Positions 1 to 64,000 of a stretch of 64,000 nucleotides of DNA are shown in pieces (the stretch's first letter is position 1; every line of letters begins with the position of its first letter). A program made the translations under genes and the position numbers. The notes below the pieces were generated by a model. The model was not told the DNA's origin. It ran no database searches and worked only from the letters and a program-made list of their open reading frames with translations. Source of the DNA: an uncultured Opitutaceae bacterium (lineage in GTDB: Bacteria > Verrucomicrobiota > Verrucomicrobiia > Opitutales > Opitutaceae); the NCBI GenBank assembly GCA_937902925.1, contig CALFNN010000037.1, positions 1 through 64,000 of the forward strand, written 5' to 3'.

Positions 1-53
1 CCGCCAGAGCCGGCCCTCACCAACTTATCTTGCCCTCAATTGCATGATCCCGG

Positions 54-1130
54 CTAAGCGCAGGCTTTTTCGCCGACGGCGGCACGGATTGTGTTTCCGT
101 CGCGCCAGTGGCAATGGACCAGAAGGCTCCGCCGCACCTTCGGGATGCCCTGCTCGCCGGCCCGGACCTTTGACACGACCAGATCGACGGCCGCCCGCCC
201 AATCTCGTCGGAATTTTGGTCGATGCCCGCCCACGAGGCGGTGGCATTGGTGACATCCAGGGAAACCAAGCCGACCCCCCGCAGACAATTGACTCCGTCC
301 TCTGCCAGCCATTCACGCATCTGGTTCGGCACATTGCGGAAGGTCGACAAGGTCAGCACGCAATCAACCCGGTGCTGCCGAACCCACTCGATGAAGCCGG
401 GCGCCGCGATCCTTTCCGGTAGGTGAGGCGGGATCGCCGCCAGCGCGGGATTTTCCGCCGGCAAAGCGGCATAGCCGTTCGCCCAGCCATGGTTGGTGAT
501 GGAGTTCTGGTAGCTCTCGATCGCGAGGCCGATCCGGCGGTAGCCACGGGCCGCGAGCACCCGTCCCGCCAGCAGCACGGCCTGTGTATGGTCGCTAACC
601 ACGCAGTCCAGCTGCGGATTCTGCACCATGTGCCCCACCGGCACCGTCGCGAAATGCTCCCACGGCAGGATCAGTTCGAAGGGATCCTTGGGAAACGCGG
701 CCAAGAGGATGCCCGTGATGCCGCGGGCCCGGAGGATTTCGCCAAGGCGGCGCGCCGTCATGCCATGCGAGGTCAGGGCGAACTCCGTGACGCCGAAACC
801 GAACAGCGCAGCCTGTTCCCGCGCCGCCGACCAGTGCCGGCACAGCGTCGGAGTGGCGCGCCATTCCTGCACGTCGTCGTAAGGCGTGATATAAGCCAGC
901 GTGCCCAGGTAATGGTTGGGGTCTCCGCGCCGCGTGGACCGCATCACCTCCCCGAGCAACGGATTATAATGATACCCCAGGGCCTCGGCGACCGCCAGGA
1001 CGCGCGACTCGGTGCCCTTGGCGACATTGCCCGCATGGGTGAGGCTCCGCGATGCGGTCGAGATCGAGACGCCGGCCTTGGCCGCTACGTCCTGCAGGGT
1101 AACTTTTCCGGCGGGGGTAACCGAAAGCAT
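54..1130 (-). CDS. LacI/GalR-family transcriptional regulator
   Basis: This 358-residue protein is a sugar-responsive DNA-binding repressor or activator. An N-terminal helix-turn-helix (about residues 10-60, with VTLQDVAAKAGVSISTASR) is followed by a periplasmic-binding-protein-like effector domain. A GTG at 1151 would give a seven-residue extension. The ATG at 1130 is preferred because a purine-rich GGGGGGAG lies about 10 bases upstream of it. The gene is downstream of, and on the same strand as, the alpha-glucan operon. Its own upstream region carries the palindrome-like TGCAAACGTTGC (1183-1194), which recurs upstream of the TonB receptor gene, so autoregulation and control of the locus are inferred. 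The ligand is unknown; a glucobiose or glucose phosphate would fit the neighbours. Family assignment is secure. Confidence 0.93.
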   Translation of the reverse strand: MLSVTPAGKVTLQDVAAKAGVSISTASRSLTHAGNVAKGTESRVLAVAEALGYHYNPLLGEVMRSTRRGDPNHYLGTLAYITPYDDVQEWRATPTLCRHWSAAREQAALFGFGVTEFALTSHGMTARRLGEILRARGITGILLAAFPKDPFELILPWEHFATVPVGHMVQNPQLDCVVSDHTQAVLLAGRVLAARGYRRIGLAIESYQNSITNHGWANGYAALPAENPALAAIPPHLPERIAAPGFIEWVRQHRVDCVLTLSTFRNVPNQMREWLAEDGVNCLRGVGLVSLDVTNATASWAGIDQNSDEIGRAAVDLVVSKVRAGEQGIPKVRRSLLVHCHWRDGNTIRAAVGEKACA

Positions 1131-1182
1131 GACTTTTTGTGCTCCCCCCACTGGGAACGGTCAAGCCCATGGGCTCCCGTTT

Positions 1183-1194
1183 GCAACGTTTGCA
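1183..1194 (-). promoter_or_regulatory. Putative LacI operator (copy 1)
   Basis: Read on the minus strand this is TGCAAACGTTGC, centred on the palindrome AACGTT with a central CG as is usual for LacI-family operators. It lies 53-64 bases upstream of the LacI gene's ATG. The identical 12-mer occurs at 11776-11787 upstream of the TonB receptor gene. Binding is inferred, not shown. Confidence 0.6.
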
Positions 1195-1235
1195 AAAGGA
1201 ATAATGGCTCCGGTTTGAGGGGGAAATCGGCCGTT

Positions 1236-3005
1236 TCAGGGGTTTTTGGACCGTTCCGGCTGCGGGTTGATCTTAAAGTTGGCCGACTCGTTGTGCACCC
1301 CGGCCAATTGCGCCCGGATCAACGTCAGGTCACCGGCCGCATCTTCGCGGATCCACAGGCCGTGCCGTCCGGGAGCGCCCAGGCCCACTCCGGTAACCGT
1401 GACTTCCTCCAGCACCGTATCCGACAGCGTCCCCTCGCCCTTGGCCCGGCCGGGCGCGACCACCGAGATGCCATCCGAAATGCTGTCGCGGATCTCCAAC
1501 CGGCGGACCCTCAACCCGGCGATGCTGCGGCGGTCCAGGCAAATCTGAATGGCGGCCCGCCAAGCCCACGCATGGTCGTAGCCGCCGCACCGGACGAGCC
1601 GGCAGTTTTGCACGACCGTCGTCCCGCTGAAGTTGTTGTCGATCTTCCGCTGCGCATCGGCGGTCGGAAACGTCGTGCTGATCAAAATGCCGCAGCCCGC
1701 GGTGATGTCGGTGAACAGGCAGTCCTCGATCCGGTTGTTTGCGCCACCGTAGAGCGCGCCGCCGTTGGCGAGAAAGGGCAGCTGTCCGGTCGAATGCCGG
1801 ATCACATTGTCACCCGGCCTGGCCGCCTGCTCCTCATACCCTTGGTCCGCGGCCACAGGCCAAATGGCGTAGCAATCATCGCCGGTCCCACGGGCCGTGC
1901 AGTTCTGCACGACCGAGTGGTTGGTGCCGACGCAGAAATTGACGCCGTCGGCGAGCAAGTTGCGGAACCGGCAGCCGTCGACCACGAGGTTGCTTCCATT
2001 GTATACCCACACGCCGGTCTTCGTGTGCTCCACCCAGAGGCGGGCGACCGACGCGTCCTTCGCCCCGGCCACGACCACGCCGTCGTTGGCTTCGTCGTCG
2101 TTCCGGTAGTTCAACCGACCCATGATCGCGAAGTCCGCGAGGCTCGCGCCGGTCCCGGCGAGCTTGAAGCGCACGCGCCGGTCGGGCTGCCCGTAAAGGG
2201 CCGCGTCGCCCACGAAGGTGGTGTGCCACATCCCGGCCCCTTGGATGGTGACCGCCGAGGGCACGGGAATGTCGCCAGTGATCTTGTAGTCGCCCGCCGG
2301 CACCCAGACGATCCGGCCCTGCCGGCGGGCCTCGGCGATGCACGCGCGTAAGGCCGTGGTATCGTCACCCTCGCCATTGCCGCTCGCGCCAAAATCGAGC
2401 ACCGAGAGCGAACCAGCCGGGCGCGCGACGGGAGCGGGGACAAGTTCAAGATCCACCAGGTCGATGACGCACGCGATCCCGTCGTCGCTCGCTTTTTGCA
2501 ACCGCACGACGTCGCCCTTCGCGATCTTCAGATCCTTCACGCGCAGCTCGTCGTAGAAATTCCTCGGTTTGCCCTGCTTCGGGTCGTTGGAAAAGGGATA
2601 GTCGCCATAGAGCCAGGCGTTGCGCGAGCTGAGCCGCAGCTTTTGGACCGGTTTGCCGTTGATGAGCAGATCGAGCGTCGAGGTCGTGCCGCCACCGGTC
2701 GCCGCATCCGGCAGATTGAACCGGATCACCAGCGAGTCGAACGCGGCGGGTGCGTCGAACTCCACCTGCTCGCCAGCGTGGCTGAGCTGCACGCATTTTT
2801 GGCCGGACGACTCGGTCTCCAGCCGGTGCGGCGCATACTCCGGCCCGAGCACGGTGCCGGAAATCCGCATGGCCTCGGCCTCGATCGTGGTCCAGGGGAT
2901 CTCCGCGCCAATCCCGCCGCGGGCCGGCAGCGCCCCCACCGCCCAAAAGACGCCGAGCGCAACGATGCTGAGGGGCCGACCCAAAACGCGGTTGAGTGCG
3001 TTCAT
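1236..3005 (-). CDS. Secreted right-handed beta-helix glycosidase, GH87-like (mycodextranase/alpha-1,3-glucanase type)
   Basis: This 589-residue protein has an N-terminal signal sequence (hydrophobic stretch within residues 10-30, Ala-rich cleavage region). A beta-sandwich, CBM-like domain follows that begins WTTIEAEAMRISG (to about 190). Then comes a pectate-lyase-superfamily beta-helix that opens with SVLDFGASGNGEGDDTTAL, with repeated turns containing N-C and GxN strands. A GTGDDCYAIWP motif resembles the Asp-Asp region of GH87 and GH28 enzymes. The ATG at 3005 overlaps the stop of the upstream GH65 gene by four bases, implying translational coupling; an upstream in-frame extension lacks signal-peptide character and is rejected. 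Placement behind a phosphorylase and a beta-phosphoglucomutase suggests cleavage of an alpha-glucan such as nigeran or alpha-1,3-glucan. A pectin-type substrate is the alternative. The fold is well supported, the substrate is not. Confidence 0.7.
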   Translation of the reverse strand: MNALNRVLGRPLSIVALGVFWAVGALPARGGIGAEIPWTTIEAEAMRISGTVLGPEYAPHRLETESSGQKCVQLSHAGEQVEFDAPAAFDSLVIRFNLPDAATGGGTTSTLDLLINGKPVQKLRLSSRNAWLYGDYPFSNDPKQGKPRNFYDELRVKDLKIAKGDVVRLQKASDDGIACVIDLVDLELVPAPVARPAGSLSVLDFGASGNGEGDDTTALRACIAEARRQGRIVWVPAGDYKITGDIPVPSAVTIQGAGMWHTTFVGDAALYGQPDRRVRFKLAGTGASLADFAIMGRLNYRNDDEANDGVVVAGAKDASVARLWVEHTKTGVWVYNGSNLVVDGCRFRNLLADGVNFCVGTNHSVVQNCTARGTGDDCYAIWPVAADQGYEEQAARPGDNVIRHSTGQLPFLANGGALYGGANNRIEDCLFTDITAGCGILISTTFPTADAQRKIDNNFSGTTVVQNCRLVRCGGYDHAWAWRAAIQICLDRRSIAGLRVRRLEIRDSISDGISVVAPGRAKGEGTLSDTVLEEVTVTGVGLGAPGRHGLWIREDAAGDLTLIRAQLAGVHNESANFKINPQPERSKNP

Positions 3006-5356
3006 GATATTTTGGTGTTGGCGGAGACCGCTTCCGCGGATTTGCCGCCGGCCACTGCGCCCGGCGCAGGCCCGCATTTCACTGCCACGATCTGCCCCGG
3101 CGCACAAATAACAACCTGCCCGGCGATCACAAATTGGTGCTCATGCCGATTGGCTGTCGCCGGGGTGACGGTGACGGCACCTGCCGTGAGATGGATCCGG
3201 AAACGGTCGCCCTTGTAATCGAGGTTGAACGCGAGGCTCCGCCATTTCCGATACAAGCGGGGATTAATGACGACCTGATTCTCGTTCGCGCGCATGCCCC
3301 CGAATCCGGCGACCGCAGTCATCCAGGCGCCGCCGTTCGCGGCGGGATGCGACCCGCCGACGAAGATCGTGCCGACGTGGGTCTTGTATTTCGCCAGCAG
3401 GTCGATCTGGGCCGTTTTCAGGAAGTATTTGTAGGCGAACTCGAGGTCGCCGAATTCGGTCGCGACCAGGGCGTAGGCGCACGCGCTGAGGCTCGAGCCG
3501 TGCTCCGTGCGCGGTTCGTAGTAAGCCCAGTTGGCCTGCTTGATCCCGGCGGGAAACCGCGACGGGAAAAGCCCGAGCAGCATCACCACATCGGCCTGCT
3601 TGATGACCTTGGTCGGGACTGCGAGGCCCTGCGCCGCGCCGAGGTATTCGTTGGGATGGACCATCTTCGCCTTTAGTTCCGCCACCGACTCGTCGCGCAG
3701 TTTGAAATAGCCTTCGAACTGCTCGATCACGCCGGTCGCCGGGTCGGGGGCCGGCACAAACAGGCGGGCGGCGGCATCCGCGAAGCCCGCCAGCTCGGGC
3801 TCGATGGCGAGCTGCCGCAGCAGCGTCTTCTGCGCCTCGGGCCGGTTCCGCCCGAGATGCTCGACGACCGCGTTTGCGATCGCGAAGGTCTCGCGCACCA
3901 CCGCGTTCGTGAAGGCGTTGTTGTTGACGCGCTCGTGATATTCGTCCGGTCCGATCACATCGAGGATCTCGTAGCGGCCGCGGTCCCTCTTGAAATGCGC
4001 ATACGAATAGTAGAATCGCGCACATTCCAGGATCACCTCCGCCCCACCCTCCACCAGCAGCGTGTCGTCCCCGGTGATCTTGAAATACTGCCACATTGCG
4101 ATCGCGACGTCGCCGCTGATGTGGACCTGCTTGTCGCGGAAATGCGTGCGCAGATCGCGGCCCGTGATCGGGTCGCCGATGTTGAAATAAGTGCAGGCGT
4201 CATCGCCCGTGTCCTGGCTTTCCCAGGCGTAGAACGCCCCGCGATAGCCCGGGCCTTCCGTCGCCGCCTTGCGCCGCGCGCCGTCGAGCGTCCGGATGCG
4301 GTAGCGCAGCAGCTCCACCGCCTTCTCGGGAAAGGTGTGCAGGAAGAACGGAAACATGAACATCTCCGTGTCCCAGAAAACCGCGCCCTTGTAGACCTGC
4401 CCCGAGAGGGCCCGGGCGGGAATCGAGTTCGCGCTGTCCTTCACCGGCGCGACCATCAGCAGTTGCAGGAGGCTGTAACGCAGCGCCAGTTGCGCCTCGT
4501 CGTCCCCTTCGATGAGCACGTCGCCGCGCTCCCAGCGGCGCGCCCATTCCGCGTTGTGCCGTTCCAAGCAAGCCTCGTGGCCTTGCCGCCGGGCCTGCTG
4601 CACCGCCGCGATCGCCGCCGCCGCGGGCGGCAGGTCCAGCGGGTCGTTGTCCGTGAAGATGGCGAAAAACTTGACGCAGGTGCACGCCTGCCCGGGCGCG
4701 ACGCGGACAGTGAACGTGCGCAGGTGCCGGTTGCGTTCGATCACGGCGGATTCGGCGCCGAGGTCGGCGGTCACGGCCTCGGCGACAGCGACACTTTTCT
4801 TCGCCTCGCTGGTCCGTCCCTCCACGCACAGCACCTGGTCCGACCGGCTGGCCGCGAGGTGGAGCAGATGCGGGCCGTTCAAATCCCAGATATCGCCATC
4901 GATGCCGGTGTAGATCGTGACTGTCGCATCCTGATCGCACGCCACCGTGAATTTGACGACCCCGAGGTGGGGCTCGTCGGCGCTTAGGAAACGTGACGAA
5001 TGAATCGTGAGTTTCTTCGCGCCCCGCGCGAAAGTGGTCTCGCGCTCAAACACCGCATTCGCGAAGTGCAGGGTCTGCCGGTGCTGGACCACGGTCGCGC
5101 CGGCAAGCTCTGCGCCGTCGAGCGCCACCCGCGTGTAGCCGCCGTTGGGCGCGTTGACCGGCTCGCGCCACGCCGTGCCGACCTGATCGAAGATTCCGGC
5201 GAGCGTGATTCCCGCCGCGTCCGCGGCGCCTGATTCGTCCAGGGTGCCACGATAGCCCATGTAGCCGTTGGCCAACTGGTAGACATTGCCCCGGCGCATG
5301 ATGCTTTCCTTGGTGCCGCCATGATCGGTGGTGCTGATTTCCCAAAGTTGTTTCAT
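3002..5356 (-). CDS. GH65 glycoside phosphorylase (maltose/nigerose/kojibiose/trehalose phosphorylase family)
   Basis: At 784 residues it has the usual length of inverting GH65 disaccharide phosphorylases. The order is an N-terminal beta-sandwich (NVYQLANGYMGYRGTLDE), the (alpha/alpha)6 barrel, and a C-terminal beta domain. The catalytic-acid motif DVIGPDEYHERVNNNAFTN is present (Glu near residue 471). The phosphate-binding HGSSLSACAYAL segment and the KQADVVMLLGLF motif are intact, so phosphorolysis rather than hydrolysis is expected, giving beta-glucose-1-phosphate and glucose. No signal peptide is seen; it should be cytoplasmic. Its ATG overlaps the permease stop by four bases and its stop overlaps the next gene by four. 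The adjacent beta-phosphoglucomutase supports beta-G1P as product. Which disaccharide linkage is used cannot be read from motifs; nigerose is suggested only by the GH87-like neighbour. Confidence 0.9.
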   Translation of the reverse strand: MKQLWEISTTDHGGTKESIMRRGNVYQLANGYMGYRGTLDESGAADAAGITLAGIFDQVGTAWREPVNAPNGGYTRVALDGAELAGATVVQHRQTLHFANAVFERETTFARGAKKLTIHSSRFLSADEPHLGVVKFTVACDQDATVTIYTGIDGDIWDLNGPHLLHLAASRSDQVLCVEGRTSEAKKSVAVAEAVTADLGAESAVIERNRHLRTFTVRVAPGQACTCVKFFAIFTDNDPLDLPPAAAAIAAVQQARRQGHEACLERHNAEWARRWERGDVLIEGDDEAQLALRYSLLQLLMVAPVKDSANSIPARALSGQVYKGAVFWDTEMFMFPFFLHTFPEKAVELLRYRIRTLDGARRKAATEGPGYRGAFYAWESQDTGDDACTYFNIGDPITGRDLRTHFRDKQVHISGDVAIAMWQYFKITGDDTLLVEGGAEVILECARFYYSYAHFKRDRGRYEILDVIGPDEYHERVNNNAFTNAVVRETFAIANAVVEHLGRNRPEAQKTLLRQLAIEPELAGFADAAARLFVPAPDPATGVIEQFEGYFKLRDESVAELKAKMVHPNEYLGAAQGLAVPTKVIKQADVVMLLGLFPSRFPAGIKQANWAYYEPRTEHGSSLSACAYALVATEFGDLEFAYKYFLKTAQIDLLAKYKTHVGTIFVGGSHPAANGGAWMTAVAGFGGMRANENQVVINPRLYRKWRSLAFNLDYKGDRFRIHLTAGAVTVTPATANRHEHQFVIAGQVVICAPGQIVAVKCGPAPGAVAGGKSAEAVSANTKIS

Positions 5357-6870
5357 TGAAAGTGTGCTTTTCCCCCGTCGTCCTTGACCCGCAGCGTCAA
5401 CGCCGCGGCGACGATCATGGAGACGCCGCCGAGCAGGAGCGCGTTGATCGCGTGGCCTGCAAACACCGTGCGGACGAGCAGGCCGAGGACCGCGGCGGCG
5501 AGGATCTGGGGGATGACGATGAAGAAATTGAACATGCCCATGTAGACGCCCATCTTCCGGTAGGGCACCACGCTGCTAAGGATCGCATACGGCATCGTCA
5601 GCAGGCTCGCCCACCCCACGCCCAGGCCGATCATCGAGACGATCAGCCATTGCGGGTCCTTGAAGAAATACATGGAGCCCAGCCCGCAGCCACCGATGAC
5701 GAGACAGACCGCGTGGGTTCCCACGCGCCCGATGCGCCGTGCCAGCACGGGCAAGACGAAGGCCACGATCGCCGCGACGCCGTTGTAGACCGCCATCAGG
5801 ACGCCGACCCAGTTGGCGCCTTCGTTGTAGAGGGCGGTGCGCGGATCGGAACTGCCGAAATGGTGGCTGGCGACCGCCGCGGTGGCGTAGATGAAGAAGG
5901 CGAACAGCGCGAACCACGTGAACACCTGCGCCAGGGCCAGCTGCCTCATTGGCCTGGGCATGTTGTTGAGATCGTGCATCAGCTCCACGAGCCCGCGCGT
6001 CTTGCCCGCGCGATAACGCCACGCGGCGACGACCTGCAGCAACCCGTAGCCGCAGGCGCCGAACGAAAGGATGTAGAGGCCCTTGTCCCAGCCCAGCTGG
6101 CGGATGATCAGGCTGAGGATCAGGCCGGCCGCGATGAGCCCCGCCCCCATGCCGTAATACCGTCCGGTCTTCAGGGTGAACTGTCCGGCGGCCTCTTTTT
6201 CCGTCGGCTCCGTCTCGCCGTGAAACGCCCGCTGCTGCTCCGGCGAATACTCCTTCACCGAAAAGATGGTCCACAGCACGGCGCCGAGGTAGACGACACC
6301 CCCGAGATAGAACGACCATTTGACGGAGTCCGTCACTTGTCCGTCCGGCGCGGTGTTCGCGACGTGAAACACATTGGTCAGCAGCCAGGGCAACAGCGAA
6401 CCGATGACCGAGCTGGCGCCGATGAAAAAGGTCTGGACCGCGAAGCCCGTCGTGCGCTGGTCATCCGGCAGCATGTCGCCCACGAACGCGCGCATCGGCT
6501 CCATGGTGATGTTGATCGATGCGTCCATGATCCAGAGCATGCCGGCGGCAAACCACAGCGCGGAGGAGTTCGGCATTACCAGCAGCGCAAGCGACGCGCA
6601 GATCGCCCCGACCAGAAAATAGGGCTTCCGCCGGCCCAGCCGGTTCCAGGTCTTGTCGCTCAGGTAGCCCACCACCGGCTGCACGAGGAGACCGGTGACA
6701 GGACCAGCGATCCAGAGGATGGGAATCTCGGCCAGGTTCGCGCCGAGCTTCTCGAAGATGCGGCTGACGTTGGCATTCTGCAGGGCGAAGCCGAACTGGA
6801 TGCCGACGTAGCCGAAGCTCATGTTCCAGAGCTGCCAGAAACTCAGGCGGGGTTTGGGTCTGGTAATCAT
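5353..6870 (-). CDS. MFS sugar permease (GPH/SLC45-like, alpha-glucoside type)
   Basis: This 505-residue inner-membrane protein has about twelve hydrophobic segments. The first loop motif is VVGYLSDKTWNRLGRRKPYF, the SDxTxxRxGRRRP-type signature of the GPH/SLC45 branch to which bacterial maltose and sucrose symporters belong. The reading frame extends about 130 codons upstream, but that part is an overlap with the beta-phosphoglucomutase gene and is not membrane-like. The ATG at 6870, 20 bases after that gene's stop, starts directly ahead of LSFWQLWNMSFGYVG and is chosen. It overlaps the GH65 start by four bases. The role inferred from context is import of a glucobiose or oligosaccharide from periplasm to cytoplasm for phosphorolysis. 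Confidence 0.88.
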   Translation of the reverse strand: MITRPKPRLSFWQLWNMSFGYVGIQFGFALQNANVSRIFEKLGANLAEIPILWIAGPVTGLLVQPVVGYLSDKTWNRLGRRKPYFLVGAICASLALLVMPNSSALWFAAGMLWIMDASINITMEPMRAFVGDMLPDDQRTTGFAVQTFFIGASSVIGSLLPWLLTNVFHVANTAPDGQVTDSVKWSFYLGGVVYLGAVLWTIFSVKEYSPEQQRAFHGETEPTEKEAAGQFTLKTGRYYGMGAGLIAAGLILSLIIRQLGWDKGLYILSFGACGYGLLQVVAAWRYRAGKTRGLVELMHDLNNMPRPMRQLALAQVFTWFALFAFFIYATAAVASHHFGSSDPRTALYNEGANWVGVLMAVYNGVAAIVAFVLPVLARRIGRVGTHAVCLVIGGCGLGSMYFFKDPQWLIVSMIGLGVGWASLLTMPYAILSSVVPYRKMGVYMGMFNFFIVIPQILAAAVLGLLVRTVFAGHAINALLLGGVSMIVAAALTLRVKDDGGKAHFQ

Positions 6871-6889
6871 CGGAGGAGTTTTTCGGGGA

Positions 6890-7771
6890 TCACCCGGCTC
6901 CGCATTTGCGGCGAACCAGCCGGTTGATTTCCTCCACACTGACTTCCGCCAGGTCGCGGACAACCACGTCCGCACCGTTTTCGCGCAATTCCTGCGCGTT
7001 GTTTTCGCGGGCCACGCCCACCACGAGGCCGAAACCGCCGCTGGCGCCGGCCTGGACGCCGGAAACTGCGTCCTCCACCACAATGGCGCGGGCACAGGGC
7101 ACGCCGAGATTGCCGCTGGCCGCAACAAAGATGTCGGAGTGCGGCTTGCCCCGCAGGCCCTGCCGCTCCGCGACCACGCCGTCGACGATGGTGGCAAAAA
7201 GGCCGGCCGTTTGCGTCCGGGACAGGACGAGGGCCGAGTTCTTGCTGGAAGTCGCCAGCCCAACCTTGATGCCGGCGTCCAGCAAATCGTGGATCAGGAC
7301 CAGCGTGGAGCCGTATACTTTCACGCCGGCAGTCTCGATGATCTCACTGAAGAGCTCGTTCTTCCGGTTACCTAAGCCGCAAATCGTCTCGCGGCCGGCC
7401 GGATCCTGCGGCGAACCCGCCGGCAGTTCGATGCCCCGCGACGCGAGGAACGCCTCCACCCCTTTATACCGGGGCCTGCCGTCGACGTGGGCCCGGTAGT
7501 CGCCGTGTGAAAACTCCCGGAACGGCTCGTCGTATTGTCGCTCCCGCCGCCGCAGGTATTCGTCAAACATCCGCTTCCACGCCAGCGAGTGGACTGTGGC
7601 GGTTTCAGTGATTACGCCATCCATGTCAAAGATGGCGGCGTCGAAAGCCCGCGGGAGCGGGCGGTTGGGTCGCTGGGGAAAGGCCACGAGGTTGGAGGGA
7701 GTCGCACGTGCGGCGGGCCCGGCGGGTTCAATCCGGGGTGCTGACGGCAGGCGTTGCGGTGATCCGGTCAT
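6890..7771 (-). CDS. pgmB: Beta-phosphoglucomutase (HAD superfamily)
   Basis: This HAD phosphatase-like enzyme converts beta-glucose-1-phosphate to glucose-6-phosphate. HAD motif I is FDMDGVITE (nucleophile Asp49, acid/base Asp51), motif II ATSSKNS, the motif III lysine is in GKPHSD, and motif IV is VVEDAVSGVQAG. A cap domain lies between motifs I and II, and NELF matches the helix typical of the family. The annotated length is 293 residues including about 40 Pro/Arg-rich N-terminal residues not usual for PgmB. The true start may be a little further in, but no better ATG precedes the HAD core. First gene of a four-gene coupled unit (PgmB, permease, GH65, beta-helix enzyme), 136 bases after the TonB receptor gene. 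Its product specificity makes sense only with a beta-G1P-forming phosphorylase. Confidence 0.9.
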   Translation of the reverse strand: MTGSPQRLPSAPRIEPAGPAARATPSNLVAFPQRPNRPLPRAFDAAIFDMDGVITETATVHSLAWKRMFDEYLRRRERQYDEPFREFSHGDYRAHVDGRPRYKGVEAFLASRGIELPAGSPQDPAGRETICGLGNRKNELFSEIIETAGVKVYGSTLVLIHDLLDAGIKVGLATSSKNSALVLSRTQTAGLFATIVDGVVAERQGLRGKPHSDIFVAASGNLGVPCARAIVVEDAVSGVQAGASGGFGLVVGVARENNAQELRENGADVVVRDLAEVSVEEINRLVRRKCGAG

Positions 7772-7814
7772 GATTCGCTTTTGCAGGTTGCGCAGGCCCC
7801 GGCGGTGCCGTTGG

Positions 7815-7845
7815 GAATCGCCCCGCCGCCAGGGAGGGGCGATTC
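7815..7845 (-). other. Intergenic hairpin between receptor gene and pgmB
   Basis: A perfect 10-bp inverted repeat, GAATCGCCCC (7815-7824) and GGGGCGATTC (7836-7845), with an 11-base loop lies in the 136-base gap between the TonB receptor stop and pgmB. No T-run follows on the minus strand, so it is not a classical intrinsic terminator. An mRNA stabiliser or partial attenuator setting different levels of receptor and enzymes is an inference. Confidence 0.5.
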
Positions 7846-7907
7846 ACTCCGGGAATTCGACTCGCGGCAGCGGAGCGCCCCGCTGTCTTCAGCGCGGCGC
7901 GGCGGGA

Positions 7908-10900
7908 TCAGAATTCAAACCGGCTCGTGAGTGCGAATGTCTGAGTCGGGCCGATGCGGTAGCCTGCCGGGGTGCCCGCAGTCTGGCCCGTGATCGGGCC
8001 CTGCACCGTGACCGGGATCAGGTAGTCATGCTTCCCCAGATTCGTGACGTTCAACTGAATGTTCCAGTCGATGTTCTTGAATAGCTTCCGGTGGTATCCA
8101 ATCCAGGCGTCGAGGTTCGTCTCGGATGGCCCCTTGTAGGGGTTCGCGAGATTGAACGCGAGGCTCGCCGGATTGGCCGGGTCGCCGAGCGGCGGGTAAC
8201 CGATGGTGACCGCGCTCTGGTACCGCACGCCACCGCCAACGTTGAAGCCCCTCAGGACTTCATGGGTGAAGTCATAGTTGGTTACAAGGTTGTAGTGCCA
8301 GGCGCGAATTTCAGGCGCAGCGGCGCCCTCGACCAGCTTGAGGTTGGCCCAGTCGGCTCCAACGGCTCCGGGGGCTCCGACGCCGGTGTAAAAGACCAAT
8401 CGGTCATTCGGAACGTCAGAAGTACCCCACCAGAAGTGCATCAGTCCGCCATTCCCGTTAACCATCGAGCTGACCTGGTTCATTAAGCCGTTGAGGGCTG
8501 CGCCGCCGATATTGCTCCGGACCGCGTTCTCCTTGCTGGCGTTGAAGGTCAGGCGCCAGTTCGGGATCGGATTGGCGTTCAGTTCGATTTCAGTGCCTTT
8601 CGAGACGCCGTCCTCGGTGATCGTGAAGCCGTTCGGTATTGAGTTGGCCACCACGTATGGATTTCCAGTTTGATTGGACTGGATGTATGAGAGGCTGCCG
8701 AAACCCCAGGCCTTCCAAAAACGCGGATCGACGGCATTCTCAAACGCCCGCACTCCCGCGATGGCGGAGGCCTGCTGCGCCTTCAGAGCCGGCGACTGGA
8801 CCGCCACGTCATCGCTGAACGCGTATTGCTCGATATTGCTGCCGCCCTTGAGCGGCCCCCAAACCGGGCCGCCCTGGATGGAAGGATCGAACATGTTCGT
8901 GAAGTTCACCACGCCGCCCATCCACCAGTTGAAGTCGTTAGCGAAACTTCCGGCGTTCGAGGTGATGTTCGACTCCGAGGTGACGTAGTGGCCGATTTTG
9001 AGCGAGTATTTGCCGTCGCGAGTCGCGAGCACAATGCCGCGATCAATGGTCTTGCCGGAGGGCGGTGCAATCTGCGCGCCGTACACGTCGACGCGACCCG
9101 CGAGCGGCTGGAAGTTCGTCGACTGGCTGTACGTGAGACTGACCTCAAATGGCAGGTTTTTCGTCAGGTTCTTGAGTCCCGGCATATCCATCAGATGCGC
9201 CACGAAGCTTTCCGAGCGCGAATTGACGCTAATGATGCCATTAGGTCCGCTCGGAACGCCATAGGTGCCGAAGTCGATCTGCTGGGAATCCGCCGTATCA
9301 CCGATATTGCGCGAAATGCCGTAGGCTTTTGCCGTGTCCTTGCGCCAGCCGAACGTCGCAATGAGGCTATCGTCGAGCATCTTGCCCTGCCAGACAAGCG
9401 CTTGCGAGATCGTATCGGCCCGGTTCAACGCCGCGCTGGTTGTCAGCGAGTCGCGATTCGCCGCCGAATTGGCCTGGGTGATGTTGAGCTGCTTGGTGGT
9501 CCAGCCAACATAGTTGGCAGGATTGTTTGCCTGCGTGAAGCTGGCGGGAAGTGGATTGTTACCGACCGGGTAACCCGGCGCCAGTTTCGATGGATCGGTG
9601 GTGTAGGCATTGTTCGTCCATGGAGCACTCGGATTGACGCTCGCGGGAGCATTCCACGTGTCGTTGAAATAGGTGACCAAGCCACTTCCGATCGCCGGTG
9701 TCCCAGAAATCACCGGGATATTGGCACCCGTCGCCGATTTACCCAGCAACGAAGGTCCGAGATACATGACCATCGCGGGCTCCACGGTCGTGAAGTTGAC
9801 GGTCGTCGGGTCAAGGTGTGGATCCTGAAGGTTATAGGCGTTCGGATCGAGATAGCCGTAGCTGTCCCATCCGCGGGTGTCGGTCGTTTGGCTCGAGTCT
9901 GACCAGAGACCTGTCACCGTATGCTTGCCGACAATCCGGCCCAGCCAGCCCTCGAGGTCCTTTCGGAGGTCGCGAGTGACGTAGGCCGTCACGCGCTTGT
10001 CTTCGCTCCTGGTCTCATTGGAATTATTGCTGCCGCCGGTCGTGGAAACGAAGGGACGGCCCACGTTCGGATTCGGCGCACCGTTGGAGTATGGAACGCC
10101 CGTCAAACCCGCGTCCGACGTACCGTTGTTGTAAACAGCCATCGGATCGATAAAGAGGGCAACGTTGCCACCCAAGAGCGCGGTGTGCGTGTACTTGTAG
10201 TTCTCCTTGTTATAATCGAATGAAACGCCGACTTGGTCTTTGAGCGCGGTTTCCGCAACGTTGAACGTCGCGCGGCGGAACTGCTGCGCTTCATGCTTGG
10301 TGTCGCCATCGATCAGCTTTTTGTAGAAGCTGAAGGCCGATGGATCGGTGATCATGTTGTTCTTGAAAATGCCCGCGCCGGAGTACGGCAGGCCCGAATT
10401 GACCGCCCAGATCGAGGTCGGCGCGATGCTAGCCCAAGAGCCAGGCGCCGTGACGTAGCCGATTTGATTGTTTCCTTGGTACTGCTGAGTCGCCGAGGTG
10501 ACCCAATAAGCCGTTTGCGCCCCGCCGCCGTTGCCGAAGAATGCCACCGGATTATTGGCATTGGCGTTGCCAAAACTGGAGTTCTCAATCCAAGGCGAAG
10601 AGTAGGGAATCGGCATGGAGCCTGCATTCGCATAGTTCGTCGGGCGGGCAACGCCGCTGCCAATACGACCTGTTTGATTGTCCCAGAGTTGCCATCCGTT
10701 ATAGGTGGCCTGCTTGGTGCCCGTAGCGCCGGTGCCGAAGAACGGCGTGATTTGGTCCTGGGGCGGTAGTTCGCGCGGGTTATTGCTATCAATCCTACCG
10801 CTCTCGAAGCCGGCCCTCACGATGAACCGGAATCCGTTCTTATTGAGCGCCTCCGGCTCGAAGCGCACGGCGCCCGACACCCGCTTGTCGCGCGAGAGCG

Positions 10901-11675
10901 CCGGCTTCTGCTCGTACTTCTCGTCATCGTTGAGCAAATCGAGCCGGATCGCGACCTGCTTTGGCACGATCACCTGGTTGATGTCCAACGACTCGCGCGT
11001 AGAACCGAAGCTGCCGACCCGCAGCTCGACTTCACCCTTGTTCTTGAACTGGGCCTGCTTGGTGCCGGCATTGATGATACCGGCCGGGCTGCCCTCACCG
11101 AACAGAATGGCGTTCGGCCCGCGCTGGAGGTCGATGCGGTCGATATTGTAGCTGTCCCACGGAATCTGGGAGACGAAGAAGTCGCGGGTGTTGTCCGCGG
11201 CTGCGAGTCCCCGAATACGCGTGGTCTGGCTCGGGCGGTCCGGTTCCGAAAGCGCAGCAGCGTCGCCGGTGCCCGCGAAGTTGCCGTAGATGCCGCCGAC
11301 CTCGGAACCGAGCGTGTATTGCAGGAGCGAGGTGTTGTTCGTCGCCCCGATGTCGTTCAACAGCTGGCTCGTGTACACGCTTACGCTGCTGCCGACGTCG
11401 CGCAGGTCGGTATTGAGACGATTGCCGGCGAGCGTGGTCGCGGCGGTATAGGTTTTCTCGGTGCCGGAGGTCACTTCAAAGGGAGACAGCACGACCACCT
11501 CGTCCTTGGCCGGCTCGGTTGGGGCGGAAGCGGGGGTTTGTGCGTTGACGGATGTCATTGCGACGGTCGCGGCAATCAGGAAGGCGGGAATCAAACTGCA
11601 TGACGATCCCTTGCGGGGGCTCGACAGCGAGACGGAAATGCCAAGGGTAGTCCGGATCGGTTGGCTCGATTTCAT
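7908..11675 (-). CDS. TonB-dependent outer-membrane receptor (glucan locus)
   Basis: This 1255-residue receptor has a cleavable signal sequence (hydrophobic SLIPAFLIAATVAMTSVNAQ, residues about 27-46). The segment DEVVVLSPFEVTSG follows, typical of verrucomicrobial receptors. The plug begins near NTDLRDVGSSVSVYT and includes RGPNAILFGEGSPAGIIN, then comes a large 22-strand-type barrel ending in TFALTSRFEF with a terminal aromatic residue. The ATG at 11675 (MKSSQPIRTT) is chosen because it directly precedes the signal peptide; the frame runs 77 codons further upstream without receptor-like sequence. No SusD partner is nearby. It probably takes oligosaccharides across the outer membrane for the GH65 pathway encoded just downstream on the same strand. 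An operator-like 12-mer lies about 100 bases upstream. Confidence 0.92.
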   Translation of the reverse strand: MKSSQPIRTTLGISVSLSSPRKGSSCSLIPAFLIAATVAMTSVNAQTPASAPTEPAKDEVVVLSPFEVTSGTEKTYTAATTLAGNRLNTDLRDVGSSVSVYTSQLLNDIGATNNTSLLQYTLGSEVGGIYGNFAGTGDAAALSEPDRPSQTTRIRGLAAADNTRDFFVSQIPWDSYNIDRIDLQRGPNAILFGEGSPAGIINAGTKQAQFKNKGEVELRVGSFGSTRESLDINQVIVPKQVAIRLDLLNDDEKYEQKPALSRDKRVSGAVRFEPEALNKNGFRFIVRAGFESGRIDSNNPRELPPQDQITPFFGTGATGTKQATYNGWQLWDNQTGRIGSGVARPTNYANAGSMPIPYSSPWIENSSFGNANANNPVAFFGNGGGAQTAYWVTSATQQYQGNNQIGYVTAPGSWASIAPTSIWAVNSGLPYSGAGIFKNNMITDPSAFSFYKKLIDGDTKHEAQQFRRATFNVAETALKDQVGVSFDYNKENYKYTHTALLGGNVALFIDPMAVYNNGTSDAGLTGVPYSNGAPNPNVGRPFVSTTGGSNNSNETRSEDKRVTAYVTRDLRKDLEGWLGRIVGKHTVTGLWSDSSQTTDTRGWDSYGYLDPNAYNLQDPHLDPTTVNFTTVEPAMVMYLGPSLLGKSATGANIPVISGTPAIGSGLVTYFNDTWNAPASVNPSAPWTNNAYTTDPSKLAPGYPVGNNPLPASFTQANNPANYVGWTTKQLNITQANSAANRDSLTTSAALNRADTISQALVWQGKMLDDSLIATFGWRKDTAKAYGISRNIGDTADSQQIDFGTYGVPSGPNGIISVNSRSESFVAHLMDMPGLKNLTKNLPFEVSLTYSQSTNFQPLAGRVDVYGAQIAPPSGKTIDRGIVLATRDGKYSLKIGHYVTSESNITSNAGSFANDFNWWMGGVVNFTNMFDPSIQGGPVWGPLKGGSNIEQYAFSDDVAVQSPALKAQQASAIAGVRAFENAVDPRFWKAWGFGSLSYIQSNQTGNPYVVANSIPNGFTITEDGVSKGTEIELNANPIPNWRLTFNASKENAVRSNIGGAALNGLMNQVSSMVNGNGGLMHFWWGTSDVPNDRLVFYTGVGAPGAVGADWANLKLVEGAAAPEIRAWHYNLVTNYDFTHEVLRGFNVGGGVRYQSAVTIGYPPLGDPANPASLAFNLANPYKGPSETNLDAWIGYHRKLFKNIDWNIQLNVTNLGKHDYLIPVTVQGPITGQTAGTPAGYRIGPTQTFALTSRFEF

Positions 11676-12494
11676 AGGATAGAAGGCCCAGGCCTGTGGT
11701 GATGAGGTTGAGTTGAAGCAGGGGTTGACTGTCCCGTCGATACAGGGCCGGTCCTTCCGGGCCACACCACGCATCTGCAAACGTTGCGGACCGTGCGCTG
11801 GAGACCACTCGTTTGCGCCGCGCCGAGGCTGGCGGACGCGGAGGCGGGATTCGGTCATGACTCCCGCGCAGCAAGAAGACAGAGACTGGGATCGTCCGGT
11901 CGTCACCGCCGGGGAGAAACTCTGCGAGAAACTCGACGATAGATTCGACGATATCGATCAAGCTTGGGAACTTGAGATCAACGCCTGGCTTTCAAAAGGC
12001 GCGCCAGGCCTTACCGAGTGAGCACCTACCCGTGGTGTCTGAAAATTCGAATGAGGGTCACGCCGGTCGGCAGATGCCGCTTTGGTCACGGGCTCGAAGC
12101 TGAACGCACAAGTCGTGATAATTCCCGCCACTAGATTTGTCAGAAAATATCATGTCTTCTGCGCCATTATCAGAACTTGCGCACGAATCCGTCGATTTCT
12201 GACACGAAAGCGCCCGGCACCCTACCCTGACCACCCCGATTCTAGCTCGATTCTCACGACTACCGCTACAAAACGTCATTTTTGAAGCACGCACTTACCG
12301 TTTCTGACAGCCGGCACGACCCGGCCGCGACCGGCGCCGGGCCCGGTCCAAGTCCGCCTTTTTGCGCGGCTCCCGTTCCCCCACCGTCCACCACCTCGCC
12401 CCACCTCGCCGGCCGCGAAAAAAAATTCCGCGCACTTCGCACGAACGCGGCAAAACCGCTTGCCCGCATCCGCCGCCCAACCTGTCATCGCTCG
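11676..12494. other. 819-base divergent intergenic region
   Basis: This gap separates the leftward receptor gene from the rightward decarboxylase gene and should hold both promoters. It contains the operator-like TGCAAACGTTGC (11776-11787) and three copies of the 9-mer TTTCTGACA (12138-12146 on the minus strand; 12196-12204 and 12301-12309 on the plus strand). The open frames here are short, Arg/Cys-rich and have no recognisable domain. I see no tRNA or other RNA gene. Confidence 0.6.
11776..11787 (+). promoter_or_regulatory. Putative LacI operator (copy 2)
   Basis: TGCAAACGTTGC, identical to the 12-mer upstream of the LacI gene at 1183-1194, lies 101-112 bases upstream of the TonB receptor start. 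The shared site ties the regulator at the far end of the locus to its first gene. Confidence 0.6.
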
Positions 12495-13724
12495 ATGACC
12501 CACTCTCGCGACCCGCGCCGTGCCGTCCCTTGGTGGACGCGCCCCGGCCTGGCCTACGAGCAGCGCGACCTCTGCCTCGCCGGCCGGTCGCTCGCGAAAC
12601 TCGCCCGTGCGCACGGCACGCCGCTCTACGTCTACGATGGCGCCCGCCTCCTCGCGAATCTCGGCCGCCTGCGGGCCGCCCTCGACGCGCGCGAGCTGCG
12701 CTCGCGGGTGTTCTACGCGATGAAATCCAACCGCCATCCGCCGCTGCTCCGCGCCCTGCGCCGGACCGGCCGGTGCGGTGCCGACACCTGCTCGCCCGCC
12801 GAGGTGGCCCGCGCGCGCGCCTGTGGTTTCGCGGCGGACAACATCTCGTTCACCGGCACCTCGCTCTCCGACGCCGACCTCGCCGCACTCCTGCGCCACG
12901 ACGGGCTCATCCTCAACCTCGACTCCCTGCACGACATCGCGCGCGTCGCCGCGCTCGCCCCGGGCCGGCGGGTCGGCCTGCGCATCAATCCGGGCCTCGG
13001 CCTCGGTTACCGCCGCAACCGGCTCCTTCGCTACGCTGGCGGCCGCGGCACGAAATTCGGTATTCACCGCGAGCAGTTCGCCGCCGCGCTCCGCCTCGCG
13101 CGCCGCGGCCGGCTCGTGATCGACGGCCTCCATTTTCACACGGGTTGCGGCTACCTCACGCCGCAGCTCCCGGTGCTGGACGAGATTTTCGCCGCGTGCC
13201 AGCCGTTCGTCGCCCGCGTGCCCGGCCTCCGTTACGTCAACCTTGGCGGCGGCCTCGGCATCCCGCTCGTCGCCGCCGACCGGCCGCTCGATCTCGCCGC
13301 GTGGAGTGCGGTCGTCGCGCGGCATTTCGGCGGGCGCGGCGTCGAGGTCTGGTGCGAGCCCGGCGATTACCTCGCCAAGGACGCCGGCGTGCTCCTCCTC
13401 GAGGTCAACACCGTCGAACGCAAGGGCCGCACGCTCTTCGCCGGCGTCAACGGCGGCTTCCAGCTCCATCTCGAGCCCGCGTTCTACGGCCTGCCGCTCG
13501 TCCCCGTGCCGGTCCGCGCCGCCGCGCCCGGCGCCCGGCTCCAGCCGACCACGATCGCCGGCCACATCAACGAGGCGCTCGACCTCCTCCACGTCGACGC
13601 CCCGCTGCCGCCGCTCGCCAACGGTGACCTGCTCGCGTTCCTCAATGCGGGCGGTTACGGCGCCGCGATGGCGAGCGATCACTGCATGCGCGGCGACTTC
13701 GCCGAGATTTTTCTGCCCGCGTGA
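12495..13724 (+). CDS. LysA-family (fold type III) PLP-dependent decarboxylase, divergent
   Basis: This 409-residue protein has the alanine-racemase-like barrel and C-terminal beta domain of the DAP/ornithine/arginine decarboxylases. FYAMKSNRHPPLL carries the PLP-Schiff-base lysine, HFHTGCG and NLGGGLGIP match the phosphate-binding region, and CEPGDYL is the G/CEP motif. The CESGD motif of true diaminopimelate decarboxylases is replaced by NEALD, so Cys becomes Asn while Glu stays. The final motif is GGYGAAMASDHCMRG instead of AGAYG...SNYN.RP. The substrate is therefore probably not meso-diaminopimelate, though a relaxed LysA cannot be excluded. The ATG at 12495 is chosen because the 71-codon upstream extension is Pro/Arg-rich with no family similarity. 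Its TGA overlaps the next gene's GTG by four bases, and it heads an eight-gene run. Confidence 0.82.
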   Translation: MTHSRDPRRAVPWWTRPGLAYEQRDLCLAGRSLAKLARAHGTPLYVYDGARLLANLGRLRAALDARELRSRVFYAMKSNRHPPLLRALRRTGRCGADTCSPAEVARARACGFAADNISFTGTSLSDADLAALLRHDGLILNLDSLHDIARVAALAPGRRVGLRINPGLGLGYRRNRLLRYAGGRGTKFGIHREQFAAALRLARRGRLVIDGLHFHTGCGYLTPQLPVLDEIFAACQPFVARVPGLRYVNLGGGLGIPLVAADRPLDLAAWSAVVARHFGGRGVEVWCEPGDYLAKDAGVLLLEVNTVERKGRTLFAGVNGGFQLHLEPAFYGLPLVPVPVRAAAPGARLQPTTIAGHINEALDLLHVDAPLPPLANGDLLAFLNAGGYGAAMASDHCMRGDFAEIFLPA

Positions 13725-14566
13725 AAACAAAAAAAACGCCGCACGGTCTCCTCGCCCGCGTCCTCGCCGCGCTGCGCGCCGAAATCGGCGCCGATCCCGC
13801 CCTCGCCGCGCTCGCCCCCGCCGACGCCGCCGCCCTCGCGATCGCCGCCCGCGGCGATGCCGCGCGGCTCAAGCGCTGGCTCAAGCGCCGCCTGACCGGC
13901 GAGCCGCTTGCCCACATCACCGGACGGCTCACCTTTCGCGGACTCGCGTTCGCCATCGACAAGCGCGCCTACGTTACCGATCCCGAGCTCACGCACCTCG
14001 TCGAAGCCGTGCTGGCCCGCGCGCGCGGAATCCACGCCGCCACGCGTCGCGCGCCGCTCTTGGCCGAAATCGGCGTCGGCTGCGGCAGCCTCGCCCTCTC
14101 GCTCAAGTACGCGTTTCCCGCGGCGCGTCTCGTCGGTCTCGAGCTCGATCCCGGCGCGCTTGCGCTGGCCGCCCGCAACGCCGCCGCCCATCGCCTCGCG
14201 CTCCGGCTGATCGAGAGCGATCTCTTCGACAGCTGGCCGGCTTCGCTGCGCGCCCCCGACCTGATCTACGGCGACCCGCCGTGGGGCGACGCCTCGACGC
14301 TCTACGAGGCGGACGCCCGTCCCGCCGGCCATTATCACGCGATGCCGCCGGCCTCCGCGTTTCCCCTCGGCGGGCGCACCGGCGTGCACGCCCAAATCCT
14401 CCATGCCGTGGCGCGGCGCCGCTGGCGTTCGGAGATCTGGCTCAACGGCGGCGTGCTGCCGCCCGCCGAGCTCGCCGCTGTCGCCCGCGCCGCCGGCGCC
14501 ACCACGGCGGAAGTCCTCGTCCCCGCGCCCGGCCTCGCCCTGCTGCGCTGCCGGATGCTGGCATGA
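13721..14566 (+). CDS. PrmC/HemK-like class I methyltransferase
   Basis: This 281-residue SAM-dependent methyltransferase has the N-terminal helical domain and linker of PrmC, with GEPLAHITGRLTFRGLAF, then LLAEIGVGCGSLALSL as the SAM-binding loop and VGLELDPGALALAARNA as the acidic loop. The catalytic NPPY motif of release-factor and DNA/protein amino-methylases is altered to GDPPWG, so its target may differ from the release-factor glutamine. It starts with GTG at 13721, overlapping the decarboxylase stop by four bases, so the two are translationally coupled and may modify the same compound or macromolecule. That last point is inference. Confidence 0.8.
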   Translation: MKTKKTPHGLLARVLAALRAEIGADPALAALAPADAAALAIAARGDAARLKRWLKRRLTGEPLAHITGRLTFRGLAFAIDKRAYVTDPELTHLVEAVLARARGIHAATRRAPLLAEIGVGCGSLALSLKYAFPAARLVGLELDPGALALAARNAAAHRLALRLIESDLFDSWPASLRAPDLIYGDPPWGDASTLYEADARPAGHYHAMPPASAFPLGGRTGVHAQILHAVARRRWRSEIWLNGGVLPPAELAAVARAAGATTAEVLVPAPGLALLRCRMLA

Positions 14567-14647
14567 ACGCCGCTGCCCCGGCTCCTCCGCCGTCGGAAAA
14601 ATAGTCTTTGCCATGGCCCCCACGCTGACCGGAAATGAGTTCGTCTG

Positions 14648-15337
14648 ATGTCCCACCCACCGACCACCGAGATTAACGCGGAAAACAAGTCCGCGTGGAA
14701 CCAACTCTACGCCTCGACGCCCGAATCCATCTGGGGTCGCGAGCCCGTCGGCTTTCTCCGCCGCCACCTCCCGGCCGCGTCCGTCCTCCCGCCGGGCGCC
14801 CTGCTCGATGCCGCTGCCGGCGAGGGCCGCAACCTGCCGCCGCTCCTCGAGCTCGGGCGGCCCGTCACCGCGTGCGACGCCGCCGCGGCCGCGCTGGCGA
14901 AGATTCCCGCCGCGCTGCGCGCGCGGGTGACGATCCTCGAGTGCGACCTCGCGCAGCTCCCGCTCGGCGACGCGCAATTCGCCTTCATCCTGCTGAGCGA
15001 CGTCGTCGAGACCCTCCCGGAACCCGCCACCGTGCTGACCGAGATGCGCCGCCTGCTCGTGCCCGGAGGATTGCTCCTCGTGAACATCCCGGGCGACGAC
15101 GACGGCATCGCGGGCATCGACATGCAGCCCGCGCCCGGCCACGGCTGGCTCTACCGCGGCCGCTACTACTACCATTTCTACGGGCGCGCGGAGGCCGAGG
15201 CCTTGCTGGCGGCCGCCGGCCTCGCGCTTGTCGCGAGCGAGGTGAGCGCGTGGGACGAACCGCCGCACCCGCAGTTCCGCCCCGAGCCGCACGCGCACCG
15301 CAGCCGCGTGCTGCTCGCGCGGCGACCCGCGGGCTGA
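14648..15337 (+). CDS. Class I SAM-dependent methyltransferase
   Basis: This 229-residue protein has NAENKSAWNQLYASTPESIWG at its start, the SAM-binding segment LLDAAAGEGRNLPPLLELG, and the downstream motifs ILECDLAQLPLGDAQFAFILLSDVVE (quoted only as landmarks, about residues 96-121) and LLVPGGLLLVNIPG. It belongs to the Methyltransf_11/25-like group acting on small molecules, quinones or lipids; the substrate cannot be deduced. It lies 81 bases after the PrmC-like gene and 13 bases before the transporter gene, all on the plus strand, and is probably co-transcribed with them. Confidence 0.8.
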   Translation: MSHPPTTEINAENKSAWNQLYASTPESIWGREPVGFLRRHLPAASVLPPGALLDAAAGEGRNLPPLLELGRPVTACDAAAAALAKIPAALRARVTILECDLAQLPLGDAQFAFILLSDVVETLPEPATVLTEMRRLLVPGGLLLVNIPGDDDGIAGIDMQPAPGHGWLYRGRYYYHFYGRAEAEALLAAAGLALVASEVSAWDEPPHPQFRPEPHAHRSRVLLARRPAG

Positions 15338-15350
15338 ACGCCCACCCGCC

Positions 15351-18300
15351 GTGACGAGCGTGCTCCAGCAGCTGTTCCGGCTCGAACCGGGCGAAGGGCC
15401 GAAGATCGCGCGCTTCGCCCTGCTCGGCCTGCTGCTCCAGGCCGGCCTCGCGATGGGCACGAGCGCCGCGGACTCGCTGTTTCTCGTCAACGTCGGCGCC
15501 ACCAAGCTGCCCCACATCTACATCCTCACGCCGGTGATGATGCTGCTCTACATCCCGGCTTACTCGGCGCTGCTCGCGCGTTGGGGCATGGACCGCGTGT
15601 TCGACTGCACGCTCGGCGTCCTCATCGCCGGCGGCGTCACGCTGTGGCTGACCTTTGGGCACTACGCCGGCGCCGAGCCGCTCGTGCTCTGCTACGTGGT
15701 CAAGCTCTACGCCGCGCTCTGGTATGTCGGGCTCTACACGCTGTTCTGGAATTTCCTCGACGGCTACTTCGACCTCGTCAACGCGAAGCGCCTGTTCTCC
15801 CTCTTCGCCGCCGGCTCCGCCACCGGCGCCATCGTGGGCGGCAGCCTCGTCGCGCTGATCTCGGCGCGCTTCGGCGTGCACACGCTGTTCCTCGGCTGGG
15901 CCGTCTGCGCGGCACTCGCGTGGCCGGTCGCGCTGTTCACGCGGCGCCGCACGCCCCGACTCGAGGCCGACGAACCGGGGGAATCCGACGCCCCCGCGCT
16001 CGCCCAGGCCGTCGCGGCCGGCCGCCAGATCGTGCGCTCGCGCTACGCGCTCGTCCTCACCGCGGTGCTCTTCCTCACGCTGATCAACGCCACCGTCTGC
16101 GAATACCAATACATGGGCATCTTCTCCGACGGCATCGAGGAGGCGACGCTTGCCGCGCTGTTCGGCAAGCTCACCGCGATGGTCAACGTCGTGAATCTCG
16201 CCGTGAGCCTGTTCTTTTTCAACAAGCTCGTCGTCCGCTTCGGCGTCCGCAACGTCGCGCTCATCCAGCCCGTCGCCTACGCGGTGGTCTTCACGTGGCT
16301 CCTGCTCGACGGCGGCTTCCCCGCGGCCATCGCCGGCTTCTTCGCCTACCAGGGCATCATGACCGCGATCGATTTCAACAACGTGAACCTGATGTTCGCC
16401 GGCCTGCCCGCCTCGGGCCGCAAGCAGATCCGCACGGTCATCGAGGGTCTCTGCGAGCCGCTCGCGACAGCGACCGGCGGCTTTTTCCTGCTGCTCCTCG
16501 CGCCGCGCCTGAGTGCGGAGCAACTCTCCGTCGCCGGCATCGTCGTCGCCTTCGCGTGCCTCGCGCTCGTGTTCGTCCTCCGGGTCGACTACGTCGCCGC
16601 CATCACCGCCAATCTCCGCCGCGACTGGCTCGATTTCTCGTCGACGGCCGAGCCGTTGCTGCGCTCGGCCGGCCCCGCCGATCTCGACCTCGCCGAGGCG
16701 CGCACGCACGACCCCGATCCCGACACCGCCGCGCTCGCCCTGCGCGTGCTCTGGCTCAACGAGCCGCCGCGCGCCGTCCTCGCCCTGCTGGCGTTCCTGC
16801 GCCAGGCGACCCCCGCGGCGCGCGCCCGCCTCCAGCCGCTGGTCGACGAAATCCTCGCCAAATCCAGCACGCTCGCCGCGCAGGAAGTCCAGCGCTGGCT
16901 CGACGACGAGCAGGCGGCGATCGCCGGCGAATTCGCGGACGACGCCGGCGAACCGGCCCTCGCCGCGGCTTCGCCCGGCGGTCGCGCCACCCCGCCCGAA
17001 GCCCGCGCCGCGGCCGCGGTCGCCCTCTGGCGCAGCTGGCGCGTCGGCGACGGGCGCGACGCGCTGCGCCGGATCGAGGATCTCTTCGCCGCGAATGACG
17101 AGGCGTCGCTGCTCGCCGGGCTGCGCGCACTCGGCCGCCTCGGCGAGGGACGCTACGCCTATCTCCTGCGCGACTACCTGCGGTCGCCGTCGCCGGCCAT
17201 CCGCGGCGAGGCGCTGCACGCCCTGAGCCTCCTCGCCAATCGCTCGTCGCGGGTGCTGATGCCCGAGCTGCTGGCGACGCTGCGCGCCGGCAGCGGTGAG
17301 GAACGCCGCCTCGCGCTGCTGGCCTACGAGCGCATCGGCGATTCCGGCGCGCTGGGCACGCTGCTCGCAACCGCGGGGACGTTCACGCCCGCCGAGCGCC
17401 GGCAGACCGAGCAGATGGTCGAGCGCCTCGGTCCGCGGAGCGTTCCCACGCTCATCACGATCGCGCAAAGTCCGGGTTATACCGTCACCGCGCGCTCGGT
17501 GGCGTTGCGCGCCCTCGGCAAGCTCGCGCTGCCCCAGCTGCAGTCGCTCGCCGGTCCGCTCATCGACCACACCGCCCGCAAGGCCTACGTCGTCCTCGCC
17601 AACTCGATCGCCCTCGCCGGTGGCCCCGACTCCGACGCCGGTCGCGCCGTGCTGCATCGCATTTATTGCGACTATCCCCGGCTGGTCCTCGAGATCATCC
17701 TCGAAACCCTCACGGTCGCCGGCCGGCTCCACAGCTACGAGGCGGTGCTCGCCGGCTTGAACAGCGCGGAGTCAAAGGAACGCGGCTATGCCATCGAGTC
17801 CGTCGAGCAGGCGTGCGACCGGGAGACGTTCCTCCTGCTCCAGCCGCTGGTCGACGGACGCTCGCTCGAGGCCCAGGTCGCCTTCGGCCGGGCGCACGGT
17901 CTCATCCAGGTTCCCTCCCTCGCGCAAGTGCTCGAGCGCGCCCTCGCCTCGGAATTTCCGCTCGAGGCCGCCGCCGCGGCCCAGGCGTTGTATGCGGCGG
18001 ATGCCGCCGGGGCCGCCGGCCCCGCCCTCACCAAGGTTCGGACCATGGCGCGGCCGCTGCTCCGCGAAACGGTCCTCACGCTCTTCGCCCGCGCCGCCGG
18101 CCGCCACCCGCGCGCCGACGAAATCACCCCCGTCGAGGGCGTGCGCGCGTTGATGGAATCGCACGAGTTTGCCGGCGCGCTTTTCACGCATCTCGAATTC
18201 ATGGCGCCGCACATCCGGCGGACCACGCCCGCGGCGGGCACCGTCCTCGGCCGCCGGGGCGAGCCCCTGCCCGGCGCGTGGCTCGTGCGCCAGGGCGCGA

Positions 18301-18503
18301 TCGCGGTCGAGGGCGCCGCCCCGCACGGGCCGGGCACGATGGCCGGCCGCGATACCCTCCGCGGCGATCATCCGGCGCCCGCGACGCTCACCGCCGGCCC
18401 CGGGCTCGACGCGTTGTTTCTGCCCGCCCGCGTCGTGCGCCGCTGCATCGAGACCTATCCCGAGTTGGGTCTCGTCCTCCTCCGCAACGAGGTCCTCGCA
18501 TGA
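15351..18503 (+). CDS. ADP/ATP-translocase-like (NTT) membrane protein fused to HEAT repeats and a cNMP-binding-like domain
   Basis: This 1050-residue protein begins at GTG 15351. Residues about 20-420 contain around twelve membrane segments with features of the NTT/TLC nucleotide-transporter and MFS-related fold (LQAGLAMGTSAADSLFLVNVG, YTLFWNFLDGYFDLVNAKRLF). Residues about 430-900 are Ala/Leu-rich helical repeats of HEAT type (for example RGEALHALSLLANRSS, ARSVALRALGKLALPQL). The last 110 residues resemble a cyclic-nucleotide-binding beta roll (AGTVLGRRGEPLPGAWLVRQG). Transport of ATP/ADP or another nucleotide is inferred from family; in a free-living bacterium a regulatory role is equally possible. 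Its TGA overlaps the next ATG by four bases. The gene three places on from there encodes an adenylate cyclase in the same coupled unit, which fits the cNMP-like tail. Confidence 0.8.
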   Translation: MTSVLQQLFRLEPGEGPKIARFALLGLLLQAGLAMGTSAADSLFLVNVGATKLPHIYILTPVMMLLYIPAYSALLARWGMDRVFDCTLGVLIAGGVTLWLTFGHYAGAEPLVLCYVVKLYAALWYVGLYTLFWNFLDGYFDLVNAKRLFSLFAAGSATGAIVGGSLVALISARFGVHTLFLGWAVCAALAWPVALFTRRRTPRLEADEPGESDAPALAQAVAAGRQIVRSRYALVLTAVLFLTLINATVCEYQYMGIFSDGIEEATLAALFGKLTAMVNVVNLAVSLFFFNKLVVRFGVRNVALIQPVAYAVVFTWLLLDGGFPAAIAGFFAYQGIMTAIDFNNVNLMFAGLPASGRKQIRTVIEGLCEPLATATGGFFLLLLAPRLSAEQLSVAGIVVAFACLALVFVLRVDYVAAITANLRRDWLDFSSTAEPLLRSAGPADLDLAEARTHDPDPDTAALALRVLWLNEPPRAVLALLAFLRQATPAARARLQPLVDEILAKSSTLAAQEVQRWLDDEQAAIAGEFADDAGEPALAAASPGGRATPPEARAAAAVALWRSWRVGDGRDALRRIEDLFAANDEASLLAGLRALGRLGEGRYAYLLRDYLRSPSPAIRGEALHALSLLANRSSRVLMPELLATLRAGSGEERRLALLAYERIGDSGALGTLLATAGTFTPAERRQTEQMVERLGPRSVPTLITIAQSPGYTVTARSVALRALGKLALPQLQSLAGPLIDHTARKAYVVLANSIALAGGPDSDAGRAVLHRIYCDYPRLVLEIILETLTVAGRLHSYEAVLAGLNSAESKERGYAIESVEQACDRETFLLLQPLVDGRSLEAQVAFGRAHGLIQVPSLAQVLERALASEFPLEAAAAAQALYAADAAGAAGPALTKVRTMARPLLRETVLTLFARAAGRHPRADEITPVEGVRALMESHEFAGALFTHLEFMAPHIRRTTPAAGTVLGRRGEPLPGAWLVRQGAIAVEGAAPHGPGTMAGRDTLRGDHPAPATLTAGPGLDALFLPARVVRRCIETYPELGLVLLRNEVLA

Positions 18504-20620
18504 GCCGCCCCGCTTTCCGCCTCACCCTGCAGGGCACGCTGCTCCTCGGACTGCTGCCGGTCCTCGCCGTGCTGATCATCACCTACGCCACGCACGTCTA
18601 CTATGCGTTGAACGATCTCATCATGGAGGGCTTCGACCACAAGCTGATGGCGGTCTGCTCGACGACCGCCTCGTTCCTCGACCCCGCCGACCACGCCAAG
18701 CTCGTCGACCCGCTCCCGCTCGGCGGATTGTCGCGCGATCCCTCCGACAATCTCATCTGGGGTTACGACGTCAACGAGGGCCGGTTCCTGAAGATCCGCC
18801 CCACCGATGGTTTCGCCATTGTCACGCCCATCAAGCTGCCCAAGGGCTTCAACAACATCGCCTCCGGCATCGAGAAAAACGCGCTGCTCGTGCTCGATGG
18901 CGCGACCGGCCAGATGAAACTCCTCTCGACGATCACGGGCGAGACGACCGACGCCTTCCGCCTCGAGCCGCCGATCACCGGGCTCGCCACCGACAATCCG
19001 CGCGGCCTCCTCTACGCGAGCGGCCGCACGCTTGACCGCGTCGATCTCCACACCCTGCAGGTCACGCATCTCCGCGAGCTGCCGGAGCAGTATCGCGACA
19101 TCAGTTTCGACACCAAGCACCAGATCCTGTGGGCACTCTCCGAGCATGGCGACGAATTGCTGGACCTCGATCCCGCCGACGGCTCGGTCCGGCACCAGGT
19201 CAAGCTCGTCACGGAAAAGCCAGCCGACGCCCCGGCGGCCTGGCAGCCGCAGCCGGTGTCGCTGGTCGTCTTCGTTTACGATCCCGCGTCCGACCGCATG
19301 ATCGGGACCAGCACGTCGCTCGTGTCGGTCAACTGGCAGACTGGCGAAGTCTCCACCAAGGGTTTCCTGCCGGGGTTCGGCCGCGAACAGGGTCCGATCT
19401 ATCTCCGCTACGCCGTGCCGATGCGCCGGATCACCAACCGCACCAATCTCACCTTTCTCTACACGCAGCTCGTGCGCAACCGCGACCAGATCACCTACGG
19501 CATCGACGGCACCGTGGGCGACAAACATTCGCCGCTGCTGAGCCAGGATGTGCTCCCGGAATCCGAGATCGCCGGCGTGCAGCGGCTGCTCACGGAGGGC
19601 ACGCCGCACATCACCGCCGTCCGGGCGTGGGAAAAGTGGGGCCTGCTCAAGAGCGCGTTCGTCCCCATCTTCGACCAGCTCGGGCATCCGGTCGCGATGG
19701 CGGGCACCGACGTCGACATCACCACGATCCGTTACGAGACGCGGCGCGCGCTCGTCATCACGTTCACCTTTGGCGCGGCACTGCTGGTCCTGGCCGGGAT
19801 GCTGTCCTACGCGATCGCCCGCCAGCTCAACCGGCCCCTCGCCCTGATCAAGGCGGCCGCCCTTCGCGCCGCCGCGGGCGACTACGAACAGCACGTCGCC
19901 GTCCGCCGGCCGCGCGAGCTGCACGACCTCGCCCACGCGTTCTCCCACGCCACCGCGACCCTCGGCCAGAGCTTTCACGAATTGCGCGACGCCGTCACCG
20001 CCGGCCGCGCCCTGCGCGATCGCGACGCCCTCGTGCAACGCCTCTCCACCGTCGGCGCGCTGGCGGCCACGGCGCCCGCCGGCAGTCCGTGGGCGTGGGG
20101 CGTTCTCGCACCGGGACGCGAACCCGCCGGCAGCTCGAGCGGCGCCACGATGCATGACGGAGCGGCGCTCGTCTGGCTGCATTGCCCCATGGACGATGCG
20201 GTCGGCACCGCCGCCCGCCGGGCCGAGATCGCGCTCACCGCCGAGGCCCTGCTCCGCCGGCATGGCCCCGATGCGACCCGGCTCGCCGCGCCCCTCGGGC
20301 GGCTCTTCGCCGGTGAAATCGATCTCTGGGGCCTGCTCACGCCCGCCGGCGTGCACGTGCTCGCGCGCCGACCCGGCCTCGTGCATCGCGTGACCGCGGA
20401 CGGCGCGCCCGCGGTCGGCGCCGCGCCGGATTTTCTCACGCCGCTCCCCGCGGCGTCCGGCGAACTCATCGTTCTCGCCCACGCCGGTTCTCCTGTCGAA
20501 CGGCTGACCGTTCCAGCCACCGGTGCGGGAGGCGCCGCAGCGGCGTTTGCCGCGTGGCGCGGCGCCGTCCCGGCCGGCGGTCCCGTCCACTTCGTCGTCG
20601 TCGTCGCCTCGCCGTCATGA
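18500..20620 (+). CDS. HAMP-domain membrane sensor with periplasmic propeller-like region and degenerate PP2C (SpoIIE/RsbU-like) tail
   Basis: The protein has 706 residues. One membrane helix (about 9-30) precedes a large periplasmic part. Within it, residues about 85-290 contain repeated strands such as GLLYASGRTLDRVDLHTLQ and ILWALSEHGDELLDLDPADG, like a beta-propeller, and the section ending GHPVAMAGTDVDI resembles Cache sensors. A second helix (about 415-437) leads into a HAMP linker (RPLALIKAAALRAAAGDYEQ). The C-terminal 200 residues have the strand pattern of SpoIIE-type phosphatases, but I do not see the metal-binding aspartates, so a pseudophosphatase is suggested. The ATG at 18500 overlaps the transporter stop by four bases; the frame upstream of it is a shadow. 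Ligand unknown. Confidence 0.72.
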   Translation: MSRPAFRLTLQGTLLLGLLPVLAVLIITYATHVYYALNDLIMEGFDHKLMAVCSTTASFLDPADHAKLVDPLPLGGLSRDPSDNLIWGYDVNEGRFLKIRPTDGFAIVTPIKLPKGFNNIASGIEKNALLVLDGATGQMKLLSTITGETTDAFRLEPPITGLATDNPRGLLYASGRTLDRVDLHTLQVTHLRELPEQYRDISFDTKHQILWALSEHGDELLDLDPADGSVRHQVKLVTEKPADAPAAWQPQPVSLVVFVYDPASDRMIGTSTSLVSVNWQTGEVSTKGFLPGFGREQGPIYLRYAVPMRRITNRTNLTFLYTQLVRNRDQITYGIDGTVGDKHSPLLSQDVLPESEIAGVQRLLTEGTPHITAVRAWEKWGLLKSAFVPIFDQLGHPVAMAGTDVDITTIRYETRRALVITFTFGAALLVLAGMLSYAIARQLNRPLALIKAAALRAAAGDYEQHVAVRRPRELHDLAHAFSHATATLGQSFHELRDAVTAGRALRDRDALVQRLSTVGALAATAPAGSPWAWGVLAPGREPAGSSSGATMHDGAALVWLHCPMDDAVGTAARRAEIALTAEALLRRHGPDATRLAAPLGRLFAGEIDLWGLLTPAGVHVLARRPGLVHRVTADGAPAVGAAPDFLTPLPAASGELIVLAHAGSPVERLTVPATGAGGAAAAFAAWRGAVPAGGPVHFVVVVASPS

Positions 20621-21042
20621 AGACCGCCGAGACCATTGCGTTCGCTCCCACGCTGCTCGAACGAGCGTTCGCGCTGCGCACGGTGTCGCCGTTCGACCGG
20701 CTGACGCCGGCCGAACTCGTCCTGCTCGCCGACATCGCCGACGCGCGCGCCTATGCCCCGGGCGAGGTCGTGCACCCCGGCGGCCTGCCGTTCCCGCGGC
20801 TGTTCGCCGTCGTCGCCGGCCGGGTGGTCGACGAATCCGGCGCGCCGGCGGGGTCCCTCCTCGGCGCGCTCTCGCTGATCCGCCACACCGACGGTCCCCG
20901 CCTCGTCGCCGATCCGGCCACGGGCGCCCGCATCATCCGCCTCGATCGCGGGCCGTTCTTCACGATTCTGCGCGAGTGTCCCGCGTTCACCCTCGGCCTG
21001 CTCGCGCTCGGGCTGCGCCCGGCCACCGCTTCCCCCGCATGA
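20617..21042 (+). CDS. Small cyclic-nucleotide-binding-fold protein
   Basis: This 141-residue protein looks like a stand-alone cNMP-binding domain. SPFDRLTPAELVLLADIADA matches the N-terminal helix, followed by APGEVVHPGGLPFPRLFAVVAGRV and a C-terminal helix. No DNA-binding helix-turn-helix is attached. The phosphate-binding cassette (RxA-type GE...RAA) is poorly conserved, so cAMP binding is uncertain. ATGA overlaps on both sides embed it between the two HAMP sensors, so its dose is tied to theirs. A partner or adaptor role is inferred. Confidence 0.68.
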   Translation: MKTAETIAFAPTLLERAFALRTVSPFDRLTPAELVLLADIADARAYAPGEVVHPGGLPFPRLFAVVAGRVVDESGAPAGSLLGALSLIRHTDGPRLVADPATGARIIRLDRGPFFTILRECPAFTLGLLALGLRPATASPA

Positions 21043-22367
21043 CGATCCGCCGGCAGATTTTCCTGTTCGTCCTGCCGCTCTTCGTGGGGTTCGCCGCGAT
21101 TGGGAGCGTGGGCTCGTGGTGGCTCGAGACGACCGACGCCCGCCTCGCGTTCAACGACGAGGCGCGCTCCCTCGCCATCGCCATCGCCGAGTTTATCGAG
21201 CCCGACGATGTCGCCGCCGTCCGCGCCGGCACGCCGCCGATCAAGACCCGCCTCGGCCCGATCATCTCCCGCCTCCAGCGCTGGGGCATCGTGAAGCGTC
21301 TTTACCTGCTCGAACCCGCCACGGGCAAGGTGCTCGCCGACACGGCGCCCGCCGGCACGCCCGCCGCCTCGCTCGCCGACATCCAGGGCCTCGGCCCCAC
21401 CGAGGTTCGCGCCCTGCCCTGGCGCGACATCGAGGGCGGTTCCACCTGGGCGCCCCTAGTCACGCGCACCGAGCGTGCCCCGGGCATCCTCGGCGTCGAG
21501 CTTTCCGCCAACGGCTACATCGACAACCGCGACGGCATCGTCGTCGACGTCGTGAGGGACGGATTGCTCGTCGGGCTGTTCGGCCTCGCCGTCGCGGCCA
21601 TCCTCGGCGCCTTGCTGCGGCGCCAGGTGCGGCAGTTGCAACGCTCCGCGGAAACCATCGGCGGCGCGGCGTTCGTCGACGCCCCGGCCGACGCCATGGT
21701 CCGCGAGGTCGCGGATCTCGGCAACACCTTCGGCGTGATGCACAGCGTGCACGAGGAGACGGTCGATCGCACGCGCCGCTCGCTGGCCGAGGGCGACTAT
21801 TATCGCGGCGAACGCGCCCTCACCGACGCCTTCCAGCGCGAGCTGCAGCCCAAGTCCGCCTGGACCGGCGGCGCGGCGGCGGCGGCCTGGCTGCCGGTCG
21901 GCGAACCGCCGCCGGCGGCGCTCGCGGGTGCGCTCGCCACCGGGCCGGCGGACGGCACGGCCTTCGTCGGCACGGCCGGGGGCACCGGGGACCTGGTCGC
22001 GGTGCTGCGCGCGCGCGCCGCCGCGGCATTTCTCGCCGATGCCCTCGTGCGGTTGCCGATGTCGGAGGCGGCCACCGAGGCCGCGGCCCTCTTTGGCCTG
22101 GACCGGCTCATCGTCGTCCAGTGGCGGGGAGACCGGCTGGCGCGCTGGTCGTCCAATCCCGATGATGGCCATGAGCTGGACGCCACCCGCTGGGCCACGG
22201 GGGCCTCCGTTCCGCTCGCCTGCCTCGGCCCGGTCAATCGCGAGCGGCTCGATCTCTATCTTGCCAACTTCCCGGCGCACCCGGTCGCCGCGTTGCTGGA
22301 GGACCTGCCGCCGCTGCTTGACGCGCGGGAGCCGGGCGTTGTGCTCGTGCTCCGTCGCGCTTCATGA
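21039..22367 (+). CDS. Second HAMP-domain membrane sensor with degenerate PP2C-like tail
   Basis: This 442-residue protein has a membrane helix (about 7-27), a compact periplasmic domain of around 145 residues containing RLYLLEPATGKVLADTAPAG (Cache-like), a second helix (about 177-198), a HAMP region, and a C-terminal domain with ERALTDAFQRELQP. That last motif is reminiscent of the helix that leads into RsbU/SpoIIE phosphatase domains. As in the neighbouring larger sensor, phosphatase metal ligands are not evident. The ATG at 21039 overlaps the preceding stop by four bases; the frame continues upstream only as a shadow. Its stop overlaps the cyclase ATG, so sensor and cyclase are probably made in fixed ratio and may form one signalling complex. 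Confidence 0.72.
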   Translation: MTIRRQIFLFVLPLFVGFAAIGSVGSWWLETTDARLAFNDEARSLAIAIAEFIEPDDVAAVRAGTPPIKTRLGPIISRLQRWGIVKRLYLLEPATGKVLADTAPAGTPAASLADIQGLGPTEVRALPWRDIEGGSTWAPLVTRTERAPGILGVELSANGYIDNRDGIVVDVVRDGLLVGLFGLAVAAILGALLRRQVRQLQRSAETIGGAAFVDAPADAMVREVADLGNTFGVMHSVHEETVDRTRRSLAEGDYYRGERALTDAFQRELQPKSAWTGGAAAAAWLPVGEPPPAALAGALATGPADGTAFVGTAGGTGDLVAVLRARAAAAFLADALVRLPMSEAATEAAALFGLDRLIVVQWRGDRLARWSSNPDDGHELDATRWATGASVPLACLGPVNRERLDLYLANFPAHPVAALLEDLPPLLDAREPGVVLVLRRAS

Positions 22368-23761
22368 ACCCCGCCGTCACCCCGCCGCCGCTCGTCGCGA
22401 GTCACGACGCGCTGTTTGCGCACCAGATGCTCTGCGCCGGCGTCGCGCTCGTGCTCGCGTTGCTGCACTGGGCGCTGTTCGCGTTCGAGCCGCGGCGCCG
22501 GGAAAACTTTTTCTGCGGCCTCTTCGTCGCCACCTTCGGCACGCTCGTCTTCGCCAACTTCGCGACGCTGCTCGATCCCGCCACGATCACCGGCTGGGCC
22601 GGCCGGCTCTTCGCCGCGTCCATCGCCTTCGCCGCGATGAGCTGGTTGCTCACCCTGCACACCGTCTTCGCGACGCCGCGCCGGTGGTTCTGGCTCGGCT
22701 TCGCGCCGGTCGCCCTCGCGCTCGGCGCGTGGGGCGTCGCCGCCCCGGGGCCGTGGCCGGTCGCGTTGCTCGTCCTCGTGCTCGTTACGGCCGTCATCGC
22801 CGCCGTCGAGATCGGCCACGCCTGGCGCGAGGGCCGGCCGGGCGCGCGCCTGCTCGGCGCGGGCATGACAATCTTCGCGCTCCTCGTGGTCTACAGCGCG
22901 CTCCGCTCGCTCAACCTCGCGCCCGACACCCCGTGGGCGGTCTTCGCTCCCGCCTACGGCGGCATCTGCGCCGCGCTCACGCTGTCGCTGTTCGTCGCCC
23001 AGAGCCACGCCGAGCTCTCGCGCCGGGCGCTCGCCCACGAGCACGAGAAGCAGGCGCTGATCGAGGCCAAGAACGCCGAGCTCGAGGGCCTCGTGGCCGC
23101 GCGCACCGGCGAACTCCGCGCCGAGAAGGGCAAGGTCGACGAGCTGCTCTATAACATCCTCCCCCGCGAGACCGCCGACGAACTCAAGGCCACCGGCCGC
23201 GCCCAGCCCCGCCGCTTCGAGGACGTCACCATCCTGTTCACCGACTTCAAGGGCTTCACCAACACCGTCTCCGCGATGCCCGCCGACAAGCTCGTCAGCG
23301 AGCTCAACGAGATTTTCAACCACTTCGACGACCTGATGGACCGCCACGGCGTCCAGAAAATCAAGACCATCGGCGACGCCTACATGGCCGCCGGCGGCCT
23401 GCCCGGCCAGCCGCCCGACGGCGCCGGGCGAGTCGTCGACGCCGCGCTCGGCATGATCGCCTGCCTCGAGGAGCGCAACGCCCGCTCCGCCGTGAAATGG
23501 CAGATGCGCCTCGGCGTCCACACCGGCATCGTTGTCGCAGGCGTCGTCGGAAAACGGCGGCTCATCTACGATCTGTTCGGCGACACCGTGAATATCGCCA
23601 GTCGCATGGAAAGCCACGGCACGCCTGGCCGCGTCAATCTCTCCGCTTACAGCTACGACCTGGTGCGCGCGCGCTTCGACTGCGACTATCTCGGCAAGGT
23701 GGACATCAAGGGCAAGGGCGAGATCGACATGTATTCCGTGAAGCCGTCCGCAGCGGCGTAA
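22364..23761 (+). CDS. Class III adenylate cyclase, membrane-anchored
   Basis: This 465-residue enzyme has about six or seven N-terminal membrane helices (residues 20-215), a short coiled coil (HEHEKQALIEAKNAELEGLV), and a C-terminal class III catalytic domain. FTDFKGFTN and KTIGDAYMAAGG carry the two metal-binding aspartates and the purine-selecting lysine. YDLFGDTVNIASRMES carries the second adenine-selecting Asp and the transition-state Asn and Arg. The Lys/Asp pair predicts ATP and cAMP rather than GTP and cGMP. It is the last gene of a five-gene chain joined by ATGA overlaps that also encodes the NTT-HEAT protein, two sensors and a cNMP-fold protein. It should be catalytically active on sequence grounds. 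Confidence 0.93.
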   Translation: MNPAVTPPPLVASHDALFAHQMLCAGVALVLALLHWALFAFEPRRRENFFCGLFVATFGTLVFANFATLLDPATITGWAGRLFAASIAFAAMSWLLTLHTVFATPRRWFWLGFAPVALALGAWGVAAPGPWPVALLVLVLVTAVIAAVEIGHAWREGRPGARLLGAGMTIFALLVVYSALRSLNLAPDTPWAVFAPAYGGICAALTLSLFVAQSHAELSRRALAHEHEKQALIEAKNAELEGLVAARTGELRAEKGKVDELLYNILPRETADELKATGRAQPRRFEDVTILFTDFKGFTNTVSAMPADKLVSELNEIFNHFDDLMDRHGVQKIKTIGDAYMAAGGLPGQPPDGAGRVVDAALGMIACLEERNARSAVKWQMRLGVHTGIVVAGVVGKRRLIYDLFGDTVNIASRMESHGTPGRVNLSAYSYDLVRARFDCDYLGKVDIKGKGEIDMYSVKPSAAA

Positions 23762-23792
23762 TCGTACACCTTCGTCGGGGCGTCGTCGCATC

Positions 23793-23815
23793 CGGGGTTT
23801 TCTCCCCGCCGCTTT
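23793..23815 (+). terminator. Possible weak terminator after the cyclase gene
   Basis: A 5-bp stem CGGGG/CCCCG with a TTTTCT loop is followed by a short T-rich stretch. It is weak, and read-through into the DUF481 gene 80 bases on is possible. Confidence 0.3.
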
Positions 23816-23873
23816 TGCTTTGCCCTGCCGTTGATTTCCCGGCGCACTTTTCGACGTTCCCTATCTTTCACCA

Positions 23874-24962
23874 ATGAAACTCCCGCTTCCGGCCCTCGCG
23901 GCCGCCTTCCTCGCCCTTGGCTGCGCTCCCTTCGTCCACGCCGACGTCCTTCATCTCAAGAACGGCGACACGCTCACCGGCAAGGTCCTCAGCCACGAGG
24001 GTGGCAAGGTCCGCCTCAAGGGCGACCTCTTCGGCGAAGTGACGGTCAGCGACAGCGACGTCGCCTCGTTCCAAGTCGGCGAGACCGCGGCCAGCACCGA
24101 GGCCGCCGCTCCCGCCACGGCCGCCGCGCCGCTCGCCGCCGGCAGTGCCGCCACGGGCGCCGCCGCCGGCGCCGGCTCCAGCAATTTCCAGGGCCAGCAG
24201 GGCGCACCGGACAAGCCCGTGTGGTCCAGCACCATCACCTTCGGCGGCAGCTACAACTCCGCCATCTTCGAGCAGGGCCAGCTCGCCGGGGCGCCTCCGG
24301 GCGTGACGGGCGGCGGCACCTTCAAGCTCCCGGGCCGCACCTACAGCATGCAGACCACCGCGAGCTTCGTCCGCACCACGCAGAGCGACGCCCACTCGCT
24401 CGACCTCTCCGAGACGTATTCCGACAGCCAGCCGAACGGCAAGATCGCCGACAACTACTCCGCCATCTTCGCCTGGAACCACAAGCTCACCCCGCGCACC
24501 TACACCGTCAGCCGCAGCTCCTACTCCGTCGACAAGGTCAAGAACATCGACTACTCCGCCTCCCAGATTTTCGGCTACGGCTACAAGGTCGTCGACACCG
24601 CGCAGACGAAGTTCGACCTCGTCCCCGGCGTGCTCCTGCTGCAGGAGGAGAAGGGTTCGAAATACGACGGTGACCTCGTCTATGGCGCGGGCATCCTCGA
24701 GAATCTCACCTACTATTTCAACCAGTTCGCCAGCTTCGACCAGCGCGTGCTTTACCGGCGCAGCATCCAGCACAGCGACCTCTACCTCGTCGACGCCTAC
24801 GCCGGCTTCAAGGGCATGCTCAGCGCGAAACTCGGGGTGACCCTCGGCGTGACCTACACCTACGACAACACGCTCGGGCCGCTCCCCGCGCCCTACTCCG
24901 CCATCCTCGCGCAGAAAAAGGGCATCCTGCAGACGACCTACGGCCTGCAGTATAAATTCTGA
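23874..24962 (+). CDS. DUF481 outer-membrane beta-barrel protein (YdiY-like)
   Basis: This 362-residue exported protein has a signal peptide (LPALAAAFLALGCAPFVHA). A short beta domain follows with the VLHLKNGDTLTGKVLSHEGG motif that precedes many DUF481 proteins, then an Ala/Gly-rich linker (about 65-105) and a DUF481 barrel of alternating strands ending LQTTYGLQYKF with a terminal aromatic. In the family this is called salt-induced outer-membrane protein; the molecular role is unknown. Own promoter is likely in the 112-base gap after the cyclase, and a strong terminator follows. Confidence 0.85.
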   Translation: MKLPLPALAAAFLALGCAPFVHADVLHLKNGDTLTGKVLSHEGGKVRLKGDLFGEVTVSDSDVASFQVGETAASTEAAAPATAAAPLAAGSAATGAAAGAGSSNFQGQQGAPDKPVWSSTITFGGSYNSAIFEQGQLAGAPPGVTGGGTFKLPGRTYSMQTTASFVRTTQSDAHSLDLSETYSDSQPNGKIADNYSAIFAWNHKLTPRTYTVSRSSYSVDKVKNIDYSASQIFGYGYKVVDTAQTKFDLVPGVLLLQEEKGSKYDGDLVYGAGILENLTYYFNQFASFDQRVLYRRSIQHSDLYLVDAYAGFKGMLSAKLGVTLGVTYTYDNTLGPLPAPYSAILAQKKGILQTTYGLQYKF

Positions 24963-25036
24963 TCCGGCCGCGCGGTCGGCCGTGCCGCCGCCGCCTCCCG
25001 CCCGATAGTCGTTCGCCTTTCCATTCTCCACCGCGA

Positions 25037-25065
25037 CGCCGGGCCATGGGCCCGGCGTTTTTTTT
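25037..25065 (+). terminator. Intrinsic terminator after the DUF481 gene
   Basis: A 9-bp perfect stem CGCCGGGCC/GGCCCGGCG with a three-base loop is followed immediately by eight T residues. It lies 75 bases after the DUF481 stop. Confidence 0.85.
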
Positions 25066-25193
25066 ATTCACCCCGGTTTGATGATTTCACCGCAACCCTG
25101 GCGAGCCGATGCGAGGGTCCGCCACCGCTCGGCCGCTTCCGAGGCAGGGCCGTGTGACGCCAGACGACGCGGCCCATTGCGCCTGAATTTCTC

Positions 25194-25272
25194 GCGGAGA
25201 ACAGACCTCCCGGTCCGTTCTTTTTTCGCTCGGTATATCATTCACGAACGGACCGGGAGGTCCGTTCTCCGC
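25194..25272. repeat. 27-bp near-perfect inverted repeat
   Basis: The arms at 25194-25220 and 25246-25272 match over 27 bases with one mismatch (A versus G at the tenth base), around a 25-base loop that contains a T6 run. Each arm includes GACCTCCCGGTCCGTTC or its complement. It lies in the 403-base gap between the convergent DUF481 and CE12 genes. It could be a dispersed palindromic element, a small non-autonomous element, or a structured 3' end. The rest of the gap (25066-25193 and 25273-25365) shows nothing recognisable. Confidence 0.75.
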
Positions 25273-25365
25273 ATCATCCAATCGTCAAAGGACCCAGGTG
25301 ACAGAACGCCGGCGGGCCAGCCGGCGCATCGTCCAGCAGCGCAGCCGCCGTGCGCCCCCCGGCGC

Positions 25366-26223
25366 TCAGGGCACCGTGGGCAGCAGGTCGGCGGCCAGCG
25401 GGCAATCCTTCAACTGGCGGAGGCCCTCGACCACGGAGCCGGCGTTCACCTTGGCGCCGGCCTTCGTGGTGTGCTGCTGGTCGTTGAAGTAAGGCCGCGT
25501 CTTGTCCTTGCCGAATGCGTCGAAGCGGTCGGCGGAACGGGTGTTGAGATCGATGAACAGCGCGCCGCTGGCCTTCGCCGCCTCGGCGGCCCACGCCGCA
25601 TAGCCGTCGAAGCCGCGCTTGATCTTGTCGCCAATCCATTGGTTGCGCGGCACCGGCGAGCACAGGATCACCGTCGCGCCCTTCCCCTTGGCGTCCTTGA
25701 CGTATTGCTGCAAATACCAGCCGTAACTATGGATGACCTTCCGGGCGTTGCCGAAACCGGTCTGGATCGTCTCGTTGCCGCTGGACATGATCGTGGCGCG
25801 GTCCGGGTAGTTCATCGAGTTGGCCTCGTCGTTGTGGCCGAACATCACGAGGATGAAATCGCCCGGCTCGGCCCGCGCGAGAATCTTGGCCCAGAGCCCC
25901 TCCTCGATGTAACTCCGGCTGCTGCGGCCGCCGGCGCCCTCGTTATAAACATGGATCTTCGCCGGATCGAACAGCGGGATGATTTCGTAACCCATGCCCC
26001 ACGGGCCGCGATCGCCGGGCGGCGTGCCCGTCTTGGTGATCGAGTCGCCGACGAGGAACAGCGCCGGATGCAAAGTCTCCACGGGCGCAGCCGCTGCGGC
26101 CGGCGCCCCGTCGGCGGCGTGGGCGACCGGCGCCATGACCAGCATGGTGGCGAAGGCCAGCGACGCGAGCATCGCCGGCAAACAGGAACGAATCGGATGA
26201 TGGAGAGCGGAGCGTGAGGTCAT
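25366..26223 (-). CDS. Secreted SGNH/GDSL esterase, rhamnogalacturonan acetylesterase type (CE12)
   Basis: This 285-residue protein has a signal peptide (LPAMLASLAFATMLVMAPVAHA). The SGNH blocks follow: ALFLVGDSITKTG (Ser61), NEGAGGRSSRSY, VMFGHNDE, and FNDQQHTTKAG near the C-terminus giving the DxxH pair. The closest family is the CE12 rhamnogalacturonan/xylan acetylesterases. The ATG at 26223 directly precedes the signal peptide; a GTG further upstream is rejected. It is the last gene of the CE15 locus, 95 bases after the nearer esterase, and should remove acetyl groups from pectin or xylan in periplasm or outside. Confidence 0.87.
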   Translation of the reverse strand: MTSRSALHHPIRSCLPAMLASLAFATMLVMAPVAHAADGAPAAAAAPVETLHPALFLVGDSITKTGTPPGDRGPWGMGYEIIPLFDPAKIHVYNEGAGGRSSRSYIEEGLWAKILARAEPGDFILVMFGHNDEANSMNYPDRATIMSSGNETIQTGFGNARKVIHSYGWYLQQYVKDAKGKGATVILCSPVPRNQWIGDKIKRGFDGYAAWAAEAAKASGALFIDLNTRSADRFDAFGKDKTRPYFNDQQHTTKAGAKVNAGSVVEGLRQLKDCPLAADLLPTVP

Positions 26224-26318
26224 GGAGGAAAGAATTCTTCGAGCGCGGCTGGCGACGGGACGCGTTGATCGTTCAACCCGTGCCACTGCTCAACCGCGCC
26301 TGGGCAGCGGAGGAATCG

Positions 26319-27944
26319 TCAGTCGTTGGCCGTGGCTTCGGTGTCGGCCGGCAGTTCGTCGAAGGCCTGCGGCACGTTTTTCCCGAGGAGGAATTTGTCG
26401 GCGAACGCCAGCAGGCCCTCCCAGTCGTTCGCGCCGAAGCCGTGCGGGCGGTTCGACCAATACATGCCAAGGCGGTCCGTCATGCCCGGGCCGAAGAGCG
26501 CGTAGGACGGCAGCGCGGCGAGGTAGGTCTGCTTGATGCCGTTGTGCACGACGTTCTGGTCGTGCGTGCCCTCGAGCATGATGAAGGGGCGCGGCGCCGT
26601 GAGCGCGGGGAACCAGTGGGCATCGTAGGGCAGCTTGTCGACCTGGCCCCAGAACTGGTGCAGGTTCGGCGAAAACTGGTTGCCATACTTCATCACCATG
26701 AGCGTCAGGCCTTCCTTGCCGCCGCGACTCGGTTGAGTCTGCGTCGCCCCGCCGCTAAAACGATAGGCCGGCGTGCCGAGGCCGGAGCTGGCGCCCGGCG
26801 CGACCATCGCGATGCGGTCGTCGAAGGCGCCCGTGATCATCGCCGCCTTGCCGTTGCGGGAGACGCCCGTGATGATGAGCTTGGTCTTGTCGATCAGCGG
26901 ATCGTTCTGGAGATAGTCGACAATCCGCATGGCGCCCCACGCCCAGCCGCCGATGATGCCCCAGTCGTAGCCCGGATACGCCGGGAAGAACCGGCTCGTG
27001 CGGAAGGAGAATGTGCCGTCGGGCTCGCGCTTCGTCGTGTCCTCCGCGCAGGCGTTGGTGTCGATATTGACATAGCCGAAACCATGATCGAGCACGACCG
27101 CGTGACTCCGGGCGGCTGCTTCCACTTGGTCGTGGAACGACGTATCGCCGCCGCCGCCGCGACCACCGAATCCACCACGGCCGCCAAATCCGCCGCGACC
27201 ACCGCGAGCGCCCGGACCCGCGGCTCCCGGCGCGCCCGCCGGACCGCCGGCCGCAATTTCGCCACCGGGCGCGCCTCCCGGGCCACCGGGACCGCCGCGT
27301 CCGCCACGAGCACCTGCCCGACCGCCGCCGGTCGCGGCCTGTCGTGCGGCTCGCTCGGCGATGCCGATTTCATCCGGCAGCAAAATGTCGATTCCACCGC
27401 CAGCCGTGGCTCCCTGCCCCACACTGGGTAACTCGGCTGCGCCGGGCGCCCGGCCGCCAAAGCTGAGGACCGCCGGAACCGGTGCGTCGGTCCGCGGAGT
27501 AAAGATGCCAACATCCAGGCTCAATTTCTCGTCGGGCCCGAAAGTGAGATGGATCAGGCGATACCTCACCTTGCCGTCCATCACGATTTCATTTTTCACT
27601 TCCGTCCCCTTCACGTTGCCCGGAGGCGGCGGCATCCGGCCGACGTGGTAATACTCGAGGATGTCCCGGATTTCCTTCTGCCGTTTTTTCATCTGCTCGG
27701 GCGTGGTCACCTTCGTGCCGTCGTTCATCACGAGGGGATCCGGCATCTCCTTGCGGACGGGCAATTCGTCCACCCCGGGATAAGTTCGCTCGTTGGTCTT
27801 GATCACCGGCAGGGGAATTTCCCGCGGGTCGGGACGATCGAGCAGGACGGAGGGACCTTGCGTCTGGGCGCGGCCCGTCAGGACGACGGAGGATGCAAGG
27901 GCGAGCGAGATCGGCAGTAGCCGGGGCAGCTGGGGGAATTTCAT
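26319..27944 (-). CDS. Secreted CE15 glucuronoyl-esterase-type alpha/beta hydrolase with Gly/Arg-rich insert
   Basis: This 541-residue protein has a signal peptide (LLPISLALASSVVLTGRAQ). The sequence PDPREIPLPVI...YPGVDELPVRKEMPDP, typical of bacterial CE15 proteins, is followed by the nucleophile motif GVSRNGKAA (Ser near 361) and a late RPHGFG histidine (near 501). CE15 enzymes split ester bonds between xylan glucuronate and lignin alcohols. Residues about 200-265 (nucleotides about 27145-27345) are a low-complexity block rich in GGRGG and GGFGG that interrupts the catalytic domain. The ATG at 27944 has AGGA seven bases upstream. An ACACGTGT site lies 71 bases upstream. A paralogue precedes it in the same locus. 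Confidence 0.85.
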   Translation of the reverse strand: MKFPQLPRLLPISLALASSVVLTGRAQTQGPSVLLDRPDPREIPLPVIKTNERTYPGVDELPVRKEMPDPLVMNDGTKVTTPEQMKKRQKEIRDILEYYHVGRMPPPPGNVKGTEVKNEIVMDGKVRYRLIHLTFGPDEKLSLDVGIFTPRTDAPVPAVLSFGGRAPGAAELPSVGQGATAGGGIDILLPDEIGIAERAARQAATGGGRAGARGGRGGPGGPGGAPGGEIAAGGPAGAPGAAGPGARGGRGGFGGRGGFGGRGGGGDTSFHDQVEAAARSHAVVLDHGFGYVNIDTNACAEDTTKREPDGTFSFRTSRFFPAYPGYDWGIIGGWAWGAMRIVDYLQNDPLIDKTKLIITGVSRNGKAAMITGAFDDRIAMVAPGASSGLGTPAYRFSGGATQTQPSRGGKEGLTLMVMKYGNQFSPNLHQFWGQVDKLPYDAHWFPALTAPRPFIMLEGTHDQNVVHNGIKQTYLAALPSYALFGPGMTDRLGMYWSNRPHGFGANDWEGLLAFADKFLLGKNVPQAFDELPADTEATAND

Positions 27945-28014
27945 CGAGATTTCCTGTCTTGGTGGCCGGCAGGCGCCGGCGGCGGGTGGTTGGGGGCAAG
28001 ATGTATCGCTTGAT

Positions 28015-28022
28015 ACACGTGT
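28015..28022. promoter_or_regulatory. Putative LacI operator ACACGTGT (CE15 gene)
   Basis: ACACGTGT within the palindrome TACACGTGTA lies 71-78 bases upstream of the second CE15 gene. The same 8-mer precedes the receptor gene (33210) and the LacI gene (34513) of this locus. Confidence 0.6.
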
Positions 28023-28074
28023 AAACATTTAGAGACCGGAGCCTTCATGCCAAGCTTATCGTTGAAGGGAGGCC

Positions 28075-29658
28075 TCAGCGCGACCGGGCGGGCGCCGGGG
28101 CGCCGCCGCGCGGCCCTCCGGCCGCCGCCGCCGCGGTGGCGGCATCGCGTTCCTTTTCGGTTAGGAAGTAGTCGAAGGTGAAGTCGCGCTTCCCGAGGAG
28201 ATATTTGTCGGCGAAGTTCAGCATCGCCGTCCAGTCCTCCGTGGTGAAGGCGTGCGCGTGATGCGAATAGTGCACGCCGAGTCGTTCCGGCGACACGCCG
28301 TAGAGCGCGTAGGCCGGCCGGGCGGCGAGGATCGACTGCTTCACGGCCTCGGGCAGCGAGATCGTGTCGGCGTCGCCCTCGAGGGCGAGGAACGGCCGCG
28401 GCGCACAAAGCGCAAGGAACCAGTGTTCGTCGAACGGCAGTTTTTCGCGATGGCCCCAGAATTGGTGCAGGTTCGGACCCCACCAGTTCGGGTATTTTCG
28501 CTGCATGATGTCGAGCGATTCGCTGTTGCTCGCGCCGGCAAAGCGATACGCGCCAATGCCGCCGCCACCGGTCACGACCGGCGCTCCCATCAGGCGATCG
28601 TCGAAAGCCGCCGCGACCATCGCGGATTTGCCGGTGCGGGACGCGCCGGTGACGATGAGCTTCGTCTTGTCGATCGCGGGATCGGTCTCGAGGTAATCGG
28701 CCACGCGCGCGGCGCCCCACGCCCACGCGCGCAGGAGACCCCAGTCGTAATTCGGATAAGCCGGAAAGAAACCCGCCTTGCGATACGACCAGCTGCCGTC
28801 GGTTTCGCGGAGCGTCGTGTCCTCGCCACAGTCGTTGTTGCTATACATCACGTAGGCGTAGCCGCGGGCGAGCGCCACGCTGCTCTCGGCGATGCTTTCC
28901 GGAGTCATCGGGCGGCCGAATCCGCCGCGTGCCCCGCCGCGCGCGGCCGGTGCGGCCGCCGGAATCGTTCCCGGCGGACCGTCGGCGGCCGCTGCCGCAC
29001 CGCGACCAGCCCGACCTCCGCGGGCGCCACCGGCGGCCCGTCCACCGCCACTTTCGGCTTCGAGTTCCGGCGGAATCGTCTTGCCGACCAGCAGCAGCAC
29101 GTCCTGGCCGCGGCCCTGCGTGGGCCCGTTGCCCACCTTGGGTTGCGGCGTCCCGCCCGGCGGCGTGCTCGACTGCGCGATCACGGTCGGAAACGGCCCG
29201 CCCTCGGTCGGCGTGAAGATGCCGATATCGAGGTAAAGTTTTTCCTCCGGACCGAAGGTCAGGTGCACGAGGCGGTAACGGACCTTGCCGTTGAGGACGA
29301 GCTGCGACTGCAGCTCGGTGCCCTTGACGTTGCCGGGCGGCGGCGGCGCATGACCGACGGAATAGTATTCGAGCATGTCGCGCATCTCCTGCCGGCGTTT
29401 CTCCCATTGCGCGACGTTCCGGACCTTGGTGCCGTCGTTCATCGTCATGATGTCGGGCAGTTCCGGGCGGTCCGGGAGTTCGTTCACGCCGGGTTTCGCG
29501 GCGAACGGCGTGTGGATCACCGGGAGGGGAATTTCCCGCGGATCGGGGCCCGCCTCGAGCGGCGGGGGATTCTGCGCGAAGGTCTTGGTGGACCAAAGCA
29601 CCGTCGCCGCCATGGCGACGACGCCGAAAGAGAAACACGCTGGTCGGTGATTTTTCAT
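28075..29658 (-). CDS. Secreted CE15 glucuronoyl-esterase-type alpha/beta hydrolase (paralogue)
   Basis: This 527-residue protein has a signal peptide (FGVVAMAATVLWSTKTFAQ) and the same layout as its neighbour: PDPREIPLPVIHTPF near the N-terminus, GASRTGKSA with the nucleophile near residue 339, LHQFWGHREKLPFDEHWF, and HHAHAF carrying the catalytic histidine near 468. A Gly/Ala/Arg-rich insert at about residues 200-250 (nucleotides about 28905-29060) sits at the same place as in the paralogue, and the C-terminus ends in another Ala/Gly/Pro/Arg-rich tail. The ATG at 29658 has a good AGGAG five bases upstream. It follows the TonB receptor gene by 66 bases and is probably expressed with it. The two copies may differ in substrate details. 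Confidence 0.85.
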   Translation of the reverse strand: MKNHRPACFSFGVVAMAATVLWSTKTFAQNPPPLEAGPDPREIPLPVIHTPFAAKPGVNELPDRPELPDIMTMNDGTKVRNVAQWEKRRQEMRDMLEYYSVGHAPPPPGNVKGTELQSQLVLNGKVRYRLVHLTFGPEEKLYLDIGIFTPTEGGPFPTVIAQSSTPPGGTPQPKVGNGPTQGRGQDVLLLVGKTIPPELEAESGGGRAAGGARGGRAGRGAAAAADGPPGTIPAAAPAARGGARGGFGRPMTPESIAESSVALARGYAYVMYSNNDCGEDTTLRETDGSWSYRKAGFFPAYPNYDWGLLRAWAWGAARVADYLETDPAIDKTKLIVTGASRTGKSAMVAAAFDDRLMGAPVVTGGGGIGAYRFAGASNSESLDIMQRKYPNWWGPNLHQFWGHREKLPFDEHWFLALCAPRPFLALEGDADTISLPEAVKQSILAARPAYALYGVSPERLGVHYSHHAHAFTTEDWTAMLNFADKYLLGKRDFTFDYFLTEKERDAATAAAAAGGPRGGAPAPARSR

Positions 29659-29724
29659 GATGACTCCTGGGGTAGTTGCCGCCGGTGGCAACGGGGCTTG
29701 TCGCATGAGCGGCGGCATTCGTTG

Positions 29725-32700
29725 CTACAAATCGAACGTGGCGCTGAGAATAAACTGACGCGGGTCGACGATGCGATAGCTGGAGGGCGTCCCATCCGGG
29801 AAGGCCGCCGTGGCCTGCAGGCGGCCGCTTTCCTGGATGTTGCGCACGTTGAGCTGGAAGGACGCGCCGACCTTGTCGGCCCAGAGCCGCGTGCGATAGG
29901 TCGCGAAGGCGTCCACGTAAAAATGCGCCGGGTCATAAATCGGGCGGTGGGGATCGAGCGCGGTGATCTGGGCGGGCAACTGTTGCACGCCGAGGTAACC
30001 GATCGCGCCCTTGTCCTCCCAGCGCAACGCGCCGCCGAGGGAGAAATTCCGCAGGACGTGATTCTCGGTGATTCCCGCGAGGCGGAAATTGGTGCTGACC
30101 CTCGCGTTGTAACGGCGGATTTCGGGCTTGGTCTTGCCCTCCTGCGCGCGAATGACCGCGTAGGGCGCCTGCACGAACGTGGCAAAATTCTGCGCCGCCG
30201 TCTGCGCGCCGCCGTAATTGTGATTCCACCAGAGCTGCTGGGGCTCGACTTTGGGGTCGATGGTTGGATCCTTGATCGTGGTCCAGATCGGCATGCGCAG
30301 ATCGATCCATTCCTGCACGGCGCTGGAGACGTTGGCCGTGATCGATTGCGTGTCGGTGATCGAGCCGGCCACGGTCCAGAATTTGGTCGGGTTGTAGTTG
30401 ATCTCGACCTCGTTGCCCTTGGCGATGATGTCGTTGGTCGCGGCGAGCGGCGGGCTTTGGTTATCGAACGCCGCCTGCACGTCGAGCGGGAGGCCGATTT
30501 CCTTGGCCACCTCGGCATTGACCTGATCGGTGGTCCAGGTGGGATTGAGCGCCCCGACCCAGTTGCGCGCATCGAGCCGGAGTTGGAACGGAAACGCGAT
30601 GTTGACGTCCATGCGGACGACCCGGGTGTTGATCGTGTTGGCGTCGCCGTTGCGTGCGTTGAGCGTCTTGTCCTCGTAGTGATTGGCGCGGATCACGAGC
30701 TTCCCCTCGAACATATTCAGCGTGAAGCCGTAGTCCTCGCCCTCGCCCGTGGTGTTGGGGAGCGGGTGGAGAAACAGGTCCTGCGCGGGCGTCTGCGGCG
30801 TGAAGCTGTCAGACTTGTTGTAGGTCAGCGACAGGCCGCCGAGCACGTTGCCGACGAAGCTCGCGACCCCGCCGCCGTCGGTCATCTGCTTGACGAAGCC
30901 CAGATCGCGGAACGGCTTGATCACCGCCCCACCCGTCTTGGTCTTGCCGCTGTTGGCGCGCCAGTCGACGCTCGACCAGTGGTTGATGTTCGCGAAATTA
31001 TAGGTCAACCCGTCCGCATTGAGCAGCGGGGCGTCGGTGGTGTTGACCGCGCCAAATTTGACGTAGGTCCGGTCCTCGCGCAGGCCGAACGTCGTGACGA
31101 GCCGGTCGCCGACGAAGTGGCTCTGCAGGACGGCGCCGACGGTTTTCAGGATTGTCTTGGAATTGCTGCCGGCGCCCGCTCCATCGGTGCCCGCCCCGAG
31201 CGCGAGCAACGCGGGCTCGTGATTGAACACGCCCGCGGTCTTGTCGCCCCACACGAACGGATAAGTGCCATAGGCGAAGTTGGTCGGCGCGTAGTCGACG
31301 TTGGAACCCTTGTTGTCGCCGACGTAGTAGCGGAAGTAGCCGAACTTGATGTTGCCGGGCGGCCAGGCGTGCGTGTCCGAGATCACATCACGATAGCGAT
31401 AGACCCGCTGCACCCGGTATTTGTATTCGTCGTAGGCCGTAAACTGGTGCAGCCCCAGCCATTTGAGCAGGCCCGCCTCGTGGGTAAGGTCGAGTTTGTA
31501 GGCGAGCTGGGCGCGGTAGGTGTCCCATTTGTAGGGCTGCCACGTGGTCGCCGGCTCGTCGGTGCCGATGAATGGGCGCAGGAAGTAGGGATTCGGCGTG
31601 CCGTCGAGCAGACGCTCGTTGACGTCGACGATAAGCTGGCCGGACTGCGCATTCTGGTTGGCGACGCCCACGAGGTTGCGGGCGTAGCGCTGCGTATCCT
31701 CGCGGAAGAAACCTCCCTGCAGGGCCAGCGTCTGACGCGGCGTGTTGAGCACGACCTGGTCGAGCTGGACGTTCGAGGTGATGGTCTGGTCCATCACGCG
31801 GTTGATCGCGGAAAAATTGACCGACGACCAATCGTAGAGGGATTTGTCGCTCACCGAGGGCGTCGTCGTGAACAGCGGTTGCGCGGTGATATGCCCCAGG
31901 GCCACGCCCGCGGCGGACGTCGAAAACATGAACCGGTCGGCCTGCGCCGTGCCGTTCGGCGTCGTGCCGGTCGTCGTGGTCGGCGTCGTCCAGTAGCCGA
32001 GCCCGCTCTGGTCGACAAACACCTGGCTGTGCGCGCCGACATTGCCCGCCAGTGAATTCGTGAAATAGTCGGGCAGGCCGGTCGCGCTGGTGAACGTGCC
32101 CACGGTGACCCCGTTGAGGTGAACCTGCTGGGTGAACGGGTCCCAGGTCGGGCGACCGCTGTTGATCCAGTAGGAGACGTTGTCGCGCGGCGGGGCCGCG
32201 TTGGGCCGGTTGCCGTTCAAGCGGTAGAAATCGGACGACGCGCTGATCGTGGTGTTCTTGAAGGGCTGAAACTTGATCATGCCGTTGTAGCGAACGGTAT
32301 TGGTCCCGGACGGCTTGCGCACGTAGCCGTCGTGCTGGAAGGCGCCGCTCGCGCGGATCGCCAGTTCGTTTTTCACGAGCACGCGGTTCAAATCGAGGCT
32401 GGTGCGATAGCCGCCATAGCTGTCGCCGCGCACCTGCACCTGCGATCGCTCCCGGGTCAGGTTGGCGGACGCCGGCACCTGGTTGACGGTGCCCGCCGGG
32501 CTGCCGAGGCCGAAGACGTTGGCATTGGGACCGCGACTGACCTCGACGCCATCGATGGCCAGCGGATCGACCGGCGTGCGGCCCGTCGTCTCGAAGTTGC
32601 CCATCGACACGTTCGCCGCCCCGATGCCCCGGACGCGATTCGCGCCCTGCGGATTCAGTTCCACGTTGTCCGAGTAACTGCCGTTGCGGTCCACCGTGAA

Positions 32701-33165
32701 GTCCGTGTAGGTGCCGGTGCCCTCGGTGCTGGCGGTGTAGAGGAAGATGTCGTTGATATCGAGCATCGCGAAATCCTGCATCTGCTCCTTCGTCACGACC
32801 GTGATCGACGCGCCCAGGTCCTCGATCTTCGAGTTGAAACGGGTCCCGGACATCGTGTTCGAGGAGTAGTAGCCCTTCGTGTCCGTCTGCACCTCGAACG
32901 GCGAGAGCACGATGGTTTCCGACTTGCCGCCCGCCGCGTTCGGATCCACCGCCGCGTCTTTCCTTTGGTCGGCCGCCATCGCGGCCAGCTCGTCGGCGTC
33001 GAGCTTGCCGTTGTGGTTCCGGTCATACTTGGCGAGTGCCTCAGAGTCGGGCGCACCCGTCGGCGCGACCTGCGCCGGGGAGGAGACGGGGAGAATTAAC
33101 ATCAACAACGCCTGCACGGATACCAATCCGCGCAGCGTGAAGCACAGCCGGGTCTCGGTCTTCAT
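29725..33165 (-). CDS. TonB-dependent outer-membrane receptor with N-terminal EF-hand
   Basis: This 1146-residue receptor has a signal sequence (LVSVQALLMLILPVSSPAQ). It then carries a canonical EF-hand loop at residues 48-59, DRNHNGKLDADE, with Asp48, Asn50, Asn52, Asp56 and Glu59 as calcium ligands. Next is TIVLSPFEVQTDTKGYYSS, a plug (SKIEDLGASITVVTKEQ; VSRGPNANVFGLGSPAGTVN) and a large barrel ending in QFILSATFDL. The ATG at 33165 is directly before the signal peptide. Two CE15 esterases and a CE12 esterase follow on the same strand and a LacI gene lies just upstream, so it probably imports decorated plant-wall oligosaccharides. ACACGTGT at 33210-33217 lies 45 bases upstream of the start. 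Confidence 0.92.
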   Translation of the reverse strand: MKTETRLCFTLRGLVSVQALLMLILPVSSPAQVAPTGAPDSEALAKYDRNHNGKLDADELAAMAADQRKDAAVDPNAAGGKSETIVLSPFEVQTDTKGYYSSNTMSGTRFNSKIEDLGASITVVTKEQMQDFAMLDINDIFLYTASTEGTGTYTDFTVDRNGSYSDNVELNPQGANRVRGIGAANVSMGNFETTGRTPVDPLAIDGVEVSRGPNANVFGLGSPAGTVNQVPASANLTRERSQVQVRGDSYGGYRTSLDLNRVLVKNELAIRASGAFQHDGYVRKPSGTNTVRYNGMIKFQPFKNTTISASSDFYRLNGNRPNAAPPRDNVSYWINSGRPTWDPFTQQVHLNGVTVGTFTSATGLPDYFTNSLAGNVGAHSQVFVDQSGLGYWTTPTTTTGTTPNGTAQADRFMFSTSAAGVALGHITAQPLFTTTPSVSDKSLYDWSSVNFSAINRVMDQTITSNVQLDQVVLNTPRQTLALQGGFFREDTQRYARNLVGVANQNAQSGQLIVDVNERLLDGTPNPYFLRPFIGTDEPATTWQPYKWDTYRAQLAYKLDLTHEAGLLKWLGLHQFTAYDEYKYRVQRVYRYRDVISDTHAWPPGNIKFGYFRYYVGDNKGSNVDYAPTNFAYGTYPFVWGDKTAGVFNHEPALLALGAGTDGAGAGSNSKTILKTVGAVLQSHFVGDRLVTTFGLREDRTYVKFGAVNTTDAPLLNADGLTYNFANINHWSSVDWRANSGKTKTGGAVIKPFRDLGFVKQMTDGGGVASFVGNVLGGLSLTYNKSDSFTPQTPAQDLFLHPLPNTTGEGEDYGFTLNMFEGKLVIRANHYEDKTLNARNGDANTINTRVVRMDVNIAFPFQLRLDARNWVGALNPTWTTDQVNAEVAKEIGLPLDVQAAFDNQSPPLAATNDIIAKGNEVEINYNPTKFWTVAGSITDTQSITANVSSAVQEWIDLRMPIWTTIKDPTIDPKVEPQQLWWNHNYGGAQTAAQNFATFVQAPYAVIRAQEGKTKPEIRRYNARVSTNFRLAGITENHVLRNFSLGGALRWEDKGAIGYLGVQQLPAQITALDPHRPIYDPAHFYVDAFATYRTRLWADKVGASFQLNVRNIQESGRLQATAAFPDGTPSSYRIVDPRQFILSATFDL

Positions 33166-33209
33166 GGTCTTGGTGGGGTTGGCCGCGGGGTGATGCGGCG
33201 ATTTTTGCT

Positions 33210-33217
33210 ACACGTGT
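33210..33217. promoter_or_regulatory. Putative LacI operator ACACGTGT (receptor gene)
   Basis: The 8-bp palindrome lies inside a longer imperfect one with GATTTTT on the left and AAAAATC on the right (33200-33226). It sits 45 bases upstream of the receptor ATG, in the gap after the LacI gene. Confidence 0.65.
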
Positions 33218-33330
33218 CTAAAAATCGAGCGACCGGGGTCCCCGTCAAGCACATTCGCTCCCGCTCCCCTCCCCGCCGCCCTCGCGCGCGGCCGGCGATG
33301 GACGCCGTTCCTCGCGCGACCGCCGTCCGC

Positions 33331-34455
33331 CTAGCGGTTGGCCGGGCCGGTCGATTCCCGCACCACGAGACGCGACGGCAGCAGCCGCGAACGCGCCGAG
33401 ATCACCACTCCCTTGAGCAGCTGGCTGAGAAGAAAATCCACCGCCGCGGCCGCCGTGGCCTCGATCTCGGCGTCGATCGTGGTGATCGACGGCGAGGCGA
33501 ATTTCGCGATGTCCTCGTTGTTGAACCCGATGACCGAGACATTACCGGGCACCGCGAGCCCGAGGGTCCGGAATCCTTCGATCGCACCGAAGGCGATCTC
33601 GTCGTTCACGGTCACGAACGCCGTCGGCATCCGCGGCCCGCTCGCGAACCGCTGCGCCATCTCCCGCCCAAAAATCATGTTGCTGACCCGCGCCGGCGGA
33701 TCGCCGACGCTCACCAGCGCACTGGCGGGATCCAGCTTGCGCGCCTCCAGGGCCCGCCGCAGCCCGATCAGGCGCGCGACCTCGACCGGCACCTTGTCGC
33801 TGATCCCCATGAGCCCGATCCGCCGGTGGCCGAGATCCAGGAGGTGATTGGCCGCCAGCTCGAGGCCCTGCGTGCGGTCCAGCGTGACGATGTTGGCCTT
33901 GGCGTCGGAAAAGTTCTCCGTGAAAACGTGCGGGACCCCCGCCGCCGCCAGCTCCCTCACCTGTGCGGCCAGTCCGCTGTCCGTATGCTGCCCGACAAAA
34001 ATCACTCCCTCCGCCCGCATTCGCATGATCCACCTCGTGATGTCGGCATGGTCGGCATTCTCCGCCGTCTCGATCAGCGCCGTGTAGCCGACCTTGGCCA
34101 GCCGGTGCACGACGTCCGCGAGCTTTTGCACGACGGCGTGCTGCTTGAAGCTCGAAAGGTAGACCGCAATCGTCGCGCTCCGCTTGCCGCGCAGGATGTT
34201 CGAGTAGGGATTGGGCGAAAACCCGGTCTCATCCACCACCCGCATCACGCGCTCGATGTTTTTCTGCTTGATGCCGGAATGACCGTTGAGAATGCGCGAC
34301 ACCGTGGCGCGCGACAGGCCGACGTGCTTCGCCAGTTCGGCGGTGGTCCGGATGGTCAGGCGGGCCGGCTCTGGGATGATTTTCTTCAAGAAAAAGTGCG
34401 ACACCCGGCGGTTCAGCCCGGGCGGGAACCCGGTCAGGCATACCCCAACTCCCAT
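33331..34455 (-). CDS. LacI-family transcriptional regulator (esterase locus)
   Basis: This 374-residue regulator has the helix-turn-helix TTAELAKHVGLSRATVSRIL (about 36-55), the hinge ETGFSPNPYSNILRGKRS, and a sugar-binding effector domain with the usual FVTVNDEIAFGAIEGFRTLG and VIGFNNEDIAKFASP segments. A GTG at 34476 would add seven residues; the ATG at 34455 is preferred only because it is an ATG. The roughly 35 residues before the helix-turn-helix are longer than usual. It sits immediately upstream of, and on the same strand as, the TonB receptor gene. ACACGTGT occurs 58 bases upstream of this gene and before two target genes, suggesting autoregulation and control of the locus. Confidence 0.92.
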   Translation of the reverse strand: MGVGVCLTGFPPGLNRRVSHFFLKKIIPEPARLTIRTTAELAKHVGLSRATVSRILNGHSGIKQKNIERVMRVVDETGFSPNPYSNILRGKRSATIAVYLSSFKQHAVVQKLADVVHRLAKVGYTALIETAENADHADITRWIMRMRAEGVIFVGQHTDSGLAAQVRELAAAGVPHVFTENFSDAKANIVTLDRTQGLELAANHLLDLGHRRIGLMGISDKVPVEVARLIGLRRALEARKLDPASALVSVGDPPARVSNMIFGREMAQRFASGPRMPTAFVTVNDEIAFGAIEGFRTLGLAVPGNVSVIGFNNEDIAKFASPSITTIDAEIEATAAAAVDFLLSQLLKGVVISARSRLLPSRLVVRESTGPANR

Positions 34456-34512
34456 CGGGTTCAAGGCGTAACACACCTCAAAACCGCCGCCACCGGCGTC
34501 GCATTTTTTGCG

Positions 34513-34520
34513 ACACGTGT
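34513..34520. promoter_or_regulatory. Putative LacI operator ACACGTGT (LacI gene)
   Basis: ACACGTGT within the perfect 10-bp palindrome GACACGTGTC lies between the carbamoyltransferase stop and the LacI start. It is the third copy in this locus and implies autoregulation. Confidence 0.65.
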
Positions 34521-34593
34521 CTGTTATTTGGCACGAACCGCTTGGCGCCGCCTCCTCGCTCGCCCGGCATCCGCCCTCGATTCGAGCGCCTCC

Positions 34594-36585
34594 TCAGGGC
34601 GCCAGCACCACGCAACGATTTCCCCACAGCTCGCGCAATTCGGGCACCAGTGCAACCACGGCTTCGCGGGTCACGCCGGCCCGGTCGCCGAGTTCGCCCA
34701 AGGTGGCGCGCCCATCCGCCATCCCGAGCAGGCGATACAACGCGGGCGAGAGTCTCGCGGTCTTGCCCTGATGATAGGTGAACCGCGCCTCGTGCACCCA
34801 GGCCTGCTCCGTCGCGCTCGTCCAGCGGCGCTCGGCGGCGAGCGCAACCGTCACGGGCAGCGCGACCCTCAACGCCAGCCACGCGTCCGGCGCAGGTTCT
34901 CGTTTCGTTACGAGCCAGTCGCCGACCACCAGGGCGTGCAGATCGGTCGTGAGAAAACACCCGATCGCGTCGCCCGCCGTCTCGACGATCGGTTCCGCGT
35001 GGTTGTTGAACGAGGTATTCAGCAGCATCGGCACGCCCGTCCGCTCGCCAAACGCGCGGATCAATTCCCAGTAGCGCGGGTTCGTCGCCCGCGCCACCGT
35101 CTGCACCCGCGCCGTGCCGTCGACGTGCGTGATCGCCCCGAGCAGCGCGCGGCACTCCGGCCGCACGTCGAGGATCACGCTCATCGAGGGAAAGGTCTTT
35201 TGCGCGGCCGTCGTGACGAAGTAGTCGTCGACCTTCTCCGCCAGCACCGACGGCGCGAACGGCCGGTAGGCTTCGCGCTTCTTCACCATCCGGTTGATGA
35301 TGTCCTTGTTTTCCGCGGGTCGCGGATCGGCGAGGATGCTGCGGTTGCCGAGCGCGCGCGGTCCGAACTCGGATCGTCCCTGCACCCAGCCGATCGCCTT
35401 GCCCCCCGCGAGCAGGTCCGCCGCGCGCGCCACGATGGCATCGCACCGTTCCACCGCGACCAACCTGCCCCACCCTTTCAGCTCCCGCTCGATCTCGGCG
35501 TCCGTTCCAACGTCGCCGCCCCAGTAAACGTGCGTCAGAGGCTCGACGGTCGACGCTGGCGCCTTCGCCCGCTGGACCGCGAGCGCCGCGCCGAGCGCGC
35601 AACCCGCATCGTGCGCCGCGGGCTGCACAAACATCCGCTCGAACACCCCGGCGTAAAGGACCCGGCCGTTCATGGAACAGTTGTGCGCCACACCGCCGAC
35701 CAGGCAGAGGTTCCTGTGGCCCGTCGCGCGCTGCCAGTGCGTCAGCAGGTGCAGCCCGAGTTCCTCGACCGCCTCCTGCAACGCCGCCGCGATGTGCTGG
35801 TGCGCCTCGGTGAACGCCTCCCCTTTCCGCCGCGGCTTCGTCACGTGAAACAAGGCGGAGAGGCGGTCGAGGTGCAGCCGGTAGTTTCCGTCGGGCAGCA
35901 ACTCGTAGAAGGTCTTGAACAGCGTCCGCAGTCGCGCCGGATCGCCGTAGGGCGCCATGCCCATGACCTTGTATTCGTCGAACATCTCGTAGCCGAGGAA
36001 CCGGATCACGTCGCGGTAGAAAAATCCCAGCGAATCCGTCTCCAAAAACTTCTTCAACGGCTTCAACTCGCGCCCGCGTCCATCGTAGATCGCCACGGCC
36101 ACCCCCTCGCCCTGCCCGTCGAGGCTCGCGACCAGCGCCGCGTCGAAACCCGACATCGCATACGCGCTCACCGCGTGCGCCCAGTGGTGGTCGACGAAAT
36201 GAATCTTCGCGGCGTCCAGCTCCGCGCCCAGCGCCGTGCGCCACATCCGTTGCACGTAGGCCCGCGGCGTGAGCAGCTCGCGCGGCGCGAAATCCGCGAG
36301 ATGCAGCAACTCCAGCACGCGCTTCACGTAGGGCTCCGTCGCGTAGAACGCCACCGCGTCGATCTCCTCCGGCCCAAGGCCCGCCTGCGTCAGGCAAAAA
36401 CGGATCGCCGCGTGCGGCGCCTTGTTCGTGTGCTTGATCCGGTTGAGCCGCTCCTCCTCCATCGCCGCGAGCACCCGCCCGTCGCGCACCAGCACGGCCG
36501 CCGCATCGTGGACGTTGTCGAACCGCAGCGCGTAGTCGTTCGCGTGGGCGGCATCGAGGCCGCCGGTGAGCCCGAGGACGGTCAT
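34594..36585 (-). CDS. NodU/CmcH-family carbamoyltransferase
   Basis: This 663-residue tailoring enzyme should transfer a carbamoyl group from carbamoyl phosphate, via carbamoyl-AMP, to a hydroxyl of the product. The N-terminal Kae1-like domain has VDHHWAHAVSAYAMSGF (metal-binding histidines), DGQGEG and GGVAHNCSMNG. The YrdC-like C-terminal part has FGPRALGNRSIL, KKREAYRPFAPSVL and NTSFNNHAEPIVET. About 100 further residues resemble a winged-helix or PqqD-like domain (LYRLLGMADGRATLGELGDRAG). The ATG at 36585 follows the thioesterase stop after a single base; upstream frame is shadow. It is the last gene of the NRPS-PKS cluster. A serine side chain or a ketide hydroxyl is the likely acceptor, by inference. 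Confidence 0.92.
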   Translation of the reverse strand: MTVLGLTGGLDAAHANDYALRFDNVHDAAAVLVRDGRVLAAMEEERLNRIKHTNKAPHAAIRFCLTQAGLGPEEIDAVAFYATEPYVKRVLELLHLADFAPRELLTPRAYVQRMWRTALGAELDAAKIHFVDHHWAHAVSAYAMSGFDAALVASLDGQGEGVAVAIYDGRGRELKPLKKFLETDSLGFFYRDVIRFLGYEMFDEYKVMGMAPYGDPARLRTLFKTFYELLPDGNYRLHLDRLSALFHVTKPRRKGEAFTEAHQHIAAALQEAVEELGLHLLTHWQRATGHRNLCLVGGVAHNCSMNGRVLYAGVFERMFVQPAAHDAGCALGAALAVQRAKAPASTVEPLTHVYWGGDVGTDAEIERELKGWGRLVAVERCDAIVARAADLLAGGKAIGWVQGRSEFGPRALGNRSILADPRPAENKDIINRMVKKREAYRPFAPSVLAEKVDDYFVTTAAQKTFPSMSVILDVRPECRALLGAITHVDGTARVQTVARATNPRYWELIRAFGERTGVPMLLNTSFNNHAEPIVETAGDAIGCFLTTDLHALVVGDWLVTKREPAPDAWLALRVALPVTVALAAERRWTSATEQAWVHEARFTYHQGKTARLSPALYRLLGMADGRATLGELGDRAGVTREAVVALVPELRELWGNRCVVLAP

Positions 36586-36586
36586 G

Positions 36587-37015
36587 TCAGTTCGCCGTCG
36601 TCGCCGGACCCGCACCGCGCAGCCACGCCATGAACGGCGCCGGCAGCGCCTTGCGTTCCAGCGTGTGCAGGTCGATCGCCATGTGCTCGGTCCGCGCCAG
36701 TCCGACGAGCTTCTCCGTCGCGCCAAGATGCACGAGGCGGTAGGAGATCCCGAACGCGTTGTCGCCCGTCGCGGTCGCCGTCAGCTCGATCCGCACGCGA
36801 TCGCCGCTCTGGAGCGGGCCGAGAAACTGCGCCTGCGTTTTCGTGATCGGGATGAGGAGCTTGTTTTCGCCGAAAAACTTCCGCAGCTCGAGCCCGGCCT
36901 TCGCCAGGCTCGCCTCGTAGGCCTCGTGGCAGAGCACGAGGTAATTGGCAAAAAACACGAAACCCGCCCCGTCGACCTCGGCGAAACGAATCGTGCGTTC
37001 GTAGTGGGTGCTCAT
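36587..37015 (-). CDS. Hotdog-fold acyl thioesterase (4HBT/YbgC type)
   Basis: This 142-residue hotdog thioesterase has the family opening TIRFAEVDGAGFVFFANYL (compare the FxxTDxxGxxxxxxY pattern of 4-hydroxybenzoyl-CoA and DHNA-CoA thioesterases) and the central strands LLIPITKTQAQFLGPLQSGD and RVRIELTATATG. It begins 32 bases after the last PKS gene and ends one base before the carbamoyltransferase ATG, so it belongs to the cluster. No type I alpha/beta-hydrolase TE domain is seen on the PKS/NRPS proteins in this window, so it may release the finished chain from the last ACP. A proofreading role is the alternative. Confidence 0.85.
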   Translation of the reverse strand: MSTHYERTIRFAEVDGAGFVFFANYLVLCHEAYEASLAKAGLELRKFFGENKLLIPITKTQAQFLGPLQSGDRVRIELTATATGDNAFGISYRLVHLGATEKLVGLARTEHMAIDLHTLERKALPAPFMAWLRGAGPATTAN

Positions 37016-37046
37016 GGTGAAAGTTCCGCGGTCCGGGCTCCCGGGC

Positions 37047-40000
37047 TCATTTCTTCGCGCCCTCCACCGCCACGGCCAGCGCCTCGATCGTCGGTCCCTC
37101 GTAGAGCGACGACGACGACAGGGCGACGCCGGCTTCCTTTTTTACCCGCGAGATCACCTGCACGCCGATCAGCGAGTCGCCGCCGAGCTCGAAGAAGTTG
37201 TCGTGCACGCCGACCTGCTCGATGCCGAGCAGTCCCTGCCAGGTTTCCGCGAGCTTCGTCTCGAGCGGGGTGCGCGGCGCCACGTAGGCGTTGCCGAGCG
37301 ACGGGCGCGGATAGAGTTTCCGCGCCGCCGGCTTCGGCGCCTCCGTTGCAGCCGCCACGGGCGCCGCCGACTTCAACTGTCCGCGCACATGATCGAGGAT
37401 CGGCTGCAGCGGCCGCGGCGAAACCACCAGCTGCGGCGCCCCCGCCGCGAGAATGCGTTCGAGCGCCTGGATGCCCTCGGCCGGCGTGATCGAGTCGGAC
37501 GTCGCACTCCCTTTCGGAGCCGCCGCCGCCTTCGCGTGATCGCGTGAAATCGCCACCGCCACCGCCGGCGGCGTGATCGCGAGCACCAGTTTGCCGATGT
37601 GCCGCGCGCCCGCCATCGTCTGGAACGCCCCCGCCACGTTCGTGATCGGGAAAACTTCCTTGGGCAGCGGCTTGAACTGCCCGCCGCGGAAATAGCCCAT
37701 GATCTCGTCGAGCATCGCGCGCACGAATTCCGGCCGGTTCAGCATCACCGGCCCGAGTTCGATCGCGACGAACGAGAGGTTGTTCGCAAACGGCCGCAAC
37801 CCGAGTTGGCTGTTCTGGTAGATGTCGCGCGCGCCGATCTCGATGAACCGTCCGAATTGCCGCAGCACGCCGAGTCCCTTCGGGATAAACTCGCCCGCCA
37901 GCGAATTCAGCACCACGTCCACGCCCTGGCCGTTCGTCGCCTTCCTCACCTCGTCGGCAAACGACAGCGACCGCGAGTCGAACACGTGTTTCACGCCGAG
38001 CGACTTCACGTAGTCGCGCTTCTGCGGACTGCCCGCCGTCGCGTAGACTTCCGCGCCGACGCGCTGCGCGCACTGGATCGCCGCCAGCCCCACGCCGCCC
38101 GCCGCCGCATGAATCAGGACTTTCTCGCCCTTCGCGAGCCGGCCCTGCACGTGCAGTGCATAGTGCGCCGTGAGGAACACGAGCGGGATCGTCGCGGCAT
38201 CCTCGAAGCCCAGCCCGTCGGCCAGCGGCGCCGCGGCTTGCATCGGCACGGTCAGGAAACCGCTGAAGCACTTCGATCCCATCACGATCACGCGGTCGCC
38301 CGGCGCGAACCCGGTCACGCCCGGCCCGACGCGCACGATCGTCCCCGCGCCCTCGCCGCCGAAGCCCAACGCCAGTCCCGCGTCGTGCTCGGCCGACAGC
38401 ATCCCGAGCGCGCGGAGCACGTCCTTGAAGTTCAACCCCGCCGCGTGCATCTGCACCTCGATCTGTCCCGGCCCCGGTTCGGTCCGCACCGTGGCCGCCG
38501 GCGCCAGCGTGTCGAGCTGCCCGAGCGCCGCCATGTTGACCTGGAAATTCTCGGCGCCCGGCAGAAACGGAAACAGGTCCTTCTCCGTGTGGGGCGGCGC
38601 TTTGGCCGCCGCCGCCACGCTGCGCGCCTCCACTTTTTTCAGGAGATAATCCTCCATCACCACGAGCTCGCGCCCCGCCTCGTCGCAGAGATACATCTCG
38701 AAATTCGCCGTGGGCTTTCCGCTCAGCAGGTCGTCGTGTTGCTTGATGTAACTGCGGATGCGCGACGTCAGCGGCCCATACACGCGCACCGTCCGGTGCG
38801 AGAACGGAATATAAACGCTCGCCGTCTTGAACGGGAAAAACGCCGTCAGGTCCACGAGCCCCGGATGCAGCGGAAAATCGACGAGGTCGCCGACATAGGC
38901 GTCGCCCAGCCGCTGCGCCGCCACGCCCTCGCGCTCGCCGAGCCGCACCCACTCGGGCGTCATCCAGCGCGCGCCGACCCGCAGGTGGTCGGCCTGCCGG
39001 CGCAGCTCGCCCGGCACGATCTTGTCCGCCGCGCGGACGTCGTGGAATTCGACCGTGCAGCGCGCTTCCATCGCCACCAGGTCGTGCGTCCGCCGCGGCT
39101 GGTCGGTGCCCGCTGCGATGTGCCCGCGCGAATGCTCCAGCCATTCCTCGGCGCCGGGCGCCACCGGACTCTTGATCGTGAAGTCGTAACCGTCGCCCGC
39201 CTTCGTCAGCACGACGTGGATCTCGCGCGGCTGCCCCGGCTCCACCGAGAACGTCGCGAGGATGAACACGTCCGAAAACGTGTAGCTCTCCGCCGCCGCG
39301 TGCCGCGCGAACGCCGACCGCGCGATCTCCAGATACGCCGTGCCCGGCAGCGTCGGCTTCCCGTAGAGCTCGTGGTCCGTGAGCAGCCACGGCCCCTCGC
39401 TGCTGAATGTGCCGACGTAGTGAATCTCGTCGCCTTTGGCGCGGCAGCGCTGGAAGAGCGGGTGCTCGACCGGCTTGAACTCCGCCGCCTGCTTGAGTGC
39501 CGCCGCCGCCTTCGGCCGCGCGATCGTCTCGACCGCCATGCCGACTTCCGCCCACGCGTCCCAGTTGATCGAAATCGTCGCCGGCCCGCCCGCGAGCGAC
39601 GCCGCCCGCGCAAGCACGTCGAGGCACGAGTTCGCCCCGCAATAGTCCACCTGGCCGAACCCGCCCACCACCGCCGCGATCGACGAATAGTGCACCACGA
39701 AATCCGGCGGCGCGTCCTTGAGCACCGCGTCGAGCACCAGCGCGCCCTTGATCTTCGCGTCGATCACCGCCGCCGCCGTTTTCTTTTCCTTCAACTGCAT
39801 GACGCCGTCGCCCGCCACCCCTGCCGCGTGCATCACGCCGTCGATCCGGCCGAACTTCGCCCGCGCCTCGGCAATCGCCGCCTGCATCGCCGAAAAATCC
39901 GCCGTGTCCGCCGTCGCCAGCAACACCTCGGCACCGAGCTCCTCGAGCCGTTGCACGCTCGCGATCCGCCGGCTTACACGGTCGTCCGCGCCGTGGCCTT

Positions 40001-43000
40001 TCAGCCACGCCGCCCACTCCGGCTTCGGCGGCAGCGCCGAGCGGTTGGTCAGCACCAGCCGCGCCCCCACCGTGCGCGCCAGCCACTCGGCGACCTTCAA
40101 GCCGATTCCGCCGAGTCCGCCGGTGATCAAATACACCGCGCGCGTCTTTAGCAGCGGCAACGCCGCGCCCGGCGCCGTCAGCCTCTGCGCCTCGAACTGC
40201 TGCACGTAACGTTTCACCCCGCGCCACGCCACCACCGACTCATGCGGCGCCGCGGCGAGTTCGGCCGCCACCGCCACCGCCATTTCCGCCGGCGAACCCG
40301 CCACGTCGATGCCCACACTCGCGATCTCGGGATACTCTTGCGCGATCACCTTGCATGGCCCGAGCAACGTCGCCCGTTCCGGTGCCGCGATCGGTTCGCC
40401 CGCCACGCTCTGCATCTGCGTCGTCACCACGCCGAGCCGCAACGGCTTCGTCAGGTTTTCGTCGCCGAGCGCCTGGGCGAGATAGAGTAAACTGTAAAAC
40501 CCGCGCACCTGTGTCCGCTCGAACCGCGCCAGCGCATCGCCCGCCGCCGGCTGCTCGCTCCACGCGTGCACGATGCAGTCCGGAAACCGCTGCTCCCCAC
40601 GCAACGCCGCCAGCAGCGTTGTGAAATCTTCCTTGTTCGCCGGGTCGAGCGCGTAATGCCCATCGTCGATGAGCGAAAACGCCGCGCCCGTCTCCACCAG
40701 CGTGACCTGCCCGCCATCGCCCCGCAGCCGCGCCGCGAGCGCGTCGCGCAACGGCCCCGCATCCGCCAGCACCAGCCATTGGTTGCCCGCTGCCGGCGTT
40801 CCCGCCGGCGCCGGCGTCTCGCGCCACACTGGCGCGTAAAACCAATCCGCCATGTCCGTCTGCCGCGCAAACGACGCCGGCTTCGCCGCCGCCGCCAGCG
40901 GCGCCACAGTCTTCGCCTGCACCCAGTAACGCTGCCGCTCGAAGGGATATGTCGGCAGCGGCACGCGCCGGCGCCGCTCGCCGGCGGAAAATCCGCGCCA
41001 GTCGATCTCGACGCCCGCGATCCAGAGTTTGCCGAGCGCGGCGAGCAGGAAGACCTCGTCGGACATTTTTTCCTGCGGATGCCGCAGCGACGTCACCGGC
41101 GCCCCGTGCGCCGCGAGTTCGGTTCGCTGCCGCGCGAGCGTGCTGAGCGTCCGCCCCGGCCCGACCTCGAGCCCGACGCGCGAACCGCCCTTGAGTAGTT
41201 CCGCCACGCCGTCCGTGAACCGCACCGCGTTGCGCAGATGCTGCGCCCAATACGCCGGGTCGGTCGCCTGCGCCGCCGTGATCCACGTGCCGGTGAGATT
41301 GGAAACATAGGGCAGCGTGGGCGCGCTGCGTTTCACTTTCGCCACGAGCGCCGTGAATTCCGCGAGGATCGGATCCATCATCCGGGAGTGAAACGCGTGC
41401 GAGGTCTGCAGCCGCCGCGCCTCGACGCCGCGCGCCTTGAGCGCCTGCTCCAGCGCGTCAATCGCCACCGCCGGTCCCGAGGCCACGCACGCCGCCGGCG
41501 CGTTGACCGCCGCGAGCGAAAGCTCGCCGCCGAGCAGCGGCATCAATTCCGCCTCGGTCAGCGGCACCGCGAGCATCGCGCCCGCCGGCAGGCTCTGCAT
41601 CAGTCGGCCGCGCGCCGCCACGAGCGCGAGCGCATCCTCCAGCGAAAACACGCCCGCCAGCGTCGCGGCCACATATTCGCCGATGCTGTGGCCGATCATC
41701 GCCTCGGCGCGCACGCCCCAGCTCTGCCAGAGTTTCGCCAGCGCGTATTCGACGACAAACAGCGCCGGCTGCGTCAGCGCCGTCTGCTTCAACTTTTCCG
41801 CCGCGCCTTCTCCCGCCCCGGCCGCCGGATAAATCACCCCGCGCAAATCCAGCCCGAGATGCGGTCGCAGCGCCTCGGCACAGCGGTCGATCTCCGCGCG
41901 AAACACCGCTTCGGCGTCGTAAAGCTCGCGGCCCATGTCGACGTATTGCGCGCCCTGTCCGGGAAACAAAAACGCCACCGGCCGCTCCGTCAGCGTCTGC
42001 GCGCCCGCGTGACTCTGCCCGGTTTTCTTGCCTTCGAGCGCGGCTACGACCTCCGCCGCGTCGCGCCCGACCGCAATCCGTCGCTGGCTGAAAACCTTCC
42101 GCCCGTGCTGCAGCGTGAACGCCACGTCCGCGAGATTCGCCGCCGGGTTCTGGTTGAGAAACTTGATCAACTGGTCGCCCGCCGCCTCGACGCCGCTCTC
42201 CGACCGCGCCGACAGGACCACAAGCTGCGCCGGCCGCGACGGCCCCGACGGCTCCATCGCCGGCGGCTCCTCGATGATCGCGTGCGCGTTCGTCCCGCCA
42301 ACTCCCAGCGAGCACACCAGTCCGCGCCGCGGCGCGCCGTCGCGCGGCCAGGTCCGCAGCGCGGTGTTCACGAAGAACGGGCTGTTGTCGAAATCGATCT
42401 TCGGGTTCGGATGCTCGAAATGCAGCGACGGCGGAATCACTCCCTCGCGCACCGCGAGCGCCGTCTTCATCAATCCCGCCACGCCGGCTGCGCGGTCGAG
42501 GTGGCCGAAATTCGTCTTCGCCGAACCGAGCGCGCAATATTGTTTCCGCTGCGCCCCCGCCGCGTTGAACGCCTGCGTCAGCGCCGTCACCTCGATCGGG
42601 TCGCCGATCAGCGTCGCCGTGCCGTGCGCCTCGACGAATCCGATCGTCTCCGGATTCACCGCCGCGCGCGCGAGCGCCGCCGAAATCGACTCGATCTGCC
42701 CCTGCACGCTCGGCGCCGTGTAGCCCGCCTTGATCGCCCCGTCGTTGTTGATCGCCGAGCCGCGGATCACCGCGTGGATCGTGTCGCCGTCCGCCAGCGC
42801 GCGGTCGAGCCGCTTCAGCACCACGACACCGACGCCGTTGCCGAACACCGTCCCGCTCGCCGCCGCGTCGAACGTCCGGCAGTGCCCGTCGCGCGATTTG
42901 ATGCTGCCTTCCTCGTAGGAATAGCCCGAGACCGACTCGTTGTTGAGCGACACGCCGCCGGCGAGCACCATCTCGCAATCGCCGCCGAGCAGGCTCTGGC

Positions 43001-43592
43001 ACCCGAGATGCACCGCCACGAGCGAGGTCGAGCAATACGTCTGCACCGTCACGCTCGGCCCCTTGAGATTCAACTTATACGACACGATCGTCGCCAGCGA
43101 ATCGCGGTCGTTGAACAAGGTGAGCGCCGAGATCGCCCCCTGCCCCGCCGTCAGCTCGTGGATCTGCGGCATCAGGTTCGCCATGAAATAACTGCTGAGG
43201 TTCGCGCCCATGAACACCCCGATCCGCCCCGCAAACCGCTCCGGGTCGTAGCCCGCGTCCTCGACCGCCTGCCACGAACACTCGAGCATCAGCCGGATCT
43301 GCGGATCCATCACCTCCGCCTCGCGCGGCGTGAAACCAAAGAACGCCGGGTCGAACCCCGCGGTGTCGCCCACGTGCGGGTTCGCGCGCACAAAATGCGG
43401 ATCCTGCAGCAGCGCCGCCGGAAATCCCGCCGCCAGGAGCTCCGCCTCGCTGAAAAAGCTGATCGACTCCACGCCGTTGCGCAGGTTCTGCCAGAATTCC
43501 GCGAGCGTTGTCGCGCCCGGAAACCGGAGTTGCATGCCGACGATCGCGACGTGCTTGGCGAGATCGAGGGAAGGTTCGGCGGTCTTGGTCAT
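37047..43592 (-). CDS. Type I polyketide synthase module KS-AT-KR-DH-ER-ACP
   Basis: The protein has 2181 residues. KS is at about 15-440 (Cys near 187 in TYCSTSL, with EAHGTAT and GHLDRAAG histidines). AT is at about 545-840 (FLFPGQGAQ, GHSIGEY, and HAFH indicating malonyl-CoA). KR is at about 1150-1330 (GGLGGIG, YCGAN). DH is at about 1385-1660 (DHELYGKPTLP and HPGLVDL, both catalytic residues present). ER is at about 1745-2050 (GGVGLAA). ACP is at about 2105-2175 (GGDSL, Ser near 2140). All reductive domains look active, so this module should give a fully reduced two-carbon unit. KR placed before DH and ER differs from the common DH-ER-KR order. The ATG at 43592 follows the previous PKS by 56 bases; the frame upstream is shadow. 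No TE domain follows the ACP. Confidence 0.93.
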   Translation of the reverse strand: MTKTAEPSLDLAKHVAIVGMQLRFPGATTLAEFWQNLRNGVESISFFSEAELLAAGFPAALLQDPHFVRANPHVGDTAGFDPAFFGFTPREAEVMDPQIRLMLECSWQAVEDAGYDPERFAGRIGVFMGANLSSYFMANLMPQIHELTAGQGAISALTLFNDRDSLATIVSYKLNLKGPSVTVQTYCSTSLVAVHLGCQSLLGGDCEMVLAGGVSLNNESVSGYSYEEGSIKSRDGHCRTFDAAASGTVFGNGVGVVVLKRLDRALADGDTIHAVIRGSAINNDGAIKAGYTAPSVQGQIESISAALARAAVNPETIGFVEAHGTATLIGDPIEVTALTQAFNAAGAQRKQYCALGSAKTNFGHLDRAAGVAGLMKTALAVREGVIPPSLHFEHPNPKIDFDNSPFFVNTALRTWPRDGAPRRGLVCSLGVGGTNAHAIIEEPPAMEPSGPSRPAQLVVLSARSESGVEAAGDQLIKFLNQNPAANLADVAFTLQHGRKVFSQRRIAVGRDAAEVVAALEGKKTGQSHAGAQTLTERPVAFLFPGQGAQYVDMGRELYDAEAVFRAEIDRCAEALRPHLGLDLRGVIYPAAGAGEGAAEKLKQTALTQPALFVVEYALAKLWQSWGVRAEAMIGHSIGEYVAATLAGVFSLEDALALVAARGRLMQSLPAGAMLAVPLTEAELMPLLGGELSLAAVNAPAACVASGPAVAIDALEQALKARGVEARRLQTSHAFHSRMMDPILAEFTALVAKVKRSAPTLPYVSNLTGTWITAAQATDPAYWAQHLRNAVRFTDGVAELLKGGSRVGLEVGPGRTLSTLARQRTELAAHGAPVTSLRHPQEKMSDEVFLLAALGKLWIAGVEIDWRGFSAGERRRRVPLPTYPFERQRYWVQAKTVAPLAAAAKPASFARQTDMADWFYAPVWRETPAPAGTPAAGNQWLVLADAGPLRDALAARLRGDGGQVTLVETGAAFSLIDDGHYALDPANKEDFTTLLAALRGEQRFPDCIVHAWSEQPAAGDALARFERTQVRGFYSLLYLAQALGDENLTKPLRLGVVTTQMQSVAGEPIAAPERATLLGPCKVIAQEYPEIASVGIDVAGSPAEMAVAVAAELAAAPHESVVAWRGVKRYVQQFEAQRLTAPGAALPLLKTRAVYLITGGLGGIGLKVAEWLARTVGARLVLTNRSALPPKPEWAAWLKGHGADDRVSRRIASVQRLEELGAEVLLATADTADFSAMQAAIAEARAKFGRIDGVMHAAGVAGDGVMQLKEKKTAAAVIDAKIKGALVLDAVLKDAPPDFVVHYSSIAAVVGGFGQVDYCGANSCLDVLARAASLAGGPATISINWDAWAEVGMAVETIARPKAAAALKQAAEFKPVEHPLFQRCRAKGDEIHYVGTFSSEGPWLLTDHELYGKPTLPGTAYLEIARSAFARHAAAESYTFSDVFILATFSVEPGQPREIHVVLTKAGDGYDFTIKSPVAPGAEEWLEHSRGHIAAGTDQPRRTHDLVAMEARCTVEFHDVRAADKIVPGELRRQADHLRVGARWMTPEWVRLGEREGVAAQRLGDAYVGDLVDFPLHPGLVDLTAFFPFKTASVYIPFSHRTVRVYGPLTSRIRSYIKQHDDLLSGKPTANFEMYLCDEAGRELVVMEDYLLKKVEARSVAAAAKAPPHTEKDLFPFLPGAENFQVNMAALGQLDTLAPAATVRTEPGPGQIEVQMHAAGLNFKDVLRALGMLSAEHDAGLALGFGGEGAGTIVRVGPGVTGFAPGDRVIVMGSKCFSGFLTVPMQAAAPLADGLGFEDAATIPLVFLTAHYALHVQGRLAKGEKVLIHAAAGGVGLAAIQCAQRVGAEVYATAGSPQKRDYVKSLGVKHVFDSRSLSFADEVRKATNGQGVDVVLNSLAGEFIPKGLGVLRQFGRFIEIGARDIYQNSQLGLRPFANNLSFVAIELGPVMLNRPEFVRAMLDEIMGYFRGGQFKPLPKEVFPITNVAGAFQTMAGARHIGKLVLAITPPAVAVAISRDHAKAAAAPKGSATSDSITPAEGIQALERILAAGAPQLVVSPRPLQPILDHVRGQLKSAAPVAAATEAPKPAARKLYPRPSLGNAYVAPRTPLETKLAETWQGLLGIEQVGVHDNFFELGGDSLIGVQVISRVKKEAGVALSSSSLYEGPTIEALAVAVEGAKK

Positions 43593-43648
43593 GTCGGAGG
43601 GTCGAGTGGAGTGGAAAAATAGAATGGGCAACAGCGCGCGGGCCAAGC

Positions 43649-46600
43649 TCAGATGCGCCCGGTGCGCGATTTTGCCGCCGCGGCCAGTTCCGCCTCGACG
43701 ATTGGCGCCAGCCGCCGCGGCGTGGGTGCGTCGAAAAACGCCGTCACCGCCACGACCACACCCGCCTCCGCCTTGATGGCGGCGATCGCCTGCAACGCGC
43801 TCAACGAATCGCCGCCGAGTTCGAAAAAGTTGTCGTCGGCCCCGACGCGGTCGAGCCCGAGCAGCGTCGCCCATTGTTCCGCGAGCTGGCGCTCCGGTCC
43901 CGCGGCCGGCTCGGCGAATTCCGTCGTGAGCGGCGGACGCGGATAGCGCGGCCCCGCCGCCGATCCGGCCGGCGCCGCCGGTGTCGCCGCGTCGACAAAC
44001 CGCCGCGGCAACTCGCCAGTCGACACGAGCACGTTCGGCCGCGCCGCGGCCAGCAGCCGCAGCAACGCCTCGCCACCCTCGGCCGGCGAAATCGAAAACG
44101 GATTTCCCTTCGCCTCCACCACACCCATGCCGACGCCGCTCCACAAATCCCAGTTCACCGAGATCGCCGGCACGCCCCGCGCGCGCAGCGCCGCCGCCTG
44201 CGCGTCGAGAAATGCGTTCGCCGCCACGTAGTCGCTCTGGCCCGCGCTGCCCGACCACACCGCGAGCGACGAGCAGAACACCACGAAATCCAACGCGCGA
44301 CCCGGCCCCGCCGCCGCGAACGCCTCGGCCGCGCGCACCTTCGGCGCGAACACCAGCTCGATTTCGTCCGACGTCTTCCGCGCCGCGATCGTCCGGCCCG
44401 GCACGCCCGCCGCATGAATCACCCCGTGCACCGCCCCCCAGCGTTGTTCAGCCGCCGCGAAAATCTCGCGCCACGCGATTTCCTTGCTCACATCAGCCGC
44501 CAGCGGCAACACCTCGGCGCCGAGCGCCTCGAGTTTCGCGATCGCCTCGCCCTGCCCCGCACCACCGCGCCGGCTCACGAGCACCAGCCGCGCCTTGGCC
44601 TCGCGCGCCAGCGTCTCCGCCAGTGCGAGCCCGACGCCGCCGAATCCACCCGTGATCACGCACACCACGCCGAGCCGCACCGGCGTCACCGCCGCCGCCG
44701 CCAGCGCCACGGATTCGAAATGTGGCACCCACCGCCCGCCCGCCCGCCACGCCGCGAGTCGCGCGCCGTCGGCCACGGCAAACTCTTCCGCCAGTTGTTC
44801 CGCCGCGAGCGCCGGATCGATCGCCGCCTCGAAGTCCACTTGACGCGCATCGATGAACGGCAGCTCGCGCGGCAGCACCTGCGCCAAGCCCGCCGCCAGC
44901 GCTCCCGCCGGTTTCACCGTGTCGGTGCCAAGCACGCGATGGACTCCCGACGTCGCGATCACCAACTGCAGCGGTTCCATCACGCCCGCGGCCACCAAGG
45001 CCGGCGCGAGCGCGATCGTCCGGCGAAACGCCGCTGCCCCGCCCGCGGCATCGGCCACACTGCAAAACTCCGTGACCGCTACGCCCGCGATCCTGCGCCC
45101 GTCGTCCATTCCAGCGCGCAGCGCATCCTCCCACGTCCCCCCCGCCGCACACTCGATCACGGTTTTTCCGTCCGCCCGCCACCGTGCCGCCAACACCGCG
45201 CCGATCCCGCCCTCGTCGAGCGTCACGATCCACGCCGTTTTTTCCGTCGCCCCGCCGCTGGCCGCCCGCGCGGTCGACTGTTTCCACACCGGCACGTAAA
45301 ACCATTTCTCCAGCGGCGAACGCGCCAGCGCTCCCGACCCCGCGCCCGCGACCGCCCCGCGCACCGGATCGATCCAGAACCGCTGCCGCTCGAACGGATA
45401 GGTCGGTAACTCGACTCGCCGCCGCTTTTCCGCCCCGCGAAATCCCTTCCAGTCGACACTCACACCCGCGATCCAAAGCCGCCCCAGCGTGCCGAGCAGC
45501 GTCGCCGGTTCCGACTTCTTCTCCCGCGCATCCGGCAGCGACGCCCACACGCTCCGCCCGTCGCCCGGCTCGAGATTCGGCCGCGTGAGCCCCGCAAGAA
45601 TCCGCCCCGGCCCCACCTCGACGAAGAGCCGGTTCGGCTCCTTCGCGAGTTCCCGCAGCCCATCCGCGAAATATACCGTCTGCCGCAACTGCCGCGCCCA
45701 GTAACCCGGATCGGTCGCCTCCGCCGTCGTGATCCAGCGGCCGGTCACGTTCGACAAAAACGGAATCTTCGGCGCGCGCAGCGCCACGCCGCGCATCTCC
45801 GCGAGAAACGGCGCGACCATCGGCTCCATCAGGTGCGACTGAAACGCGTGCGACGTCGGCAGCCGCCGCGCCAGCACGCCCGCCTCGCGCAATTTGTCCT
45901 CGAGTTGCGCCACGTCCGCCGTCCCACCCGCCACGACGCACGCCGCCGGTCCGTTCACGATCGCCAGCGAGAGGTGCTGGTTGAGATACGGCTTCAAGTG
46001 CGCCGGCGACAGCGTCACCGCCAGCAACGCCCCTTCCGGCAGCGCCTGCATCAACCGCCCGCGCGCCGCCACCAACCGCACCGCGTCTTCCAGCGAAAAC
46101 ACCCCCGCCACGCACGCCGCCGTCAGCTCGCCGAGACTGTGGCCGAGCAGCGCCGCCGGCTTCACGCCCCACGCCATCCACAGTTTCGCCAGCGCATATT
46201 CGACCGCGAACAGTGCCGGCTGCGCGAGATCGGTCCGCATCAGCTTCGCCTCCGTCTCGGCGTTCGCGGGTCCCGCCCGATGCACCACGGCGCGCAAATC
46301 CTCGCCGAGCAGCGGTCGGAACAATTCCACGCAGCGATCGAACTCCCCGCGAAACACCGGTTCCGCCGCGTGCAGCTCGCGCCCCATGTTCACCGCCTGC
46401 GCGCCCTGTCCGGGAAACAGAAACGCCACCTCGCGCGCCCCCGGTTTCACCACGCCCGTCGCAACGCGCGCCGCATCGAGCGCCGTCAGCGCCGCCACCG
46501 CGTCGCCCGTGTCGGTGCAGACGACCGCCCGCCGGTGTTCGAAAAACCTCCGCCCGGTCTGCAGCGTGTGCGCCGCGTCCGCCAGCGTCGGCGCCACGGG

Positions 46601-48034
46601 CGAGCCCAGTTGCTCCGCCAGTTCCTGCGTCGCGGTCGCTAGCGCCGTCTCGCTCCGACCCGACAGCAGCAGCAGTTCCCGCGGCCGCGCCGGCCCGACC
46701 GCCGCCACGCTCGCCGCCGGCGCTTCCTCCAGAATCACGTGCGCATTCGTCCCGCCCACGCCGAACGCGCTCACGCCCGCCCGCCGCGGCTGACCGCCCG
46801 CGGGCGCCGCCCACGGCGCGAGCGATGCATTCACATAAAACGGACTGCCCGCGAAATCGATTTTCGGGTTCGGCGTTTTGAAATGCAGGCTCGCCGGCAG
46901 TTCGCGGTGATGCAATGCGAGCACGGCCTTGATCAAACCCGCCACGCCGCCCGCCGCGTCGAGATGCCCGATGTTCGATTTCACCGAACCCAGCGCGCAG
47001 AATCCGCGCCGCGCCGTCGTCTCCCGAAACGCCTGCGTCAGCGCCGCCGCTTCGATCGGATCGCCCAGCGGCGTCGCCGTCCCGTGCGCCTCGACGTAGC
47101 CAATCTCATCCGCGCTGACCCCCGCGTTCGCCAGCGCCTCGGCGATTACCTCCGCCTGACCGCTCACCGCCGGCGCCGTGAATCCCGCCTTCACCGCGCC
47201 GTCGTTGTTGATCGCTGAGCCTTTCAGCACCGCGAGGATCCGGTCGCCATCGCGCCACGCGTCCGCCAGCCGCCGCAGCACGACCACGCCGACGCCGCTG
47301 CCGAAAATCGTCCCGCGCGCCGCCGCATCGAATGGCCGGCAATGCCCGTCGGGCGACGTCACGCCTTCTTCCGAAAAAACATAGCCCGTTTCCTGCGGCA
47401 GATTCACCACCGCTCCGCCCGCGAGCGCCGCGTCGCACTCGAAGTTCAGCAGACTCTGCGCCGCCGTGTGCACTGCCACGAGCGAACCCGAGCACGCCGT
47501 CTGCAGCGTGAACGCCGGTCCGCGCAGGTTCAGCTTGTAGCTCACGCGCGTCGTCAGGAACTCCGGGAAATTGCCCGTGCCCAGCGCCGCGCCGGCCTCG
47601 CCCGCCCGCGGATGTCCGTTGAGATTGTGCAGCAGATAGCTGCTCGTCGCCGCCGCCGCGAACACCCCGATCAGCCCGTCAAACTGCTCCGGTGAAATCG
47701 CCGCCCGCTCCAGCGCCTCATGCGCCACCTCGAGGAACAGTCGCTGCTGCGGGTCCATCACCTCCGCCTCGCGCGGCGGAATCCCGAAAAACGCCGCGTC
47801 GAACTTGTCCGCTTCGTCGAGCCTCGGCCGGGCTTTCACATAGTTCGGATTCGCCAGCAGTTCCTCGCTCACGCCGGCCGCCCGCAACTCTTCGTCGCTG
47901 AAGAAATGCACCGACTCCACGCCGTCGCGCAGGTTCGCCCAAAATTCCTCGACGTTGCGCGCGCCCGGAAAACGCCCCGCCACCGCCGTGATCGCGACCG
48001 CGTTTGCATCGGCCCCGTTCTTCGCCGCGCTCAT
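43649..48034 (-). CDS. Type I polyketide synthase module KS-AT-KR-ACP
   Basis: The protein has 1461 residues. KS is at about 12-430, with the active-site cysteine near 181 in TACSGSL (Gly where Ser is usual) and the EAHGTAT and GHLDAAGG histidines. AT is at about 530-830 (FLFPGQGAQAVNMG, GHSLGEL near 631, HAFQ close to the malonyl-type HAFH). A structural half-domain is followed by KR at about 1120-1300 (GGFGGVG, SDYVAAN), and ACP at about 1375-1445 (GGDSL near 1407). It should add a malonyl-derived unit and reduce it to a beta-hydroxyl, a possible carbamoylation site. Its ATG overlaps the stop of the AT-less module upstream by four bases, so the two are coupled and this AT could also load the neighbour. 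Confidence 0.93.
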   Translation of the reverse strand: MSAAKNGADANAVAITAVAGRFPGARNVEEFWANLRDGVESVHFFSDEELRAAGVSEELLANPNYVKARPRLDEADKFDAAFFGIPPREAEVMDPQQRLFLEVAHEALERAAISPEQFDGLIGVFAAAATSSYLLHNLNGHPRAGEAGAALGTGNFPEFLTTRVSYKLNLRGPAFTLQTACSGSLVAVHTAAQSLLNFECDAALAGGAVVNLPQETGYVFSEEGVTSPDGHCRPFDAAARGTIFGSGVGVVVLRRLADAWRDGDRILAVLKGSAINNDGAVKAGFTAPAVSGQAEVIAEALANAGVSADEIGYVEAHGTATPLGDPIEAAALTQAFRETTARRGFCALGSVKSNIGHLDAAGGVAGLIKAVLALHHRELPASLHFKTPNPKIDFAGSPFYVNASLAPWAAPAGGQPRRAGVSAFGVGGTNAHVILEEAPAASVAAVGPARPRELLLLSGRSETALATATQELAEQLGSPVAPTLADAAHTLQTGRRFFEHRRAVVCTDTGDAVAALTALDAARVATGVVKPGAREVAFLFPGQGAQAVNMGRELHAAEPVFRGEFDRCVELFRPLLGEDLRAVVHRAGPANAETEAKLMRTDLAQPALFAVEYALAKLWMAWGVKPAALLGHSLGELTAACVAGVFSLEDAVRLVAARGRLMQALPEGALLAVTLSPAHLKPYLNQHLSLAIVNGPAACVVAGGTADVAQLEDKLREAGVLARRLPTSHAFQSHLMEPMVAPFLAEMRGVALRAPKIPFLSNVTGRWITTAEATDPGYWARQLRQTVYFADGLRELAKEPNRLFVEVGPGRILAGLTRPNLEPGDGRSVWASLPDAREKKSEPATLLGTLGRLWIAGVSVDWKGFRGAEKRRRVELPTYPFERQRFWIDPVRGAVAGAGSGALARSPLEKWFYVPVWKQSTARAASGGATEKTAWIVTLDEGGIGAVLAARWRADGKTVIECAAGGTWEDALRAGMDDGRRIAGVAVTEFCSVADAAGGAAAFRRTIALAPALVAAGVMEPLQLVIATSGVHRVLGTDTVKPAGALAAGLAQVLPRELPFIDARQVDFEAAIDPALAAEQLAEEFAVADGARLAAWRAGGRWVPHFESVALAAAAVTPVRLGVVCVITGGFGGVGLALAETLAREAKARLVLVSRRGGAGQGEAIAKLEALGAEVLPLAADVSKEIAWREIFAAAEQRWGAVHGVIHAAGVPGRTIAARKTSDEIELVFAPKVRAAEAFAAAGPGRALDFVVFCSSLAVWSGSAGQSDYVAANAFLDAQAAALRARGVPAISVNWDLWSGVGMGVVEAKGNPFSISPAEGGEALLRLLAAARPNVLVSTGELPRRFVDAATPAAPAGSAAGPRYPRPPLTTEFAEPAAGPERQLAEQWATLLGLDRVGADDNFFELGGDSLSALQAIAAIKAEAGVVVAVTAFFDAPTPRRLAPIVEAELAAAAKSRTGRI

Positions 48035-51000
48035 GCGTCACCTCCGCCGTGTCGCTCGCGCCGCAGCGCCCCGCGCCGCATCCGCGGCGCCTGCTCCGCT
48101 GTCGTCTCCACCACCTCGTCGCACGCCACCCGCGCGGCCACTGCGGTCACGGTCGGTTTGTCCAAAAACGCCGCCACGCTCAGCTCCGCGCCGAACTCGC
48201 GGTTGATCCGTGCCACGACCTGCACCGCCGCCAGCGAATCGCCGCCAGCCTCGAAGAAATTCTGCTCCAGCGTCGCCGGCGCCGCCCCGAGCGCGTCGCG
48301 CCAGATTTCCGCCAACGCCCGTTCCGCCTCCGCGCGTGTCATCGCTCGCGGCGCACTCGCGACGCTCGACGCCGGCCGCGCGCCTCGCCACGCCCGCAGG
48401 TCCGTCGGCGCAACCACCCACGCCCCCCGTTCGCCGCGCGCCACGATCCGCCGCAACACCTCCGCGCCCGCGGCTCCCGTGATCGCGCCGCGCCCGGCGC
48501 CCCACGCCACGCTGATCCAGCCGGTGCCGTCCGGTCGCGCGGCCGATTGCTCGCAGAACGCGTCAAGCGCGGCGTTCGCCGCCGCGTAGGCGCCGAGCCC
48601 CGCGCCTCCCACCACCGCCGCGAGCGACGAGATCGCCACGCGAAAATCCATCTCGCGCCCCGCGAGCGCCGCATCGAGCGCCCGCCAGCCGTCGACCTTG
48701 GGACGCCACAGCGCCGCCCGCACCGTCTCGTCCGTCGCCTCGACCGCGCGCACCGAGTCCGCGCCCGTCAGCCCGGCCCCGTGAATCACGCCGTGCACCG
48801 CGCCCCAGCGCGTCACCGCCGCCGCGACCGCCGCGCCCATCGCCGTCGCATCGGCAACGTCGGCCGCGATCGCCAGCACCTCCGCGCCGGCCGCCTCGAG
48901 CGCCTGCACCCGCGCCTCGACGCCGCTCGCCCCGCGCCGGCCAATCAATACGAGTCGCGCCCGGCACGTCCGCGCCAGCTCCGCACTCAGCGCCAGTCCC
49001 AGCCGGCCGAACCCGCCGGTGATCAAATACACTCCGCGCTCGCGCCAGCCGCCGGGCGCCGCCACCGACACCGCATCCCAACTGCGCACCCAGCGCCGCC
49101 CGCCGCGATGCGCCACGATCCCCTCGTCCGCCAGCGCGGCGAATTCCGCCTCCGCTGCCGCGTCCCGCTCCGCGCCCGCCAATCCGCCCGCATCCACCAT
49201 TCTCACCCGCAACGCCGGCCGCTCGTGCATCAGCACCTGGCCGAGCCCCGTCAGCGCCGCCATTTCCGGAGCGGTCACATCGCCACCTTCGACCGCCAGC
49301 ACTCCATCGACCATGCCAACCATTTCACGCACCCCGCCGGCCAGCGCCTGCGCGCGCAACGCCGCGAACGCCTCCGCGATCCCGCATCCGGCAAAATCCA
49401 TCACGACGCGCTCCGCCGTCACCGGCGCTCCGCCCCGCCGCCAAACCGCGCATCCGGCGCCGCCCCCTCGCTGCGTCGTCGCGCGCCGCCACGCCGCCCG
49501 ATAGGTCCAGTCCGCCACGTCGCGCGAAGCTGGTTGCTCCGCGGCCACCGCCCGCGCCGGCGCCATCGCCGGCGCTTCGAGCCAGAAACGCGTCCGCTCG
49601 AACGCATACGCCGGCAACGCGACCGGCCGGCCTTCTGCGACCAACTCCGGCGGCCAGACCGTTTCCGAGCTCGCCCGCCACGCGCGCACGCCCGACGGCA
49701 CCCCGGCGGGCAACGCCTCGTCATTCGCCCGCAACGTCGCCACCGCTTCCGCCGCGTTCGCCGCGCGCACCACACGCCGCATGGCAAATCCGCGCCGCCC
49801 ACGCTGCAACGTCCGCGCGACGTCCGCCAGATTTGCGTCGGGATTCGCCTCGAGCCAGTCCGCAAGCCGAGCGCACATCCGGTCCAATGCGCCGGCCGTC
49901 CGCGCCGACACCGGCAGCCACTGGACCTGGTTCACTGTCGTCGCCCGCGTCCGCGCCGGCGCCTGCTCCAAGACCACATGCGCATTCGTCCCGCCGATGC
50001 CAAACGAACTCACCCCCGCGCGCCGCGGCCCGCCCGCCACGGGCCAGGCCACTGTGCTCGCGTTCACAAAAAACGACGTCTCGCCGAGCCGCGCCGCGGG
50101 ATTAGCCGTCGCAAAATGCAGCGTCGCCGGCACGACCCCGTGTTTCACTGCCAGCGCCGCCTTGATCAATCCCGCCACGCCCGCCGCCGCATCGAGGTGG
50201 CCGATGTTCGACTTCACCGCGCCGAGCGCGCAGGTCTTCTTTTCCTGCACTTCGCGGCCGAACACCTGTGCCAGCGCCGCGACTTCGATCGGATCGCCGA
50301 GCGGCGTCGCCGTGCCGTGCGCCTCGACGAATCCGATGCTCTCCGGCACGACCCCCGCCGCCGCCTGCGCCAGCTCGATCACCGCCGCCTGGCCCTCCAC
50401 GGCTGGCGCCGTGAACCCGACTTTGTTCGCGCCGTCGTTGTTGACCGCCGCGCCGCGGATGACCGCCACGATCTCGTCGCCATCGGCCACGGCATCCTCC
50501 AGCCGCCGCAACGCCACCACGCCGCACCCGCTCGCCGGCACCGTCCCGCGCGCCGCCGCGTCGAACGGCCGGCAGTGTCCGTCCGGCGACGCCACGCCGC
50601 CCTCCGTGTAAACGTAGCCCGCGCGGTGCGGCACCTTCACCGACACGCCGCCCGCGAGCGCGAGGTCGCATTGGAAATTCTGCAAACTCTGACACGCCAG
50701 TTGCACCGCCACGAGCGAGGTGCTGCACGCCGTCTGCACCGTCACCGCCGGCCCGCGCAGGTTCAACGCGTAGGCCAGCCGTTGCGTCAGCGCATCTTTG
50801 TCGCTCGCGATCGCCGCACCGAACGCACCCACGTTCGCCACGACATCCGCGTTCGGCACCACGTTGTAGAGCAGATAGGTGTTTAAACTCGCGCCCGCGA
50901 ACACCCCGATGCTCCCGTCAAACCGCGTGGGATCGACGCCCGCGTTTTCCAAGGCACTCCACGCGCACTCGAAAAAAACGCGGTGCTGCGGATCGAGGAT

Positions 51001-51273
51001 CTCCGCCTCGCGGGCGTTCAATCCGAAAAACTCCGCGTCGAACCGGTCGTAGCCGTCGATCGCTCCCGCCACCCGCACGAATCGCGGATCGGCCAGCTCC
51101 GCGTCGCCCAACCCGCCCGCGCGCAATTCCTGTTCCGCGAGCGCCGTCAACCCCTCGCGCCCCTCGCAGAGCATTTTCCAAAACGCGACCGTGTCCGCCG
51201 CGCCCGGAAACCGGCCCGCGAGTCCGACGATCGCGATCGCGTCCGGTGGCAGTTGTTCGCTCGTGTCGCTCAT
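48031..51273 (-). CDS. Type I polyketide synthase module KS-KR-ACP lacking an acyltransferase domain
   Basis: The protein has 1080 residues. KS is at about 12-430 (TACSTSL, Cys near 183, catalytic histidines in EAHGTAT and GHLDAAAG). After KS come the standard KS-AT linker (LPVSARTAGALDRMCARLAD) and the standard post-AT linker (VALPAYAFERTRFWLEAP), but the 300-residue AT between them is missing; no GxSxG or FxFPGQG motif is present. KR (GGFGRLG near 753, YAAAN near 896) and ACP (GGDSL near 1012) follow. It is the first PKS after the NRPS genes and should take the peptidyl chain from the Leu module. Malonyl loading must come from another AT, most simply the adjacent module. ATGA overlaps join it to both neighbours. 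Confidence 0.92.
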   Translation of the reverse strand: MSDTSEQLPPDAIAIVGLAGRFPGAADTVAFWKMLCEGREGLTALAEQELRAGGLGDAELADPRFVRVAGAIDGYDRFDAEFFGLNAREAEILDPQHRVFFECAWSALENAGVDPTRFDGSIGVFAGASLNTYLLYNVVPNADVVANVGAFGAAIASDKDALTQRLAYALNLRGPAVTVQTACSTSLVAVQLACQSLQNFQCDLALAGGVSVKVPHRAGYVYTEGGVASPDGHCRPFDAAARGTVPASGCGVVALRRLEDAVADGDEIVAVIRGAAVNNDGANKVGFTAPAVEGQAAVIELAQAAAGVVPESIGFVEAHGTATPLGDPIEVAALAQVFGREVQEKKTCALGAVKSNIGHLDAAAGVAGLIKAALAVKHGVVPATLHFATANPAARLGETSFFVNASTVAWPVAGGPRRAGVSSFGIGGTNAHVVLEQAPARTRATTVNQVQWLPVSARTAGALDRMCARLADWLEANPDANLADVARTLQRGRRGFAMRRVVRAANAAEAVATLRANDEALPAGVPSGVRAWRASSETVWPPELVAEGRPVALPAYAFERTRFWLEAPAMAPARAVAAEQPASRDVADWTYRAAWRRATTQRGGGAGCAVWRRGGAPVTAERVVMDFAGCGIAEAFAALRAQALAGGVREMVGMVDGVLAVEGGDVTAPEMAALTGLGQVLMHERPALRVRMVDAGGLAGAERDAAAEAEFAALADEGIVAHRGGRRWVRSWDAVSVAAPGGWRERGVYLITGGFGRLGLALSAELARTCRARLVLIGRRGASGVEARVQALEAAGAEVLAIAADVADATAMGAAVAAAVTRWGAVHGVIHGAGLTGADSVRAVEATDETVRAALWRPKVDGWRALDAALAGREMDFRVAISSLAAVVGGAGLGAYAAANAALDAFCEQSAARPDGTGWISVAWGAGRGAITGAAGAEVLRRIVARGERGAWVVAPTDLRAWRGARPASSVASAPRAMTRAEAERALAEIWRDALGAAPATLEQNFFEAGGDSLAAVQVVARINREFGAELSVAAFLDKPTVTAVAARVACDEVVETTAEQAPRMRRGALRRERHGGGDA

Positions 51274-54200
51274 GGCCGACCTCCGCGACCTACCCGCCGC
51301 CGCGCCAGCGCCTCGCGCTGCCGCGCCGCCCGTTCCTCTGCCTCGGTTCGTCCGCTGTCGCGCGCCACTCCACCGTCGAGATGCGCCGCCAGCGCCCGCA
51401 CCGTCGGATGCGCAAACAGGTCGACCACCGCCACCGACCGTCCGAGCGCTTTTTCCAGCCGGCTCTGCACCTGCACCAGCAGGAGCGAATGCCCGCCGAC
51501 GTCGAAGAAATTGTCCATCACGCCGACCGCCGCCCGGCCCAGCACCTCGCGCCATGCTGCGGCAATCTGTTCCTCGAGCGGCGTCGCCGGCACGAACGCT
51601 TCCGTCGCCCCGCCGCTCCCGCCCGCCGATTCGCCCGGCGGCGGCAGTGCCCGCCGGTCGACCTTGCCGTTCGGCGTGAGCGGCAGCGCCCCGAGGAAAA
51701 CGAACGCCGCCGGCACCATTGCGGCCGGCAGCCGCTCGCGCAGCGCCGCGCGCAACGCCCGCTCATCCACCGGTGGCGTGATCCACGCCACCAGCGCCGG
51801 ACCTCCCGGCACGACGCGCACGTCGACCACCGCGGACGACACGCCCGGTTGCGTCACGAGGACTGCCTCGATTTCACCCGGTTCGATCCGGTGCCCGCGG
51901 ATCTTCACCTGCTGGTCCGCGCGTCCCCGAAACTCCAGCGTGCCATCCTCGCGCCACCGCGCGAGGTCGCCCGTCCGATAGAGTCGCGCGTCCGCTGCCG
52001 ACGAGAGAGGATCGCACACGAACCGCTCCGCCGTCAGGTCCGGTCGGCCGAGATAACCGCGCGCGAGACTCGGTCCGCCCACGCACAACTCGCCCACCGC
52101 GCCCAGCGGCACCGGCCGCCGCGCCGCATCGAGCAGCCGCACCACCGTGTTCGCGATCGGCCGGCCGATATCCGGCGCGCGCCCGCCGCCGGCCGCGATC
52201 GCACCCGACGTCGCCACCACCGCGTGCTCAGTCGGTCCATAGTTGTTGCTCAACCTAAACGGCAACGCCGCCGGCGGCGCCGCGTGCAGCCGGTCGCCAC
52301 CCGTCAACAACCACCGCAGCTTCGTCGTCGCCGTCCACGGCAGCGCGAGCATCAGTTCGGCGAGCGGCGTCGGCGCGAAGCTCACGGTGGCGCCCGATTC
52401 GACGAGCCAGTCCCGCAACCGCTCCGGCGAAGCCACGATCTCCGCCGATGCCGCCGCGACGCTCGCGCCGTTCGCGAGATACGGCCACGTCTCCCACACC
52501 GCCGCATCGAACGCCACGCCCGCCACGAGCGTCCCGCGGTCCGCCGCCGTCACGCCAAAAGCCCGCGCATGCCAGTGGACGAGGTTCAACAGCGCCCGAT
52601 GCTCCACCGCCACGCCCTTGGGCCGTCCCGTCGAACCCGAGGTGTAGATCACATAGGCCAGATCGCCTGGAGCCGCGTCCGCCGCGACGATCCCACCCGC
52701 GCCCTCGCGCTCCAACTCGTCGAGCGTCGCCACCGGCACGTTGCCAAAATCCCTTCGCCGCTCCGGCGACGAAATCACGACGCTCGCCCGCGCATCGCCC
52801 GCCATCCACGCAAGCCGCTCTGCCGGATGCGACGGATCGAGCGGCAAAAACGCCCCGCCCGCCCGCCACGCCGCGAGTTGCGCCACCACGAGCCCCGTCG
52901 ATCGGCCGAGGCATGTGGCGACCACGCGCTCCCTCGCCACTCCGCGCCGCCGCAGCGCCGCCGCCACCCGGTCCGCGCGCGCGAGCAATTCACCATAGGT
53001 CAGCATCGCGCCGCTGTCGTCGACCAACGCCGCCGCGTTCGGATTCCGCGCCGCCCAGCCGGCGACCACCTTCGGCACCGTCCGGCTCGCATCGAAGTTC
53101 ACCGCCTCGCCCGCCCCCAGCCGCGCGAGTTCCGCCGCCTCCGCCGCATCGGGCGCGGTCAGCTCCGACACCAACGCCTCCGGCTTCGCCACCGCACCGC
53201 GCAACACCCGCGCGAACAGCCGCGCGAACCGCTCGACGCTCTCCGGCAAAAACAAATCCGCCGCATAGTCGATCGCCCCGGTCAATCCGCCGGGCGCATC
53301 GGTCAACCCGACCGTCAGGTCGAATTTCGCCACGGACTCTTCCGGTGCGAGCGGAGTCAACGCCAGTCCGGGCAGCGCCAGCCCGCCGTCCGCGGCGTTC
53401 TCGAGCGAAAACACCGCCTGCACGAGCGGCGTCGTGCCGAGTTCGCGCCCGGGATTCAGCGTCTCGACGAGTTTCTCGAACGGCACGTCCTGGTGCGCCA
53501 GCGCCTCCTGCACGCCGCGCCGCGTGCGCGCCAGCAGCTCGCGCCACGACGGGTCGCCGTCCAGCTCCGCGCGCAGCACGAGCGTGTTGACGAAAAATCC
53601 GATCAACGGCTCGAGTTCGCGGTGCGTGCGGCCCGCGACTGGAGCGCCCACCGCAAAGTCCCGCTGACCGCTCCACGCCGCCAGCGCCACGTGATACGCC
53701 GCCAGCACCGTCGCGAACAGCGTCGTGCCAGATTCGCGCGCCAGCCGGTGCAAGCCATCGCGCACCGCCGCATCGGTCGCGAACGGCACGCGGCCGCCGC
53801 GAAAGCCCTGCACCGCCGGCCGCGGAAAGTCCGTCGGCAGTTCCAGCACCGGCAGTCCCGCGAGCCGCTCCCGCCACCAGCCGACCTGGCGCTCCAGCTC
53901 GGCACCTGCGAGCCGCGCCCGCTGCCACGCGGCGAAATCGCCGTATTGCACCGCGAGCGCCGGCAACGCCTCCGGCCGTCCCCCGGTCGCCGCCGCATAG
54001 TGCGCCCCGATCTCGCGAATCAGCACGCCCGTCGACCAGCCATCCGACACGATGTGATGCAGCGTGCAGACGACCGCGTGTTCGTGCGGCGCGAGTTGGA
54101 GAATGCGCACGCGAATCGGCGGACCGAGCGCCAAATCGAACGGCCGCGCCGCCTCTTCCGCCGCAACCCGGCGCGCCGCCGCCACCGGCGCGGCTTCCTT

Positions 54201-54566
54201 GGAAAGATCGGCGAACTCGGGCGCAAATCCGTCGCCGCCCGCCGCCCGCACGCGCTGCACCGGCTCTCCGTTCGCGCCCGCGATAAAAACCGTGCGCAGC
54301 GCCTCGTGGCGGGCGACGACCGTGCGCACACTTCGCTCCAGCGCCCCGATATCGAGTGCGCCGGTGAGCGTGAACGCCGCGGAAATGTTGTAGGCCGCAT
54401 TGCCGGGGACCAGCCGGTCGAGGAACCACAGCCGCTGCTGCGCGAACGACAGCGGCGCAGCCGATCCGGACCGCCGCGGAATCGCCGCCGGGCCCGCCGC
54501 CACCGGCGTGCCTTCCTCCGCCAGCAGCCGTGCCAGGAGAATGTCTTCGGATTCGGCGACGCTCAT
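51270..54566 (-). CDS. NRPS module C-A-T, predicted leucine
   Basis: The protein has 1098 residues. C is at about 38-460 of LCL type (FAQQRLWFLDRL; LHHIVSDGW). A is at about 485-965 (YIYTSGSTGRPKGVA-type core, NNYGPTE, GKVDRRALP). T is at about 990-1055 (NFFDVGGHSLLLVQ, Ser near 1024). Reading the ten Stachelhaus positions by alignment to GrsA gives D-A-W-F-L-G-N-V-V-K, a known leucine code. No epimerase or TE is present. It is the last NRPS before the PKS genes, so its peptidyl-Leu should pass to the AT-less KS module. ATGA overlaps link it to genes on both sides; the longer upstream frame is shadow. Confidence 0.93.
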   Translation of the reverse strand: MSVAESEDILLARLLAEEGTPVAAGPAAIPRRSGSAAPLSFAQQRLWFLDRLVPGNAAYNISAAFTLTGALDIGALERSVRTVVARHEALRTVFIAGANGEPVQRVRAAGGDGFAPEFADLSKEAAPVAAARRVAAEEAARPFDLALGPPIRVRILQLAPHEHAVVCTLHHIVSDGWSTGVLIREIGAHYAAATGGRPEALPALAVQYGDFAAWQRARLAGAELERQVGWWRERLAGLPVLELPTDFPRPAVQGFRGGRVPFATDAAVRDGLHRLARESGTTLFATVLAAYHVALAAWSGQRDFAVGAPVAGRTHRELEPLIGFFVNTLVLRAELDGDPSWRELLARTRRGVQEALAHQDVPFEKLVETLNPGRELGTTPLVQAVFSLENAADGGLALPGLALTPLAPEESVAKFDLTVGLTDAPGGLTGAIDYAADLFLPESVERFARLFARVLRGAVAKPEALVSELTAPDAAEAAELARLGAGEAVNFDASRTVPKVVAGWAARNPNAAALVDDSGAMLTYGELLARADRVAAALRRRGVARERVVATCLGRSTGLVVAQLAAWRAGGAFLPLDPSHPAERLAWMAGDARASVVISSPERRRDFGNVPVATLDELEREGAGGIVAADAAPGDLAYVIYTSGSTGRPKGVAVEHRALLNLVHWHARAFGVTAADRGTLVAGVAFDAAVWETWPYLANGASVAAASAEIVASPERLRDWLVESGATVSFAPTPLAELMLALPWTATTKLRWLLTGGDRLHAAPPAALPFRLSNNYGPTEHAVVATSGAIAAGGGRAPDIGRPIANTVVRLLDAARRPVPLGAVGELCVGGPSLARGYLGRPDLTAERFVCDPLSSAADARLYRTGDLARWREDGTLEFRGRADQQVKIRGHRIEPGEIEAVLVTQPGVSSAVVDVRVVPGGPALVAWITPPVDERALRAALRERLPAAMVPAAFVFLGALPLTPNGKVDRRALPPPGESAGGSGGATEAFVPATPLEEQIAAAWREVLGRAAVGVMDNFFDVGGHSLLLVQVQSRLEKALGRSVAVVDLFAHPTVRALAAHLDGGVARDSGRTEAEERAARQREALARRRVGRGGRP

Positions 54567-57500
54567 GGGCTGGTGGACGCGAGCAGCCGCGTCTTTTCCT
54601 CCGGTGACAGCGAGCGCAACCGGAGCCGCGCCCGCGCATATTTTTCGGCCTGGCCCGCCGCTGCCTCGTGCGCCACGAGCGCCGCCGCACATCCGGCGAC
54701 GGTCGGCTCCTCGAAAAAGCGCAGCAGCGGCAGTTCGATCTGCAATTGCTCGCGGAATCGCGCGATGAGCTGCGTCGCGAGCAACGAGTGGCCCCCGAGC
54801 ACGAAGAAATTCTCGTCGCGCCCCACCGCCGGCACTCCCAACAGCTCCGCCCACCACAGCGCGACGAATTCCTCGAGCGGTCCCGCCGGTGGCGTTGCAC
54901 CCGGCGCGGTGGCTGCCGCGCCCGGCGCCGGCAGCGCCCGCCGGTCGGTCTTGCCCGCCGGCGACAGCGGCAGCGCGCCGAGAAACACCCATGCCGCCGG
55001 AATCATGTGTTCGGGCAGTCGCGCCGCGAGCCACGCGCGCATCTCCGCGATCGTCGGGCTTCCTCCGCGCGCAACCACGTAGCCGACCAGCCGCGCATCG
55101 CCCGGCGGATCGGTTCGGAGCGCGACCACCGCGTCGGCCACCTGCCCATGAGCGCGCAACACCGCCTCGATCTCCCCGAGCTCGATCCGGAACCCGCGCA
55201 GCTTCACCTGAAAATCCATCCGGCCGAGATATTCCACCTCGCCATCCGCGCGCCACCGCCCGAGATCGCCCGTGCGGTAGAGCCGCGCCCCCGGCGTCGT
55301 CGCCATCGGCTGCGGCACCCAGCGCTCCGCCGTGAGTTCCGACCGCGCGTGATACCCGCGGCCGAGTCCGATTCCACCGAGGTGAATTTCTCCCGCCACG
55401 CCGATCGGCGCCGGCTGCCCCGCCCTGTCCAGCACGTGAACTTCGACGTTCGCGATCGGCCGGCCGATCGGCACCGGCCCGGCCTCGCCGCGACGGCACG
55501 CGTGGCACGTCACATCCACCGCCGCCTCGGTCGGCCCGTAGAGATTGTGCAACGCACAAGAAAACCTCGCGTGAAAGCGATCCACGAGCTCGCGCGGCAG
55601 CTCCTCGCCCGAACAGATCACCTGGCGCAACGTGGTGCAGCGCTCCACCCCCGGCGCATCGAGAAACGCCCGCAGCATCGATGGCACAAAATGCAGCGTC
55701 GTGATCTTCCCCGCGACGATCAATTCGATGAGCCGCGCCGGATCCTTGTGCGCTTGGGGTTCCGCCACCACGAGCGTCGCGCCCGTCATCAACGGCCAGA
55801 AGAATTCCCACACCGACACGTCGAAGCTGAACGGCGTCTTCTGCAGCACCCGGTCCTCCGGCGTCAGCGGCAGCGCCGCCTGCATCCATTGGAGCCGGTT
55901 GAGGATCCCCGCATGCGTGTTGACCGCGCCCTTCGGTTTCCCCGTCGAACCCGAGGTATAAATCATGTAAGCCGCGCTTTCGCCGTGCAGCGTCACCGCC
56001 GAAGCCGCGGCCGGCGCCTCAACCGGCAGCGCATCCAGCAGGAGCAGTTGCGCCGCCGTCGGCGGCAGTTGCGCCGCGAGCCCGCTCGTCGTGATGACAA
56101 GCGGCGCCGCCGAATCCGCCAGCATGTGCGCCACGCGTTCCGCCGGGTAGCCCGGATCGAGCGGCACGTAGGCGCCGCCCGCCCTGAGCACTGCGTGCAG
56201 CGCCACGACGAGTTCGACGGACCGCTCCAGAAAAACGCCCACCAGCGTCTCCGGCCCGACACCCCGCGTCCGCAGCACGGTCGCGAGTTGTCCGACGCGG
56301 GTGTCAAATTCCGCATAGCTCAACCGCCCGGCGCCAAAGACAACCGCCAGCGCCTCCGGCGGCGCCAGCACGGCAAATTCGTGGATCCACCGCCCCGCCG
56401 GGAAACTCCGCGCCGTTTCGTTCCAGCTCCGCAGCGTCGCGCTCTCCGCCGCCGGCACCATCGCGAGAGTCGACAGCCGTCGTTTCGGCTGCGCCGCCAC
56501 CGCGGCGAGCAGCGTCCGGTAACGCGCCAGCATCCGCTCCGCGGTCGCCCGGTCGAACAACGCGGTGTTGAACTCCAGCGACAGCTCGAGCCCGCCGTCG
56601 TGCTCCCGCGCGCCGAGCGTCAGTTCGTATTTTGCCGTCCTCGTCTCCGCGTGCACCGGCTCCAGCGTCAGCCCCGCCACCGCCGCCTCGCCGGACGGCG
56701 AGTTCTGCAGGACGAACAACGTCTGGAACAGCGGCGGACGCGACAGGTCGCGCGGCGGGTTGATCGCCTCCACGATCTGCTCGAACGGAGCGTCCTGGTG
56801 CGCGTAGGCATCGAGCGTCGTGGTGCGAACGCGGGCGAGCAATTCCGCGAACGGCGGATCGCCCGCGACATCCGCCCGCAGCACGAGCGTGTTGAGAAAA
56901 AGTCCGATCAGCTCCTCCAGTTCCCGTCGCGTCCGCCCCGCGATCGGCGTGCCCACCGCGAAATCCGTCTGGCCGCTGTGCCGCGCGAGCAGCGTTTCCC
57001 AGGCGGCCAGCAGCAACATGAAAAGCGTCACTCCCTCCTTGCGCGCCAGCGCGGCGAGCGGCGCCAGGCTGGCGGCGTCCAGCGTGGTCGTGACGACCGC
57101 GCCCGCGTAAGTCTGCACCGGTGGCCGCGGCCGGTCCGTCGGCAGGTCGAGCGCCGGCACGCCGGCCAGTTTCGCCTGCCAGTAGTCGAGCTGACGCGAG
57201 AGCTCGCCGTCGGCGAGCCAAGTTCGCTGCCACGCCGCATAGTCGCCATAGCTCACTGCCAGCGGCGCGAGCGAACGCCCCTCGTAAAGTGCCGCGAGCT
57301 CGCGCACGAGCACGCCCTCCGACCAGCCGTCGAAGATCGCGTGGTGAAACGTGAACGCGAGCACGTGCTCCTCCGGGTCGACGCGCACCAGCCACACCCG
57401 CCAGAGCACGCCGCGTTCGAAATCGAATCCCGCCGCCGCGTCCGCCGCGAGCGCCGCCTCCCAATCGCGCCCGTCCGACTCGACGAGCGGCAGCGCCGCA

Positions 57501-60500
57501 TCCGCCAACCCGACCTGCACCACCGCGCCCGCCTCCTCGGCGAGTCCGGTGCGCAGCGGCTCGTGTCGCGCCATCAACTCCGCGAGCGCCACTCTCAGTC
57601 GCGCGGGCACAAGCGGACCGCGCAGCCGCACGGCCAGTTGGAGATGATTGGCCGCATTGCCCGGAGTCAGTCGCTCCAACAGCCAGAACCGCTGCTGGCC
57701 GAACGACGCCGGCGCCGGCCCACCGCCAGTGCGCGCCGCCAGCGGCGGTGGCACGCTCGCCCGTCCCGCGCGGTGCGCCGCCGCTGCTTCCGCGAGTGCC
57801 GTCGAAGTCGGCGCGTCAAACACCGCGCGCAGCGGCAGCCCGAGCGCGACCCGCTCGCGCAACCGCGAAATGAGTTTCGTCGCGAGCAACGAGTGACCGC
57901 CCAGCTCGAAGAAATTTCCTTGCGGATCCACGCGCGGCAGCCCGAGCACCTCGGCAAACGCCGCCGCGACCAATTCCGCGAGCGGCGACGCACCAATCAT
58001 CGGCCCAGCCGGAAGCGCGTCCTCCATCGCAGCCACCGCCGGCGCCGGCAGCGACTTCTTGTCGACCTTGCCGTTTGGCGTCAGCGGCAATGCCGCCAGA
58101 AACGTCCACGCCCCGGGCACCATGTGCTCCGGCAATTTTTGCCGCGCCCAGTCGCGCAATTCCGGCACGGTCACCACTCCTGCCTCGCGCGCAACGACCC
58201 ACGCCGCCAGTTGCGCCTCACCCCGCACCGCGACTGCGACCTCGCGCACCGCGGGATGCGACGCCAGCACGGCTTCGATTTCGCCGAGTTCGACGCGGAA
58301 TCCGCGCACCTTCACCTGCTCGTCGATCCGGCCCAAAAATTCCAGTCGCCCGTCCGCGCCCCAGCGCACGAGGTCGCCCGTGCGATACAGCCGCGCCCCG
58401 GGTTCGCGCGCGAACGGATCCGGCGCGAACCGCTCCGCCGTCAACTCCGGCCGGCCGAGATAACCACGCGCGAGACTCGCACCCGCCACGCACAATTCCC
58501 CCGCCGCGCCCGGCGGCACCAGCCGGCCCGCCTCGTCGAGCACGTAGGCGCGCGCGCCCGTTACCGGTCGGCCGATCGGCACGTTCACGTCGCCGGCGCG
58601 CAACTCAGTCCACGTCGCGACGACGGAGTTCTCGGTCGGCCCGTAGGCGTTGACGAACACGCGGCCCGGCGCCCAGCGCGCCACGAGTTCGCCCCACGAC
58701 GCCTCGCCGCCTGCGATCAACAGCCGCAGCCGCGGGAAATCCCCCGCCGGCAGATGCGCCAGCGCGCTCGGCGGCAGCAGCACCGCCGTCACGGCCTGCT
58801 CGCGCAGCGTGTGGGCGAGCGGATCGCCCGGCAGTAGTTCCTCCCGCGGCGCCAGCACGAGCGCCGCGCCGCAGCTCAGCGCCAGACTCATCTCCCAGAC
58901 CGAGGCGTCGAAGCTCGCCGAGGAAAACTGCAATACGCGGTCGTCCGCGCCGAGCCGGCACGCCGCGTGTTGAAACCGCACGAGGTTCGCCCACCCGCGA
59001 TGCTCGATCATGACGCCCTTCGGCCGGCCGGTGGAACCCGACGTGTAGATCACGTAGGCGAGCTGCTCCGGTGCGGGACGGACTTCGATGTCGCTCTCTG
59101 CCGGCAGCGCGGAGCTCTCCGCTTCCTCCACTGTCAGCACGGCCGAGTCGATTCCGTCAAACCGCACCGCGAATTTCCGCGACACCAGCACGAGCGCGGC
59201 CCGCGAATCGTTCACCATGAATTCGAGCCGGTCCTGCGGATAAGCCGCATCGAGCGGCACGTAGGCGCCGCCGGCCTGCAGCACGGCGAGCACCGCCACC
59301 GGCAGTTCGAGCGAGCGCTCGAGGCATAATCCCACGACGACCTCCGGGCCGACTCCGCGCGCCCGCAGCACTCCGGCCAGCCGGTTCGCGCGCGCCGACA
59401 GTTCGCGATAGGTGAGCTCGCGGTCGCCGCAGATCGCCGCCGGCGCGTCGGGCGTCCGCGCCACGCAGCCTGCAAAGTCTTCGAGCCAACACCCGCCCGC
59501 CGGCGGCGCCGCGGGATTCCATTCCTCCAGCAACTGCCGCCGCTCGTCCCCCGTGAGGAGATCGATGCTTTCGAGACGCTGCGCCGCCGCCAATGCGAGT
59601 GCCGCCGCCCGGAAACGCCCCGCCAGTTCCATCGCCGCGCGCCGGTCCACCCGCACGCCGTCGTAGAGCCACCGCACCGCGAGCGTCGCGCCCGGCGCCA
59701 CGGCCAGCGTCAGCGGATAATTCGTCCGCTCGTGCGTCCGCGACTCGACCACGCGCCACGGCCCGCTGTCCGCCTCCGCCCCGGACCCGGGATAGTTCTC
59801 GAACACGAACAGCGTCTCGAACAGCGCGCGTTCGCGCGGCACCGCGCTCCAGCCCTGCGCCTCGACGAGTGGCGTGTGTTCCCACGCGCGCGTCGCCGAC
59901 GTCCGCGCCTGCAATGCTCGCAGCCACTCCGCCGCCGCACCGCTCGCCGGCACGGTCGCGCGCAGCGCCAGCGTGTTGATGAAAAGCCCGATCATCGCCT
60001 CCGCGCCCGCGAGGTCCGCGGGACGCCCCGCGACCGTGACGCCGAACAGCACATCGTCACGCCCGGTCATTCGCGACAGCACCAGCGCCCACGCCGCCTG
60101 GGCGATCGTGTTGAGCGTTACCCGCGCCTCGCGGGCGCCGGCCTGAAGCACCGCCGTTTCCTCCGCCGTAAACTGCAATAGCCACTCGCCCGCCGGCTCG
60201 GGCGCCGCCGCCGCTCCGCGCACTGGCAGCGGTGTCGGCTCGGAGAATCCGGCGAGCTCGGCCGTCCAAAACGTTTTGGCGCCCTCGCGATCGCGCGCCC
60301 GCAGCCACGCGATGAAATCCCGGTAAGGCCGCCGCGCCGGCAACTCCGCCACCCGCCCCGACCGTTGCGCCTCGTAGCTCGCGACCACCTCGCCGAAAAT
60401 CAGCGGCAGGCACCAGCCATCCAGCAACAAATGGCTGTGCGTCCACACGCACCAGTGGCGGTCGGGCCCGAGCCGGGCGAGCACGAGCCGCAGCAGCGGC

Positions 60501-60883
60501 GCCGCGGACAAAACGAACCCACGCCCCCGCTCGCCGGCCTCCAGCGCCGCCAGCCGCGCGTTCTGTTCCTCCCCGCGCAAGCCCGACCAGTCCACCGCCT
60601 CGAACGGCACCGCCGCGCGCCGGTGCACGACCGCCAGCGGCTTTTCCAGCCCCTCCCATTGAAACGAAGTTCGCAATGCCGGATGCCGGTCGACGACCTG
60701 CTGCCACGCGCGTTGCAGCGCCCCGGCATCGACCGCGCCTTCGAGCAGGAAGCTCACCTGCTCGCAATAAGCCCCGTCGCCCGCGTCGCGCAGCTGGTGG
60801 AACAGCATGCCCTGCTGCAGCGCCGACATCTCGTGGATGTCTTCGACGTTGCGGCGGTTGTCGGCGTGGTCCATGGCGCTCAT
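54563..60883 (-). CDS. Two-module NRPS C-A-T-C-A-T, predicted X then serine
   Basis: The protein has 2106 residues. C1 (about 15-430) opens with MSALQQGMLFH and has HSHLLLDGW, features of DCL domains that accept an upstream D-residue. A1 (about 455-945) reads D-A-W-L-I-G-A-V-V-K, hydrophobic but not a code I can assign. T1 has GGHSLLATK (Ser near 998). C2 (about 1060-1480, HHAIFDGW) is LCL type. A2 (about 1505-1985) reads D-V-W-H-I-S-L-V-D-K, close to the serine code DVWHLSLIDK. T2 has GGHSLLATQ (Ser near 2029). No epimerase, methyltransferase or TE is seen. The ATG at 60883 overlaps the upstream stop by four bases; an ATG three codons in is an alternative. Confidence 0.93.
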   Translation of the reverse strand: MSAMDHADNRRNVEDIHEMSALQQGMLFHQLRDAGDGAYCEQVSFLLEGAVDAGALQRAWQQVVDRHPALRTSFQWEGLEKPLAVVHRRAAVPFEAVDWSGLRGEEQNARLAALEAGERGRGFVLSAAPLLRLVLARLGPDRHWCVWTHSHLLLDGWCLPLIFGEVVASYEAQRSGRVAELPARRPYRDFIAWLRARDREGAKTFWTAELAGFSEPTPLPVRGAAAAPEPAGEWLLQFTAEETAVLQAGAREARVTLNTIAQAAWALVLSRMTGRDDVLFGVTVAGRPADLAGAEAMIGLFINTLALRATVPASGAAAEWLRALQARTSATRAWEHTPLVEAQGWSAVPRERALFETLFVFENYPGSGAEADSGPWRVVESRTHERTNYPLTLAVAPGATLAVRWLYDGVRVDRRAAMELAGRFRAAALALAAAQRLESIDLLTGDERRQLLEEWNPAAPPAGGCWLEDFAGCVARTPDAPAAICGDRELTYRELSARANRLAGVLRARGVGPEVVVGLCLERSLELPVAVLAVLQAGGAYVPLDAAYPQDRLEFMVNDSRAALVLVSRKFAVRFDGIDSAVLTVEEAESSALPAESDIEVRPAPEQLAYVIYTSGSTGRPKGVMIEHRGWANLVRFQHAACRLGADDRVLQFSSASFDASVWEMSLALSCGAALVLAPREELLPGDPLAHTLREQAVTAVLLPPSALAHLPAGDFPRLRLLIAGGEASWGELVARWAPGRVFVNAYGPTENSVVATWTELRAGDVNVPIGRPVTGARAYVLDEAGRLVPPGAAGELCVAGASLARGYLGRPELTAERFAPDPFAREPGARLYRTGDLVRWGADGRLEFLGRIDEQVKVRGFRVELGEIEAVLASHPAVREVAVAVRGEAQLAAWVVAREAGVVTVPELRDWARQKLPEHMVPGAWTFLAALPLTPNGKVDKKSLPAPAVAAMEDALPAGPMIGASPLAELVAAAFAEVLGLPRVDPQGNFFELGGHSLLATKLISRLRERVALGLPLRAVFDAPTSTALAEAAAAHRAGRASVPPPLAARTGGGPAPASFGQQRFWLLERLTPGNAANHLQLAVRLRGPLVPARLRVALAELMARHEPLRTGLAEEAGAVVQVGLADAALPLVESDGRDWEAALAADAAAGFDFERGVLWRVWLVRVDPEEHVLAFTFHHAIFDGWSEGVLVRELAALYEGRSLAPLAVSYGDYAAWQRTWLADGELSRQLDYWQAKLAGVPALDLPTDRPRPPVQTYAGAVVTTTLDAASLAPLAALARKEGVTLFMLLLAAWETLLARHSGQTDFAVGTPIAGRTRRELEELIGLFLNTLVLRADVAGDPPFAELLARVRTTTLDAYAHQDAPFEQIVEAINPPRDLSRPPLFQTLFVLQNSPSGEAAVAGLTLEPVHAETRTAKYELTLGAREHDGGLELSLEFNTALFDRATAERMLARYRTLLAAVAAQPKRRLSTLAMVPAAESATLRSWNETARSFPAGRWIHEFAVLAPPEALAVVFGAGRLSYAEFDTRVGQLATVLRTRGVGPETLVGVFLERSVELVVALHAVLRAGGAYVPLDPGYPAERVAHMLADSAAPLVITTSGLAAQLPPTAAQLLLLDALPVEAPAAASAVTLHGESAAYMIYTSGSTGKPKGAVNTHAGILNRLQWMQAALPLTPEDRVLQKTPFSFDVSVWEFFWPLMTGATLVVAEPQAHKDPARLIELIVAGKITTLHFVPSMLRAFLDAPGVERCTTLRQVICSGEELPRELVDRFHARFSCALHNLYGPTEAAVDVTCHACRRGEAGPVPIGRPIANVEVHVLDRAGQPAPIGVAGEIHLGGIGLGRGYHARSELTAERWVPQPMATTPGARLYRTGDLGRWRADGEVEYLGRMDFQVKLRGFRIELGEIEAVLRAHGQVADAVVALRTDPPGDARLVGYVVARGGSPTIAEMRAWLAARLPEHMIPAAWVFLGALPLSPAGKTDRRALPAPGAAATAPGATPPAGPLEEFVALWWAELLGVPAVGRDENFFVLGGHSLLATQLIARFREQLQIELPLLRFFEEPTVAGCAAALVAHEAAAGQAEKYARARLRLRSLSPEEKTRLLASTSP

Positions 60884-63800
60884 TGAAGCCGGCTGAGCAA
60901 CTTGTCGAGGTCGTCTTGACTCACGTCCGGCGCGCTGAAGTCGGACGGCGTGAATCCGCCTGTCCCCGCCGCACGACAATGCGCGATCAGCGCGCGCAGC
61001 GCCGCGCCAAAATCGTCCGCGACCCGCGCGACCGTCGCCCGCCGATGATGCGCCCGGCTGAAATGCCAGGTCGCCCGGAACGCGCCATCCCGCACCGCGG
61101 CGTTGATCTCGACCAAAAACGCGCGGGCGTTGCGCGGCCCATGGTCCGCACCGTGCGATTCAGCCGCCGCGGCAAACGCCGTCGTTGCGCTGTCGCCCGC
61201 CGGCGCGGCATCGAGCTGGCCGAGATAGTTGAAACACAGCTCGGGCGCCGGCTGCGCGCCGAGCGCTTCGCGCGCCGCGGGCGGACCGAGGTGGCGCAGC
61301 AATCCGTAACCGAGTCCGCGGCGCGGCACGGCGCGGAGCTGCTCCTTCACACGTTTCAGCGCGCTGCCGGGTTCGGCATCGCCGCCGGCGTCGAGCGCCA
61401 CCGGGAAAAGCGTGGTGAACCACCCGACGGTGCGCGCCACATCCGGCGCGCCGGCGAACTCCTCGCGGCCGTGGCCTTCAAGTGCGATCGTGTGCGCCGT
61501 GGCGCCCGTCCATGGCGCGAGGGCCCGCGCCAATGCCGTCAGCAGCAGGTCGTTGATCTGCGTGCGGTAGGCTTCGGCCGTTTCCGTCAGCAGCGCCTGG
61601 GTCTCGTCGCGGCTCAAAGTGACTTCGACCGTGTCCTCGTCCGCCGTCACTCCGCGGCCCGCCGCCGCGAAGTCGCGCGGCAACCTCGTCGCCGGCACCG
61701 CGCGCCAGTGCGGCAGCTCGGCGAGCGTCTCCGGAGCCGCCGCCTGCGCGGCCAGCGCCCGCGCCCACTCGCCCCAGCGCGCCGTTGCCACCGGCAGCTC
61801 CCGGCCGGCATAGGCCGCGGCGAGTTCCTCGAGCAGCACGCGCCAGGACACGCCGTCGATCGCGAGGTGATGCACCACGAGCAGCAGCCGGCCCGCCCCA
61901 CCGGCCGCGTCGGCGAAATGCACCGCGCGCAACAGCGGCCCCGCCGCCAGGTCGAGCGCCGCCTGCGCGCGCTCCGCCCCACCCGCGAGGTCCGCCAGCG
62001 GCTCGGTCGCAAACGCCACGCTCGCGCCCGGCTCTCCGGCCACCGCGCACCAGTCCTCGCCTGCCCGCGTGTAGCGCAATTGCAGCGCATCGTGCCGCGC
62101 CGCCACCCGTCGCAGCGCCGCAGCGAACCTCTGGCCATCGAAATCCGCCGGCACGACGAACAGCGCGGACTGGTTCCAATGCGCCGGCGCGGTAAACTCC
62201 TGCGCAAAGAACCACTGCTGGATCGGCGTCAACGGCACCGCGTCCGTCATGGCCACGGATTCGCGAGCCGCGCCGTCCGCCGCCGGCGCGGTCACCGTCG
62301 CGGCGAGTTCGGCCAGCGTCTGGTGCTGGAACACCGCCTGCGCCGGCACCCGCAGCCCGGCCGCCGCGGCGCGCGCGGCGATTTGCAGCGCCAGGATCGA
62401 GTCGCCGCCCAGCGCGAAAAAATTGTCGTGCCGGCCGACGCGCGGCACCCGCAGGAATTCACGCCACAGCCCCGCGAGCAGGGTTTCGGCCATTCCCGCC
62501 GGCGCGGCGTCCGCCGGTCCCGTCGCGCCCTCCGGCGCCGGCGCCTCCGGCAGCGCCCGCCGGTCCACCTTGCCGCTCGCGAGCAACGGCCACGTTTCCA
62601 TTTTCGCGAACCGCGCCGGCACCATGTAGTGCGGCAGCCGTGCCGCGACCGCGCTCCGCAACGCCGCCATCCAATCGCGCGGCGCGCCGGGCCATTCCAC
62701 GTAACCCGTGAGTTGCCCGTCGCGGACGGCCGCCGCCGCCTTGACGACGCCGGGCGCCGCCGCCATCGCAGCTTCCACCTCGCCCAGCTCGACGCGAAAA
62801 CCACGCAGCTTCACCTGGTCATCCGTGCGACCGAGATATTCGAGCACGCCGTCGCCGCGCCAGCGCACGAGATCGCCCGTCGCGTAAAGGCGCGCGCCCG
62901 GCTCCGGCGAAAACGGATCCGGCCAAAACCGCTCCGCCGTCAGTGCCGGCTGCCGCCAGTAGCCCTGCGCCAGCTGCGCGCCACCGACAAAAAGTTCCCC
63001 TGCGACGCCGGCCGCCACCGGCTGCCGCGCCGCATCCAGCACATGCAGCGCGCAACCCGGTGCCGCCGGCCCGAGCGGAATCGTCGCCGCCCCGCCATCG
63101 CGGGCACTGCACATCCACTCCGCACACTCGATGGTCGCTTCGGTCGGGCCATAGAGATTCACCAGCGGCACGCGCTGCCCGGCCGTCAACCGGTCGCGCA
63201 ATCCCGCCGTCAGCGGCTCGCCGCCCGAGAATAGAATCCGCAGCGTCGACATCGCGGCAAATCCCGGCTCCGCCGCGAGCCGCTCCAGCAGCGTCGGCAC
63301 CGCCTGCAGCACCGTCACACCCGCGCGCCGCATCGCCGCCACGAGCGCCGCCGGGTCGCGCTGCGCCCCCGGCGCCGCCAGTTCGAGCCGCCCGCCGGTC
63401 ATCAACGGCGCCCAGAATTCCCACACCGACGCGTCGAAGGTGAACGGCGTTTTTTGCAGCACCACGTCGCGCGGGCCGAACGCGTGCGCCGTGTTGAACC
63501 ACGCCATGTGATTCGCCAGCGCACCGTGCGGGATCGCCACGCCCTTCGGCTGGCCGGTCGAACCGGACGTGAACAAGACATAGGCGACATCCGCGCCATC
63601 CATCCTCACCGGCTCCACCGCGGGAACCGTCGGCGGCGCGTCATCCCACGCGATCACGCGCGCGCTCAGGCCCGCCGGCAGACGTGCGCGCATCGCGGTC
63701 GGCAACAACACGGCATCGAGGCGGTTTTCCCCGACGATCGCGCGCAGCCGTTCCGGCGGCGACTCGGAATCCAGCGGCACGTAGGCCGCGCCGACGCGCC

Positions 63801-64000
63801 ACGCGCCGAGCAGCGCGGCGACCATCGCGGGCTCGCGCTCCGCCAGCACCGCCACCGTGCCGCCCCGCCCCACTCCCGCCGTGTGGAGCCGTGCCGCCAT
63901 TTGCGCGGCCCGCGACTGCAATTCCGCATGGGTCCAGCTCGCGTCGCCGAGCGCCACGGCCACCGCGTCCGGCGTCCGCGTCGCCTGTGCCGTGATCGCC
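60880..64000 (-). CDS. NRPS module A-T-E, predicted D-glutamine (5' end beyond window)
   Basis: The frame is open to the right edge, so the N-terminus, possibly with a C or loading domain, is missing. The A domain (edge to about 62500) has LFTSGSTGQPKGVA, FDASVWEFWAPL, NLYGPTEATIE and GKVDRRALP. Its code reads D-A-W-Q-F-G-L-I-E-K, one step from the glutamine code DAWQFGLIDK. The T domain (about 62300-62500) has NFFALGGDSI, the GGDS form that precedes epimerases. The E domain (about 60950-62250) has HHLAIDGVSW, EGHGREEF, RTVGWFT and PELCFNYLGQ. The tail PSDFSAPDVSQDDLDKLLSRL is like a donor docking (COM) region. The following gene begins with a DCL-type condensation domain, consistent with a D-residue passed across the protein boundary. 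Confidence 0.92.
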   Translation of the reverse strand, partial: AITAQATRTPDAVAVALGDASWTHAELQSRAAQMAARLHTAGVGRGGTVAVLAEREPAMVAALLGAWRVGAAYVPLDSESPPERLRAIVGENRLDAVLLPTAMRARLPAGLSARVIAWDDAPPTVPAVEPVRMDGADVAYVLFTSGSTGQPKGVAIPHGALANHMAWFNTAHAFGPRDVVLQKTPFTFDASVWEFWAPLMTGGRLELAAPGAQRDPAALVAAMRRAGVTVLQAVPTLLERLAAEPGFAAMSTLRILFSGGEPLTAGLRDRLTAGQRVPLVNLYGPTEATIECAEWMCSARDGGAATIPLGPAAPGCALHVLDAARQPVAAGVAGELFVGGAQLAQGYWRQPALTAERFWPDPFSPEPGARLYATGDLVRWRGDGVLEYLGRTDDQVKLRGFRVELGEVEAAMAAAPGVVKAAAAVRDGQLTGYVEWPGAPRDWMAALRSAVAARLPHYMVPARFAKMETWPLLASGKVDRRALPEAPAPEGATGPADAAPAGMAETLLAGLWREFLRVPRVGRHDNFFALGGDSILALQIAARAAAAGLRVPAQAVFQHQTLAELAATVTAPAADGAARESVAMTDAVPLTPIQQWFFAQEFTAPAHWNQSALFVVPADFDGQRFAAALRRVAARHDALQLRYTRAGEDWCAVAGEPGASVAFATEPLADLAGGAERAQAALDLAAGPLLRAVHFADAAGGAGRLLLVVHHLAIDGVSWRVLLEELAAAYAGRELPVATARWGEWARALAAQAAAPETLAELPHWRAVPATRLPRDFAAAGRGVTADEDTVEVTLSRDETQALLTETAEAYRTQINDLLLTALARALAPWTGATAHTIALEGHGREEFAGAPDVARTVGWFTTLFPVALDAGGDAEPGSALKRVKEQLRAVPRRGLGYGLLRHLGPPAAREALGAQPAPELCFNYLGQLDAAPAGDSATTAFAAAAESHGADHGPRNARAFLVEINAAVRDGAFRATWHFSRAHHRRATVARVADDFGAALRALIAHCRAAGTGGFTPSDFSAPDVSQDDLDKLLSRLQ

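Follow-up and report, generated by a model that had tools for sequence, protein, structure and literature searches.

The first four of five overlapping genes in the analyzed window, a stretch of 64,000 nucleotides from an uncultured Opitutaceae bacterium, constitute a real and conserved receptor core, and the output gene adjoining this core is exchangeable. The core encodes an NTT-HEAT-cNMP protein (protein 1), two receptors (proteins 2 and 4), and a stand-alone cNMP-fold protein (protein 3), and is followed in the window by a gene for a class III adenylate cyclase (protein 5; Table 1). Our tentative reading of this arrangement is that the receptor core works with an output enzyme that can be replaced, and we rate its chance of being correct as slightly below even. 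The first-pass annotation of this DNA had combined all five genes into one cAMP unit. Its five open reading frames and the ATGA overlaps at positions 18500, 20617, 21039, and 22364 were all recovered on the plus strand, and the overlapped membrane and receptor set was confirmed as conserved for genes 1 to 4. The annotation had named separation of the genes in related genomes as one observation that would speak against its unit. This is what was found for the cyclase, which is not kept with genes 1 to 4 in relatives and is intact in one of nine core loci, that of the window. No matches were obtained when the window was scanned for Rfam families and tRNAs.

Table 1. Genes of the overlapped operon and its flanks in the window.
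Gene	Position	Strand	Remarks
LysA-like PLP decarboxylase	12495-13724	+	Orn_Arg_deC_N 108 bits
PrmC/HemK-like methyltransferase	13721-14566	+	PrmC_N and MTS matches; 4-bp overlap with LysA-like gene
Class I SAM methyltransferase	14648-15337	+	Methyltransf_11 58.6 bits; 13 bp before NTT gene
NTT-HEAT-cNMP protein (protein 1)	15351-18503	+	GTG start, 1050 aa
Receptor 1 (protein 2)	18500-20620	+	706 aa
Stand-alone cNMP-fold protein (protein 3)	20617-21042	+	141 aa
Receptor 2 (protein 4)	21039-22367	+	442 aa
Class III adenylate cyclase (protein 5)	22364-23761	+	465 aa
DUF481 outer-membrane-type protein	23874-24962	+	DUF481 54.3 bits

Searches for the core covered 95 relatives, 388 genomes from the phylum, 373 from the order, and 85,000 species genomes. 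Nine loci with the full core resulted from Opitutales and Kiritimatiellae, all in the order NTT-HEAT-cNMP, receptor 1, cNMP protein, and receptor 2. The Opitutales loci are the window, G025, L013, EW11 (G033/L008/L018), G345 (L033), G675 (L051), and G062 (L009), and the Kiritimatiellae loci are L017 (G388) and G418 (L032). In G025 the core is split over two short contigs with the break inside receptor 1. The core is rare, as it was present in only 6 out of 373 Opitutales genomes. Receptor 1 and the cNMP gene are spaced by -4 wherever their junction is retained, and the cNMP gene and receptor 2 are spaced likewise in all loci except G062, a constancy exceeding chance expectation. Overlaps of 4 bp are a common spacing in operons, and hence production of the proteins in fixed ratio, as initially suggested, does not follow from the overlap alone.

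In the tree of the NTT proteins, the window, L013, G025, and L016 group together (100/100) beside L015 and G345 (98/99), and EW11 and G062 are found on long branches of tentative placement. SpoIIE may accordingly be ancestral with later loss, or may have been acquired independently in the loci that possess it. The DUF481 gene forms a downstream flank common to the window, L013 (56% identity), and G025, which indicates that the locus is orthologous in these genomes; it is also a neighbor in L007. All core genes stay open in both sister genomes, L013 and G025, which are devoid of a functional cyclase. Between these two, dN/dS of the four core genes amounts to 0.17-0.30, and selection thus acts on the core even where the cyclase is lacking.

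From its sequence, protein 5 is predicted to be an adenylate cyclase with the ATP-type residue set. It contains a Guanylate_cyc domain (PF00211, 184 bits) and its own 7TMR-DISM_7TM domain (43.7 bits), and its segments KIKTIGDAYM and YDLFGDTVNIASR align to mammalian adenylate cyclases. The two metal Asp, the ATP-type Lys/Asp, the Asn, and the Arg were all present in the alignment to AC8 and AC9, in agreement with the complete ATP-type active site reported before. The window genome yielded ten class III cyclase matches, and a free-standing paralogue is located at C40. In G025 the cyclase is a pseudogene with frameshifts and stops which has lost the base-recognizing Lys, the second metal Asp, and the transition-state Asn. 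Only the two ends of a G025-type pseudogene are left in L013 between receptor 2 and the DUF481 gene (blastn E-values of 1e-10 and 3e-6). The remnants in L013 and G025 are about 30% diverged, a value close to that at synonymous sites of the core genes (pS about 0.33), which suggests that the cyclase was probably already neutral when the two lineages split, keeping in mind that local alignments favor similar parts.

The cyclase is a lineage-specific addition that was lost in the sister species. Its own 7TM sensor, its paralogy to the free-standing cyclase at C40, and its loss from genomes in which the core genes are still under selection would also be expected of an unrelated hitchhiker, inserted behind the core and just co-transcribed with it. 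However, the cyclase is joined by an exact 4-bp overlap, has kept its active site intact in the window species, and occupies the place taken by SpoIIE in other loci, and we regard a hitchhiker as unlikely.

The replaceable-output reading draws on the occupants of this place in the other loci. EW11, L017, and G418 possess a HAMP-SpoIIE phosphatase behind the core with intact GGD, GDVS, GHN, and DD motifs. Its gene overlaps by 4 bp in EW11 and is 0.7 kb off in L017. Full-length SpoIIE matches were limited to EW11, G388 (= L017), and G418, and were located at the core locus. STAS and RsbW-like genes are close by in EW11, the only locus in which they were seen near the core. In G062 a polyamine-type solute-binding protein is found in the output place. 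G345 and G675 carry neither cyclase nor SpoIIE beside the core, and hence the core may function without an output enzyme. SpoIIE is present in only three loci, which counts against a replaceable output, as do its distance from the core in L017 and the restriction of STAS and RsbW-like genes to EW11. It is a somewhat doubtful proposition that an ex-transporter, two receptors with dead phosphatase tails, and non-binding cNMP adaptors form a core with a single slot that takes either a PP2C phosphatase or a cyclase as a plug-in output.

In its AF2 model, receptor 1 is composed of a TM segment, a beta-propeller (residues 71-294), a Cache-like domain (about 299-406), a second TM segment, HAMP (37.7 bits), and a tail. 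The extracytoplasmic propeller resembles YjiK (Z 19.5), and the Cache/HAMP part matches the profile of the locus SpoIIE (P 98.3%). The model of receptor 2 comprises a TM segment, a Cache-like domain, a second TM segment, a HAMP-like linker, and a pseudo-PP2C tail (residues 270-442); HAMP reaches 37.6 bits in the L017 homologue. Fold searches with this tail returned RsbX (Z 14.4; 3.2 A, 162 residues), an RsbU domain (13.7), RssB (13.2), and SiaA (12.2), based on a model with a pTM of 0.43 overall and a pLDDT mostly of 80-93 in the tail. No residue of the tail is invariant across 8 members. The Pfam scan revealed no PF07228 (SpoIIE) match in the receptor tails, and in profile comparison the tails were not clearly above shuffled controls against SpoIIE. 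Homology between receptor tails and SpoIIE was thus not demonstrated by sequence profiles. Since profile similarity is at about control level, the PP2C assignment of receptor 2 rests on the predicted fold, and by its sequence this putative PP2C domain is catalytically dead. Similar degenerate SpoIIE-like tails had been assigned to both receptors. For receptor 2 this was right on account of the predicted PP2C fold; for receptor 1, whose fold-search list was filled by the propeller, a similar, PP2C-like order of elements after HAMP is seen in the model.

Protein 1 consists of an NTT-like membrane domain (about residues 1-430), HEAT repeats, and a degenerate C-terminal cNMP fold, and so unites the three parts in one chain in the order of the NTT-HEAT-cNBD proteins. 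Pfam matches were HEAT_2 with 38.4 bits, MFS_1 and TLC under the cut-off, and the cNMP tail with 18.5 bits (cut-off 27.5). Profiles of relatives substantiated the proposed NTT-like protein with a cNMP-like tail. PF03219 (TLC) was matched by 7 out of 8 members, with the window copy below the cut-off, and the subfamily profile matched the plant ADP,ATP carrier PDB 9j3j (E 1.6e-10) and 9j3n (E 6.5e-9). The tail matched cNMP domains of the PKG/CNG type by profile, below the cut-off of Pfam PF00027. Charged residues important for transport in AtNTT1 are K155, E245, E385, and K527 (PMC4256464, PMC10654386). The equivalents of K155, E245, and K527 in the window are Y57, A122, and T373, and E385 is kept as E251. 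Every core locus tested shows replacement of the same three out of four residues. The mapping relied on 9j3j for E245, E385, and K527 and on a weaker Npt1 alignment for K155, and the numbering offset is consistent with three of the four AtNTT1 residues. An ATP/ADP carrier of canonical mechanism was rejected because of these replacements. Protein 1 probably acts as a scaffold or substrate sensor, not as an ATP carrier.

The separate cNMP fold postulated for protein 3 was supported by profile matches to PKG cNMP domains (E 1.2e-12), and protein 3 also matches the NTT tails. No credible Pfam family was obtained for proteins 3 and 4 as single sequences. Aligned to the PKG domain and to the canonical NTT-HEAT-cNMP protein L012 as references, 8 out of 8 stand-alone cNMP proteins are missing the Glu and Arg of the phosphate cassette. 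In the NTT tails both residues are absent in the window, L013, and G025, and present in EW11 and L017, loci without a cyclase. The clade with the cyclase is one whose NTT tail looks unfit for the usual cAMP binding. In the model of the first-pass annotation, external signals set the cAMP level in a membrane complex and the transporter-like protein is in turn controlled by cAMP; the small cNMP protein may be added as a second target of this feedback. A complete ATP-type cyclase within the overlapped operon and two cNMP folds encoded alongside it are in favor of such a loop, and a like idea was put forward for NTT-HEAT-cNBD proteins in PMC5381601. Nevertheless, feedback of this kind is very improbable because the cassette Glu and Arg are lacking in both cNMP folds of the window operon. 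The tails of EW11 and L017 keep these ligand residues without a local cyclase, and in both sister genomes the cyclase is dead or deleted but the core retained. Cyclase loss in relatives together with the missing ligand residues led to rejection of the five-gene cAMP unit. Non-canonical cyclic-nucleotide binding by the cNMP folds of the window operon is possible. The window genome encodes additional cNMP proteins that score above the cut-off of the family, and canonical cNMP proteins elsewhere in this genome could be candidate cAMP targets.

We propose that genes 1 to 4 may form a membrane signaling core made up of an NTT-derived scaffold or sensor, two receptors, and a small cNMP-fold adaptor. 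An extracytoplasmic signal would be passed from Cache (and the propeller) via HAMP to the pseudo-phosphatase tail predicted for at least one of the receptors, and this tail would act by protein contact on the output enzyme encoded beside the core. This output would be an active-looking HAMP-SpoIIE phosphatase in EW11 and the Kiritimatiellae, and in the window species a class III adenylate cyclase with relatives among the 7TMR-DISM cyclases of the genome. The targets of its cAMP would then be canonical cNMP proteins encoded outside the core operon. Complex formation, the direction of signaling, and a coupling between cyclase and core are what we infer from domain anatomy.

Three further same-strand genes upstream, which were missed by the first-pass annotation, belong to the conserved block in Opitutales. 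These are the genes for the LysA-like, PrmC-like, and SAM methyltransferase proteins. The first is a paralogue scoring 218 bits with TIGR01048, below the cut-off of 297.9, and the true LysA is encoded at C105 (454.6 bits); the LysA-like gene is also found upstream in L013, L015, L016, L033, L051, and L008. The PrmC-like protein (TIGR03534, 90 bits, below the cut-off of 199) is kept in L013, L015, L016, and L009, and forms a fusion with the following gene in L051. Wherever the flank of an Opitutales locus is long enough, the SAM methyltransferase gene is found ahead of the NTT gene; in EW11 it is fused to LysA. Various fusions of the upstream enzyme genes occur in EW11 and G675.

In four genomes, G345, G675, the L013 genome, and the window, this block is located beside the main NRPS/PKS cluster. 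The three enzymes might thus make or modify a small molecule that the NTT-derived protein moves or senses and the receptors monitor outside, in the service of the NRPS/PKS, with the cyclase or phosphatase as side outputs. All 12 condensation domains of the G345 genome are situated within about 55 kb of the module, 8 out of 9 in G675 are on its contig within 40 kb, and 11 out of 12 in the L013 genome are on the same 81-kb contig on both sides. The window contig also carries an NRPS/PKS cluster, a PPTase gene is located directly 3' of receptor 2 in G675, and a random site would be that near NRPS/PKS with a probability of about 0.01 per genome. The paralogous nature of the LysA-like copy points in the same direction. 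However, these co-locations are not independent, because the genomes are related. EW11 combines the full core with LysA and the two methyltransferases, yet zero condensation domains were found in its genome; none were found in the core-bearing Kiritimatiellae genomes either, where the core is without adjoining LysA-like or methyltransferase genes. A natural-product unit is doubtful as an explanation of the block, and the data support a link of the core with secondary metabolism in Opitutaceae, not as its original function.

Compared to the Rsb system (RsbU-RsbV-RsbW) and SiaA, the locus shares the Cache-HAMP-PP2C architecture, and EW11 and Kiritimatiellae have an active-looking SpoIIE where the window has its cyclase. 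The complete Rsb set of SpoIIE, STAS, and RsbW-type kinase is found at the EW11 locus and is absent from the window locus, whose gene list contains no active phosphatase, STAS, or RsbW-type kinase gene. In contrast to Rsb partner switching, the output of the window is a cyclase and the tail of receptor 2 is dead by sequence. With the 7TMR-DISM adenylate cyclases protein 5 shares the 7TM and class III cyclase parts. It differs from its C40 paralogue in being built into a receptor operon and in lacking the N-terminal part. The membrane domain of protein 1 is homologous to plastid and chlamydial carriers (AtNTT1, Npt1), but with three of the four charged transport residues replaced.

NTT-HEAT-cNBD fusions have been described and cAMP control proposed for them by Major et al. 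in 2017 (PMC5381601), so this architecture and the cAMP suggestion are already known. According to the same source, NTT-HEAT genes can be followed directly by a separate cNBD gene, and an uncharacterized NTT-HEAT protein exists in Chlamydia. NTT-HEAT proteins are widespread, and no role has been assigned to them. The domain order of these fusions is that of protein 1. In the window the cNBD is degenerate, and a mini-cNMP protein, two HAMP receptors, and an exchangeable output gene are added; the available part of PMC5381601 contains no mention of receptors, SpoIIE, or window-type neighbors. The first-pass annotation knew of no named system with this composition. No publication on the receptor set or on the output exchange was found in a literature search short of most subscription journals.

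The locus argues that one branch of the NTT-HEAT proteins left ATP transport and joined a receptor complex. The same core occurring with a live, dead, or deleted cyclase, with a phosphatase, or with nothing is a natural experiment, which makes testable the core's own function and the steering of different enzymes by pseudo-phosphatase receptors.

The NTT gene, which encodes the NTT-HEAT-cNMP protein, is preceded by a divergent gene judged by eye to be formyltransferase-like in all three Kiritimatiellae loci, and receptor 1 of one of these genomes (G418) appears by eye to carry an extra sensor-like extracytoplasmic part at its N-terminus. In G062, genes of solute-binding proteins lie on both sides of the core genes, and the small cNMP protein starts with a GAF domain (65.8 bits). 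G675 has an Sfp-type phosphopantetheinyl transferase gene, and a gene resembling it by eye adjoins an NTT-type gene in G022.

The contig of the window, C37, holds most condensation domains of this genome. Both here and in L013, a locus of a sister genome, NRPS/PKS genes adjoin a carbamoyltransferase/thioesterase-like pair, which is located downstream of the module in the window but upstream in L013.

The free-standing paralogue of the window cyclase on another contig of the same genome, C40, has an extra N-terminal part and shares 47% identity with the window cyclase, compared to 63% with a cyclase in G026.

Features in the window genome and in relatives (L, locus; G, genome of a relative)
Feature	Position	Remark
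PKS/NRPS cluster, large	window 37047-63855	minus strand; continues on C37 to about 95 kb
Carbamoyltransferase + thioesterase-like pair	window 34594-37015; L013 44-2418	
Cyclase paralogue	L010 7137-9095	C40
Receptor 1	L032 10970-13345	G418; 791 aa
Formyltransferase-like gene (by eye)	L017 8722-9930; L019 3682-4809; L032 16859-17929	Kiritimatiellae
Sfp-type phosphopantetheinyl transferase	L051 12060-12827	G675; directly 3' of receptor 2
Sfp-type-resembling gene (by eye)	L006 2706-3455	G022
ABC ATPase (PotA-like, by eye) + solute-binding protein	L009 1038-3760	G062; upstream
Small cNMP protein	L009 12167-13069	G062
Polyamine-type solute-binding protein	L009 14501-15868	G062; 4-bp overlap with receptor 2
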